This document shows positions 1 through 64,000 of a DNA stretch of 64,000 nucleotides, piece by piece (position 1 is the first letter of the stretch; the number at the start of each line of letters is the position of its first letter). The position numbers were made by a program, and so were the translations under genes. This DNA is from Aphrocallistes beatrix (taxonomy: Eukaryota; Porifera; Hexactinellida; Sceptrulophora; Aphrocallistidae), in the NCBI GenBank assembly GCA_963281255.1, contig OY725501.1, positions 2,023,674 to 2,087,673 of the forward strand, in the 5' to 3' direction. The notes under the pieces are model-generated. The model made no database searches. It saw nothing but the letters and a program-made list of their open reading frames with translations, and was not told the DNA's origin.

Positions 1-159
1 CTTAACAAGTTTTATAAGTTTTCAGTTTCTTATTATCCAAGGATATAGTACTGACCAGTAAAAACAGGGGCTTTCCCACTGTCCGTCCAAAACCAGTTTT
101 GGACAGGACAAAACCCAACCTGCAAGTGATACAATTCCAAAGAAAACAAATACCGTATT

Positions 160-318
160 GCATCGAATAAGCTCCCGGGCGCTTATTTATTTCGTGCACC
201 CTTTAGAATCGGCGCTTATTCAAACCGGCGCTTATTCGAGCCCCGGCGCTTATTCAAGGCCCGGAGCTTAATTATTTCGCTCACCCTTTAGACCAGGCGC
301 TTATACAGGGAAATACGG
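160..318. repeat. GCGCTTATT-rich repeat, partial miniature element
   Basis: A short run of near-tandem units built on CCGGCGCTTATTC, ending in GGGAAATACGGTA. The same arrangement recurs at 32165-32290 with the same ending. A terminus of the type TACCGTATTTCCC is common on miniature Tc1/mariner-type elements, so this is probably one end of such an element; that classification is inference. Nothing recognisable precedes it at 1-159. Confidence 0.6.
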
Positions 319-319
319 T

Positions 320-1130
320 AGATATTTTGAATGGAACTAATTACCAATAGTGCCATCAATATAAAAAGTAAGCAGCGCAAACAAGCGAAGCGTGCTTGTA
401 GTAATAAGGTCAGGGAATTGTGATGACCAAATGACAAAAGTTACCTTTGGGGACTTTGGGTGAACAAAAATCGTCACATGGGGCAAAAACCTCTGACGGG
501 AGCTTTTTACAAAACCTTCACTTGCCAAACCTTTGCGTCAGTATAACTTAGCGAGTTTTCGTACTATCGTTATTCTCTTGGCAATCGGCGCGGAATGGTC
601 CTGGATTTCAACTCATCTGCTATCAAGATATGAGGCCGTTTTTGCGAGTTTTGAAGTCTTACAGTTCGAATACCCCCAAAATAAGACATTTAACTTTAAC
701 AAAGCAGAACTCACAAACACTGCCTTTTTTTATTCTGAGCACAAACGAGGAAAGCTGGGACCATTTTGAGTATAGAATCACGATAGCATGAAGTTTCTTA
801 AGTCCAGATAAACAAGGGGATTTCCATGTGAAGTGAATCAACCATTTTACCACAATCAACTGATTTGTCTGAAATTTACTGTCCCACAAGCAGCTCATGC
901 GTCTTTAGATTAGTGCAAATTTCAGATCAATCGATTGTGAGTTTTTTTACTTATGACGCCACAAAATTTCGATTTTTGCTGTTTGACTATTAATATTAAG
1001 AATGGTAAATCACCATCCAATATTGTCACTTGTCCGAATCGAAATTTAGAATATTGTCATTTGTCCGAATCGTAATTTTAGTTTTCTTTAGGATGAATGG
1101 GAGATTAAAGTCAACATTTTGGAAAAGATA
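320..1130. other. no recognisable feature
   Basis: Unique-looking AT-rich DNA. Short open frames on both strands overlap each other, match no family I know and look like chance. A short imperfect direct repeat around ATTGTCA-TTGTCCGAATCG lies near 1020-1070. Confidence 0.5.
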
Positions 1131-1136
1131 TACATA

Positions 1137-1215
1137 CAGTGAAACCTGTATATAACGGCCACCCAAGGGTCTGGAGAAAATTGGCCGTTATACACAGGTG
1201 ACCGATATATATATA
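1137..1215. mobile_element. pogo/Tigger-type terminal fragment
   Basis: Starts after a TA with CAGTGAAACCTG followed by TATAACGGCCAC, then an inverted partner GGCCGTTATACACAGG. The same end in the other orientation is at 26440-26577, and part of it lies near 14925-15030. The CAGT..AACCTG..TATAACGG end is typical of pogo/Tigger-class miniature elements. The opposite end is not evident. Confidence 0.55.
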
Positions 1216-1339
1216 GGTGATTGTCTTAATCCACAAAAGGTATCAACGTAGTGCAATAAAAATCGTTTTTAGAAATCCATTACTTGAAGTAATTACATAG
1301 AACTTGTTTATCGTTCGTACTTAGGTCATTTCAAAAGTA

Positions 1340-1775
1340 CAGTGGATATCGGTTATAAGAACACCGGTTATAAGAACATGTAGGTTATACGAACCATTTA
1401 TTTGGGAACGGATTCTTTTCTATTCAATACTTTTTAAACAGAACCGGTTATAAGAACATCTAATATCGGTTATAAGAACATTCTATCAATAATTTCTAGA
1501 ACTATTAGTAATCAAGTTCTCATTTTTTCATTCATACACAACCAATTTTGTAATATAATCTTCTACCTCGCTTACTTTTTCGAGCTTACTACTATTTATT
1601 AGGGTAGGGACCAATCTTCTTATAGCCGATAAAAAGAACAAAATATGTTCTCGCAACCGACAATATATGTTCTTATAAACGATAAAAAAACAAAATATGT
1701 TCTTATAACCGAAATACTGTTATAAGAACTATTTATTTCAACTCCCAACGATGTTCTTATAACCGGTTTCCACTG
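1340..1775. mobile_element. 436-bp miniature element with terminal inverted repeats, pogo-like
   Basis: The left end CAGTGGATATCGGTTATAAG and right end TTATAACCGGTTTCCACTG are inverted repeats, flanked by TA on both sides (1338-1339, 1776-1777). The GGTTATAAGAAC motif recurs several times inside near both ends, as subterminal repeats do in pogo-type elements. There is no coding capacity. Confidence 0.8.
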
Positions 1776-1829
1776 TACTGATCACCCCCACCAATTTGAT
1801 ATTAAGCAACGACTGATGTGTTATTTAAT

Positions 1830-3225
1830 TATATATTCTCGAAATAGTCTCCCTTGCCCGAATACACTCCTTTAGACGCTCTACCCAGCAGCGGAATGTC
1901 TTTTTATACTCCGTCTGTGGGATCGGTTTCAGGTACTTATGAATGGCGAATCCGATCTCCATTTGACTAGTGAAATCCTTGTCAGAGAGATGACTTTTCG
2001 GATTGAAAACAACCAGAAGTCACAAGGACTTAGGTCAGGGGAATAGGGAGGGTGATTCAGTGTTTTCATCCCTATATCCTCGATGTATGCGGCGACTTGT
2101 TTAGTTTTATGGCTACTGGCATTATCATGTAGAAGCTTTATTCCACGAGGACCAGTTCTCGACCGACGCTCTGTGTAGTGTTACTGACTTCTGCGAGTAC
2201 TCTAACCGGACAAAAGTATTTGAAATCCTTTCTATTTTTCATCATAACTAGTTATAAAGTGGGTTTATTCGTGGTGATATATGTAATAAAACTGTAATAG
2301 ATACTGTAATTTCGATTTCAAATTCATATTCTACACATTCGAATTACTCAGATTTGAAGCCTCCTATTGCTATATTCATCCATAAGTTGAATTTTCTCGA
2401 TCTATGCAAATTTGTGCCACTTTTCACTCTCAATACCATTAGGCATGATGACCCGGAGTGGCACAAAGTGGTACAGCTTGATGAATCTTAACCTTGGAAA
2501 TGAATAAATCAATAGAAGACATCTAACCTGAGTAATTTGAATGCGTAGAATATGAATTTGAAATCGAAATGACAATATCTGAAACAGTTTGATTACATTT
2601 CACTCATTAATAGACCCAACTTTATAACTAGTTATGATGCAAAATAGTAAGAATCTCAAATATTTTTGTCCGAATAGAGTACATGAGTGCAATAAAAGTC
2701 TCCAGTAACATTCTGGCTCTTCGGAACGCAAAATTGAGCCATTGGGCCGTAGACGTCAAATGTAATTGCGTACATTACCTTCTTGGCACGGAAATCTGGA
2801 CGCGGTTTTTTAGGTCGGGGCCGCCCGGATGAAGCCAACACTTAGATTTTTCTTTGGATTTAGATTGTGAATAGTAAATCCAAGTTTCATCTATGGTTAC
2901 TATCTCAGGGTCGCCTTGCATCAAATTTTTCGTAATGTAGAAGATTAGCACAATATTATACCCTCTGTTTCAGCTGGGCCTGACAGTAAATACGGCACCC
3001 ACCGAGGGCAAACCTTCCTTACTCCGAGATCTTCCTTTAGAATGCGATAAATACTTCCCGTTGAGATATCCGTATACTTAGAAATCTCTCAATAGAGCAG
3101 CAAGGGTCATTTTGAAGAAATTCACCAACCAACTCAATTGAGGATTTACAGGTTGCAGATTTAGGCTTACCAGTCCGAGGTTCATCTTCAATGCAAACAT
3201 CGAATCCCAATATACTTTGCACCAA
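1830..3225 (-). pseudogene. mariner transposase relic, split by a later insertion
   Basis: Read on the minus strand, this is a mariner-family transposase in pieces. The N-terminal helix-turn-helix part lies at about 3225-3037 (EDEPRTGKPKSATC). A first catalytic site IDETWIYY is near 2890. A middle block at 2841-2680 includes PRPDFRAKKVMYAITF. A C-terminal block at about 2190-1840 has LLHDNASSHKTK and PPYSPDLSPCDFWLF, the second and third catalytic aspartates with D34D-type context. Frames change between blocks and stops occur. A 480-bp Tc1-type miniature element (2200-2679) sits between the middle and C-terminal blocks. No terminal repeats were found. It is more decayed than the mariner at 18484-19821. 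Confidence 0.85.
2200..2679. mobile_element. Tc1-type miniature element inside the mariner relic
   Basis: Ends CTCTAACCGGACAAAAGTAT and its imperfect inverse ATATTTTTGTCCGAATAGAG are flanked by TA duplicates (2198-2199, 2680-2681). The interior is a long imperfect inverted repeat. It shares the ACAAAAGTATTTG core with elements at 9916-10607 and 49244-49921 and with fragments at 32290-32542 and 54797-54840. The mariner relic resumes on either side, so this insertion is younger. Confidence 0.85.
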
Positions 3226-5430
3226 TTCAAAGAATTATCTGAGGAAGAAATTGTTTCCCTTGTTTCCTCTGCTCATAATAAATCTTGCATCCTCGATCCT
3301 ATCCCAGCATCCTTGGTCAAATAATCTCTACCCATCCTAGCACCCATCCTTACGAAAATTGTAAATGGTTCCCTCTCCACTGGTCATTTTCCTTCTCCCT
3401 GGAAGCGCGCCATTATATTGCCCAAACTTAAAAGACCAAATCTTGATCCCATCTTCTCTAACTATCGTCCACTTAGCAATCTTTCTTTCATTTTCTAAGA
3501 TCACTGAGAGGGCCGCTTCCATCCAGGTCGTGAATCACATTACATTACATCATCTCTTCCCCGGGACGCAGTCTGCCTATCGTAAACACCACAGTATGCT
3601 CCTGAAGGCCACAAACGACATCTTCCTCAACATGAATCGCCAACACGTATCTTTTCTGGTTCTTCTTGATCTTAGTTCAGCCTTCGACGCCGTCGACCAT
3701 ACCATCTTACTTAATCGTCTCCAGTCTCATTTCGGCATTTGCGGTTATTCTCTGTCTTGGTTTGAATCTTACCTCTCTGATAGGACTCAATTCGTTTCGA
3801 TAAAGGGTTCTGATTCCTCCAATATCCCGGTTGAACACGGAGTTCCTCAGGGTTCTTATCTTGGTCCGCTTCTCTTTAGACTCTAAACTAGTCCTCTATT
3901 CGACCTCATTAGGTCCTGTAGGGTTTAATGGGGGGGGGGGCTCCCCCCAAATTTGGGGAGGTCCTCCCAAATAAAAAATCCTGTTATTTTATTTGGGGCC
4001 CCCTTCCCAAATCCTCTTCAATGATTATATGTATGGGGCTCCAAAAAGTTTAGGGCCTCATTTTTCAAACCCCTTATTTGGGGAGGTCCTCCTAAAAAAT
4101 TACAAGGGCCGCAAAATCAAAATAGATTTTAAATTGAAAAGAATTGGTATCTTAGTGATAGTAAATGTTGTTACAAATCTACTGAGTTGTGATTCATACA
4201 TTATTTTTATTTTTGCGTTTTAATTAATTAATACATTTCAACTTCGGATGATCGGATCTAGCAATCGTATATTTCCAATGAAAAATGAAACTATAGCGAT
4301 ATAATTTGATTGTTTTATATTTGATAACTTTAAAAGATAAAAGAGGATTTGGAGATGACCCCCAAATTGGAAGGGCCCCTCAAATAGAATGACAGGATTT
4401 TTGATTTTGGGAGGACCTCAACAAATTTGGGGGGGGGCAAATAAAATAACAGAATTTTTGATTTGGGGGTTGGCCCAAAATAAAATAACATGATTTTTGA
4501 TTTGGGGAGGATCTCCCCAAATTTGGTGGGGCCCCCCAAATTAAACCCTACAGGTCCCACCTCCCCGACATGCACTGCTATGCCGACGATAATCAGGTCT
4601 ATCTTTCTTTTAAACCCGGTTCCATCTCTTCTGAAGATTCTGCTTTCTCCGCCATCCAATCTTGTATCTATGCGATCCTTTCCTGGTTCCTCACCAACAA
4701 GTTGCTTATCAATGACACCAAGACTGAGTTCCTTATAATGGGGACTCGTCAACAACTATCTAAGGTTCAAACTGATAGCATCTCTGTTGGTGAGTCGAGA
4801 ATCTCTTCTCCCAAAGAAGTACGGAATTTTGGAACTTGGCTCGACAATACCCTCTCAATGTCTACTCAGGTCAGCGAAGTTGCCTCCTCCTGCTTCTACT
4901 ACATCTATAACATCCGGCGTATTAGAAAGTATCTCTCTAGTGAATTCTGTGAAACTCTTGTTAATTATCTTATCACATCTCGTCTTGATTATTGTAACAG
5001 CCTCTTGTATGGTTGCCCCTCATCCAAATTAGCTCGACTCCAGCGAGTCCAGAACAGTGCAGCCAGGCTTATCTACAATGTCTCTCGTACCTTCTCGTCA
5101 TCTCCTCTTCTTATTAACCTCCACTGGCTTCCTGTTAAACATCGCATCCTCTTCAAAATTCTCCTCATAACTTACAAAGTCATCCATTCTCTTGCTCCGG
5201 ACTATATCATCCAACTCATACAGGTTAAGTCATCCAATCGTACTCTAAGATCATCCAACGCCATCCTCCGTGAACATCCTACTATCAAATCTTCCAAACT
5301 CTTGGTGATCGTACATTCACTTTAGCTGCGCCTGTTGAGTGGAATCTTCTCCCTCCGAGCATTCGGAATGCCCCCTCACTTCTTCTCTTCAAAAAACTCC
5401 TTAAAACTCATCTTTTCTGTATCGCACGAC
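3226..5430 (+). pseudogene. LINE reverse transcriptase, broken
   Basis: The RT domain begins with EEEIVSLVSSAHNKSCILDP (about 3240). It continues through NYRPLSNLSF (3460), AFDAVDHTILL (3690), HGVPQGS (3835), the catalytic YADD (about 4575) and the thumb-like HWLPVKHRILFK (5125). The C-terminal stretch TFTLAAPVEWNLLPPSIRN (about 5315) closes it. Frame changes occur near 3330-3460 and near 5305, and a TAA replaces a codon just after GPLLFRL (about 3883). Between the VPQGS and YADD motifs lies a 636-bp insertion (3917-4552). Removing it with one target copy leaves the RT frame continuous except for that stop, so the stop and the insertion are separate lesions. Confidence 0.88.
3917..4552. mobile_element. 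636-bp G/C-tract miniature element in the LINE RT
   Basis: Ends TGTAGGGTTTAAT and ATTAAACCCTACA are perfect inverted repeats, flanked by GGTCC on both sides (3912-3916, 4553-4557). The subterminal regions are inverted repeats of CCCCAAATTTGGGGAGGTCC type. Short units around AAATAAAATAACA-ATTTTTGATTTGGGG recur several times. No transposase is visible. The superfamily cannot be assigned from a 5-bp duplication alone. Confidence 0.8.
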
Positions 5431-5474
5431 ACATCCACTTAAATAAATACTCATTAAATTAATTTCAGTGCATA

Positions 5475-5560
5475 TACATACCTTACAAGCATACATACAC
5501 ATACATACACATACATACGCATACATACGCATACATGCACACAAATACGTACATGCATAA
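5475..5560. repeat. ACATACAT-type microsatellite
   Basis: Imperfect tetranucleotide tract of CATA units with scattered G substitutions, lying in the 3' untranslated part of the LINE. Confidence 0.85.
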
Positions 5561-5799
5561 CATACACTTACTTTTATTGAATTGTACAGCGCAATGGAAC
5601 ATATTAATATGGAATCTGCGCTATATAAATGTATATTATTATTAATATATTATTATTATCCATCCAACGCGGTAGTAAGATACGCATTAAAATATGTATG
5701 GACACTTCTTACTTGAACATGATTAGGATTTTTAAATAGTTATTTAGCTGTTTACACTAATCTGTTACAAAATTCGTTACGATTTGCTAAAATCTAATC

Positions 5800-7035
5800 A
5801 TGGATCTTAGTGAATTTGGGTCGATATTAACGTGTCTTACATCAGACCAGTATCGACCCGGTTCCACTAAAGATGAAAAGAGACATCTCAGAAAAAAAGC
5901 TTCAGAAATATAGCGCGATCGAAGGAAAACTAGTAAAGCAATGTGGAAATCAAAATTTCAATATCATTATAAAACGGCTGAGGTAGAGGAAATAGTGAAA
6001 GAAATACACGATCATTCGGGTCACCAAAAACGCTAGCTATACCTATAACATTGGGAAGGATCTCTATAATTGGCCTAGCATGGTAAAATAAATTGATATA
6101 TATGTGAAAGCTTGCGAACGCTGCATACTAAATCAACCATCCTTGAAAACTCCTACTTCTCCTCTCCCACCTCTTCATGTCATCACAAAAGTGTGGTTCA
6201 GAGTTGGGATGGATTTGACTGGTCCACTAATCGAATCAAACGGATTCAAATATATTTTGTCGGTGACCGACCATTTTACGAGATGGATAGAAACCAGACC
6301 TCTTCGTTCAAAAGAATCACCAGAAGTGGCTCGAGGTCTATTTTCTATCTATTGTAGACAAGGAGCACCAGTTCAGATCATTAGTGACAACAGAACTTTT
6401 ATGAATAAATTGCACAAATCATTACACGAATTTTAAATTCATATTCTCAACCTCATACCATCTTGAAACGAACGGAACGGTAGAATCGTCACAAATCTCT
6501 AAAGCAATCCCTCGTCAGAGCAATGGACCAGATACAAATGAACTGGAGTCAATATTTAGATGAGATTACATTTTCAATAAACATAAGATCACGGGAAACC
6601 ACTCACTTCTCGGCATTTGAACTAATGCATTGCTCCAGTAGGCCTCGCCTTCCTACCCAAGCTTAAAAACTTTTACTTCTTTACCGTGATGCTGGGATCT
6701 CAATGATAGAATGATGGGATAAAGAAGAAGAGAAGAAATTAGTCGACTACATGAATGAAGTAGAGCAATAAAATCAAGATATTGCTGGCAAATATCACGC
6801 TCATTCTAAGATCAAAATGAAAAGGCAGTATGTTAAAAGATTAAACCCGATCACTAGTAGGAAATTCGAAAAAGGAGATGGTGTTAATCGAAAATGTTTA
6901 TCAGAAGGAAAATGGTGGTAAACTAGAAGATAGGTGGCTTGGTCTTTATAATGTATGTAAAGTCAATCCTACCAATGTCTCCATCTACCGAAACAAAACA
7001 ACTAAACGCGTTAAGACTTCGAAAGCCAAGCTCTA
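5800..7035 (+). pseudogene. retroelement-type integrase gene relic
   Basis: Starts at an ATG with MDLSEFGSILTCLTSDQYRP. An H2C2 zinc-binding region follows (EIHDHSGH near 6010, CERCILNQP near 6115). The rve core has VGMDLTGPLIES (first Asp, about 6205), TDHFTRWIETRP and APVQIISDN (second Asp, about 6370). A third region resembling GTVESS-KSLKQSLVRAMDQ is near 6480, then a degraded C-terminus. Frames change near 5910, 6030 and 6440. The layout resembles the stand-alone gypsy-type integrases found in KRBA2/GIN-like genes and Ginger transposons. No long terminal repeats or terminal inverted repeats were found. Confidence 0.78.
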
Positions 7036-7240
7036 GAGAAAAAGACCATTAAATGATCACGATTTACAAACATCTATGCTCAGATTCGGAGTTTAAAATT
7101 GAATCCGAGGAAGAGAAGTTGGTCTCATCACCTTTTATGGGATTGGAAGATACCATATTTGATAAACCAGACCTCCCTGAGACAGGTCGAGAAGAAGTGT
7201 TATGAGTCATCTTCTCTTACAAGAGTAGAATAATGGATTA

Positions 7241-7816
7241 CAGGGTGGTGGTCCAATGAAATTGAGACAATTTTTCTTTCTTAATTAATACCTTTATATG
7301 CTCAATATCCTCCAATTATTTTACTCATATAAAGTATATCAGTTATTATTTGTAGAATATAAATTTGTAGTTGTTAGCGTAAATATGAACGAAATAACAA
7401 GGAGAAATATTATCGAAGCATATATCAAGCGTGGACAAAGTGCACCTGATATCTTGAAGCATATGGACAACCCAGGAATATCGCGAGCGACAGTCTATAG
7501 ACAGGTTCAAAAGCTCCGTAATGGTACACTACGGGATTTGGGGCATGCTGGAGCAAGAAGTGTATCATAAATCACCAAAAAGTTTGGAGGATCTGGAGAG
7601 AAAAATTACCCGTGCATGGCCCAGATTGGATATATCTAAAGTAAATCGGTGTATTGACTAATTTAAGCCACGATTGCGCCGATGCCAGGACATTATGAAT
7701 AGAATTAATGGTTATTTTTTTATTTGCTAGTTTGTGACTTAAAACTAGAAACTACACTTCTTATTATCAAAAGTATGAAATTTCAAAATTTGTCTCAATT
7801 TCATTGGGCCACCCTG
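7241..7816. mobile_element. internally deleted mariner/Tc1-type element
   Basis: Left end CAGGGTGGTGGTCCAATGAA and right end TTCATTGGGCCACCCTG are inverted repeats (extended by AATTGAGACA), flanked by TA at 7239-7240 and 7817-7818. At 576 bp it keeps only the N-terminus of its transposase. The same terminal sequence starts the longer copy at 27888. Confidence 0.88.
7385..7570 (+). pseudogene. transposase N-terminal fragment
   Basis: Begins MNEITRRNIIEAYIKRGQSA, a helix-turn-helix region, followed by GISRATVYRQVQKLRNGT. The fragment at 28032 reads MNELEKRKVVETYFHNGQSA and GISRATVYRLVKKF, so both derive from one transposase family. Here the frame ends after 61 codons and the catalytic domain is deleted. 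Confidence 0.8.
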
Positions 7817-7895
7817 TATATCATAACTTCAACTCCTTTATCGAAACTCCACACATAACTTCACTGCAGGGGTCATCTTCCTTTTAGGGATATTA

Positions 7896-8500
7896 TTGAC
7901 TGGAGACAGCATCATTACCAGTGTAATTAATGAATTGATCGATTTCGACACCTTTCAAGAAATTTGCGAGTTAGCGCAATTTTATTTGGAGAGCAACGAG
8001 ATAAAGATTTCAGAATATCAAGATTTTGAATTTTCAACCAAAAGGGCTAAGGATAGCATTGATTATTCGTACAATGTATTATTTCCTGTGGTTATGGAAC
8101 TTCTCGCAGAACATTTGGTACATGATAAACTTTCACAATCAACACTTCCAAAGCCACTGCCTCGCTCACTAACATATAAACCTTTAGAATCATCAATTCT
8201 TTAGCCACTAGCTTTCTCTTCAATCTCAGAACATCCTATTGAAGATTTATGCATAACATGGGGGGCAATTTTTACAGAGCACAATTGATAAATAGGTGTT
8301 CAATAGGCAATTTCTTTACGCTCTTAAATCTCCATCGTAGGTTAATATTAGCGGCATTCAATCTAGCGGGAGAGATGCCCAATAAGAAAATTCAATATAT
8401 TTTCTCAATGAATCTCACTGAACAAAATTTCGAAGAACTCAGACAATGGACTGCACCTGAGTTGGGAAATCCACTCTTTGATTGTAAATACAACTTTTAG
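7896..8500 (+). other. two unrecognised open frames in one orientation
   Basis: A 102-codon frame (7896-8204) begins TGDSIITSVINELIDFDTFQ and is followed by an 83-codon frame (8249-8500) ending PELGNPLFDCKYNF. Composition looks protein-like, with balanced charged and hydrophobic residues and no low complexity, but I recognise no family. It may be a fragment of a transposon gene or chance. A short similarity (PEL-N-L-FDCK) to a frame at 47541-47735 is too brief to rely on. Confidence 0.3.
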
Positions 8501-8520
8501 GCTACGAAGGCAAGGTGTTA

Positions 8521-8641
8521 AAATACTACTACTACTACTACTACTGCGCAGCTGGCGGACATTTTGTGTCCACCAGTACATTACTCGATTTTTAATAGTA
8601 AATATATATATATATACAAGCGCGCTTCGCTTGCTTGCGTG
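8521..8641. repeat. family A fragments with (TAC)n and (TA)n tracts
   Basis: A (TAC)n microsatellite at 8523-8545 leads into GCAGCTGGCGGACATTTTGT, a diverged piece of the family A head. The family A tail ACTCGATTTTTAATAGTAA, a (TA)n tract and another head ACAAGCGCGCTTCGC follow, ending at the palindromic element at 8646. Confidence 0.65.
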
Positions 8642-8645
8642 CGCG

Positions 8646-9227
8646 GAGATGTGAATGGGTTAATACTAAAAATTTGGAATTTTTTCATGAAATGTTAGTA
8701 CATTCCAGTTTTGCTTTGGAAACGTGTTTTGGTCAGTTGGCGTTATATCTTGAAAACTGCAATTGCTACACATTCAAATGTTCCATTCCATCCATTTGAA
8801 TGTGTAGCAATTGCAGTTTTCAAGATATAACGCCAACTGACCAAAACACGTTTCCAAAGCAAAACTGGAATGTACTAACATTCCATGAAAAAATTCCAAA
8901 TTTTTAGTATTAACCCATTCACATCTCAGTTCTATGCGAAAAAATTTACAATAAAAACACTTAGAGTGCCCCTAAACGGCCTCTGAAAATCACAAAATTT
9001 GTCACAAATATAACCTATTGCGCAACCATAAGGTGACTAATCAAAATTTTAACAACGGATATGGGTACTTTGACATCATATTTATATATGCTGATAATAC
9101 ATTCCTAAGCTCTATTGTGCTTCGTAATTGATGTAAGGCAGCTCATGTATTAGTTCAACGGTCTTCCTCCGCATCCCTAGTCCCAAATCCGCAAGTTACT
9201 ATGAGACCTTATATACAGTAGGCTATG
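8646..9227. mobile_element. P-type miniature element with near-perfect palindrome
   Basis: Arms 8646-8780 and 8793-8927 are inverted copies of 135 bp with a 12-base spacer, and I see a single mismatch between them. After the right arm the sequence runs like the right half of the element at 51261-52315 and ends GTAGGCTATG at 9227, the P-type end. No CATAGCC end is seen on the left, where a family A head abuts, so this copy is truncated or rearranged. Confidence 0.75.
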
Positions 9228-9242
9228 ATTATATACATATAT

Positions 9243-9892
9243 ATTAGGGTATTCAAAAAAACTTTTTTTATCGTAGGAGTTCACTCTACTTGTCTTTCTG
9301 ATTTCCTTTAATGATGTTGCATTACTCAAAAATTCTCAACGATCTATCGGTACTGTATAGGACGGTTCACTAGTTCTCCATTTCTCTCTTGTATCCAATA
9401 TTAGGAATTAAGGGACCTAAAGACTCTCCTGTTCTGCTTTCAAATATTTGGACATAACTAATTTTGTTAAATAAAACGCTGCTATTATCCTACAAACGAA
9501 ATTTCATATCATTTTGAGCAATATTTTTGAAATATTTTATATTAATATCCCAATAGGACCATCATATACAAGTATAAATATTTCATATGCCTATTTCAAA
9601 AAAATGCACTTAGAATGATATGAAATTTCTTATGCGGCCTAATAGCTGCGTTTTATTAAATAAAATAAGACTGTACAAAAAATTTTAGACCAGAACAGGA
9701 GAGATTTGAAGTCCCAAAATTCCTAATATAGAATATACGTAATAGAGAAATAGAGAACTGGTGAACAATCATTTCCAGTAACGATAGGACGTTGAAAATT
9801 TCAAGAGATTCAATAATCATAGAAAAACAGGGAGCAAAGAGAGCAAACTCCAGCCACAAATAAATGTCTTTTTGAAATGCCTTAAAATATAT
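9243..9892. mobile_element. foldback element, about 650 bp
   Basis: A long imperfect inverted repeat. The left start TTAGGGTATTCAAAAAAAC pairs with right GTCTTTTTGAAATGCCTTAA. Internal matches pair AGACTCTCCTGTTCTG with CAGAACAGGAGAGATT, and AAACGCTGCTATTATCC with the inverse near 9640. TA flanks both ends. No coding content is supported. Confidence 0.7.
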
Positions 9893-9915
9893 ATATATAC
9901 GTATATATGTATATA

Positions 9916-10607
9916 CACCAACCGGACAAAAGTATTTGAACACTTGATTCTTTCCCCACACAAATTATACTAAATTGGATTTTTTTCATGAAGGGCAATA
10001 CGTTCAAATTCGAAGAGATACTAAAATCTGATTTCAGATTCGAAATCTACACATCCGAATTAGTCATAGTTGAACATAACTAATACATTACTCAACCAGG
10101 GGTTTATCTAGGTGCTCGGTCGGCACTTATAGGTGCCAGCCTGGTATCGTCCGAGGAGCCAAGGTGCTTGCAGTGTGATTCGATTTTGGTCCCGGGTTGC
10201 TATCACCCCTGGAATTACGAGATAAATCACTGTTTGGGTGCCATATAACTTTTATCACCTCAAAAAAATTGCAGGATTGGAAATCCTAGATAAACCCATG
10301 TACTCAACTCAATGAACAATCTTATCAGCCTGAGCCACCATAGGTAATTCATTACCATCATGTATAGTGGTAAAAATGGGTGTATGTGGCATAAGGTGGC
10401 ACTGATTGATAATTACAAAAAGTTAGGAATGAATGATTAATTAGAAAAATTAACCTGTGACTAATTTGAATGCGCATTATTCGAATCTGGAATCCGATTA
10501 ACTGTATCTCACACTATTTAGAAGCAACCTTCTTCATGAATAGACCCATTTCAGTACAATTCGTATGTAAAATAATGAAGTTTTCAAATACTTTTGTCCC
10601 CTTGGTG
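9916..10607. mobile_element. Tc1-type miniature element with a nested hAT element
   Basis: Ends CACCAACCGGACAAAAGTAT and inverse ATACTTTTGTCCCCTTGGTG are flanked by TA (9914-9915, 10608-10609). The halves are imperfect inverted repeats. A 204-bp hAT-type element occupies 10097-10300. Confidence 0.88.
10097..10300. mobile_element. hAT-type miniature element, 204 bp
   Basis: Starts CAGGGGTTTATCTAGG and ends CCTAGATAAACCCATG, inverted repeats with two mismatches, flanked by the 8-bp duplication TACTCAAC (10089-10096, 10301-10308). The interior matches 49488-49692 closely, including the block GTGCTCGGTCGGCACTTATA. CAGGG-type ends and 8-bp duplications are hallmarks of hAT elements. Confidence 0.92.
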
Positions 10608-10608
10608 T

Positions 10609-10795
10609 ATATTAATCGAGTTTTAATAGAAAGGATAGACATCTACAATGGATATTATATCACCGTGATATGTTGACGCGCCAAGTTAAGCTAATACAAG
10701 CCCGCTTCGCTTGCTTGCGCTGTGCTACTTGCGCTGTGCGGCTTGCGGACACGGAGTGTCCGCAGAGTTGCCCTGCGGGGGCCTAGAGTTTCTCA
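10609..10795. repeat. family A tail and diverged head
   Basis: The tail ATTAATCGAGTTTTAATAG lies at about 10610. After about 70 bases comes a head ACAAGCCCGCTTCGCTTGC with the hairpin GCGGACACGGAGTGTCCGC near 10745 and a second GC-rich stem at 10765. The rest of the repeat is missing. Confidence 0.75.
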
Positions 10796-10802
10796 ATCCA
10801 AC

Positions 10803-11142
10803 ATATTTTGGGATTTTTTTACTTTATATAAATATTGTAAGCAAAAGTTAACGAATAATTTCTCAGATGGATCCGAATATATAATATTCTAAATCTACAC
10901 CCCTGAAAACCCCAAGTCAACCGTTGGAAGCTAGTCTATAGCCTATTTTTGAACTTTCTTTACATTATGTATCTAATATAAACAAATGTAAACAAATAAT
11001 TTATCATATTGAATTGAAAATATGATATTCGAAATCTCCACCCCTGAAAACCCCATGTCAACCGTTGAAAGCAAGTTTCTAGCATATTTTTGAGATTTGT
11101 TTACTTTATGTATCTATTGTAAACAAATACTTTATCACATAG
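10803..11142. repeat. tandem repeat, period about 141 bp
   Basis: Two full units and a partial third. The block ACCCCTGAAAACCCC-A-GTCAACCGTTG occurs near 10900 and again near 11041. The flanking TTTACTTTATGTATCTATTG stretch recurs with the same spacing near 11110. No gene is associated. Confidence 0.8.
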
Positions 11143-11461
11143 ACCCATGGCCCGGGCCCGACCAAAAATTTCGGCCCGACGGAAGCGGTCGGGCCAATCA
11201 GGCACCGGCCCGACCAAAAATTGAGCTCGAATATTTATGTCGATAACGATTTTTCTGTATCTAGCGCATGCTGTTTACATTGGAGCTCGGCGAACACAAC
11301 ACGAACACTAATTATACCCGTTGTCTCTAATGTCATGTTAATGTGCAATTTGAACACGACGCTCACCTCTAGTTAGCATCAAGGTTTTAAATTGTTATTC
11401 TTTAAATTTACGTACAATTGGTTATATTATATATTATTAGTTAACCTACACAGCTTTGACG

Positions 11462-13660
11462 ATGGCGTCTTCTCTCTGTGCTGCGTCTAGCTTTACAGAT
11501 ATTTCTGAAGTTCCATTTCATCCGGATTCTTCGTTCACCTTTCCGAAAAAAACATTTGGAAAGAAACAGAGGTCATGTCAAGCAGTGTATTTCAAGTCTT
11601 GTCCATGGCTTTCGTACGATGTCCAAAAGAATGCTGTGTTCTGTCACCTGTGTGTGAAGTCCCTGCAAGCAAACAAACGAATGTGAAGCGTGCTGATTCC
11701 TCATTTATCCAGATAGGTTTCTCTTATTGGAAGGATGCAACAATTGCATTCAAAAAGCACGAGTCATCGCAATGCCATAAAGAGGCAGTGCAGGTGTCTA
11801 TTGTTCTGCCGAGTACTTGTCCGGAAGTTGGGGAATTGGTCTTCGCGACAAGGTAAGCTGAAGTTGAATTCGTAAGGTGAACTATTTTGATAGTATTCAT
11901 GCTGTATATTTTTCTTACTGCAAATTAAGACAAGCTGCGAATTCTTTCACAGGGAATGATCTATCTCTATCTTTTTAGGATTGCCGATTCGAGGAGACGA
12001 GAGTGATGCTGACTCCAACTTCATGCAGCTGATGAAATTCCGCGGTAGAGACGATTCCCGACTTGGAGAATGGCTGAAGAAAAAAACTGATAAGTACGTT
12101 TCGCACGACATCCAAAATGAACTTCTTCGTGTGATGGCGCGCTCGGTTCTGAGATATATATATAGTTGCATTTATCAATCTACATTCTACATAATTATGT
12201 GCGATGAGTGCACGGACGCATCCAACAAGGAGCAGCTAGTTATTTGTATCCGGTGGATTAGCAACAACGACTTGGAGGTCCATGAGGATGCCATTGGCCT
12301 CTATGCCGTCAGTGATATCAAAGCTTCCAACATTGTCAACGTAATAAAAGACGCACTGCTGAGGCTGAACCTGTACATTCTCAAGTGCCGTGGGCAGTGC
12401 TATGACGGGGCCTCCAACATGAGTGGAAACAGAAGTGTAGCTAAGTAGTTACGTGACGAGGAGCCACGTGCCCTTTACCTGCACTAAACCTGGTAGCTGG
12501 AGATGCCATAAAGAAGTGCAAGTTCACCAAGGATGCACTTGATGTTGCATTTGAAGTGTCACGCTTAATCAGATTCTCACCAAAACGAACTATGGAGTTG
12601 GAGAAGATAAAGAATGAGCTTGCTCTGGACTCCCCTGGGTTCCGAGTTTATGTCCAACCCGTTGGACAGTTCGTGCAGCATCCTTGAAGTCACTCCTGTC
12701 AAACTATGCCATTTTACGGTAACTATGGGAAACAGCAATTGACTCTACTTCTGATCCAACTATAAAGAGTCAAATTATCGGTGTTGACTACCAATCTAGA
12801 AAGTTTTCATTTTATTTGGTATACATCTTGCAGAACATGTACTGAAGCACACCGACAATTCGAGCAAGACTTTGCAAACGACTGCCATGTCAGCGTCCGA
12901 GGGAGCAACAGTAGCTGCCATGACCGTAACCACATTGTAATCACTCCGAAATGAAGAGCAGTTTTCCGCTTTCTGTGACCTTGTGACTAAAGCCCAGCAG
13001 GAGCTATCAGTGGAAGAACCAGAGTTGCCAAGGAAAAATAAGTTGCCTCGAAGATTCGAGGATGGTGAACCAGCAGATTATCCACAAGACTCCAAGGCCT
13101 ATTATCGCCGGGCATATTTCGAGGCTCTTGAATTGACTGTCAACGCGATCCAGGACCGATTTGACCAGCCTGACTACCGATGCTACCGACATCTGGAAGA
13201 GCTCCTTATCAAAACTGTCCGTGGAGAGGACATAGATGAGGAATTGAGGCTTGTGTGTGACTTCTATGGTGAAGATTTCCACCGCTCTCAGCTGCAACTA
13301 CATCTCAACACTCCGAAGGCTATTTACCCACAGCACCTCAAATCCTTATTGTTCCTTCATAATGTTAAGACCGTCACCCAGAACATGACTGTGGCAGAAC
13401 GCTATTTAATCAGTGAAGTTGTCACCCTTTTGAAGTTGATTCTGGTACTTCCATCCACAAATGCAGTCAGTGAACGGACTTTCAGCGCCATGAGGCGTTT
13501 AAAGACCTACCTACGGTCAACTATGAAGCAGGAGCGTCTGAACCACCTACTGATATTGTATGTCCACAATGACCGAACTGATGAGATTTCCTGCGTTGAG
13601 GTGGCATATCATTTGTTGGTGATTCTGAACATCGTCTCTGTGTTCGGACGATTTCGATGA
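11462..13660 (+). pseudogene. hAT transposase relic, ZMYM1-like
   Basis: The N-terminus has a TTF-type zinc-finger region: CPWLSYDVQKNAVFCHLC (about 11605-11655), then FSYWKDATIAFKKHESSQCH after a frame change near 11680. A donor AAG/GTAAGC at 11853 and an acceptor TCTTTTTAG ending at 11978 bracket a 126-base candidate intron. The next exon has DSNFMQLMKFRGRDD, IMCDECTDASNKEQL and CRGQCYDGASNMSG (12200-12420), typical of DUF4371-bearing hAT proteins. About 12450-12980 is badly broken. The C-terminal dimerisation domain is well kept (LPSTNAVSERTFSAMRRLKT, about 13450). ATG at 11462 is the first good start. GC-rich GGCCCGAC motifs at 11150-11215 may mark the upstream end. No clean 8-bp duplication was found. 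Confidence 0.85.
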
Positions 13661-14254
13661 TTGTTTGGATTTATAAATCAACTGACTGTTCAATTAAGTA
13701 ATGTTGATTAAAATTATATTGCATCATACGTGTGTATAATATGCATTAAATATTTCCTATCTGGATCAGGAAATACTGTTAAAAAGCAAAAAAAATAATT
13801 TTAGCTTTGGGCCCGAACAAATGAAAAGTGCTTCCGCCTGCCTGAGAACTTTATTTTTATATGAAATAGAATCGTGTGATTCGCTGATAATTGATTGGTT
13901 TAAACATGAAAACCAATGAATTTCAATCACAAATAGTCCTTTTGATTGTATGCATAACTCACTATAGTTTGATCCCAATGTATTTGCATTATAAAAGAAA
14001 CGAATTCAATTGGACAGCACAATTTGTCACCTATCTCGGTGAGGTATGAAGATTTTGCTTAGATCTTCGAATTTAATCATGCTAATAGGATTTAATTATT
14101 ATTTAATTATTAAAATCAACAAAAAGAAATTCGAGCATATATTTACGCCTACGTAATTAGAATTAAGTACAATATTATAGTAGAGAATTCTAACTGATTC
14201 AGAACATCAAGTCAGAAACTATGGTTTGGTAAAAATTCAAGTTTCAATTAGTAT

Positions 14255-14412
14255 AAAATTTAATAAACGGGGGGGTTGGAATAGGCGGGGGGATTTGAAA
14301 TTTTTTCAAAAATTAATAAGCGGGGGACCCGTTTATTTGGACCCCTAGAGTGAGCGTATGAAGATTTAGGAGTTTGAGACTAGGAGCGTCTCCGAGGGCT
14401 GTATAATATCCT
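14255..14412. repeat. fragments of two miniature elements
   Basis: At 14260-14345, G-rich segments TAAACGGGGGGGTTGGAATA and GCGGGGGACCCGTTTATTTG form an inverted pair. The following 14350-14412 matches the right half of the 192-bp hAT-type element (GTTTGAGACTAGGAGCG, GAGGGCTGTATAAT). Otherwise 13661-14250 and 14413-15900 hold nothing recognisable apart from a pogo-type fragment (GTGGCCGTTATAG, GAGCAGGTGGCAGCTATACA) at about 14925-15030. Confidence 0.6.
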
Positions 14413-15904
14413 CCCATCCAGTTCCTTCCACATGACATGACTCTGTTAGACCTGGATCTACCTGGACACGAATTCCCGGACCACTACAATGATTCATTAT
14501 TATTTACCTATGTGCCAAATTTCACATTTCTAGCACCTCCCAGTTCCTCAATCAATTCTGCACAAACAAACAAAAAACCATTGCGTTTTAATATATAAGA
14601 TTGTTTATTAGCACTTTTGTTTTGATACATTACCAACTTCAGCCATGATGAAAGTGGGAAGCGGTATTGAATTTCGATTTAACAAGGCGAAACGCAATAG
14701 AAAGGTATTATACATGGACTCAAAAAAAGTGAGACATAATGGCGGAATTTTCATGCAAACACGGGACTGTTGGTATTTTCGTTTGTAACATTGCGATGCA
14801 GCAACAATCTAACTGATGTGCACTACTACTTATGTTACTGATGCTAGAAACTAGTAGATCATCATTCAGAATAGTGATTGTTGTAAACACATGAAAGGAA
14901 TTATAATCATGAAGTGGCCGTTATAGACAGTTTTAGGCCAGCAAGAGGCAGAAAAAGGATGGCCCGCTTGACTCGTTGAGCAGGTGGCAGCTATACATAG
15001 GTTCAATATCATAGGCCAACTGCCAAGGTGATGGTTTGTTAATGCAGTTTTTATCGCATATGAAGTATAATTTGAGCTTTATAAAATTGTTAAAACAAGC
15101 AAAAGAAGCAATAAATATTAGCTAGCTAGTATTTAGTAAATCAATCATTAGTCGACTACAATTATCTCCCTAGAATCGACTGATTTGTACGATTCATAAT
15201 CATGATTCATTAACCTTGTAACAGGCTCGAAATGGTTATCGTCAAGTTAATTGGTAATACACTTGTAGATACAAGTGACTACGTAGAATCGCAGCCAGAA
15301 TCACGTGACCATTTAATTCGTTCCCGCAGATGCTCAGGGCTATGCTGCTTTGTTGAGTAACGAAGACATCCGTGCTGAACATCTTCGGAACATTAACAAT
15401 TTCGGCATCACTAGCCCATATACCATTCTGAGTTATCGCTGATTGCCTAAGATAGGCTAAAGGGAATTTTCTTTATAAAATTTGATCAGCTGTAGCAATA
15501 AACCGATATACTTCACTTCGCAAGCGTTCGTAATGTGATTAGGTCCCAGATATTATTTGAGATATGCAAAGAAAGAAACATTTCCGTCCTTTCCAATAGA
15601 GTGGTATTGCCACGGTGTCAAATGAGAAAGAAGCTGTCTTGATAAGGCCCTATGCTGCTCTATCTCTTTTATGAATTGCAGAGCCAGTTTGTTGCATATT
15701 TCTTGCTTCCAAAGCATTGTAATAAGATGGTTAGCATGGACTAGAGTTTAAACAATCTGAAGTTAATATAGTACGCCAAAATGTAATAGGATTGGCTTTA
15801 GATGGAGAAGCAGTGAAATATTTGTTTTCAAGATGTTCTCAAACCTATATGAGAAAAAGAGATTTTAACTGTACGGTTAGATAGATTGGTCTTTTTGAAA
15901 CTTA

Positions 15905-16400
15905 TCACTGGATAGATAACTTTATGTGAATACTCAAAGCACACTTTGCTATCTTAATTTGCATTGAATGTTTCCAAACTCCATTTGAGGAATACGTCAA
16001 ACTTCTTTTCTCGTTGTAAATATCAAATTTGATTATAGCATTTATCGCAATATAAGTTGACGTGTTTACTCTCGTTGCTAGTAATTCGCTGCTTTGATCA
16101 TGCTGTATTATGGTTGGTATACCAAATGTCAGATAAATATTGCGCAACTCAGCTAAAGCTAATGACGATGTTTTCGTCTTAAGGGGACGCGCGACTATAA
16201 ATTTCGAGAGATAACATACTACTTGTACAACTAGAACGTGCAAATATCCAATTCGTTCGCAGGCATGTATTTAATGTGATCGATGGCGACGTGCTGCTAA
16301 GGGCCCTCAGGTGGAACTATTGGTTGCAACTCGCGTTGTGGTTATAGAGGCTTTGCAGCTGTTACCAGGCTTCCATGACAAGAATTAACCTAGAAGTATG
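15905..16400 (-). pseudogene. second integrase relic
   Basis: On the minus strand a degraded rve core can be read in shifting frames: LQPIVPPEGP and HVAIDHI near 16300, then LSKFIVARPLKTKTSS (about 16190), TFGIPTIIQHDQSSEL (about 16110) and a NGVWKHSMQIKIAKCAL region near 15970 that aligns with the usual NG-E-N-IK segment. The second metal-binding Asp is retained in HDQSS. It differs in sequence from the integrase at 5800-7035. No flanking repeats were seen. Confidence 0.65.
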
Positions 16401-16959
16401 TAGGTAAATAATATAAACTACGCATTGGTCCCAATTGAAATTTACTTCATCTTATCTTTTTCAATATGAAAATTTTTCAGATAACGATATACAAAAGTGG
16501 TTTTTAATGAGATGCTTGTATAGCAGTAATTACAAGGTAATTACAATTCAAACAAACTTGGATAGCCAAACAAACACCAATGTTCTCTGCATTGATGTGC
16601 TAGTACAGGGAGTATTCAAAAAGAAATCGAAAAGGGCGTTCATAAACCAGAATAATTTAAAAGCGATTGTGTAAATTTGGATTTTTTACAGGGCTGCTCA
16701 GATAGGACAATTAACAAGAGTAGCGATTTCAGATGAAAATAAGGTTTTGTTAATTTAAGCACTTAATTTGTCAAGCTAAATAGTATATATTGTCTGCATA
16801 TTTACTTCTACTTTGCAAACTGTCAGCTGAATCATTTTTGTTGTATGTGTATGTGGAAACTACATTGTTCCAAAGCAGGTCAGGAGTGCAATTTTTCTTC
16901 AGACAAAGTGCGCCAAGGCATATCATGCATATTTTGGAATGCCTATACGCGATAAAGAC

Positions 16960-18320
16960 AAATCGTGGGCTCCTCACGTCTGTTGAGGGAGTTGCAGATC
17001 AAGGGATATTGGTTCAGTGGTAGTCGGAAATGCATGCCATTCGCGATTCCTCGGATTTATAGAGAGCCGAATAGCCACAATGATGAAAGCTACTTCTCTA
17101 TGGTAAATATTTCAAGGTTCAAGAAAGTTGGGGATCGAATGAATGTTTCACATCCTATTAAACCATATTCTATTGCACCAGCCCCATAACGTGAATCATC
17201 ATCAATTCCACCTCCACCTTTCTTGGACCAACAATCAAAAGAACCCTCGGACTGGGATATGAACGACGATCCTGACTACAACAAAGCCATCTCAAGCAAA
17301 TCACCACATTTCCTTAACGAGGAAGAAATGAACGACTCGATTAGAGACTTAGTAGGACTTACAAAGTCCAATGCCGAACTTTTAAAATCTCGCCTACAAG
17401 AATGGAATTCACTGGATTCTAGTTGCAAAGTTAAGTTTATAGGAAAAGGAATCTCACTTTTGTGTCTTTCTTCACATATTCTAAATCCAATTCTTTATGC
17501 TACAGTTCCGACGTGTATGGACTTTTACGAAATATACAATCCAGCTGATTGGTGTTTGTTCATTGACAGCTCAGCAACAAGTCTTAAGGAGGTTTTACTT
17601 CATAATTGGAATATTTTCCCATCAATACCGTTAGCTCAGCTCATATGAAGGAGGACTATGAAAATGTAAAGCATTTGTTGGATTGGATGATCTGTGCTGT
17701 GAGTTAAAATAATAGGATTCCTACTTGGGGTACTAGGTGGGTATACTAAGTATACTTACTTCTTTTGTCTATGGGTAAGTAGATGAGATTGTGAGCACTA
17801 CTCTAGAAGAGATTGGCATATCAGAAAATACTTAGCTCCGGGTAAACAAATATCTGTAAAGAAGCACTTGTCCAAAGAGAAAATTCTGCTTCCTCCACTA
17901 CACTTTAAGCTAGGGCTTATCAAACAGTTCATAAAATCTCTAAATTTTGAAGGCGATACTTTTAAGCACTCACGTTAATGTTAACACAAATTACGAAGAT
18001 GTTAGAATCTAAAGGGATGGAAGATACCATGACTATTGATGAAAGAAGCTCAAGTGATGCTTTACGGGGCGTAGTGCATGGGTTTCTGCAAAATAACAAG
18101 AGTGGAAACTACAAAGATCCAACAGAAATCTGATTAAACAATACCGAACCCAAGGTTGCAGAATGTCCTATAAGGTATACTATTTACATTCCCATCTGGA
18201 CTTTCTCAAAGAAAATTTGGGAGACGTAAGTGATGAACATTTTTACCAGGACATATACAAACGATGGAATGAGATACCAGGGGTAAAGGGATTCAGCAAT
18301 GATAGATGATTACATCTGTA
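16960..18320 (+). pseudogene. relic of an uncharacterised multicopy invertebrate protein family
   Basis: The readable core is at 17223-17648. It includes FLNEEEMNDSIRDLVGLTKS, a SRLQEWNSL segment, then YNPADWCLFIDSSATSLKEV. Further pieces follow in other frames: MKEDYENVKHLLDW (17645), LAPGKQISVKKHLSKEKILL (17835), LPPLHFKLGLIKQFIKSLNF (17890) and FTFPSGLSQRKFGRR (18185). I recognise this motif order from many unannotated, repeated proteins of invertebrate genomes, but know no assigned function. The repeat behaviour suggests a transposon gene (inference). Multiple stops and frame changes make this copy non-functional. Confidence 0.6.
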
Positions 18321-18483
18321 CTAACCTGAGAAAATAGTTCTGACCACAAGAAAAAATATCGGTCAACTTTGTATCTTTGATATTTCTTACTAATAGAATT
18401 ATTTGTCATTGGTCGACAACACTTTTAGAAATAACATATACTGATATTATAAAAAAGAGAGAATTAATTGGTTGTTCATATTA

Positions 18484-19821
18484 CTACGGGCGTTCAATAA
18501 GTTCTAGGCCCTACCTTCTTATTATGTCTGTAGTGCAATTGAATCCAAGTATTTGCATTAATAATGAACCTTAGACGATTTTCTATTCAGATCTACTTCA
18601 TTTCAAAGCCTACTATATTTAGTTTCCAAATTATAGCCTATTCTATTTATCCTGTTTTGACCATCTTTGTTTTTTCCAACGAAAAATGGCATCCAATTTG
18701 AAACTCGAGCAACGTGCTTCTATCAAAATTCGCACGCTTCTTGGTATTGGTCCAAAAGACATTCTAATAGACTTTGAAATAGTTTATAGAGATGCTAGCC
18801 TTTCATATATCACTGTGAAGGAGTGGGCCAAACGCTTTCGTGAGGGACAGGAGTCGATAGACGATGACTATCGGAGCGGGCGCCCCAAATCCGCCGTCAC
18901 CAGTGGGAATACCTTGGAAATTGGATGGATGGTGGAAGAAGACCCCCATATCACTGTTGACGAGTTAGCTATGCATGTGGGGATTTCAACGGGAGCTGCT
19001 CATGCCATCCTTATCGATGAACTGAATGTTACGAAGGTTTGTTCCAGGTGGATCCCGCATTCACTCACAAAGGCCCAAAAAGATCGTCGGGTTATGTGTG
19101 CACAAAAGTTACTTTCCGAGTACCAGGATGCTGATCCACGAAGGTTATCTGAAATCATACCGGTGATGAGACATGGATACGATATAATGAACCACAATCC
19201 AAGGAAAGAAAAAAAGTTTGGGTGCTTAAGGGAGAGCGGCCTCCAGTTAACCCGAGGCCAGATTTCAGAGATCAGAAGGTCCTATACTCAATTTTCTTTG
19301 ATGCACATGGTCCAGTTGCCCAGATAATTATTCCCAAAGGAAGCACAATCACAGGGGACTTTTACGTCAATAGTTGCTTATCAGAGGTTGAAAAACATTA
19401 TTGGGAGCGGAGACCAAAGTCAGGTACACGGGGCCTGAGATTATTGCACGATAATGCACGGCCGCATAAGACAAAGCTGGTCAAGGAAGAATTGGATAGA
19501 ATGAGAGTCATTGAGCTAGATCATCCAGCCTACTCACCTGATCTAGCTCCCTGTGACTTCTGGCTCTTTGCAAAGTTAAAGAAAGACCTTGCAGGGAAAC
19601 ATTTTCAGAGCAGGATCGACCTAGGAAATGCTGTTTGGAGATCCCTAAAAGCCATTCCACCCGAAGACTATAAAAATGTATTTTTCGAATGGTTGACTCG
19701 TCTAGAACGTGTTGTAGATTGTAAGGGTGATTATTTCGAGAAAATGTGAAAATTATAGCTTGATATTCTGAATAGTTTCAAAATTATAGGGTAGGGCCGA
19801 GAACTTATTGAACACCCGTAG
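18484..19821 (+). mobile_element. mariner transposon, 1338 bp
   Basis: Terminal inverted repeats 18484-18515 and 19790-19821 are 32 bp with two mismatches (CTACGGGCGTTCAATAAGTT at the left end), flanked by TA (18482-18483, 19822-19823). Length and structure fit canonical mariners. It carries one transposase gene with a single frame break. Confidence 0.95.
18686..19749 (+). pseudogene. mariner transposase, one frameshift
   Basis: The ATG start gives MASNLKLEQRASIKIRTLLG. The N-terminal paired helix-turn-helix region follows (YITVKEWAKRFREGQ, RSGRPKSAV, HITVDELAMHVGIS). The catalytic domain lies in a second frame: TGDETWIRYNEPQ (first Asp, about 19165), LLHDNARPHK (second Asp, about 19449) and AYSPDLAPCDFWLF with the third Asp 34 residues after the second, the D34D spacing of mariners. 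The frame changes once between about 19140 and 19160, between SEYQDADPRRL and TGDETW. All three catalytic residues survive, so a one-base error or a recent mutation is the only obvious defect. Confidence 0.93.
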
Positions 19822-19823
19822 TA

Positions 19824-20258
19824 ATTTGATTTCAATCGGGTTATTTAATGAATAATATCGAAAATCACAAAATTCGATGGAACGTGTTTTTAACTTTGAT
19901 TGTTGACGGATCAGAATGAATATGAAAATTATAATCAGCAAGCAATGGAGTATATAACAAAAATGTTTTTTAAATCAGCTACAAAGTATAATTTATAACA
20001 AGGAGACTCCATGGAGTAGCAGAACAATATTCTAATGACCCTTGGTTCCATGACCTACCTCAGATACCCGGTAGGAAAAGCTCTGTGTAAGTTTCTGAGT
20101 CCCAAACCTTGTGAATACAAACCACAAAATAAAAGGATACAAATTAATGTATTACTGAAATAGTATTTTTCGTTAAATTAATTACTTGAGTGTAACAATA
20201 TTATTTGGTTAACAAATGCCACTAATTCTAATGAATAAAAAGCAAAAAATTAATATAT
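19824..20258. other. no recognisable feature
   Basis: AT-rich spacer between the mariner and a P-type fragment; no open frame, repeat or RNA motif I can support. Confidence 0.5.
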
Positions 20259-20597
20259 CATGCCCTACTACACATAAAAACTAACAGTAACTTTTATCTT
20301 TTTCTTTCATTATCATCAAATATTAATAAGGTATCAAAGCATCAGTTGTTAAAATTTTGATTCTTTATCAAATGATTGCACAAAAGGTTATAATTATGAC
20401 GAATTTAGCGATATTAAGTGTTTTTGATATGCTTTTCGCATATAACGGAGCTGTAAAGAGTTGATGCGAAGAATTTAGCTTTTAACGGAATGTTGCTCAT
20501 TCGATCGCTGCTATGGAAACGTATTTGTTCAGTTGGGGTCATATGTATATTGAAAAACGCAAAAAAAAGCATTCAAATTTGATTCTATTTGATAGCT
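20259..20597. mobile_element. P-type miniature element, left part
   Basis: Starts CATGCCCTACTACACATAAA with AACTAACAGTAACTT, close to the left terminus of the P-like transposon at 21797. Later CTATGGAAACGTATTTGTTCAG resembles the arm of the palindromic elements. It stops at the head of the family A copy at 20599, so the right half is missing. Confidence 0.6.
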
Positions 20598-20731
20598 AAC
20601 AAGTGCGCTTCGCTTGCTTGCGATGCACAGCTGGCAAACACTTTCTGTCCGCCGGAGGCGCCAAGCGGGCGCCTGGGGTCACATTGATTAATTGTAAGGG
20701 AGATTACATCGCTAAATATGTATGTCCTACT

Positions 20732-21662
20732 CATAGCCTACTCAAATAATGACACAGTAAATAAGCAAGGATGCGGTAATAGCCGAATGGATTAATACAC
20801 GATTAGCCTAATATAATTAACCTGTAGGATAGGCATTAAGAATGTATTTCCAGCATATATAAACATGGCATCGAAGTACATATATCCATTTGAAAAATTT
20901 GGATTAGTCATCATATCATTGCGCGACCGGTCATTCTAAGGACAATTTTAGCGATTTTTGTGTAGAACCAAGATTAGTACAAGTTGATTTGAAAAATTTA
21001 GAATTTTTCAATGGAATATTGTTACATTCCTGCGTTGCTATGGAAAAACATTTGGTCAGTTTGGGTCATTTCGTGCAAACTGTAGTAACTAGATCTTCAA
21101 ATTTGATCGTGTTTGGATTTTAAGAATGTGACCAAAACACTAAATTGTAGCATAACTCTATAGTCTGAGAATTTAGAAGTTTAAATTGTATAATTACCTA
21201 ATAGGAAGTATCAAATTGCCTATCAAATAGGATCAAATTTGAAGACCTAGTTCTTATAGTTTACAGGATATGGCTCAAACTGATCAAAATGCTTTACCAT
21301 AGCAAACGCAGGAATGTAACAACTTTCCATTGAAAAATTCTAACTTTTCAAATCAACTCGTACTAATCTTGGTTCTACACAAAAATCACACCTCAATACC
21401 ATTTAGAAATAGGGTAAAAAAACACCTTAAAACAGCAAAAATTGTCCTTAGAATGACCTGTTGTACAATGATATGATGACTAGTCGAAATTTTTCAAACG
21501 GATATATGTACTTTGATACCATGTTTATATATGCTGGTAATACTTTTTCAATGCCTATGCTGCATGGTTAACGCTTTAGGCTAATCGTGTATTTATCCAT
21601 TCGGCTACTACTTCATCCCTAGTCCATAATTTTCAGTCTACTGTGAGGCATTATTAGAGATG
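20732..21662. mobile_element. P-type palindromic miniature element, 931 bp
   Basis: Starts CATAGCCTACTC. The right end reads TTATTAGAGATG and lacks six bases relative to the copy at 51261. It is flanked by the 7-bp duplication TCCTACT (20725-20731, 21663-21669). The two halves are long inverted repeats, for example GAACCAAGATTAGTACAAG against its inverse near 21365. There is no coding capacity. It is inserted in a family A copy. Confidence 0.88.
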
Positions 21663-21796
21663 TCCTACTGTTAAATCGATATCACAAGAAAAATAACTAA
21701 ATTTGATAATTTATAAAATTTTGATGCGTAATGATGACGTCATAACTTGAGTGATGAGTAATCATTTTTTTAACATAGTTGCATTATATGTGAGAT

Positions 21797-24700
21797 CATA
21801 GCCTACTATACATAATGCCTAACAGTAACTTGTGGATTTTGGACCAGGGATGGGTTAGCCGATATGAATAAAATCTGCCTAAAATATCATCAATTGTTTG
21901 TATTTGATGTGAAACAGTTACGAATATGTAAAACTAAGCATATAAGTTGTTATTTTTTCCAGGGATATGTTTACAGATGAAAGTATTGAAGTGTTAATAA
22001 CAACACAGATTAGTTAAATTCACTAATAAACATATGTAAACATTTCGGAAAAAAAAGTTTTTACATTGGTATTTCGTTATTTTTTGTCTTCTCTTTGACT
22101 CTGCACTCCTTTATAACGCATCCAATACGTTTTCAATTTTTCTAGCTACCAATAATGCCCAACAACTGTTCTGCACCAGGTTGTAGGAGCAATTATGACC
22201 CAACCGACAGAATACCTATGTTCATAATGCCACAAAAGCCTGATGAACTGAGACGTGCTTGGTTACAAGCCCTACGCAGATATGATATAGACAAACTGAA
22301 GGTTGTGTATGTGTGCTCGAAACACTTTAGAGAGGAAGAAGTCGAAACCAGCCACAGAGTGCCCAATGGAGACGGAAGTTATCGAGAAATACCACGAAGT
22401 CGTCCTAAGATGAAAGATGGAGCTGTGCCCACGATACTACCAGGATGTCCTCCTTACTATTCAGCTCACTCTGCCACCAAACGCAGCCGTCTCTCTCTAG
22501 AAGACAAGAATGACGAACTTCTCTATCAAGCAGTTTCTCTAAGTCTGGAGTCAGAGTCGAAGGAAAAGGAGAAGTTCATGATTCAAAGTTTTCACGATTT
22601 ACAAGCTAAGTTACCCTTTATTTCAATTGCTAATACATGGTCCACATGGTATCCCGACGAAAATTCATTAATTTTTATGCGTCCTCGTATTGATAATCGT
22701 GAAATTCAAGTTAGTACGCACCTGTCAGTTGAATTTGACCTGTCCATAAAAGCATATCATAAGGGTGAACGTATTCCAAAATCTCATGAAACTCTATGTG
22801 ATATTCAACAACTTGAATCGATTCTAAATGATATTTCCATTCCACCATCCGCATGTACCACTTCTGAGAACATTTCCACTAATTCGGATAACGTCTCTCA
22901 TATTGCATCCACTGAAAGTCACATCCTACAGGTTATTGATCATATGTACGTCTCTGATGATGACTCGGTTCCTTGCCCAGAGGTTTCTAGACTCCAATTC
23001 GTTCTTTGCCAACTTCAAAACAGTCTTGTCCCAAAAACAGGCGGAAGTATAATGTATTGACGCAGATCTTATCTCTCAAAACACATCTCATTTCACCTGC
23101 AGCCTATCAGTATCTTCAGAGCATGTCTTGCATATCTCTTCCTCATTCCAATACATTGCAAAAGTTGTATTCATCCTTTGGGCTTGAAAAGGAGTTCTTC
23201 CCGTTCATCAAACAAGTGGCACAAAACTTATCTCTTGAGCAAAGGCATGTCATTATTCAAATGGATGAAATCCACGTGAAATCCGACATTTCTTATAAAG
23301 GAGGAAAATTGTTTGCTTCTAATCTCGATCCAGATAATCCTACCAAGACTGTTTTCGCTATCATGGTATCTAGTCTGTATAAGAAATGGTCTTGTATTGT
23401 CCGTCTACTCCCGTGTGCTTCTGTAACAGCTGAAAAATTATTCAACACAATCAAATCTTGTATTCATGATATTGAAGGTTGTGGCTTATCCGTTGAAATC
23501 ATCTCCACCGATAACTATCCTCTTAATGTGAAACTTTTCAAATTGTTTTCCCCTAATGGGAAACTGGAGACGCGAGTACCACACCCTTGTGATATGCACA
23601 GAAGTCTTTTCCTTACATTTGACTTTGTACATATTCTGAAAACTATTCGCAATAATTGGATAAATCAACAATGTGAAAATAAGCTCTTTACTTTCCCGGA
23701 TTTAAATTGTATTTCTATTGACCAATTCGCTCATCCATTGAAAAATGTCATGCTTCTTTTCGTGATATCCGTATACTATATAATTCTGAGAAAGACAGCT
23801 TAGCGAAACTTGCTCCACGTTTGACTTCTAAGTCTTGTTATCCATCAAATCTTGAACGTCAAAATGTTAAGTTAGTCCTGAAGATAGTTCATGAATCCAC
23901 AATTGCTGCTTTAGCTATCCAGAATGAGCAACGTTGTCTTGCATTTAAATCCAACACCTCTGATTTCGTTGGGATCCTCCAATCTCTATGGAAAATTTTC
24001 AATGTAAATAGGCCCTATAAACATATTCGTTTGAGAAACCCGTTGTCTAAACCATTAGTATTCAATGATGAGCGCTTTATCTTCCTGAATAGAATAGTCT
24101 ATTGGCTCAAGCTTGGCAGTCACTCCCTGAGAAAGGTGGCAAATTAAGTAAGCAGACATTTACCAGCATGAAACATGCATGTCTCGTGTTACCTCAAATA
24201 ACAAATTTTCTAACTGAGAACTGTGGCTTTTCGTATCTCTTAACTTCTTTCTTGCAGACAGACCCATTGGAACACCATTTTGGACTATATCATATGATGT
24301 CAGGAGCTAATTATCATGTTTCATACCTTCAGATCTTAGAATCAGAGCGCCGTCTGAAAGTGTCGAATATCCTAAGCTTGTTTTCCAGTCAGAATGTCAG
24401 TAGCACATCTTTGCAAGAGTTCATTCAATCATTTTCATCTTTGGATAGTGTTGATTCTAGCAGTGAGGTCGACCTAGATCCATTCTTGAGCGCTATATCA
24501 GATCTATCCTCTATCGAGTGTAACTTATAGGTGCTTCAGTCCTTAGCGTTTATCGCTGGTTATTCAGTGCATCAAATATTGAAATGTCGTCCAACATGTC
24601 GTGTATGTCGGGACGTCTTAACTATTGATAGAGATCTACTTGTCGATGAACCCGATACTATATCTCAATTCAAACTACTGGAACTCTCTGACCGTGGAGG

Positions 24701-25501
24701 TTTGAAGTATCCATCTGACGTTGTCCTAGAATCTATTGTTACTGCTTGGAAGATCTTTATTTTCATAGAAGATGATAGTAAACTAATGGAGATGTTTGTT
24801 AAAGTTCCATCTAGGAAAATCTTCGTTGATTTATCCATGAATGTCATATTAGATGTCGGTGATTGTCAATTATGGAGAGATCAATGCTCATATTGTAGTA
24901 TAAGCGGTTTCCATGTCCTTCAGAAGCTTTTATTCGTAGCTGGGAATTGTTTATTAGCTAATAAGGTAAAAAACTACAATTCATTGATTATTCTCAAAGG
25001 TTTTGAGAAGCGGAAGTTGAAAAATTTTTATTAATTACTTATTCCTATAGTATTATATGTTGATATTATTGTCTTTTATATTAGGGTAGAGAGTACAAGA
25101 TGTAGTTTTCGGCTGGAGAAAGGAAATCATGTATTATGGAGAGAAGTTCGATGCTGTGCTTGATGAGTCCTGATGAATGTTCCACTCCCTTTGCTGCTAG
25201 AATTCGTTTAGATAGACCTGTATTTGTTGTATTATGTGTGAAACTACACTTATAATATGTAATTTACATGTTTATTAAATTATTCTATCTCAGTTATAGT
25301 ATGTGTTTATTTAAGAAAGGGTCAGATAACTGAATTAACAGTGTGAGAATCGTTCCAAACTATTCACAATTCTTTAAACGGACCTAAACAACATTTTTCC
25401 ATGAATTTCCAAATGAATGTAATTTTTCGTTAATATCGGCTAACCCATCCCTGGTCCAAAATCCACAAGTTACTGTTAGGAATTATGTATAGTAGGCTAT
25501 G
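21797..25501 (+). mobile_element. THAP9/P-element-like transposon, 3705 bp
   Basis: Terminal inverted repeats 21797-21865 and 25433-25501 match at 68 of 69 positions, beginning CATAGCCTACTATACATAAT. A 7-bp duplication GTGAGAT flanks the element (21790-21796, 25502-25508), and the surrounding family A copy resumes exactly on both sides. It carries one transposase gene. P elements normally make 8-bp duplications; here seven bases match. Confidence 0.95.
22155..25034 (+). pseudogene. P-element/THAP9-like transposase, nearly intact
   Basis: The N-terminal THAP zinc finger starts MPNNCSAPGCRSNYD, with the C2-CH pair completed by VCSKHF and closing motif GAVPTILPG (about residues 1-100). The RNase-H-like catalytic domain follows: IIQMDEIHVKSD (first acidic site, about 23260), STDNYPLNVKLF (second, about 23507) and TDPLEHHFG (glutamate, about 24263). 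The C-terminus ends KNFY at 25034. Four lesions are present: one-base frame changes near 23037, 23745 and 24110, each cured by one extra A in or beside a short A run, and an in-frame TAG at 24528-24530. A CTAG acceptor-like site lies just before the ATG. The nearly identical terminal repeats argue for a young insertion, so some lesions may be assembly errors. Confidence 0.93.
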
Positions 25502-26239
25502 GTGAGATATATTAATATACATATTTATTAAATTTTCAGTCTTCTATCGCTTAAATTGGCTGAGTTATAGTCGAAAAACTGAAATTTCTAATTATAAAAA
25601 TGGTGACAATGACGTCATAATTCCATGATGAGCTGACATTTCCGTCTGAACTCAGAACTTAGTGGAGCCATAGCCAAAAGACTCACACTTGCCAAAAGTC
25701 AGCTTTCTACGCCTGACAGTTTCTTCAATCAATTCGTTACGGATATATATATATATACAAGCGCGCTTCGCTTGCTTGCGATGCGCGGCAGGCGGGAACT
25801 TTGTATCCGCCTGGGGTCACATTGATTAATTATAAGGGAGATAACATCTCTAAATATGTCTGACTTACTGTTAAAATCGATACCACGCGAAAAATGATCA
25901 AATTTGTCAATTTTTAAATTTTTGATGCGTAATGATGGTCATATTTTTAGAGTCCCTTTCTCAAGTTGAACAGAATGATGAATCATCATTTTTATAAAAG
26001 TTGAATTAGTGGTACGGCATAGCATGAAATTTATAACAATTGTGCATTTTGTGATAAAAGCACCCAGATTGGTGCACAGGTACATTGATATACTACTATG
26101 AACATTTTTGGATATTGGGCTAGCGGAAACAATGCCTGTCTGCCATGACAGCTGGCCCAAATTACCACGTTCGATAGTATTCGCAGGAATTGTCCCCTAT
26201 CAATAACTTCTTTTAATCACCCCAGATCATATTTTGATT

Positions 26240-26439
26240 NNNNNNNNNNNNNNNNNNNNNNNNNNNNNNNNNNNNNNNNNNNNNNNNNNNNNNNNNNNNN
26301 NNNNNNNNNNNNNNNNNNNNNNNNNNNNNNNNNNNNNNNNNNNNNNNNNNNNNNNNNNNNNNNNNNNNNNNNNNNNNNNNNNNNNNNNNNNNNNNNNNNN
26401 NNNNNNNNNNNNNNNNNNNNNNNNNNNNNNNNNNNNNNN
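26240..26439. other. assembly gap of 200 N
   Basis: Exactly 200 undetermined bases. It falls beside the left arm of a long inverted repeat, a structure that commonly breaks assemblies. Confidence 0.99.
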
Positions 26440-26820
26440 GGGTGGCCGCTGGCAGCGTTGAGCAGGTGACGCTATACACAGGTTCAATATTATGGAATTT
26501 CGGACGGGACTGTTCATTGGTGCCCGCTATAGGCAAGTGACCGTTATATAGAGTGGCCGTTATAGCAGGTTCGACTGTATATATATACGTATGTATATAT
26601 ATCGCTTGCTTGCACTGCGCGGCTGGCGGACACTTTGTGTCCGCCGGAGGTGCCCTTTAGGCGTCTGTGGTCACCATTGATTAATTGTATGGGAGATAAC
26701 ATCTCTAAATACGTCTGCCTTACTGTTATAATCGATATCGCACGAAAAATCACCAAATTTATCAATTTTAAAAATTTTGATGAGTAATGATGACGTCATA
26801 ACAGTAATGAGTCACATTCA
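26440..26820. repeat. pogo-type right end and family A fragment
   Basis: GTGGCCGTTATAGCAGGTTC followed by GACTG and TA (about 26552-26579) is a pogo-type terminus. Internal text GTTGAGCAGGTGACGCTATA matches 14980. Then 26608-26820 is a family A piece with the hairpin GCGGACACTTTGTGTCCGC and one TGACGTCA. Confidence 0.75.
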
Positions 26821-27887
26821 ACATTCAACTATACCTTCCACTACGGCATACCACAAAACTTTCATATATTCCACATATGATATATCAGAACGTTCTAATT
26901 AGCATATTCGTACTCGCTGAACCTAGCCGAGAAGAACAAGGGGTGACTCGATATGGTTCTTCCAAAATTTGGAGATCGGAATTTTTCAACATTCCTGGCC
27001 GTTGCTAGGAACGGGCAACCAAATGAATTCTCCAAATATGGTAAATATACGTATATATATCAAATTGCTGGAAATTTCGTGCTGGGCACGAATTCAACAA
27101 TCAAAATATGATCTGATGTGATTAAAAAGAAGTTATTGACAGGGGACAATTCCTGCGAATACTATCGGACGTAGTAATTTGGGCCAGCTGTCATGGCTGA
27201 CATAGGCATTGTTTCAGGTGGCCCAATATCCAAAAATGTTCATAGTATATCAATGTACCTGTGTACCAATTTGGGTGCTTTTATCACAAAATGCACAATT
27301 GTTTTGCTATGCCGCACCACTATATCATAAGTGAAGAATATTAAAATTTCAGCCTTCTATCAACCTAAAATGACGTCATTTTCGTCTGAGGTCGAACTTA
27401 GTGGAGCCATCGCCAAAGATTCCAACATGCCAAAAATCAGTTTTCTGTTCCCGCCAGTTCATTCAATCAATTCATACAGAGATATAAAAATATTAACAAA
27501 CAAACAAAAATCGAGTTTTCATAGTAACGATGCTCCGCACCCAGTTAATATTCCTACTTGGTTCACAAAAGTTGGAATAATTTGATGTTATAAAGTATTC
27601 TTGCTTTTCCAGCGCAAAATTTGAGTCACACATTGACAAGTATTTATTTTCAATTTATTTTGGGTTTACAAGCAGTATCAGGGCTACATGCTACGTAGGT
27701 TAGAATATGGGAGGAACAAATTTTTTTCAGGAACATTCCATTTACATACTATGTATGGAAATAAAGAATCGAGTTGAAAGTATCAAAGCTGAGTAATGTT
27801 AAAGAGTTTCTCTATACTTTACTACATGATTTTTTAAAATCATGTTCCTTAAAAATATTTGTATGAATAATTCGTGGTTAGTAGATA

Positions 27888-28810
27888 CAGGGTGGCCGAA
27901 CGAAATTGAGACAAATATACTTGCTTTAAAACAACCCTTAAATTTTGTCAGCTCCTTAAATTTTTTAGTTACTATAGACGTATCAACTATATTAGCTATA
28001 TAACTTTGAACATTGTCATTGTTTGAACAATAATGAATGAATTGGAGAAGAGAAAAGTTGTTGAGACCTATTTTCACAATGGACAAAGTGCGTCTCAAAT
28101 CTGGAAGCTTGTAAAAGATCTCGGAATATCACGAGCCACAGTCTACAGGCTCGTTAAAAAGTTCCAAGATGGTTGAAGTAGCGACAGGAAATTAGGTTCT
28201 GGGGGTGAACTGTCAAATAAGAACCGTAGTGTGAAGAGAAATATTGCTGATCTTCTGCGCCGGAATCCAGCTCAGTCAGTCAGAAAAATCGCGAGAGAGA
28301 TCGGAATTCCAAAATCCACGGCTCAAGATATCGTCCGAAGGGACTTGAAACTGAGAGCAAGGGAAGAAGTAAAAGAAACAAGCGCTCACAAGTCTCCAAA
28401 AGGCAAAAAGAGAGACAAGATCCAGAACTCTTCGTCGATCGTTGGACCGCGACTCGCACAGACGAGTCCTTTCTAGCGCTGAAAAATATTTCTTGATGGA
28501 TCAGCCCCTTAATCGCCAAAATGATCGTGAATACATCAAAGAAGGGACAAAGAAGCCTCTGAATAAGAAAACAATCGTGAAAAAGAATAAATTTAGCCGA
28601 AAACTCATGGTCTGGGCAGGGGGAGCCTATAACCTAAAAACTGATCTGGTTTTCTTCAGGCAAGGAGAGACTGTGAATGCGGATCGGTGCCAAAGTGCAA
28701 TTTTAGTTCCTTTTGTCGTTCCCCTTTGTCGTTAGCACAACTTCGTTTTCCAACAGGACTCCATTTTTGGACGAAAGAAGATTGGCCAAAGAAGTATTAT
28801 TATTGAGTAT
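27888..28810 (+). pseudogene. mariner/Tc1-type element with broken transposase
   Basis: Left end CAGGGTGGCCGAACGAAATT follows a TA (27886-27887) and matches the termini of the element at 7241. The transposase starts at 28032 (MNELEKRKVVETYFHNGQSA). A second helix-turn-helix follows after a TGA near 28174 (NPAQSVRKIAREIGIPKSTA, about 28265). The first catalytic site TDESFLAL is near 28460, with LNRQNDREYI and KFSRKLMVWAG after a frame change. FQQDS near 28750 marks the second catalytic Asp, and similarity ends soon after. The right terminal repeat and third acidic residue are missing. Confidence 0.82.
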
Positions 28811-29407
28811 TTTTAAATTTACATGAATTACTAATTTATTCGAAACAGTCAATTATTTATTTGATGATACAATATACATTAACACAACAATCAGTAAATT
28901 TGTAGTGTTTATCAATTATTCTATTATCACTATTTTGTTAGGACTAAAAGACAGCTCAGGACCATTGTTCAAATTTTAATTTCCCTAGGGCAGGGTGAAA
29001 TGTTTCGAAGTAGTATTTGGTCTTCAATTACCAGGATACGCACAGGCACTGCGATTTCTCCACTTGTAGTTGATGGTGATCTTCCTAGCGAGACTTAATC
29101 TTCAATCGACTCCCTTACAAACAAAAAACTCAACCAATTAGCTATTGAAGAAAATGCTGATACATTAATATTATAAGAAAATGTCAACCGTTAATGAAAT
29201 TGTTAATACGATAATCCTGACTAAATTTTGCATGTGGCATCATGATGTTATCACGATGATGATAGCACAGTATTGAGGAAACATTCATTGTAGACCATTG
29301 ATATTTTAACTAGAATTGATATGTCAAAAGGTTTTGAGTCAAAAACAAAAGAATACAATCACAAAACGCTTTGTAACCATGAAAATTTAGTCATCGCCTA
29401 GTCATAG
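28811..29407. other. no recognisable feature
   Basis: AT-rich DNA without a supportable gene, RNA or repeat. Confidence 0.5.
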
Positions 29408-29642
29408 CCTAAAATAGCTGAGTAATAGTAAAGTTTTTATTATAAAAAAGGTGACAGTGACGTCATAATTCCATGATGAATCGACTTTTTCGTCTGGGGT
29501 CAGAAATTGGTGGTGCCATGGCCAAAAGACTCCCACATGCCAAAAAATCAGGTTTATGTGCCTGGCAGTTTCTTCAATCAATTCGCTTAGATAGATAGAT
29601 ATACACACACATATACATTAATCGAGTTTAAAACGTAAAGAT
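29408..29642 (+). repeat. family A, 3' part
   Basis: Begins around GCTGAGTAATAGT, carries the second conserved TGACGTCA (about 29459), TTTCTTCAATCAATTCG, a short AC/TA tract, and the tail ATTAATCGAGTTTAAAACG ending in AAAGAT. The head is absent. Confidence 0.85.
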
Positions 29643-30483
29643 AGATCTTATATAATAGTAGTATGGGAACCACAATAAATAGATAGAATCATGTATTGTA
29701 CCGGGTGGTCCAAAATAGATTGTACCCAAAATCTTTTCCCTACTGTTTAGGTAATATTTATCTCAAAGCAATGTGATTATAAACTTTAGATAGTAACTTA
29801 ATTGTAAACATATCCTGTGAATATCAGGTCTATAGCTTGAAATCCTACGGCTTTAGAGGAGGTGCTCGATGTGGCCACCATTCTGTTCTTGGACATTTTT
29901 GAGTCGCAAGTTCTGGAAAACTGACTTCAGAACATCTTTGCTTATCACCCTGATTTATTGCATAATATTCATCTTCAGCTGCTCAAGTGTTCGAGGCTTG
30001 TTCTTATGCATCTTGTCCTTCAAATAACCCCATTGAAAGAAGTCTGGGGGACTAAGGTCGGGAGAGTAAGAGGGCCACCCGATGGACGTCTCCCTGCTGA
30101 CGAAATGACTTTTGAAATTAGACACTTGAGCCAATCAAAGGAGGCTTTGGCGGTGTGGGGGGTCGCCCCATCTTGTTGAAACCACATCTTGTGTAGCTCT
30201 GGATACTGAGTCCGGAGCTCGTGCCAGAACAGCTCTTATACAGCGATGTACCACCCACTGTGTTGTTTGTTATTGCCTTCCCATTTTCTTCGATGTAGAA
30301 AGAGCCGGTGTTCCATCTCTCCGAAGGTTCGCGCCGCACATCTTGGAGTGTAGTGGTCTGTTTGCGACAATGTGTGGCTTCTGAGAGCCTGAGAAGATGT
30401 TTTATTCAATAATCAAGGATTTATAGGGTGTTTTGTCAGTTTTATATTTTGTCGGAATTCTTCGATTATGGCCTTGAAGCTCT

Positions 30484-31551
30484 GGGGCCTTATTCTCAGA
30501 TCGACTTAAACTTAAACTTAACTTCAACTAAGTAAAAACTAAGTTGGTATTCACAGAACAAAACTAAGTAATACTTAGTTTTTACTTAGTTTTGATGAAT
30601 ACTTAGTATTTACTTAGTTTATTACTTAGTTTTTAACTTAAACAAGCGCGCTTCGCTAGCTTGCGCTGCGTGGCTAGCGGACACTTCGTGTCCGCCTGAG
30701 GCTCCCTTCAGTCGCCTGGAGGTGACATTGGTTAATTAAACGGGATATATGATATCATCTCTAAATATGTCCATCTTAGTTTTAAAATCGATATCACTCG
30801 AAAAAACACCAAATTTGTCAATTTGTAAAATTTTGATGAGTAATGATGACGTCATAGCAAAGTGATGAGTCATCATTTTTATAGTTGCATCATATGTGAG
30901 GTATGTTAGTATGCAGATTCTATTAAAATTTCAGCCTTCTATCTCCTATAATGGCTGAGTTATGCCCGAATAATTGTGTTGCTTAACTTTTAAAAATGTG
31001 ACAATGACGTCATAATTTCATGATGAGTCGACATTTTCGTCTGAGCTCAGAACTTACTGGAGCCATAGCCAAAAGACTCCCACATGCCAAAAATCAGCTT
31101 TCTGGGCCTGACAGTTTCTTCAATCAATTCGTTACAGATATATATATATATACACACAGATTAATCGAGTTTTAATAGTAAGGATTAATATATTTTTAAG
31201 TCGACTTCGAAGGTGATTTAACTCACAATTTTATTAAGAAAATATTATTTTAAATCCTTGCAAAGGGAAAGATTTGAAAATAAATGTAATATTATTTTTG
31301 GGAAGAACAATACGATCCAATTTTATCGCAATTAGAACTCTATTTATTTGTTGTAGTCACCATTAGCTGTAGTATGGTTTTACGACATCGGAATGTTGAA
31401 TTGAAATTGAAAGTTAATTCATTTTCAATTGAAATTGAAAATGAAAGTGGAGTCATTTCTATTTATACCTTTGACCCCACGTCAAATTAGGGATATTATT
31501 AAGTTAAGTTTAAGTTAAGTTTAAGTTAAGTCAATCTGAGAATAGGGCCCC
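30484..31551. mobile_element. GGGGCC-ended inverted-repeat element carrying family A
   Basis: Ends GGGGCCTTATTCTCAGATCG and its inverse ATCTGAGAATAGGGCCCC pair with few mismatches. Subterminal AACTTAAACTTAACTT arrays stand at both ends, and repeated TACTTAGTTT units fill 30530-30640. A complete family A copy lies inside at 30642-31185. The target duplication is unclear, so the superfamily is not assigned. Confidence 0.8.
30642..31185 (+). repeat. family A, full-length uninterrupted copy, 544 bp
   Basis: Runs from ACAAGCGCGCTTCGC to AATAGTAAGGAT. It has the GTGTCCGC hairpin region, TGACGTCA at about 30848 and 31004, the SCREEN-free block TTTCTTCAATCAATTCGTTA, a (TA)n tract and the tail ATTAATCGAGTTTTAATAG. 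There are no terminal inverted repeats and no obvious target duplication. Confidence 0.92.
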
Positions 31552-31719
31552 AGGTACTCTATGTACCATACCGCACAGAATGTTCTCATCCCGATGGTCC
31601 ATTTGTATTTTTCTTGAACATAGGGGATGTATCTGACAAATGCGATCGCACATGCACGTCCATAAACTGCAACAGCTATATGATAATGATCAAAATACCG
31701 GAATATAGCATTTGGACAG

Positions 31720-32150
31720 GTTTTATTTGGAGATTTGGGACTACATAGAATTAAGCAAATGATTACATTGACTTTATGAATGCTTTAGTTTTTCCATCAA
31801 ATAATATAGTAACTTATGTTCGAGGGAAGATCAAATCGAAGATTTTCAGATGCAATTTATCGGACGATATTCGCCACTTTATCAAAACTGAACTCGCAGT
31901 TTGTCAATTATTATATTTTAAATCGCTAAAGTCAATTCACAAGACTAAGGAGCAGCGGGTGAAAATATCTATTCCGAAACGGTAAGTTATACAACTAATC
32001 GGGTTTCAAATGGCGTTTTTTTTTTGTTTACTACATTGACTGGCACTTTTATTTTTGCCACAACTGAGAATGTTACTTCTATTAAAAAAGGATAATGTAA
32101 TGTTTCAAAAAGCACTTGTATCTATGCCACTACTGAGAATACAAGTTTGA
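31720..32150. other. unassigned, one small open frame
   Basis: A 69-codon frame at 31776-31985 (MNALVFPSNNIVTYVRGKIK) resembles nothing I know and is followed by GGTAAGTTA, a possible splice donor. I do not call it a gene. Confidence 0.25.
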
Positions 32151-32164
32151 TATGATGTTCAGAG

Positions 32165-32290
32165 AACTAAAATGCTCCGGCGCTTATTCGAGCCCCTGCG
32201 TTTATTCGAGCCCCGGCGCTTATTCAAGCCCTGGCGCTTATTTATTTCGCTCACCCTTTAGATCCGGCGCTTATTCAGGGAAATACGGTA
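32165..32290. repeat. GCGCTTATT-rich repeat, second copy
   Basis: Units CCGGCGCTTATTCRAGCCC recur and end GGGAAATACGGTA, matching 160-318, including the TTTATTTCGCTCACCCTTTA spacer. Two copies with one ending support a dispersed element end. Confidence 0.7.
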
Positions 32291-32542
32291 TGTCCCTTTT
32301 TATCACTATACATGATGGTGATGTACTACCCCTTGTGCCACAGGTTGATAATTTTATTCATTGGGTTAAGCCATTTGTTAGAAATCTTCAACTATTACTA
32401 ATTCGAATGTGAAGATTTCGAATCTTAAATCAGACTCTTAATAGCTCTTAGAGTTTGAATACTTTTCCCTTCATGAAAATATCAATTTAGTACTATTTGT
32501 ATGGGAAGAATATAGTGTACAAATACTTTTGTCCGGTTAGTG
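32291..32542. mobile_element. Tc1-type miniature element, right part
   Basis: Ends ATACTTTTGTCCGGTTAGTG before TA (32543-32544), matching the right end of the element at 9916, with upstream similarity (TTTGAATACTTTTCCCTTCA, CGAATGTGAAGATTTCGAAT). The left end was lost near the GCGCTTATT repeat. Confidence 0.7.
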
Positions 32543-32550
32543 TATATATG

Positions 32551-32608
32551 CCAGATTGTAAACCCCCTGAGAACATGCTAATATGTACTCAGGGGGTTTA
32601 CAATCTGG
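32551..32608. repeat. perfect 21-bp hairpin
   Basis: Arms 32551-32571 and 32588-32608 are exact inverse copies (CCAGATTGTAAACCCCCTGA plus one base) around a 16-base loop. Function unknown. It sits between a Tc1-type end and the SINE. Confidence 0.9.
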
Positions 32609-32609
32609 A

Positions 32610-32915
32610 TGAAGTGCTAAACCTACTGATAGTTGCTGACTGTGGTGTATGCGGCATGTGTATATGCATATGATTGAGTGTTACAAAGCAAAACTCGGCT
32701 AACAGTAGGCAAGAAAGATAGCATCTGACTTCACCTTTAAACGAGATGACATCCTTAGTGCTTTCAGCTCACTAAGGTTCTGCAAGAGTGTAGGCTCAGA
32801 ATTACACTACCGAAGCAATGTAATTGAGAGTAAAATGCAAATGACTAGAGCGAGGCTAGAACCCGTGACCTAAGTCTTGGTATTCAAACGCCCTAACCAC
32901 TGCATCACCCAAGCA
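32610..32915 (-). mobile_element. tRNA-derived SINE
   Basis: On the minus strand a tRNA-like head begins near 32913: GGGTGATGCAGTGGTTAGGG resembles an A box, and GTCACGGGTTCTAGCCTC, about 32 bases later, resembles a B box. An unrelated body of about 240 bases follows, down to 32610. The head is too diverged for a working tRNA gene. Internal RNA polymerase III promoter boxes are expected for such a SINE. Confidence 0.75.
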
Positions 32916-33153
32916 GATAGTAGGTAAGCACGACAAACTCAATCCAACGTGGGAAGAATTCAGACAGTGAAAGATCGATAACGTGTATAATCCGAAATTT
33001 ACTGCAAAATATTAATAGCATATAAAGTATCTTCAAGAACCGGATATTTTTGAGAAGCTTAATATTTTCTAAGTAAATTTGGAAGAGGTCAATTGTTGAA
33101 AATCAATACAACATATTAACAAATTTCCATTATTGGTTTAGAGTATTCTATTA

Positions 33154-35785
33154 CACTCCGCTCTCGTTTATCCGAACCCCGATTAACCGAACTTCATTCT
33201 TGATTTAATCATTTTCCGAACATCATTTTATCCGTACAGTTCGGTTAATTTGTCAAGCTTAATTTTATCCGAACAAAAGTCTATTGTACTGTATATATTG
33301 GGCCACCATAACTTACGTATATTCACAGTACAATATATGTGATAATACGACAACCAATATAATTTCTTACTTATCTTTCGTTTATTCATCTCTTCATCTA
33401 GTATACTAAGAATATTTATGAGTACGTACCCACATCGTGCGCGAGACATATTATAGCTCATCTGTATTTTCTATACGTACGACATATGTACTTAGTTACG
33501 TATTTCCTTTGTAAATTTGTACTTATATTTTAACTGTTAGCTAAACCTATTGTTTTTATGGTTCAGGTTTCCCAAAAACGTAAGAGAAGGGTTCTGACTA
33601 TTGATGAAAAACTAGACATTTGTGAGATGATTAAAGAAGATTATTCTTATTCTGTTATTTGTCACAAGTATGGAATTGGAAAATCTACTGTGTCAGACAT
33701 TAAGAATGGAGAAGATAAAATACTTAGTTTCAAGGACAGGATGATAACATTCGATAAGAGAACTGCTAAATGTATGAAGCTTGGAAAGTTTATTGAATTG
33801 GATGAAGCTCTCTACATGTGGTTCAGGCAAGAAAGGGAAAAAGGATGTCCAGTTAGTGGGCCACTCTTAGCTGAAAAAGCGAACATTCTCTATAACTTAC
33901 TTTATCCAGAGAACTTAGTAACATTTACAGCTAGTTCCGGATATTTGACAAGATTCAAGAAGCGTTATCATATACGAAATTTATCTATAACAGGAGAGAA
34001 GTTATCTGCGGATATGGAATCTGCCGTGATTTTCGTCGATGAATTTAAACTTTTAACTACAGGCTATACTTCTGATCAGATTTGTAACTCGGATGAAACT
34101 GGCCTATATTATCGCACTATACCTGACAAGACTTTAGTATCTTGGTTTGAAAAATCAGCTGCAGGTTACAAACAAATCAAGGAACGCATCACAATCAATG
34201 TATGCTCAAATGCTAACGGTTCTATAAAATTCTTGTCATTGGGAAAGCTGCAAAACCACGTTGTTTCAAAAATATAGCAGTGAACTCGCTTCCTGTTGTA
34301 TTTAAACATCAGGCAAATGCTTGGATGAATTCAGAAATCTTTTTTAGCTGGTTTCACAATGAATTTGTACCTTTTATTCAGCTGGAACTGATTAATATGG
34401 GTCAAGAGGCGAAAGCATTATTGTTAATCGACAATTGCAGTGCTCACCCACCAGAAAATGTGCTAACCTCAGAAGATGGGAAAATCAAAGCTAAATTTCT
34501 TCCTCCGAATGTAACATCCTTAATTCAGCCGATGGATCAAGGTGTAATTGAGTACATAAAACGGAGGTACCGCAAAGGATTATTAAGAAGATTTGTTATT
34601 TAGTTATTTAAGATTTGTTATTTAGTACAGAAAAAGCTGATACAATTACTTTCCTTAAGTCAATTAATATTTTGCATGTAATAGAAAGAATTTCTACCGC
34701 TTGGAATGAGGTTCCCTGTTCCATTATCAAATCATCATGGAAGGAACTATTACAAACTCCCGATAACGAAATAATGGATAGTTTCATTCCGTCTACCCCC
34801 CTAAGTCCATCCTTGAATACTGATTTTATTAAGGATTTCCATAATTTAGGTTTCGCACTTCTCGAATCAGATATTATTTCATGGATGGAGGAAGATAGAT
34901 ATGATATCTGTCAACACCTCACTGAAATTGAGATTATAAAGGCGGTAACTGAATATTATAAGGAAACTGACAGTTTAAAAAATGACGAAGAAGGAAATAT
35001 CGTTGCCAATTTACATTTATCAGAGGAAGTGAGCAATGTTCAAGCCATGGATATGTTCGATAAATGTCTTGGTTGGTTACGTTTGCAGGCAGAAGCTACT
35101 CCATCAAATATCTCAGTCTTGCTATCATTGAAAGAGTTGGCAGCAAGCAAGATAAACTATGATGATTGTGATTCTGACTAATGCTCTTATTCATTCATAT
35201 ATTACTCACCATATTTATTCTACATAGTAATACTAGTATTTAAACTGACACTAATATTATTATTTTTCGATTTTTTGTAGAGACAAACTATGTATTGACA
35301 CTATTAATTTGAGGCACTATATGTACTGAGATTAATTTAACATTTTATATGCCTCCAATTTATAGTGCCACTTTAAATAAATTCAATTAATATACTGTGC
35401 TGTCGGCACAGTTTGTAATTTTATATTTTTTGCTCGCTTCAAAATATATAAATGTCTATTCAATTGGAGTGAACAGTATTTTGCCTGCGGAAAACATATG
35501 CCTGCACAATTTTAGTCCATGAAAAACAGTGAATAATTACAATATATTATACTATGTATCAAGTTCTATTTAGTGAGATCAAATTTCCTTCCTTAATACA
35601 AATATTACACTTGTGTTACGAGATTTCTGGTGCGAATTTCGACATTACCCGAAAATGGATTGATTGAGTTCGGATAAAAATGTACAACATTTTCCGAATT
35701 ATTCGGATAAAAACTTTATGCAACTTAACCGAACCACTTGAGGCATCTTATTAACCGAACGGTTCGGATAAACGAAAGCGGAGTG
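33154..35785 (+). mobile_element. pogo/Tigger-type transposon, 2632 bp
   Basis: Ends CACTCCGCTCTCGTTTATCC and inverse GGATAAACGAAAGCGGAGTG are flanked by TA (33152-33153, 35786-35787). Subterminal copies of TTATCCGAAC and TTAACCGAAC recur at both ends. It encodes one transposase. Confidence 0.93.
33558..35181 (+). pseudogene. Tigger/jerky-like transposase, two frame lesions
   Basis: From the ATG: a psq-type helix-turn-helix (RRVLTIDEKLDICEMIKEDY, YGIGKSTVSDIKNGED), then a CENP-B-type DNA-binding half (ALYMWFRQEREKGCPVSGPL, SSGYLTRFKKRYHIR). The DDE domain has NSDETGLYYR (first Asp, about 34098), LLIDNCSAHP (second, about 34428) and QPMDQGVIEY (third Asp 34 residues later, about 34530). The tail is acidic to 35181. 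One frame change lies near 34240, after FLSLGK. A 22-bp tandem duplication at 34588-34609 (unit AAGATTTGTTATTTAGTTAT plus TT) introduces a stop and shift. All catalytic residues are present. Confidence 0.92.
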
Positions 35786-36029
35786 TACTCATAACAATAA
35801 CAATAACAATTTTGAAAAAATAACATAGTCACAGCCTACGTAACTATAGCCTTTTCACGGTACGAATTTTACTTCACCATGGATTACTTCAAGTCTATTT
35901 TATAAACAAACCATAATGTTTGAAATAAATTTAGCTACGATAAAATGCAGTATATACTATAGGATAAGTATCATTGTTAGTTTATGTTCTATTACTTACA
36001 ATATTTCATACATTTTCTTCCTACTAGTA

Positions 36030-36300
36030 GCCAACTTCTGCTCCAATTAAGATGGCACTGATTACGTTCCAGTGTTTGAAATGTTGAATCATTGGTCCAA
36101 GGAAATGCAAGATGAATGGCGAAGGTCTCTCCACAGAGATGATACATGGAAATTGGCGAGAGTATTCATCTGTGCGAGATATTTCTGTGACGAGGGTATA
36201 CTACTTCGCCTCAATATTCCCCAGGGTGACGGTACAGTGAAGAAAGATTCCAGAAAACCTGGTCTTGGAAAATGCCAACCCCATCAATCTTCTTAATTGT
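36030..36300 (+). pseudogene. isolated THAP-domain relic
   Basis: The frame reads DGTDYVPVFEMLNHWSKEMQ, then DEWRRSLHRDDTWKLARVFI, C-A-R-YF and IPQGDGTVKKDSRK. It aligns with the THAP domain at 22155 (PTDRIPMFIM, ELRRAWLQAL, VYVCSKHF, VPNGDGSYRE). The zinc-binding His is Tyr here, a stop replaces the Tyr before DGTD, and the AVPT motif is lost. No P-type catalytic domain follows, so it is an orphan fragment. Confidence 0.7.
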
Positions 36301-36589
36301 GCTTCATATTTAAGTGTGAATTGGGACTCCCAAATGTCATGCATCCTGAAGAAGCAGTCGAACAAGTAGGCGAGGAAGACGAGGCTATGGGAGAGCATGG
36401 AACTGGTGATATGGAGGAGTTTAGAGAAGATGGGTTAGATAGACCTAGAACTGCAGATGACCAGGACTGCTTTTGCAAGTTTATTGTAGTGAGAGCGCTT
36501 TAAACGAAGTCAGCTGAGGATATGCGATCTCTATATTCTGTGAACATGGAGCACCTCACACCTTCCAGACAGATAACGGAGGTTAATTT

Positions 36590-37260
36590 ACTATTAACCT
36601 GCTGAATACGACACTGCGCAATGGCGGCTACAGGTACTTCTTATTCATAGTTGATCTCTTTTTACATTACGTCGAAGTAATCCCGTTGAAAGACCAGACC
36701 GCCACGTCTATCATTAATGAATTCAAGGAAGGATGGGTCTATCGTGGACATGGCGTACCAAATATTATGCTCACAGATCAGGGGAAGAATGTGGATGAGT
36801 TAGCGGTGCACGAACTATGTCTCGACTTAGCGATTACTAAACGTCACACCATACCGTAACACCCGGAGTCCGATGGGATAGTCGAAAGACGTATCGGCTT
36901 CGTTAAACAAGTGACACGTTGCTTGATTTTCGAATACCACCTAGAAAAGGGTTCCTGGCCATCGTTGTTGCAAGAGATTACTTTCTACCGCAATAATCTG
37001 GACAACGCGTCGAGAAAATATCTCTGCACATGTTGGCGTTTGGCAGTCAGCCGAGATCACCAATCGATATGCTCATTAGTACTTGTAATACTTCAACAAA
37101 AGTTACAGGGTCATCCAGTCAGTATCTCGAAACAACGGTAAAGAAGAGGCAAGAATTGAGTGAAATTGCACTAGAAAACCAGGAGTACACACAATCGGGG
37201 CTAAGAAGTATGATAAAGCACGAAAAAATCCAACATAACCACTGGGAGATTGGGTCATGA
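36590..37260 (+). pseudogene. gypsy-type integrase relic
   Basis: The rve core is legible: GGYRYFLFIVDLFLHYVEVI (about 36625), GVPNIMLTDQGKNVDELAVH (second metal-binding Asp, about 36775), HPESDGIVERRIGFVKQVTR (glutamate region, about 36860) and WPSLLQEITFYRNNLDNAS. A frame change near 37015 leads to MLAFGSQPRSPIDMLI. A stop precedes HPES. It is unlike the integrases at 5800 and 15905. No LTR was seen. A 68-codon acidic frame at 36297-36503 just upstream is unassigned. Confidence 0.8.
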
Positions 37261-38193
37261 TTAATTAATATGGAGGACTATTTGTATACATGTTAGTTTG
37301 TAGTAAGAGAGAACTATCACAATTTTCCACCTCTTTCGTATTAATATTCATTACACTCCACTAAATTTCAGCATAATATAGATATGCTATACAATTTGCA
37401 TTTTGCACATAAGACTTGAAGTAATCCATGGTTAAATACCGTGAATAGGTAATAGTTACGTAGGGTGTGTAACATAGTATATCTAAAATATTCCTTCTGC
37501 TAATTCACCTTTTGGTTAAATTCAACATAATTCGAAATATAAATAACTAACTGCCCTTCACAGAAGGGGTAGGAGTGTGCTTCTAACATAACTATTGTGA
37601 AATAGAGATGTGAAATACATATGTGAATGTAATGTTATTTAGCAACAGAACCTAGAGTTGAGATGTTTGGTTGACCAATAAAACAATTTCATGATGATGT
37701 TCGCAAAATATTGTAGAGACATCGAAACTAAACATTTCATCAAACAAATTGTTCACTTCTATCTCACTTATTCTTGGGATAAAAATAATTTTTTGGCTGA
37801 GTAATCATTTTGGGTTGAGTAATCATTATATTATCATAATAAAGTTAACATATATTGTAGAGAGATCAATGCTGAAAATTTTACGAGTCATTAGTTTTAT
37901 CAAATGTCGAAAAACAATTTCCTTTCTCTAAAAAGAATAAATTGAGATTTTTTATGCATGACTCATTACGTCATCAGGATAACGGCAGTGGCAGTGGCAG
38001 GAAAAGGAAGGCAGGATGCGTACTTTATCTAACGAGGCACTTAAAGAACGAACTATGATTGCATCTAATCGTAATTTGTTAGATTTTATATAGTAGTTAT
38101 AATAGCACGTTTAGCATATTTAGCATGGTCATTACAAGGACCATGATAATACTTAAATTTATTATGAGTTAAATATTTTCAGTTTTCAATCAT
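37261..38193. other. no recognisable feature
   Basis: AT-rich spacer. A (GGCAGT) cluster near 37985-38000 and short chance frames only. Confidence 0.5.
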
Positions 38194-38700
38194 ACAAGCG
38201 CACATCGCTTGCTTGCCCTGCGGGGCATGCGGACACTTTATATCCACCGAGGCGCCCTTTGGGCGCCTGGGGTCACATTGATTAATTAAAAGGGAGATAG
38301 CATCTCTAAATACGCCTGGCCTAATTTTATAATCCATATCGCACGAAAAATCACAAAATTTGACAATTTTAAATTTTGATTGCAATGATGACGTCATAAC
38401 AAAGTGATTCGCATTAATTTTTGATGATAGTTGTATCACATGTAAATAATATTAATTGACACATTATTTTAAAATTTCGGCATTCTATTACTTAAAATGG
38501 CTGAGTTATGGTCGGAAAACTGAAATTTCTAATTATAAAAAAGGTGACAATGACTTCATAATTCCATGGTGAGTCGACATTTCGTCTGAGCTCAGAACTT
38601 AGTGGAGCCATAGCCAAGACTCCCCCTCCCATATGCCAAAAATCAGCTTTCTGTGACTGGCAGTTTCTTCAATCAATTCATTACAGATGTATATATATAT
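38194..38700 (+). repeat. family A, full copy lacking the tail
   Basis: Head ACAAGCGCACATCGCTTGC, a GC hairpin (GGCGCCCTTTGGGCGCC near 38250), one TGACGTCA (about 38389) with the second site mutated to TGACTTCA, TTTCTTCAATCAATTC and a (TA)n tract. It meets an opposite-strand copy through the (TA)n tract. Confidence 0.9.
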
Positions 38701-38702
38701 AT

Positions 38703-39076
38703 AAGACCAAAATGTCGACTCATCATGGAATTATGACGTCATTGTCACCTTTTTTAGAAGTAGAATTTTCAGTTTTTCGACTATAACTGAGCTATTTTAG
38801 GTGATTGAAGGCTTAAAATTTAATAGAATGTTTATATTAATATACCTCACATATGATGCAACTTTCATCCAAAAATGATGACACATCACTCTGTCATGAC
38901 GTCATCATTACGCATCAAATTTTGACATTTTTGTTGATTTTTCGAGTGATATCGATTTTAATAGTAAGACAGACATATTTAGAGATGTCATCTCCTTTAT
39001 TATTAATCAATGTGGCGCTCAAATGGCGCTTCCGGCAGACAGTGTCTGCCAGCACAAGCAAGAGAAGAGCGCTTGT
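38703..39076 (-). repeat. family A, minus-strand copy
   Basis: Inverse of the preceding repeat: two TGACGTCA sites (about 38738 and 38897) and a head ending at CTTGT 39076. With 38194-38700 it forms a tail-to-tail inverted pair centred on a (TA)n tract. Confidence 0.88.
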
Positions 39077-39115
39077 AGATAATATATAACATGGTTATAA
39101 ACAAACTGAAACTTA

Positions 39116-39499
39116 CTATTCATGCAATATATTGATTTCTTCAACTTGTTTTTCTATCAATTCTTGCTCTGTAATTGGGATATTCTTTCTATCACTTTGA
39201 TTAATAAACCCAGATAAACTTTCGGTTAACTTTAGAGCCTCATCGTCAGGGGTTTCAGTTTTCCAGTGACTGGTTAATCCTTTAATAGGCAATAATAAAC
39301 TACTGGCAAAAGATTTCAAAGATTTTGCTGTATTCTTGTCAAATAATAATCCTTGTGAAGTATTTCTCTTTATATGCTTGCGTGAAAAATCACTTTCAGT
39401 ATAATATATTGTTTCAGGATATTTAATAGGTCTTGATTTTGTAGAGGAAGAATGACCATCAGGTTTAAATGGCTCTGTTATGATAGATAATTCTGCCAT
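39116..39499 (-). CDS. possible host exon, unknown protein
   Basis: A 127-codon frame starting MAELSIITEPFKPDGHSSST and ending QELIEKQVEEINILHE. Composition is protein-like and not repetitive: Ser/Lys/Thr-rich in the first half, acidic and probably helical at the C-terminus. No membrane segment or signal peptide. It matches none of the transposon families here, and I do not recognise it. A pyrimidine-rich stretch (CTTTCTACTTCTTTTT) precedes the ATG. At the 3' end the sequence CATGAATA/GTAAGT forms a strong splice donor overlapping the TAG, so this may be a first coding exon rather than a whole gene. No next exon was identified. Confidence 0.5.
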   Translation of the reverse strand: MAELSIITEPFKPDGHSSSTKSRPIKYPETIYYTESDFSRKHIKRNTSQGLLFDKNTAKSLKSFASSLLLPIKGLTSHWKTETPDDEALKLTESLSGFINQSDRKNIPITEQELIEKQVEEINILHE

Positions 39500-39611
39500 A
39501 AAAAGAAGTAGAAAGCTATTGAAATTAAGGGTAATTTATTGTGTTGAAGTTAAAATTGAAAAATGGAAAAAAATAATCGGGCGGAAAGATAAAACATTGG
39601 GTTCAATCATA

Positions 39612-39690
39612 GGCGCCGAACCCAGAGGGGCTGGGGGGGGCTCAAGCCCCCCCTAGAAATCCAAAATGGCACATAGATTTCGGAAAGTTC
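39612..39690. repeat. GGCGCC-type dispersed repeat end
   Basis: ATAGGCGCCGAACCCAG followed by GGGGGGGCTCAAGCCCCCCC, a G-run/C-run stem. Similar TAGGCGCCAAG ends bound the insertion at 57821-58153. Around it, 39691-41330 is mostly featureless. At about 40548-40725 a diverged miniature element shows GGTTAGTACGTAAT repeats and a possible inverse end. Confidence 0.5.
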
Positions 39691-41334
39691 GGAGCCCCTG
39701 GGTACAATTATAAAATCTTAGACCCTAACTTTTTTTAAGCTACCATAATATTAATTTGTGCGTCAATGATATGGAACTCAACATTGTTTTGGCCTCTTTA
39801 GAGATTATATAACACGAAGATTTAGAAGAAATGTCAATAAATCCAATCAAAATAGCACTAAAGGGAGTTCACTTCTATAAAGCTTGGGAAATGGCCGGTA
39901 TGATATCAGACATTTAGCGATAATTGTATCAGAAATAAAATTCTGAACATTAAAATTTGCTGAGATTCGACCATTTGTTCGTGAGTTATCGCTTATTATA
40001 GGTAAAGTTCGGACATAATACTTCTCTATGGTCCCGAAAGAGGTCGATGTCATATCTCAAAAACTATTGAGGATATATAATCTATTATAATCTTAAATAA
40101 AAGGATATATACGATAATATATAAGTCCTCAAACATCTCTTTGTCAAAAAATAAATATTTCTCGACTTATTATTGACTGTATTGTAATTCAAATTCTATG
40201 GAGAACTTGAATATATTAGAAAATGGCGAATCTAATCATGAAATATGTGTTCGAGTGTGGCTATTTGCTAAACAATCAACACGATTGTCGTCAATAATGT
40301 GTACATAAAAATTGGAGCACTTTTCAAAATTATTTGGAAGTTCTGGCCTTGGACCGCCCAGATTAGATTCGGTCAAAACTCCTCCATTTAGGGTCCAAAA
40401 AGAGATATCTCTCTATCTCTGTAAATATATGCGCAAATTTTAAGATTCTCAATTCCTAATGTACTTTTTACAACGGTATATAGTCCAGGAGTAATCGACG
40501 AAAACCCAAAGAAATTCTGAATAAGACCAAAATACATTAGAACCTGGTTAGTACGTAATCGGAAAATAGGTTATTCGGTTTAGTACGAACTAATTTCTCT
40601 GAACCAAAATCCACCTATAATATAGATTTCTATGTGTAGAACAAACTCGGTTAGTACGTATTAACGGATAGTACGTACAAATATTTCCTTCACGAAGGGG
40701 TACGTCTTATCCGAGTTTTACTATATCAGTGAAGCTACTAGTTAAAAGCATCCTTGAAAACATATCAAAAGTCCAAGAAAGTCCAATTTCGGAAGACAAA
40801 TCTTTGCCCCCGACGCCCGAAAATCCGAATTCTTGTACAAATCTCTTTGGAATTGTTTAGAATTGGTGATATTAACTAATTAAAAACATTGGATGCTAAT
40901 GAAATGTCAAGTAGGACTCGATATATACATAAAAGAAAAGATTTTCCAAATCGGACAATCCGTTCAAATGCCATAACTAAATGATTACGCAGTACGGACA
41001 AAATTTCCTATTTAGCGATCCATTGAAATACGATAACTTTAAAACTGGAACTGTTAGAGCTTAGCTTTAATGATTAAAAACTGCAGGAACAGCAGTTTCC
41101 TATACCTTGATTATACTAGATTTAGAGCTAAAGCATATGGATTATGAGATAGCCGTTGCTAAAAGCAGAAAATCGCGAAATTAGGGGGAATTTTTTAAAT
41201 TTCCCAAAGAAAGATTCGAAAATGTACTGTGGCGTTTTATTATTGATGTAAAAGCTCATTATTATTGATTTTAAAGATAATTTCCATACTTTTTGTTGAA
41301 TATACGATGTCATTTTCGTTCAATATTTATAGGA

Positions 41335-41400
41335 ACAAACGCGCTACGCGGGTGGCATTGTGTCCACCAACCGCGTTGCGCATAGGGATTAATTTCCTGG
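41335..41400. repeat. diverged family A head
   Basis: ACAAACGCGCTACGCGG, then GGTGGCATTGTGTCCACC, then CGCGTTGCGC: the stem-loop order of the family A head with many substitutions. Confidence 0.45.
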
Positions 41401-41859
41401 GTTTAAAGCTCACCTACATTATGTGATTATTAGCGCATGAATGATCATAATTTAAAGTATTGGAAATAGCTGTAATGTTATTGCTACGTATATAATTCCA
41501 ATTATACCTGAAAACAATCGAGGAATTGCATCCATTTTTGTAGTCAGTAGAGCAACAATTCCATACCCATTTTCATAAATTGGTACGTAATGGTATTGGA
41601 AAAAATCTCGTTTGAACTTCCACCCCTCGTAAAGTCTTCAGTCAATTCGACTATTGTAGAGACAAAATATATGAGTCATATCTATAGACTCATATACAAG
41701 AATCAAGAGTATTATATAAATATTCAATTTCCAATTTGTTTAGTTTCAAAACTTACTAATTTATGTTTCAAGCCTCCTCTCCACTCTCTAAGAAATGCAT
41801 GCCGGAGCCGGAGCTGTAGGACAATCTTTGATGACTCAGTTCATGGATAGCACTCTTCA

Positions 41860-42424
41860 ACTGGAACCCTCGCTCCCTGATACTGATGTCACTGCTCACG
41901 CTCAGCAACTCGGAACCTCACTCCCCGCCTCCAAGGGCGGCGGACAGTCGCAGTCCAGGGTGAAGGGACGTCAGTTCCGAGAAGAGTGGAAAGCTACCCA
42001 CCCGTGGCTTGTTTCAAGGCACGGGAAGTGCTCGTGGATGACAGAAAACAAGCGTTGATCCCCTACTGATAATGTTTCTCTCCGATTCACCGTAACTGAT
42101 TTCTCCAACTGGAAGAAAGCGCTGTCTGGCGATGTGAAGACTATTGGAAACCACTCTGCTATAAGTTTCCATAGGTATGAGCGAAGCGAGGCACATGCCA
42201 AGGCGCTGATTGCATTTATTATCTCGCGCCAAGGGAATGATGCTGCGACGATGCTCAGCGAAGCATTCAAGACGTCCAAAATCAAGGGAAGAACCGCCAC
42301 GACAGCAATATTTTATGTAACAGATTTTTGGTCAGACAAGAATTTCCGTTTCGTGGACATCTACAGTACTCAAGTAATGCAAACGAGCTTCTCAAACTCT
42401 GTGGAAGGTTTGACCCGGTTCTAG
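41860..42424 (+). pseudogene. hAT transposase N-terminal relic
   Basis: FREEWKATHPWLV (about 41985) followed in another frame by FSNWKKALSGDVKTIGNHSA (about 42100) and SEAHAKALIAFII. This is the order of a TTF-type zinc-finger region in ZNF862/ZMYM-like hAT proteins (FxxxW...PWL, WKKAL..H..S..H). Cysteines are mostly lost and no catalytic or dimerisation domain follows. It is a different copy from the relic at 11462. Confidence 0.5.
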
Positions 42425-44310
42425 CAGAGTGGATCTGCAAATTCTGATTCGTTATCCTGGGACCGAGGATTCAAAGGTGGCAATCCGGACGGTGGGTGAG
42501 GTGTTTAATTGTATCAAGAATCGGATTTTCGGACATCGGGGGTAACTAACTTCACTGATATTTTGGTCTTGTTCGGAATTTCTTTTGGGTTTTAATGTAT
42601 TTTTTGGATTGATCCTGGACTATAAAAAGCTGTAACTAAATGTTCTGTTAAAAACCATATAAAACTTGCCATCCATGAACTCGAGAGTACAATTAAGCTT
42701 AATGACTCGTCAGACCTAGACTTAGGAGAATTACCTTTTAACAGTGAATCTTTGAGTATTTCATTCTACATTTTCTAGTTGGGCAACTTAGAAATTTGAT
42801 AAATTCTAAAATCGTCGCTATAACATCTTAAAGCAGGTGTTTTCATTAAAAATACATAGAATATCACCTGCTTGAAACCGACTTATTCAGTCATCTCATT
42901 GCTTAATCTTACCACATGAGAGAAATTTGATTAGCATAGAAAATACTCTGGGTATTGAAGGTGACTACTTTCAAATTCTAAGGGAAACTTCCAAATTTAG
43001 CCATAGTGAAGGCCATTTGATACTTCAAATGGATGAAGTTCACATCCGTAGTGATGCATCTTATATGGGAGGTAAAGTTTAGGACGCCATCGACAATCCA
43101 AGTGATCCCCGCAATAGGGTGATCTGGAAACATTTTTTTCCCTTGTATCCTTTATTATCGGCCAAAAGTTGCTACTATGTCTGTAAACAACGTTAGTATT
43201 AAATAAAACCTGATGACTATCCAACTACAGGTCGCGAACTTTTCTTAAAGTTTTGATAGAAATACCAAAATTCGGACGAAAGGTCCCTTTTCTCAAAATT
43301 GTTTCAAACAACTTTTGTGATCGATAATGATTACTCATAGTTGACTTGACATCATTAAATTGAAATGGTACAAATGGAAATTGACCTAATGGTAATATAA
43401 TGTGATCAATTGACCATGTTTCTATATTAGTGTTTAGAGCAATATAATTTTTACAATATTGCTTTCTCAAGATATTACTCAATTATATTGTCGTTTAATA
43501 TATGAGCACATGATAATCCTAGAAATAATAGCTTAACAATCAATAAATAAACTTTCAAATTGAATGTGGAGAATTCCATCCTGTTACTTAGTGTGTTTAG
43601 AATTTGACCATACTTTTCATCATGACCACAAACTGTTGATGAAACCTGCGAAACATATTGAACAATCCTTTCCACTGGCTGTGTATGACATGGGTACTGG
43701 TAAATATTATTGAGAGGAAGTTGAATAGCATTTAGGATATCCTGCTCACTCAAATTTTGTAATAGAGGAGGTGAAACATTTTATAAGAAAGCCTTGTTTT
43801 TTCTGTATGATTTTAATGACAAATTCCCTAGCTTTCTTTCGTTCCCGCTGGATCTTAGAACAAATCAAAGTAACTTCTGAAGTCAGAAGATTAAGATCGA
43901 TTAGTGCAGCATTGAGTAAGGCAACTACCTCTCGGTTGCTAGTTTTGAATCTATCGTCATACCTATCAAAAACTTGCAGTTGCTGCAAGCAGGGCCGGCG
44001 ACAGGGGGGGGTAGCTTGGGGTAAAACCTGGGGGCCCGTGGTAAAAGGGGGCCCGGGGTAAATAGGGGCCCCAGGTCGGCATGTAATAGTTTCTTTAGGA
44101 ATTAAGATGTCCATTGTAATTGTGTCTTGTATGTACATAATAAGCTTGTATCACAATATGAATTCCTTTGTTTCAGTTTTCACTAATATAATAATTGCTA
44201 TGATCAATATCACACTTAGCAAACAAAGGATTCTCAGCTCAACTTATTGAGAAATTCTATCATTTATTCTAATCTATTCTACCAAATATTATTTCACAAG
44301 CTTAATATCC

Positions 44311-45138
44311 ATGTTGCAGTGCAAACGCGAGATTGGTGTACACGCGTGTACACCAAATAGCTGGTGTACACGCGTGCACACTGGTGTAAACCCGGGTTTC
44401 CATTAAGTTTGATAATCTCGCGTTTACACCAGTGTAAACGCGAGTACCTATATAATTAAATATTGTGGTTGATTTATTACTCTAAAATATGATATGATGA
44501 GACGTATACTAATTACATCTAATCTGATTTATTCTCGTGTGCAATTCTATGATCTAGACTAAATTGTCAATAAACATATCTACTTATGGCATTTTGCAAG
44601 AACATCAAACTCGACATCTGCTCATGCACCATTCCAAGCATTTTAACAGCTGTCAGATTTACTGTAAACAGGAAGAAATATCTCTCGAGATGACAAAGAC
44701 ATTTAATGGATACTTATTTTTATGTTGTCCATCATACATTTATTTTTAGGTTTTCATCACACTTATAAAATCGTGACTTACTTCAGTATGATGCAGATTG
44801 CAAATTCTACAATTACTCTTCTTATTTATTTATGGCATGCTACATAGAATCTTTAAAATTAACACAATGCAATTAATTACTACAGACTCTCGAAATCCAA
44901 ACAAATTAAAAGAGAAAATTTTAATACGTGTTAAATTTGTTAATTAATATAGTATACTGTTTTAACAATAAACAATTCATCATATCGTATTCTAGAGTAA
45001 TAAATCAACCACAATATTTAATTATATAGGTACTCGCGTTTACACTGGTGTAAACGCGAGATTATCAAACTTAATGGAAACCAGGGTTTACACCAGTGTA
45101 CACGCGTGTACACTAATCTCGCGTTTGCACTGCAACAT
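44311..45138. mobile_element. palindromic element with GTGTACAC hairpins
   Basis: Ends ATGTTGCAGTGCAAACGCGA and inverse TCGCGTTTGCACTGCAACAT. Arms extend about 190 bp and contain GTGTACACGCGTGTACAC (a perfect 18-bp palindrome) and GTTTACACCAGTGTAAAC. The shared arm TAATAAATCAACCACAATAT appears in both halves. The interior, 44520-44980, is AT-rich without genes. The target duplication is uncertain. Confidence 0.8.
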
Positions 45139-45172
45139 CTGTATTACGTATAACTTACCTCAAATTTTGGGA

Positions 45173-45240
45173 TAATAATAATAATAATATATATTTATAT
45201 AGCGCAGATTCCATATTAATATGTTCAAGTGCGTCTAAGG
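45173..45240 (-). mobile_element. LINE 3' end fragment
   Basis: The inverse complement reads GAACATATTAATATGGAATC, then TGCGCTATATAAATATATAT and an (ATT)n tail, the same 3' end as the LINE at 3221-5655. Heavily 5'-truncated; it lies inside the hAT-type element. Confidence 0.85.
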
Positions 45241-47717
45241 TCACTGTCTAAAGTCACAGGTATTACAAAAATTTAATTCCTGTCAAAGAGAGTTAGGGTG
45301 ATGGAGGGGCCCGGCCAGAAATCTTACTAGAGGGCCCGTAAATTCTGTCGCCGGCCCTGGCTGCAAGTTTTTGATAGGTATGACGATTTTGAATAGACTG
45401 AATAGTGAGATTGCTGGGAGGTTCAAAAGGTGGATCGGAGAAATTATTTATTTCTTCACTGTCAATTGGGCCAATAACATCCCTAATTTCAAAATCTAGG
45501 CAAAATTTTTCTGGTTCTCATTTTCAGGATGAGCTTAAGATTCTATTTGTACGATCATGTAACTGTGCAGTGACTTCCATATCCACTCCTCCTATAACTT
45601 GTAATCTTTCCGTTTTTGTTTTTTTTCCCACAGAGGGGTATTTTAACATGACATTTGCATAGCTTTCTATCAATTGAGCTATCAAGGTATTTACAAGTTG
45701 AGATATCAAACAATTCGTCAAAATATCCAATTTGATTAAAGAATTACTCAGTATTTCTATTTGAGTGGTAGTGGAGACGGAAAACCAAATAATGTTTCAG
45801 TCTTACTACGCGTAATTAGAGCCATTTTGAAGAAAGCTATATTATATAATATCTACTCAAACGTACGCGCAAGTTATTTTATAGAAAGCATAAAATAGAA
45901 TAGAATATTGTTAAAGAAGCCAATATTGTAATAATTACATAGCTCTATGCATAAAAACACTAATATAGAAACATGGTATATTGATCACATTATAGTATTA
46001 CCAATGATATTTAGTAAAAAGTTAATTTTCATTTGTACCACTTCAATTTCATGATATTAAGTCAACTATGAGTAAATAATATCAATCACAACAGTTGTTT
46101 GAAACAATTTTGAGAAAAGGGAATTTTTCGTCCGAATTTTGGTATTTCTATCAAAACTTCAAGAAAAGTTCGAGACTTGTAGTTGGATAGTAATCAGGTT
46201 TTATTTTATACTAACGTTGTTTACAGACATAGTGGCAACTTATGGCAACCGATACTAAAGGATAAAAAGGAAAAAAATTTTTCAGATCACCCTACCCCAC
46301 AACTGTATTTTCAATGATGATTTCCGGTCTAATGAAAAAAATATCAACCATTGTTCGTTTAATTCCGTTTGGCACTTCCTCTGTGGTTGATTTATTTCTA
46401 AGTATAACTAAAGCAATATGTGAAATTGAGAGTTGCGATCTATTTGTTGAGGTTTTATGTACCGATAATTATCCCTTAAATGTCACTTTATTTATTTATT
46501 TTCACATGACGGGAAAGTCTTACAACTTCGAGTTGTACATCCACATAACCCATCTCAAAACCTTATTTTATTTTTTTGATATTGTTCTTATTATCAAATT
46601 AATTCGTAATATTTGGTTAAATTTAAAAGACTTCGAGAAAAATCATTAAGAGAGCCCCAAAATTAACACCGAAGTTATGTTGGCCATCTCATTTAATACG
46701 ACAAAATGTAAACTTGGCCCTTAAGATTTTTGGTGGAGCTGCGGGGCTCCCAAGTTTTTATAATGAGAATACAACATAAAACCATACAGTGAACTTCATA
46801 AATTTGACAAATAAAATTTGGAACATATTGGATATTATTTGGGTCGGAAAAGATATTCGCTTCAACAATCCAATTTTTGCCCTGCTTTACTTAAACGATC
46901 CGAGATTAAAATTTTTGGGCGACGCAGTAAAATGGCTGGATTGTTGGATATTCATTCCTACGTTGCGAGGGAAGCTTACCCCACAAACTTTCACTAGTTT
47001 TAAACCTACTTGAAGTGCTCGAATGCGGTTTAGAATATTTACTAACATCTCAAATACAAAATGACCCATTAGAACATCATTTCGACTTTTATCGTCAAAT
47101 GTCTGGTCCAAACTATTATATTTCTTATTGTTAAATTTTAGAGAGAGAACATCAATTATCCAATCTTAATAAATTCTTTTCGAATAAACAACAATCTGAT
47201 AATACTAGTAAATCCCTCAAAAATATTTCAAGTTTTGCAGAAGATTATAATGAAGAAATGTATTTATTAATTTACAGGGTTGATAAAAATCATGAATTTA
47301 TTTATAAAAATAAAAAAAACCGGATTTTTTTTGATTTTGCAATCCATTTCACATTTTGTCATATTATTTTGCTAATAAATCCACAAGACTGAGAATCAGA
47401 TAGTTTAATAGCATAATATCGATTTAATTTTGCTTGAATTTAGCATGTTTATGATTAATTGCAATTGGAAAATGTAGAAGAGAAAATTTAGTAAGAAGTT
47501 TTATATAGATAGATCGAGCATTATGTAGATAAATACAATCTTGGCCTCCTTATCGATTCCAAGTCTATTCCTTATGTTGGAATGTATACAGTCAAATGTT
47601 GAAATATCCGCCCAACTCCAGCGCTTGATGCCAGAGCTTAATAATTTAATTTTTGATTGTAAAATGCCATTGGTGAATATTGTTCACAATAATATGTGTG
47701 ATCATTATAATTCGAAT

Positions 47718-47895
47718 AGAGTCGAGTCTCGTTAATACGAATCAGGAAACCTTCAAAACTTGAACGTATTATCCGGAATTCGTATTACCCGAAGTTAATT
47801 TCATGCATTTGTACTGGCTGGGGAATCAAACCTTGTTCGCTTTAACCGGTATTTTACCTTATCCGTGTTCGTATTAGCGAGAGGCTACTTTACTT
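47718..47895. mobile_element. miniature element, pogo-like
   Basis: GAGTCTCGTTAATACGAATC on the left and GTTCGTATTAGCGAGAGGC on the right form imperfect inverted ends, with internal ATTCGTATTACCCGAAG and TTATCCG repeats. Boundaries are approximate. It lies inside the P relic. Confidence 0.6.
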
Positions 47896-48767
47896 TATTA
47901 TATGATTTAAATCAAACAACCCTGATTTATTAATTAATAGATTCTGATTTTGAGTTTGTTACAAATGAAATAAAAGTAATTGTTGACCCTGTATTTGATA
48001 ATTCATAGATTGAGTGCCTAAATTACGTGGGTATGCAATCTTTTCGTACCCTAAAAAATCCACAAATTGTCGAGACTGCGAGAATTTTTTTAACAACTAC
48101 CCAACATATTAAAGTTTATAATGGCACGGGATTTTCAATGATTGAATTACTTGATAGGGGTTCTCTTAAGTATCCATCTGACATTGTCGACCACCTGTCA
48201 TCATAATGTATGAAATATTTCTGAAAATCGATAAATATTCACATTTAAGTAAATATTTTATGAGGGATCCTGCCGTCGAAAATTGGTTGTTTGCACTTCT
48301 TGTTGTTAAAGAAAAATATTGTGAATTATGGAGGCAATGGTGTGTTTGTAAAGTCGCGAAATGGGAAATTCTTAAAAAGATTTATACTACTGTAGTAAAC
48401 TGCATTTTATCAAAAAAGGTTAGAAACTTTAATTCCATAGTAGTTGGCCGAGATAATAGCAAGCCTCAAAAATTTAGTCCCTAATTCTTGTATTATATTC
48501 TTCTAGATAATCCTTGACATGATATATTACTCCTGTATCTACAACTATTTGAATTAATTCTCTACTTTATCATTATCGAGGAACTCCACTAATTAGCAGC
48601 TACAAGTACAATAACATTTATTTAAGACGCATCGGAGTAATATTATACCTCTATCATCGTATTATCTCGCTTCTACTCGATTTTCGAATCACATTTCTTA
48701 CCAATTATACTTATTCTGTATGATTATTTATTAATTATGCTTATTATACGTTATATTATATACGTAC

Positions 48768-48959
48768 CAAGGGATTATCTAGGAGCGCGAGACGCTCCTT
48801 TAGGCGTATGGTTCTAAGTCCGAAAGTGTTTAGGAGCGTAAAAATTTAGAATATTACCCAATTTACCCTATGTAATAATGTTATTTATCGATTTAGGCGT
48901 ATGAAAATTTATGGGTTTAAGGATAGGAGCGTATCTCTGGAGGGCTGTATAATGCCCTG
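48768..48959. mobile_element. hAT-type miniature element, 192 bp
   Basis: Starts CAAGGGATTATCTAGGAGCG and ends GGGCTGTATAATGCCCTG, flanked by the 8-bp duplication ATACGTAC (48760-48767, 48960-48967). It has the same length and layout as 56261-56452. Confidence 0.92.
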
Positions 48960-49243
48960 ATACGTACATATATAATTATCTCCAGACAAATCATAATTTA
49001 ATAAAAGTGTAGTGGGTTATTAATTATTTTACTTAATATGGGTAGTTACAGTATATTTACAGTTGTGCTATTTTGATATAAAAGTAAACTAACTGATTTA
49101 ACTAATCCCTAGTCCAAGTCCACCAATCAGCACCATTGCCTTAGTGCAAGGGTGCTCAAACTATGGCCCGCGGGCCACATGTGTCCCGCGAGATCATTCG
49201 CTGTGGCCCGCGGATAATATTCGCTTGTTTTATTATTCATATA

Positions 49244-49921
49244 CACTGCCTGAACAAAAGTATTCGTACACCCCATAATTCCCCATACAAATAGTTATAA
49301 TACTGATTTATTTAGCGTTTAAGAATATTTAATTTATGAGAGACACTTAATTTGACTTCAAATTCGAATTCTCCACGTTCAAATTACTCACTTTATATGT
49401 TTTCAAATTAATTACTCTTCCTCAAGAATAAGTATTTTCACCATTTGATTTCCAATGCCACATGTCGCGAGTGATCACCATTGTATACAGGGGTTTATCT
49501 AGGTGCTCGGTCGGCACTTATAGGTGCCAGCCTGGTATCGTCCGAGGAGCCAAGGTGCTTGCAGTGTGATTCGATTTTGGCGTCGGGTTGCTATCACCCC
49601 TGGAATTACAAGATAAACCACTGTTTGGGTGCCATGTAACTTTTATCACCTCCAAAAAAGTGCCAGATTGGAAAATCCTAGATAAACCCATGATTGTATA
49701 TGATGGCATTGGTGGTATGAAGTGGCACAGTTTGAAAATTTTTAACCTTGTGGGAGTGTAAACATTAAAGAGTGAGTAATTAGAATATAGAGAATTCGAA
49801 TTTGAAGTTAAATTAAGCATATATCTTACCAATTAAATACCTTGACTCGCTAAATAAATCAGTATTATAACTATTTGTATTGGGAATTATGAGGTGTACG
49901 AATACTTTTGTTCAGGCAGTG
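49244..49921. mobile_element. Tc1-type miniature element, middle shell
   Basis: Ends CACTGCCTGAACAAAAGTAT and inverse ATACTTTTGTTCAGGCAGTG are perfect inverses flanked by TA (49242-49243, 49922-49923). It contains the 205-bp hAT-type element at 49488-49692. Confidence 0.93.
49488..49692. mobile_element. hAT-type miniature element, inner shell
   Basis: Starts CAGGGGTTTATCTAGG, ends CCTAGATAAACCCATG, flanked by ATTGTATA (49480-49487, 49693-49700). Nearly identical to 10097-10300 but at a different target, so an independent insertion. Confidence 0.93.
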
Positions 49922-50424
49922 TATATACAGTAGATTGACGTGCTTCAATCGTCACAGATAATAATTGTTTTTTCTAAACACCATATAGAAATAATTATAG
50001 ATGCTCTACAAATGTATAGCTTGAAAATTGATTAAACTAAAGCCAGAGGCGATCTATGATTTGTGGCCCGTAAGATGGAGCCTAATTTTTAAAGTGGCCC
50101 GTAGATTTAAAAGTTTGAGCACCCTTGCCTTAGTGTATAGAATGCTATGGTCAAGTCTATCTCGCAAGCTAGGTTAAGTCTGTTTCTCGAGCTAAGTCAA
50201 GTTTGTTTCTCAAGTCTCAATATTGTGATTAACTATTACTTGTATATTTTGATATTTTCTATGCATTACGTATTAATAAATTCGACTATATTCATTAATA
50301 ATATACTCATTTCAATTGTTTTGATATAATAAAATTGAAATATCTACAATATCAAAATTATTAGTTTTGAAATATTTAACCAATACATGGTACTAAAACC
50401 TTAATGACTACCATTACCCTAGTA

Positions 50425-50782
50425 CAGTGTTTCTCAACCTTTTTCTTCTCGCGGCACCCTTTCTAAACTTATACCTTTCAGCGGCACCCCTTAATTTGAC
50501 TTGGGCAGGCCAATGAACAAATGATAGTAAAAGTGGAGATTGATTTGAATTATTACGACTTTATTATAGAATAACTAATTAATAAACTAGGAAATTATTG
50601 TGAATATTGTGTAATAAATTATTCCAGAGGATTGTCAGAGGACAATCATCAAATTCAACATTGACAATGGTGTCAATAGAAAATAAAATAAAGCAGTATG
50701 TAAGTGTGGTAAGGCCTGCGGCACCCCTAGAGGAAGCAAATGGCACCCCAGGGTGCCGCGGCACCCCGGTTGAGAACCACTG
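50425..50782. mobile_element. hAT-type miniature element, 358 bp
   Basis: Starts CAGTGTTTCTCAACC and ends GGTTGAGAACCACTG, inverted repeats flanked by CCCTAGTA (50417-50424, 50783-50790). Internal GCGGCACCCC motifs lie near both ends. The CAGTG..TCAACC terminus is a widespread hAT type. Confidence 0.93.
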
Positions 50783-50790
50783 CCCTAGTA

Positions 50791-51253
50791 GATAGAATGC
50801 TATACTCCATATTGTAATATCATGTATATGTTAGCATAAGTTAAGCAAGTGAAAATAATCAGAGAGCTGCTTGAATGAACCCTGCTACAGACGGTTTTGA
50901 CTGGAATAATGTTTCCTGCATTATTGGCCTATTTGAAGTTCTCAAGCATATTTTGGGTTCGAGCAGCTAGTATTCTGTGATTCTAAACTTATCAATAAAA
51001 ATCACATTAGAGAACGGTTGATTTTGTTCCTGAAGCGGATGGGTCTTTGAGGAATCGGCATCACTCAAGCCTTTACCTCTTATACTGGTGTTGAGGTGAC
51101 CATTCCTTTTCTCGACCTCTAACTTTAGATTTATGGTAGTTTGAAATAGCGAAAGTTCGAGAAAGAACCTCGTTAATAAGAACATGTGCCATATATCAGG
51201 AAACAACTGACTACAGACAAATTTAGATGTATATTACTCTAATAATATAAAGT
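50791..51253. other. no recognisable feature
   Basis: Spacer between a hAT-type and a P-type miniature element; the 79-codon minus-strand frame at 50967-51206 matches no family I know. Confidence 0.45.
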
Positions 51254-51260
51254 TATAAAC

Positions 51261-52315
51261 CATAGCCTACTCTAATAACGCCTCACAGTAGACTGAAAAT
51301 TATTGACTAGGGATGGAGTAGTAGCCGAATGGATTAATACACGATTAGCCTAAAATCGCTAACCATGCAGAATAGGCATTAAGAATATATTACCAGCATA
51401 AATAAACATGGCATCAAAGTACATATATCCGTTGGAAAAAATTCGATTAGTCATCATATCATTGAGCAACAGGTCATTTTTAGCGATTTTCTAAGCTGTT
51501 TTAACCCTATTTCTAAATGGTATTAAGGTTGATTTTTGTGTAGAACCAAGATTAGCACTAGTTGATTTGAAAAATTTAGAATTTTTCAATGGAATGTTGC
51601 TACATTTCTGAGTTGCTATGGTAAAACATTTTGGTCAGTTTGGGCCATTTCGTGCAAACTGTAGTGTAACTAGATCTTCAAATTTGATCGTGTTTGATAG
51701 GAAATGGACTACTTACTATTAGGTGATAATACAACTTGAACTTCTAAATTCAACTAGTTTTGAGTTATGGGTTGATTTTAAGAATGTGACCAAAACATTA
51801 AATTGTCGCATAACTCTATAATCTGTAAATTTAAAAGTTTAAATTGTAATATTACCTAATAGGAAGTATCCAATTGCCTATCAAATACGATCAAATTTGA
51901 AGACCTAGTCCTTACAGTTTGCAGGATATGGCTCAAACTGATCAAAATGCTTTACCATAGCAACGCAGTAATGTAACAACTTTCCATTGAAAATTCTAAT
52001 TTTTTCAAATCAACTCGTACTAATCTTGGTTCTACACAAAAATCAACCTTAATACCATTTAGAAATAGGGTTAAAACAGCTTAGAAAATCGCTAAAATTT
52101 TCCTTAGAATGACCTGTTGCGCAATGATATGATGACTAATCGAATTTTTTTCAACGGATATATGTACTTTGATACCATGTTTATATATGCTGGTAATACA
52201 TTCTTAATGCTTATCCTACGTGGTTAACGATCTTAGGGTAATCGTGTATTAATCCATTCGGCTATTACCGCATCCTTGGTTATTTTACTGTGAGGCATTA
52301 TTAGAGTAGGCTATG
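51261..52315. mobile_element. P-type palindromic miniature element, 1055 bp, complete
   Basis: Left CATAGCCTACTCTAATAACG and right inverse ending GAGTAGGCTATG are flanked by the 7-bp duplication TATAAAC (51254-51260, 52316-52322). The halves are long imperfect inverted repeats. Subterminal text GACTAGGGATGGAGTAGTAG resembles GGACCAGGGATGGGTTAGCC in the P-like transposon at 21797. Confidence 0.92.
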
Positions 52316-52637
52316 TATAAACATATTTCGACCCTCCCTTGGTGTTCGTATCAACGAGTAACCATTCTTTCCAACGATTTCAAATTATCAATCATTGCCA
52401 CCACATTCAGAAATTTATCCACATTCGTTCATTTTAAGTACAATACAAGATGGTAATTAATACCTCTAGTTGTTAGGTCGATAATTTTATTAATTAGTTG
52501 TGAGTAATTTGTTTAAATTATAAAAAATTATCATCTGAAATTTTATTTTTTCAGTACCATTTATATTTGAAATAATTAGGTAGTTTAATAAGTAGTTTAT
52601 AAAGATGAAAGTATTAACCTTGTCATGCATATTAATC

Positions 52638-53772
52638 AATAGTTTCCCTTGATCACCAAAAATTCAAGAAATTTAATGAATTTAGTGCTCGCGCAAGGTA
52701 GGCTCCGCCTTGTGCAAATCTAGAATGGCTTTGTTCGGTTTGGGGCTTAAAGTTGAAAAAGGCGTACTTCTGATAGGCAAAAAACTAGCAAATTTGTTTT
52801 TGAGATATTTGGGGTGGTTTATATCAGCTAATAATCCATACTATTAAAACACGATTCATGAATATTTATTTATTGATATAAATATATATGAGTATATATA
52901 TATATATATGTGTGTGTGTGTGCAACGAATTGATTGAAGAAACAGCCAGGCGCAGAAATCTGATTTTTGGCATGCGGGAGTCTTTTGGCTATGGCTTCAC
53001 TAAGTTCTGAGTTCAGACGAAAATGTCGACTCATCATGGAATTATGACGTCATTGTCACCTTTTTATAATTAGAAATTTCAGTTTTTCGACCATAACTCA
53101 GCCATTTTAAGCGATAGAAGGCTGAAATTTTAATATAATGTGGATATAAATATATCTCGAAAATGATACAACTATCATCAAAAAATGATGACTAATCACT
53201 CTGTTATGACATCATCATTACTCATCAAAATTTAAAAAATTGACTAATTTGGTGATTTTTCGTGCGATATCGCTTATAACAGTGGACATAGGTATTTAGA
53301 GATGCTATCTCCCATATCAATAATCAATGGTGACTACAGGCTCCCAAATGGCGCCTCCGGTGGACACAAAGTGTCCGCCAGCCGCGCAGCGCAAGCAAGC
53401 GAAGCGCGCTTGTACATTTTAATGGGCTAAAATTATTTGTGCATGTTCGAAGAAATTGGTGGAAATAGTTGGGATTATTAATAATTTCAATACGAAAGTT
53501 GATCCCAACTGTTTCCGCCAATATCTCCGAACCAGTATATTTTTGCCATTAAAATGTATTATTGGCTGATATAAAACCACCCCAAATATCTCAAAAGTAA
53601 GTTGCTAGTTTTTTGCCTATCAGAAGTATGCCTTTTGCACCTTTAAGCCCCAAACCGAACAAATCCATTAAAATCTGCCAAGGTGGAGCTTACCTTGCCC
53701 AACCTCCAAATCAACTCTCAATTTCATGAAAACTTTATGGTAATATTTGGTGACCAAGTAAACTATTTGAAT
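52638..53772. mobile_element. inverted-repeat element enclosing a family A copy
   Basis: Arms of about 210 bp (52638-52850 and 53560-53772) are inverted copies, for example GGCAAAAAACTAGCAA on the left against TTGCTAGTTTTTTGCC region near 53600. A second nested stem lies at 53412-53560 (GGTGGAAATAGTTGGGAT and inverse). A minus-strand family A copy fills 52880-53412. Ends around ATAGTTTCCCTTGATCACC are approximate. Confidence 0.75.
52880..53412 (-). repeat. family A, minus-strand copy
   Basis: A (TA)n/(TG)n tract, GAATTGATTGAAGAAAC, TGACGTCA at about 53045 (the second site mutated to TGACATCA) and the GC-rich head GTCCGCCAGCCGCGCAGCGC, ending CTTGT at 53412. Confidence 0.92.
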
Positions 53773-53912
53773 AGAGTGCATCTAAAGATTAACTACAAAT
53801 ACTATAATTTACACGAATATAAGTGTCTAAGTAATTAAAATTTTCTCAAAATAACCTAAATAAAATAGTTATCTAAGTGAGCATCAACGAAATAGATCTC
53901 TTAATTAGTATC

Positions 53913-54550
53913 TTAAATGTTAACAAATTCCTTTTTTCTATCGGGACGGTATACACCAACTACCACAGCATGATCACGTTCATATGGTTCTAATGTGAGT
54001 TGTTCTTGCGGTCGGATTAATTCTCGTTGAAGCTTGACCAATTCTTCAGCAAATACAGCTTCTGGTTGGGCAGTGCTATCTATACAATTCGCTTTAATAC
54101 TGATCACAACATGACCTCTGTTTTTTAAAAAATAATGTGCATTAATTCCGACTATTCTAGCTTGATCAGGTTGAGCAACATCTGCAAATATTGTATCAAC
54201 CATTGAAACTAACATTCTGTATTTTTGAGGATGACGAGCATCTTCAATAATTGGAATAATATTTGGACGCTTCTTAGCTACATTAAGAAGGTCACGGCCA
54301 GATCTTTGTGAGAATTCAACTCCATATACTAATCCTGTTGATCCTAAAACATCAGCAACATGAGAAATGGTGGTACCAGAAGCAGCACCCAAATATAACA
54401 CCTTTGAGCCTGGTGAAATATGAATTTTATCAATCCCACCGAGAATGGCTGCGCAAAGTTTACTACGAAAAGGGTTCCAAACGCGGTATTCCACTTTATC
54501 ATTAAATTCATTTTCTGCTGTTATTCTTTTTTCACCATAAACAGATTCAC
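53913..54550 (-). CDS. FBL: fibrillarin, 3' coding exon
   Basis: The exon encodes the methyltransferase domain of fibrillarin, the box C/D snoRNP enzyme that 2'-O-methylates pre-rRNA in the nucleolus. After the acceptor TTTTCTAG (ending at 54551) it begins with a split Gly codon (phase 1), then [24 protein letters not shown], the SAM-binding [74 protein letters not shown] and [14 protein letters not shown], ending EFVNI and a stop at 53913. No stops or frame breaks occur and the fold motifs are complete, so it is probably functional. The N-terminal Gly/Arg-rich exons were not found upstream to 64000. Genomic DNA upstream is repeat-filled, so a long intron is likely. Confidence 0.93.
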
Positions 54551-54796
54551 CTAGAAAATAGATAAAATTAACGTCACACTGCACCAAATAATGAGAATTC
54601 ATCAAGGTACAGATAATTTATTAATTAACTAAGTTCTTAATTCTTAGACTGGTCTATTACTCGAATTAAACTTTCGCACACATCGGGTTTCTGATCTCTA
54701 TAAATCAAGCTTCACCCCTACTTTACTTATGAAATAAATAACTTAATCGAACAACTCAAGAGCAGCTAACTCGATCCTTAATGTCAACCATATATA
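54551..54796 (-). other. start of fibrillarin intron
   Basis: Minus-strand sequence upstream of the acceptor. A reading frame continues through the acceptor to a methionine at 54605 but has no fibrillarin similarity, so it is intronic. Confidence 0.7.
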
Positions 54797-55285
54797 TATA
54801 TATATACTCTCCTACCAAAAGTATTCGGACAACTCAATGTTTTCCATCAAAGTTATTAGTTGTAAAACTAATCAATTTATCAAGTTAAAAATAATTAATC
54901 AGCAACAAATACATAATTTTGACTTTAATTTTATTTCTATTCGAATAGACGTATTTAGAGCTGTTTTCTCCTTTATAATTAATCAAATTGACCTCAAGCG
55001 CCCACAGGGCGCCTCCAGCGGACACAAAGTGTCCGCCAGCCGCGCAGCGCAAGTAAGCGAAGCGCGCTTGTTTTCAATATATCTCAAATATGATTCAATT
55101 ATCAGCATTACGCATCAAAAAATTAAAAATTGACATATTTTGAAATTTTTCGATGATATTAATTATAACAGTGACAGACGTAATTAGAGATATTATCTAA
55201 TATATAATTAATCACTGTGAGCCTAGGAGGACAGAAAGTGTCCTGCAGCCGCGCAGCTCATAGCAAGCGAAGCGCGGTTATAATG
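54797..55285. repeat. Tc1-type end and two minus-strand family A heads
   Basis: CTCCTACCAAAAGTATTCGG at about 54808 is a Tc1-type end. 54935-55071 is a minus-strand family A head with GCGGACACAAAGTGTCCGC, ending CTTGT. 55170-55285 is a more diverged minus-strand head (CCGCGCAGCTCATAGCAAGC). Both lack the 3' half. Confidence 0.8.
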
Positions 55286-55818
55286 TATAACAAAAATATT
55301 TATAATTACAAGCGCGCTTCGCTTGCTTGCGCTGCGCGGCTGGCGGACACTTTGTGTCCGGCAGAGGCGCCCTTTGGGTACCTGGGGTCACATTGATTAA
55401 TTATAAGGGAAATAACATCTCTAAATACGTCTGTCCTACTGTTATAATCGATATCGCACGAAGAATCACCAAATTTATCAATTTTTAAAATTTTGATGAG
55501 TAATGATGACGTCATAACAAAGTGATGAGTAATCATTTTTTGATGATAGTTGCATCATATGTGAGGTATATTAGTTTACAGATTCTATTAAAATTTCAGC
55601 CTTCTATCTCCTATAATGGCTGAGTTATGCTCGAATAACTGTATCGCTTAACATTTAAAAATGTGACAATGACGTCATAATTCCATGATGAGTCGACATT
55701 TTCGTCTGAGCTCAGAACTTTGTGAAGCCATAGCCAAAAGACTCCCAAATGCCAAAAAATCAGCTTTCTCCGCCTGGCAGTTTCTTCAATCAATTCGTTA
55801 CAGATATATATATATATA

Positions 55819-56237
55819 CAAGGTGTTTCAGCGATTGTATCACGAAAATAATTTGAAATTACTAGGTAAATATTTTACTAATCATCTTCCCCTTTTACGA
55901 TGTTGTTTAGCACCTTCTGACATTTGTGTGACAGCAAAATGGACAAGCTACAAACAAAACAAGATCAGGATGGTGGAATTCTACCATAAAAATCAGTCCT
56001 ATTCAAGACTACCCCACACTTCTAAGGTTTACCCGCCCAAAATGACTAAATAGGAAATGAGTTATCCCATATTAATGATGTTTTAAAATAATTTACTTTT
56101 AATCCAACGGTTTGCTTCATTGTTTTTCGTAAATGTCAAAGGATTTCCTATCAAAAGCAACCAAAATAACTAAATTATCTCAATCACAAATGAAATGAAA
56201 GCAATTTACTTATGTGTGTAATCAATGAAACACCCTG
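55819..56237. mobile_element. Tc1-type element with transposase remnant, 419 bp
   Basis: CAAGGTGTTTCAGCGATTGT on the left and TCAATGAAACACCCTG on the right, flanked by TA (55817-55818, 56238-56239). Inside, MVEFYHKNQSYSRL resembles the N-terminus of Tc1/IS630-type transposases (VEFYxxNxSxxxxQR); the rest is deleted. Confidence 0.8.
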
Positions 56238-56260
56238 TATATATATGTATATATACACAC

Positions 56261-56452
56261 CAAGGGATTATCAAGGAGCGTGAGTTGCTCCTTTAGGCGT
56301 ATGATTTTACGCCCAAGACTGTTTAGGAGCGTGAGATTTTAGAATATTACCTAATTTACCCTATATTATAATGTTATTTATCGATTTAGGCGTATGAAAA
56401 TTTATGGGTTTGAGACTAGGAGCGTATCTCTGGAGGGCTGTATAATACCCTG
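56261..56452. mobile_element. hAT-type miniature element, 192 bp
   Basis: Starts CAAGGGATTATCAAGGAGCG, ends GGGCTGTATAATACCCTG, flanked by ATACACAC (56253-56260, 56453-56460). Same family as 48768-48959. Confidence 0.92.
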
Positions 56453-56488
56453 ATACACACACATTAATCGAGTTTTAATAGTAAGGAT

Positions 56489-57179
56489 GAAATAAGGGTT
56501 TGTAATATATTTTAGACGTACGTATTATTTCAATAATTTAGTATAAGCGACTCATTTTTGGGTGCCTTAGGTATCAAAGTTCTAAAGTTTGTTCGACTTA
56601 AAGTTTAGTTCTTTTCATCCTGATCAACTATGTATCAATATATCCACACCTAATATGCAGTTTTGAACCGACTAATTTCAAAAGGAATTTCGTAGGGAGA
56701 GGGGATGTTCGAGATTTTGATATCCTCGAAACAAAAAACTGGGGTCCATTTTATGATATATAACATAGGTTACTGTATACTATATTTATAAGTGCATACA
56801 CAGGTTTCAAAAGTCGGAAGGTTAAATTATGGTATAGTACATTATATTTTCAGTTTGTACAGTCTCGGATTACTTAAAAACTAAATATCAACTGTTTTTT
56901 AAGACAAAAAGAAATAATAAACCATTGAAGTTAATTTCTTAGACTTGAATTTTCTCGAACCAGCAACAGAATACTATTGCGAGTCCAAATTAGGTCTCTA
57001 CGACTGGTATTTTGAAAAAATCAAATCGGTATGTAAAAAATTAAAAAAAAACCTCAGTTGGCCGGCACCTTTGTTATGCAAACGCCATCCAGGCATCCAA
57101 GTGAGTATCGTCTAGCAGAGTCTGAGTATACTCTTAGTAGCACGGTGCAATTGTGGGAATTTCAGATATTATATATATA
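56489..57179. other. no recognisable feature
   Basis: AT-rich spacer without supportable genes or repeats. Confidence 0.5.
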
Positions 57180-57304
57180 ACAAGCTCGCTTCGCATCCTT
57201 GAAATGCGCGGCTGGCATACGCGCCCTTTGGGCGCCTGGGTTCACATTACTTAATTATAAGGGAGAAAACATATCTAAAAATGTCAGTCTTACTTTAATA
57301 ATCG
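57180..57304 (+). repeat. family A head fragment
   Basis: ACAAGCTCGCTTCGCATCC, a shortened hairpin region with GCGCCCTTTGGGCGCC, and the following conserved TAATTATAAGGGAGA; cut at 57304 by the next copy. Confidence 0.85.
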
Positions 57305-58208
57305 ACAAGCGCACTTCGCTTGCTTGCGCTGCGCGGCTGGCGGATACTTTGTGTCCGCCAGAGGCGCCTTTGGGCACCTGGGGTCAAACTGATTAATTAT
57401 AAGTGGGATAACATCTCTAAATACGTCTGTCCTACTTTTATAATTGATATCGTACGAAAAATCACCAAATTTGTAAATCTTTTTAATTTTGATGGGTAAT
57501 GATAACGTCATAACAGAGTGATGAGTTAACATTTTTTGATGATAGTTGTATCGTATGTGAGATATATTAATAAACACATTCTATAATAATTTCAGGCTTG
57601 AATCGACTAAAATGACTGAGTTATAGTCGAAAAACTAAAAATTCCAACTATAAAAAAAGTGACAATGACGTTAAATTCCATAATGAGTGGACATTTTCGT
57701 CTGAGGTCAGAACTTGGAGTCATAGCCAAAAGACTCGAACATGCCAAAATCAGGATTCTGTTCCTGGCAGTTTCTTCAATCAATTCGTTATATATATATA
57801 TATATATATATACTATATCATAGGCGCCAAGTGTGGGTACGTGGGGGGTGCCGTGGTGCTGGGCATTGGAGTAGTGGATGAAACTGTGGTATGGCAGGAC
57901 TACACACAAACTATTAGGTTACAACTAAACCCCAAATTATGTTAATTGAGTCTAAATATATATCCCAATTATATTTTGCTTCCACTATAGTCCGAGATTT
58001 TCTTTTCCCTAGGTAAAAACAATATCTGTATATCGATATATGAGCATCTAAGATTTTTAAAAATTTCTGGGGGGCAAGCCCTCAGACCCCCGATTACCGT
58101 CGCTCGCTCTTGTAACCCCCAGGTTTTACTCTATTTTCAAAACTTGGCGCCTAGGGTATATATATACATATACTACGTACATATTAATCGAGTATTAATA
58201 GTAAGGAT
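57305..58208 (+). repeat. family A, full copy with an insertion in its (TA)n tract
   Basis: Head ACAAGCGCACTTCGCTTGC, the GTGTCCGC hairpin and body. The two CRE-like sites are mutated here (GATAACGTCA, TGACGTTA). The (TA)n tract at 57789 is followed by an insertion (57821-58153), then more TA and the tail ATTAATCGAGTATTAATAG to AGGAT. Confidence 0.9.
57821..58153. mobile_element. GGCGCC-ended insertion in family A
   Basis: Ends TAGGCGCCAAGT and ACTTGGCGCCTA are 12-bp inverse copies (the right one one base off the outer position). The interior has GGGGGGCAAGCCCTCAGACCCCC near 58070, like the G-run/C-run stem at 39630. Superfamily not assigned; the target duplication is obscured by TA repeats. 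Confidence 0.7.
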
Positions 58209-58673
58209 AAAAGTTTTAGGATAAAAGTTTTAGGATAAAATGCTAAAAAAATTATTATGTTCTATGGAAAGTAGCATACTGTCTTTTGATTATATTCAAA
58301 TTTGAATTTCAAACAATAACGGTTTCCAAAATATTGGATCAAATATTAGATCAAAGTAGGAATCTAGCAAACATTCCAATAGAAATTTTTAACTTTTCGA
58401 GTCACCGCTTCAATTTGATTTTGAATTTCGAAACTCATACTTTAATAATGCTAAAATGTGTTTAAAACTGGTCAGAATATTGCGAAAATTCATTTAATAA
58501 TAATCACAGATAGGACGGGATTGTGCTTCCAATTTACAGGAATACAAGTGTGAAATGTTACATTATTGAGTCACTGCACCGATGTTAAATTCTTGCTTGC
58601 TCACCAAGAGGTCATCAGATGACGTAAGCATAATATGGTATAGAAACCATACCAAATTGTCATCAAACATATA

Positions 58674-58859
58674 CAGGTGACTCCGCTTAATCGGGACACT
58701 TCGGCCCAAGATATTTTATCCCGATTAAACTTAGGTCCCAATTAACTGATGAACTTAGTATTTGCTTGTATGTATTGGAACCATTCCGTCCTTAAAGAGA
58801 TTTGTCCCAATTAAGCGGTTGTCCCGATTAACTGGTGTCCAATTAAGCGTAGTAGACTG
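58674..58859. mobile_element. 186-bp miniature element, pogo/mariner-like
   Basis: CAGGTGACTCCGCTTAATCG on the left and an inverse AATTAAGCGTAGTAGACTG on the right, flanked by TA (58672-58673, 58860-58861). Multiple internal copies of TCCCGATTAA or TCCCAATTAA on both strands. Confidence 0.82.
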
Positions 58860-58861
58860 TA

Positions 58862-60135
58862 TTCATTTATTCACGAGATATAAATCTTATTAGATAATAA
58901 TGCCTCGGGTTTCGACTTTTCAATGAGGCTGATTATATCATCATAATGAAGTAATTAAGCCTGTATATATTATAGAGAGATAAATACTGGACATTTATCT
59001 TCGGTAAGCTTTATTCAATCTCCTATCATAGTAGTAGTAAATTGCCACCTTTTCGGTAAAGAAACCATGAATTTCGATTTTCTGTTGTGTCATCATGACT
59101 TCAGTATCATGACTATAGAATATTATAGAGTCAATGATGGTACTAATCTGGAATTATTATGTCATATAGTATTCAGGGTACAATCAAAAGAATAAAATCA
59201 CAAAATCCTGAGCGTGGAGGCACACTAAATGATAAAAATAATTCAAATTTGGAAATTATTTCCAATGTTTTTCAATTACTCCTAAAGTATACATACGCAT
59301 ATCAATAACAATCATAAATGGGTAAATCCTGCGGCCAGAATGCTGTAAACATCATTTTTTACATTTTCATTTGATGTCCTTACTTTCGGTGCAAATTTAA
59401 AAATTCAAATCTTTCTCCTGTTGAAGTGGCTCGTGCAATTAGTCCAATTAATCTATGGTTTAGGTTAGAAGAAATTGCAACATAATTTATTTCTGTTGTA
59501 AATTAATGAGGAAAGCTACTTAAATAACATACTGAAAAACTAAAAAATCCCTTCGGTGGAACTCCCTAAAAGCCACTTTAAGTGCCACAATCGGACGCAA
59601 TTTTAAGGTGTTAAAATGCACATCATTTCTACAGTTTGAAAATATATTTATACCTATTTGTACTACGATATTCGTGATCAGCGCAAAATTTCTTTTCGTT
59701 TAAGTGATCACAAGATTATACGTATTTGGAAATATTTTTTTCTCTAACAATGCAGGAATGTGTTAGTAATTTAACGACATCCCTTTCTCAAATATTGTCA
59801 TAACCCTATCGATTGACCTCTTGTTCGATTCCGCTCAGCTAGTTAGGTATAGTAATGCATATATCGACCCTCTAAAGTGTCTTCTAACATGATTTTCAAA
59901 ATGTACGTATCACATAGCTAATGATTTGCGGAGTATCCAAATATGCTATGCGATTATGTAATTAATCTTACTTTATCCAACCTAGCTATTCATGTCCAGT
60001 CAGTCTGTGGCTTCGCTTTATTGCAACCTAATTTATTCAAAAATCTATACGAGAGAAGCTACTTAAGTGACAAAGTGAAAATATTTAAAAAATTATTGAT
60101 GGAACATTTATCTTCACTCTTCAGTGATCAGTTCA
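58862..60135. other. no recognisable feature
   Basis: AT-rich spacer. A 66-codon frame at 59943-60143 (NLAIHVQSVCGFALLQPNLF) may belong to the relic that follows but cannot be assigned. Confidence 0.45.
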
Positions 60136-60139
60136 GCGA

Positions 60140-60480
60140 CTGAGGAATTAATGCAAATTTGTCCTTTACACACCCCACACGGAGGTGAATATTTAAGACT
60201 GTACTTCCTAAAATTGCACCTCTGGGCTCTGCAGTCGGATTTGCAGTTGCCCTGATGGTATTCAGGAGTGATTCATGACCTGGTGGCCAAGCAGTACATA
60301 CCAGCCCCAGTCCTCAGGCCGTTTGAACTTGATAATATACCCTGAGACTGTGGTATTATCAAGTTATAGCACATGTTCTAGATGGAAATGTATAATTGCA
60401 TGTGCATTTTCTAGGATTGACCTTATAGGGCTATTGTCAATTACTTGCCTGACATAATCAATAGGATCAACAGTTCTCAT
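60140..60480 (-). pseudogene. C-terminal relic of an uncharacterised repeated protein with CXC-like cysteines
   Basis: On the minus strand: FKRPEDWGWYVLLGHQVM (about 60310), then in a second frame CKSDCRAQRCNFRKYSLKYS followed by PPCGVCKGQICINS (about 60260-60160). A DWGW motif followed by a tesmin/CXC-like cysteine cluster near the C-terminus is an arrangement I recognise from many repeated, unnamed invertebrate proteins. Two expected cysteines are changed to Phe and Tyr. DPIDYVRQVIDNSP lies upstream near 60460. The catalytic or main part of the protein is not present. Confidence 0.55.
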
Positions 60481-60529
60481 CTTAGACCTCCTAGACGAGT
60501 CGGGCGCTCCTCACGCTTCTCATTTCAGT

Positions 60530-61910
60530 TTAGCATGCTCAGGGGCGTCGGATGCAAATTTAAAGTGGGGGGGGGGGGCGATTCCTAAATTCAAACAAGT
60601 TTTAATAAATAATGTTATGATCTTAGGAAAATAAATAATTGAATAAATTGTTTAATTAAGATTATTCATAACAAATTTTCCAAATATGGACAAACTAACG
60701 AATTGGGAAGTTATATGAAGATTGAAATTACAAATATTACGGAATCTGAATCCTCAGTTGAACGTGATGATATTGTCTTACTTTACCTATTAAAAAATGC
60801 CAAATATTAGCTTTCAATTCCTTTTGGTTTGAAAGATATGGCCTGTCTGGTTCTGACGTATTTCTATGATCGGACGCTTATTATTTATAGCCTCCTTACT
60901 TAAATTTATCATATTTTCCCGGCCGTTTCGTTTAGTTCTATTATTGTTATTTCAAATTGATGAGTAGGATAGCTGGTTCAAAATATATCAAAACTGATTA
61001 TTCATTTGCATGTGTAGATGGGGTATGACCTCTTAAAGTGCAAAAATTTATTTATGAGCTGTCTGCCTTAACTGAAAAATAAGTCGACGTCTCCAAAGGT
61101 TTAGGTTTAATTGCTTTTCAGTTTATCGTACTATAACACATATACTTCGTATAGTCTGATTTTCGTGTCTTAGTTTTGATTTTACTGTAATTTTTACAGT
61201 ATCAAACAATTTTTAACATTTTATGGTAAAATTCATGAACTAACACCTTGTCTTGCCAAATTTGGTTGTTGGTTACCTCGTGTAATTATTTTACTGCATG
61301 AACAGCATTGTCTTATCTCATATTTGATTAAATTTTAACAATCAAACAGGCCATTCAAGAGATTTAGATTCTTGACCATAGGAGTCGGACACGGTCCGCC
61401 GTTCTCGGCCCCCCACCCTAATTTTTAAATTTCAAAATCTTACTCCACAACAGGGTGGTATCAAATTATATATACTATTTCTAGAATCTGTTATATGATA
61501 TGCGGTATATATTTTCATATATGGGTTCTTTTGATACATAAAATACCATTACGTACATTAAAATGATGAAATTTCAGTATACAATTAGTACTAGTATTGA
61601 ATGAAATTTGAAATTTGAAATTATTATATCGCATTCCTAATTGTTTATTACGTTGTTATACTCTGTGGAATTTGAATTTGATATCATTCTGTGCTTACTT
61701 ACTTGCTTCCAACTGTTGACAATTTATACAGTGTATAATGTTACCACTCTAATATTAGTAATGTGGCAACTATGCCATTTCTGGTTTATTAATCAAATTT
61801 TATTTAGTCTGAACTCTGAAGACTTTGCATATTTCCAAATTCTCCCCTTCGCAATAGCTTATAAATTCAAACTATCAGAATTAATTAAATACTCTATTTG
61901 AAATATTCGT
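60530..61910. other. mostly featureless; possible G-run repeat
   Basis: CAGGGGCGTCGGATGC followed by a run of G at 60570-60582, and an opposite-looking GGCCCCCCACCC near 61408, may be two ends of one element, but no clean inverted repeat was found. No gene is supported. Confidence 0.4.
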
Positions 61911-64000
61911 ATGTCTATGGAATTAACATTAAATTCGTGCTCTATTGGTAAATCACTGAATGAGAGTTGCCATGCAACAAAATTTACCAGAAAACGTGGT
62001 TTGAAGGCTCTTAGTAAACTTGATGCTGATGAAAAGGATCTTTTAGAGATACGCTGCAATATATTGCTCACTTCAGAAGATACGATATGTTTCCATCACG
62101 AGCAAATGTATATTCACAAGTACTCGAACTGGCAGTTAACGTGCAGGGATCCTTCTCAAAAACAAGAAAAAAATATCCTATAAATACCTTAAAACCCTTA
62201 ACCATTCTGAGGCTGAAGTTGTGAACAGTTTACATCAATTATCTGATGAGCTATCTATCAAGCCTGGACAGAGATTATGTTATGACTGCTTCAATGCATT
62301 CTGCTCACCTGTATACTCCTCACACTCTGATACAACTCTCGAAATTCGAGATGAACTTGATATTGATAAGGCCTATACTGATATGGAGACGTTGACATAG
62401 AGACCTTAAACGAAGGACTTGCTAAACTAGGAGTTTCGCCTCTAAATTATAAAAGAATTAGCAAGAGAGATATTATTGGATACGGTGAGCGGAAAATCAA
62501 GCAAGTCCAGTTATCGGTTAACGAGGATATCTCACATCTCCTTGGATATAATATAGCCGAAGGTATTTTGTCTCCTGCTCCACAAGTACCCTGTGATAAG
62601 TGCAAGGATATGGATGAAATAATAAATGCCATTAAAGAAAAAATCAAAATATCGTCCAAAGACTAATCAATACAGCTACTAATACTTGCTCCTTCCAGGT
62701 GGAGTATTGAAAAAACAAAGAGCGTGTTTGGAGTAACTCGTTACATGGTTAAAGAGTCAAGAAAATTGAAGATAGAAAAGGCCGCTTCAATTCAACCATT
62801 ACAGACAGTATCTGGAAGAAGTATCAGCATTAAAACTATTGAAATCATCCAACAATTTTATCTAAATGATGAAGTATCTCGCATTCTACCTGGTAAGAAA
62901 GACTTCGTGTCTATGAAAGTAGATAATATTCGTGTTCACAAACAAAAACGTCTCCTCCTTATGAACCTAAACGAACTTCATCAGGCTTTTAAGAATAATT
63001 ATTCAGACATTAAAATTGGTATTTCCAAATTCTGTGAACTCAGGCCAAAGAATTGTATCACAGTAGGATCACATGATTCACTTTCAGTGTGCGTTTGTAA
63101 GATTCATCAAAATGTTAAACTTATGATTGCAGCACTGACTCTATCGGAAAAGGTGACATATCATGGCCTGAAAGGAAAAGATGGTTTGCTCACTGGACAC
63201 TAAACTGTGCATGCTGCATCGGTGTAGTAAATGTCATGGAAAGGATGGATTGCAACAATATTTACAGAGCAAGCTGGAGGGTACAATGTTAGAAAATGGA
63301 GTGATAATACATTTTAAACATTGGATATCTACTGATCGGACAACACTAGAGGAGCGAACTAAGCCCATAGCTGAATTTTTGGAAATGTTGATTCAAGAGA
63401 TTGATCAGCTGACAACACATCATTATGTTGCTAGAAACCAATCCAATTATTTGAAACATCTCAAAGTCACCTTAGAACCCAAACAAGCGATAATAATACT
63501 AGATTTTGCTGAAAACTATAGTTTTATAGTTAAAGACGCAATACAAGGTTTTCACTGGAATAATTCTCAAGCTACACTTCACCCCTTTGCAGTTTACTAT
63601 AGGGATGGTGATAATGAAATACGCAACATAAACCTTTGTATTATCAACGACTGTTCAAACACGATTTAGTTGCCGTTTATTCATTTATAAAAGAAGCACT
63701 AAATACTTAACTCGACACGTTTGTCCAACACTTACAAATATCTACTACTTCACTGATGGGGCTGCATCACAATACAAGAACTTCAAAAACATGGTTAATC
63801 TTGTTTATCACCACGAAGATTATGGAATCAGAGCAGAATGGCATTTTTTTGCAACATCTCATGATAAAAATGCATGTGATGGAATTGGAGGAACGGTAAA
63901 ACGGGAGGCAGCAAGAGCAAGTTTGAGAGCGACAATAACTGGTCAGATTCTAACTCCTCAGCAACTCTTTGAATGGTGTTCTAGCCATATTGCAGGAATC
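61911..64000 (+). pseudogene. uncharacterised multicopy protein, probable transposase, runs off the window
   Basis: A long gene in shifting frames. The first part has RKRGLKALSKLDADEKDLLE. A LKTLNHSEAEVVNSL block and CYDCFNAFCSPVYSSHSD follow (62190-62320), then LNEGLAKLGVSPLNYKRISK. A winged-helix-like LAPSRWSIEKTKSVFGVTRY lies near 62690, ILPGKKDFVSMKVDNIRVHK at 62890 and FCELRPKNCITVG at 63030. The third part has IILDFAENYSFIVKDAIQGF (63495) and, after a frame change near 63660, YYFTDGAASQYKNFKNMVNL (about 63740) and FFATSHDKNACDGIGGTVKR (about 63845). Acidic residues in LDFAEN, FTDGAA and CDGIGG could form a DDE/D site (inference). Breaks lie near 62165, 62385, 63200 and 63660, with an in-frame TAA near 62664. 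The true start and end are unknown. Confidence 0.7.

Follow-up and report, generated by a model that had tools for sequence, protein, structure and literature searches.

A well-preserved, fairly young and dead copy of a P-superfamily transposon in a dispersed repeat of Aphrocallistes beatrix

The element and its insertion site

The window analysed here, a 64,000-nucleotide stretch of the Aphrocallistes beatrix genome (C15:2023674-2087673 in the assembly), contains a transposon of the P superfamily, the parts of which are listed in Table 1. The original prediction had been of a nearly complete P/THAP9-like transposon at precisely 21797-25501, with 69-bp terminal repeats differing at one position and an exact target duplication, and each of these points was borne out: the boundaries are exact, and the ends, the duplication, a THAP domain and the P-type D, D, E and DxxH residues were all found. 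The terminal inverted repeats expected of the P superfamily are present, agreeing at 68 of 69 positions, and a repeat finder reports the element ends as an inverted repeat of 88 nt with 90% identity. The duplication, GTGAGAT on both sides, is 7 bp rather than 8 bp long, which lies within the 7 or 8 bp of the superfamily but outside the canonical P/Pdre2 subgroup, where the duplication is 8 bp. In the genome searched (100,537,919 bases in 28 contigs), the 20-bp element end has 378 matches with two or fewer mismatches as against one for the reversed control, and thus the ends are not a chance pattern.

Table 1 Features of the transposon and its insertion site (window positions)
Feature	Position	Strand	Evidence or remark
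Host dispersed repeat, left part, target of insertion	21680..21789		Empty-site comparison
Target duplication GTGAGAT, left copy	21790..21796		Once in empty sites L085, L086
Whole transposon, P superfamily	21797..25501	+	3705 bp; structure, empty-site test
Left terminal inverted repeat, 69 bp	21797..21865	+	68/69 identical to right end
First open stretch: THAP zinc finger and linker, ATG at 22155	22155..23060	+	PF05485, E 2.5e-14
Second open stretch: RNase H-like N-part, two catalytic D and DxxH	23006..23803	+	PF21787, E 9.9e-16
Frame break 1 (23037), in five-A run	23033..23040		Absent from closest copy
Frame break 2 (23745), beside five-A run	23740..23748		Closest copy deleted here
Third stretch: GTP-binding insertion domain region (by position)	23746..24111	+	73% identity, relative residues 529-650
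Fourth stretch: catalytic E (24270), closes at in-frame TAG	24102..24530	+	Translation, alignment with relative
Frame break 3 (24110)	24106..24113		Absent from closest copy
In-frame TAG	24528..24530	+	Shared by 0/16 aligned relatives; closest copy deleted here
C-terminal stretch to last stop	24531..25034	+	Alignment with 958-aa relative reaches 25028
Right terminal inverted repeat, 69 bp	25433..25501	-	68/69 identical to left end
Target duplication GTGAGAT, right copy	25502..25508		Exact 7 bp
Host dispersed repeat, right part	25509..25640		Empty-site comparison

The insertion was examined by fusing both flanks with a single copy of the 7-mer and searching the genome with the resulting empty-site query. 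All 40 of the genome places scored, out of 4130 candidates for the host repeat, align across the junction with 87-90% identity. Within the DNA fetched, the junction is spanned by 21 of 38 matches (L084-L086 among them) with no second 7-mer in the part displayed, whilst the remaining 17 are partial, represent the filled site itself (counted twice, the window being also among the loci searched) or are repeat copies cut by other insertions. The single 7-mer reads GTGAGAT in L085 and L086 and GTGAGGT in L084. As the flanks match joined empty sites carrying one 7-mer, the element landed within one member of a dispersed repeat family, duplicating 7 bp, and the comparison supports a clean insertion with precise ends. 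The host repeat is ~250 bp long and has six further copies in the window, at 30792-31035, 38337-38581, 38711-38923, 53022-53269, 55452-55700 and 57448-57695.

The transposase and its lesions

Searches of five pieces of the element against Pfam matched two, identifying an N-terminal THAP-type C2CH finger in the transposase (PF05485, 54.2 bits against a cut-off of 23.9) and a P-type RNase H core (PF21787, 58.7 bits against 24.6), with none for the three later pieces. The first open stretch also matches the solved THAP1 and THAP2 domains. Acidic motifs are found as MDEI (D at 23264), STDN (D at 23510), FDFVH (D at 23621) and PLEHHFG (E at 24270). The whole can be followed against a relative elsewhere in the genome (L024, C15:1973462-1978992) with a 958-codon open frame (L024:1435-4308): the window copy aligns to it in four blocks covering residues 1-956 at 54-73% identity, the second open stretch being alignable from about 23030 to 23743. 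Similarity to the Drosophila P transposase (6p5a) is weak, with an E value of 5.5e-5 for residues 307-726 of the 958-residue relative and of 0.0038 for a window piece compared directly, across the first three acidic motifs. By way of the relative, the D, D, DxxH and E of the window copy align to 6p5a positions; P transposase numbering gives the catalytic residues as D230, D303 and E531, with D339 belonging to the [C/D](2)H motif (excerpts of PMC8230255). The THAP finger and three acidic catalytic motifs noted in the initial reading are thus both present.

The GTP-binding insertion domain is harder to recognise. Even in the 958-residue relative the match to PF21788 is weak (E 0.02, 15.7 bits, below the cut-off of 24.8), and the window piece 23821-24144 matched no Pfam family. 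A terminal intron after ~24966 was considered and dropped, since the alignment with the relative continues in one frame through 25028.

An autonomous element would possess an uninterrupted transposase frame; here, as first described, there are three frame breaks, near 23037, 23745 and 24110, and one in-frame TAG at 24528-24530. At 23037, 23 of 24 aligned relatives have extra bases (in one case a 43-base insertion) and one is equal in length, and at 24110 extra bases are seen in 24 of 26, these counts describing the site and not the net frame, as a few relatives have a second gap nearby. The stretch around 23745 is missing from the closest copy, and a copy on C7 has the same length as the window copy there. 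The suggestion that each break is cured by one A in or next to a run of A holds for 23037, which lies in such a run, and for 23745, which lies beside one, but not for 24110, where the additional base seen in the closest relative stands outside any A run.

Related copies in the genome

Searched loosely at the protein level, the genome yielded 155 matches, from 144 of 634 candidates scored; a DNA search yielded 82 aligned pieces, from 40 of 241 candidates scored. The genome holds further copies recognisable by their ends: there are 957 ends of the type CATAGCCTACTNTAYATAA in ~100 Mb, as against none for the reversed control, and the subfamily of the window copy itself has yielded one broken sibling, on C10. 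In a tree built from 46 copies, including C9:2640861, which is a mixture of two elements, the window copy groups with this C10 copy with a support of 1.0, and the pair adjoins ten more copies, most of them on long branches.

Elsewhere there are three near-identical pairs: C15:1973462-1978992 and C9:1746156-1751672 (99.3% over 3591 columns), C10:938540 and C17:2059451 (99.0%), and C6:2777837 and C6:2847187 (99.5%). The first of these includes L024, a member of a sister subfamily that lies ~70 kb upstream on the same contig as the window copy and has ends, a 7-bp duplication and the 958-codon open frame; its near twin on C9 carries a 14-base deletion. The 7-bp duplication recurs among these elements. 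It is exact in nine of 12 paired copies, the window copy included (of the other three, two have one mismatch in seven and one has three), and in ten of 13 further copies, 12 of which were chosen for ends ~1 kb apart and one of which is 3.6 kb, with two of the remaining three off at one position. Overall, 19 of 25 paired copies have an exact 7-bp duplication and none has one of 8 bp.

A family of ~1-kb non-autonomous miniatures (L071-L082), the copies of which are 89-98% alike, is apparently foldback-like, both halves matching one stretch in opposite directions. We considered whether these ~1.08-kb elements belong to the subfamily of the window copy. The 56-bp end of L071, however, agrees with those of C8:1166798 and C2:4455762 at 55 of 56 positions and with that of the element at 49 of 56, and the miniatures therefore belong to a sister subfamily.

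Four of the 25 paired copies lie inside the host repeat, all of them mid-repeat, compared with the 3.3% of the window that the repeat covers (binomial 0.008), although this count was made post hoc and the four include the window copy that prompted the question. Genome-wide, the ends that follow exact host-repeat motifs number 15 for the right-half motif and three for the left-half motif, as against 957 ends; not all of these are in the repeat, and the motif search is of low sensitivity, missing the window copy itself. The figures hint weakly at the host repeat being a preferred landing site.

Mode of decay

The sibling, C10:2070110-2073353, is 96-97% identical to the window copy in two large blocks and has deletions and indels of its own. 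No other place besides it and the window copy was found to match the non-coding DNA of the element on both the left (289 bp, 95%) and the right side (396 bp, 94%), each search having produced two candidates, both of which were scored. The breaks at 23037 and 24110 are absent from it, and the stretches around 23745 and 24528 are missing.

Over 2372 coding sites, the differences between the window copy and its sibling number 28 at first, 21 at second and 22 at third codon positions. With seven relatives as outgroups, 22 of these changes (11/8/3) fall on the window branch, a small number on which to base codon-position counts, and 44 (16/13/15) on the sibling branch, with five assigned to neither. 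Both branches show small indels as well as substitutions. In 13 other copies, by comparison, 49-61% of the differences from the window are at third codon positions; these are the copies with more than 1800 compared sites, which are mutually related and were all compared with the window copy. The share of third positions in the other copies implies that the transposase was long kept by selection, whereas the even spread between the window copy and its sibling gives no indication that the window copy has been under selection as a gene after the two split. Neutral decay of the window copy would account for this, and sequencing errors are therefore not needed. As judged from these comparisons, the copy looks like a case of real decay and not an intact jumper masked by sequencing errors, and with 22 substitutions on its own branch over 2372 coding sites it appears fairly young.

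Origin and state of the window copy

Taken together, these results make it very probable that the locus holds a full-length cut-and-paste transposon of the P superfamily that inserted with a 7-bp stagger into a dispersed repeat and has decayed neutrally since then. Judging by how P elements are known to transpose, a transposase of ~958 residues, translated from one uninterrupted frame, would have bound the element ends, its THAP finger would have contacted subterminal sites, and its D-D-E site would have cut the element and joined it to target DNA 7 bp apart. The present copy would no longer produce transposase, whilst a related copy might in principle still mobilise its intact ends in trans. 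This account is drawn from the assembly, in which error at any single lesion is possible.

It may be that the copy, though dead as a gene, is still mobile and is cut as a non-autonomous passenger by transposase from other copies. Its ends are intact, sister subfamilies have apparently been active recently, and in six relatives the terminal 56 bp differ from those of the element at two to five positions, compared with 26-30% in the adjoining non-coding DNA; the six were picked for having both figures, a seventh, C14:2016231, having been left out with values of 7/56 and 77/279. Such ends seem to have been kept for use. Against this, the copy's own subfamily has only one other member found, which is broken, and in the pair to which the 958-codon frame belongs the terminal 56 bp show only 73-79% identity to the ends of the window copy. 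We regard continued mobility as unlikely, without thinking it far-fetched.

Far less probable is that errors of sequencing or assembly account for the lesions and that the copy is intact and active. The original prediction had attributed the frame breaks to homopolymer errors, and the position of one break in an A run and another beside one, together with the intact ends and duplication, is what such an explanation would lead one to expect. That attribution is not upheld. The breaks at 23037 and 24110 are absent from the closest relative and the TAG from all 16 relatives aligned there, the TAG arose by a base substitution, the sibling has no A run at 24110, and the sibling is itself decaying by substitutions and small indels, with no excess of third positions among the differences between the two copies. 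In addition, the three near-identical pairs together show 49 substitutions and five indels, a single one of the five falling within a run of A, which speaks against an error-rich assembly. Domestication by the host, as for human THAP9, has a nearly whole THAP9-like reading frame as its sole point in favour and, given the intact ends and duplication, the broken frame and the lack of visible coding constraint, can be set aside almost entirely.

The window copy, then, is a well-preserved, fairly young, dead copy of a P-superfamily transposon and is new only as a member of that superfamily. The proposal that it could be active is not supported for this copy, the frame of which is broken: the signs of recent movement lie in sister subfamilies, in the form of the ~99% pairs, one with a 958-codon frame. 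A broader scenario, which we offer tentatively as one possibility, is that a 7-bp-duplicating branch of P elements radiated in this one animal genome into many subfamilies, some of which continue to jump, their enzymes mobilising a large pool of broken and miniature relatives that share matching ends and include the window copy. What looked temptingly like a 'nearly intact' transposon is, by the empty-site test and the codon-position counts, a real decaying insertion. For the study of P elements the genome is of more use than the copy, with its several THAP/P subfamilies, near-identical pairs and 957 ends, and is a place to look for natural P-type activity outside flies and fish.

Comparison with known P-type elements

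The ends of the Drosophila P element begin CAT, as do those of the element described here. The two also share a P-type RNase H domain with D, D, E and DxxH (6p5a), as well as a THAP finger and the presence of internally deleted relatives in the genome (excerpts of PMC7776569). They differ in that Drosophila P has an 8-bp duplication and 31-bp inverted ends (excerpts of PMC7776569), as against 7 bp and 69 bp here, and in that the relative L024, unlike Drosophila P, has one uninterrupted 958-codon frame. A THAP domain joined to a full-length P-type transposase is likewise shared with THAP9 and Pdre2. As here, Pdre2 has ends beginning CATA and occurs alongside internally deleted copies in its genome, but its ends are 13 bp long and its duplication 8 bp (excerpts of PMC10983969); human THAP9, unlike the element, has no inverted ends (excerpts of PMC7776569).

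With respect to the duplication, Galileo is the closer parallel. This element usually duplicates 7 bp and has a THAP domain, DDE and D(2)H residues and ends less diverged than the coding region, all as here (excerpts of PMC4168063), although its ends are long and foldback-like compared with 69 bp; the likeness is one of described features. In Anopheles gambiae, P elements and P-MITEs comprise many subfamilies and short non-autonomous families, as in the present genome (excerpts of PMC1562414), but have 8-bp duplications. More generally, expansions of THAP genes have been described in several animals (excerpts of PMC10027918).

Other sequences in the window and genome

An older relative of the ~1.08-kb miniatures, with matches of 67-82% and degenerate ends, lies upstream at ~20259-21654, ~140 bp from the element. 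Much older pieces of P-like transposase, perhaps from one split copy, are seen at 42813-43124 and 46296-48451 (29-55% identity to the 958-aa relative), and a lone THAP-like piece at 36042-36254. A gap of 200 N occupies 26240-26439, 738 bases past the element, and gaps of exactly 200 N are of the kind put in by scaffolding programs. A tRNA scan and an Rfam search across the window gave nothing. By eye, translations of 18686-19749, 33558-35181 and 53913-54605 point to pieces of mariner-like and pogo-like transposases and a fibrillarin-like host gene. Outside the window, two stretches 6 kb apart with ends of the window copy's subfamily type, L007 (C18:1633408) and L008 (C18:1627389), are identical over 2717 bp, reflecting either a recent local duplication or a doubling in the assembly.
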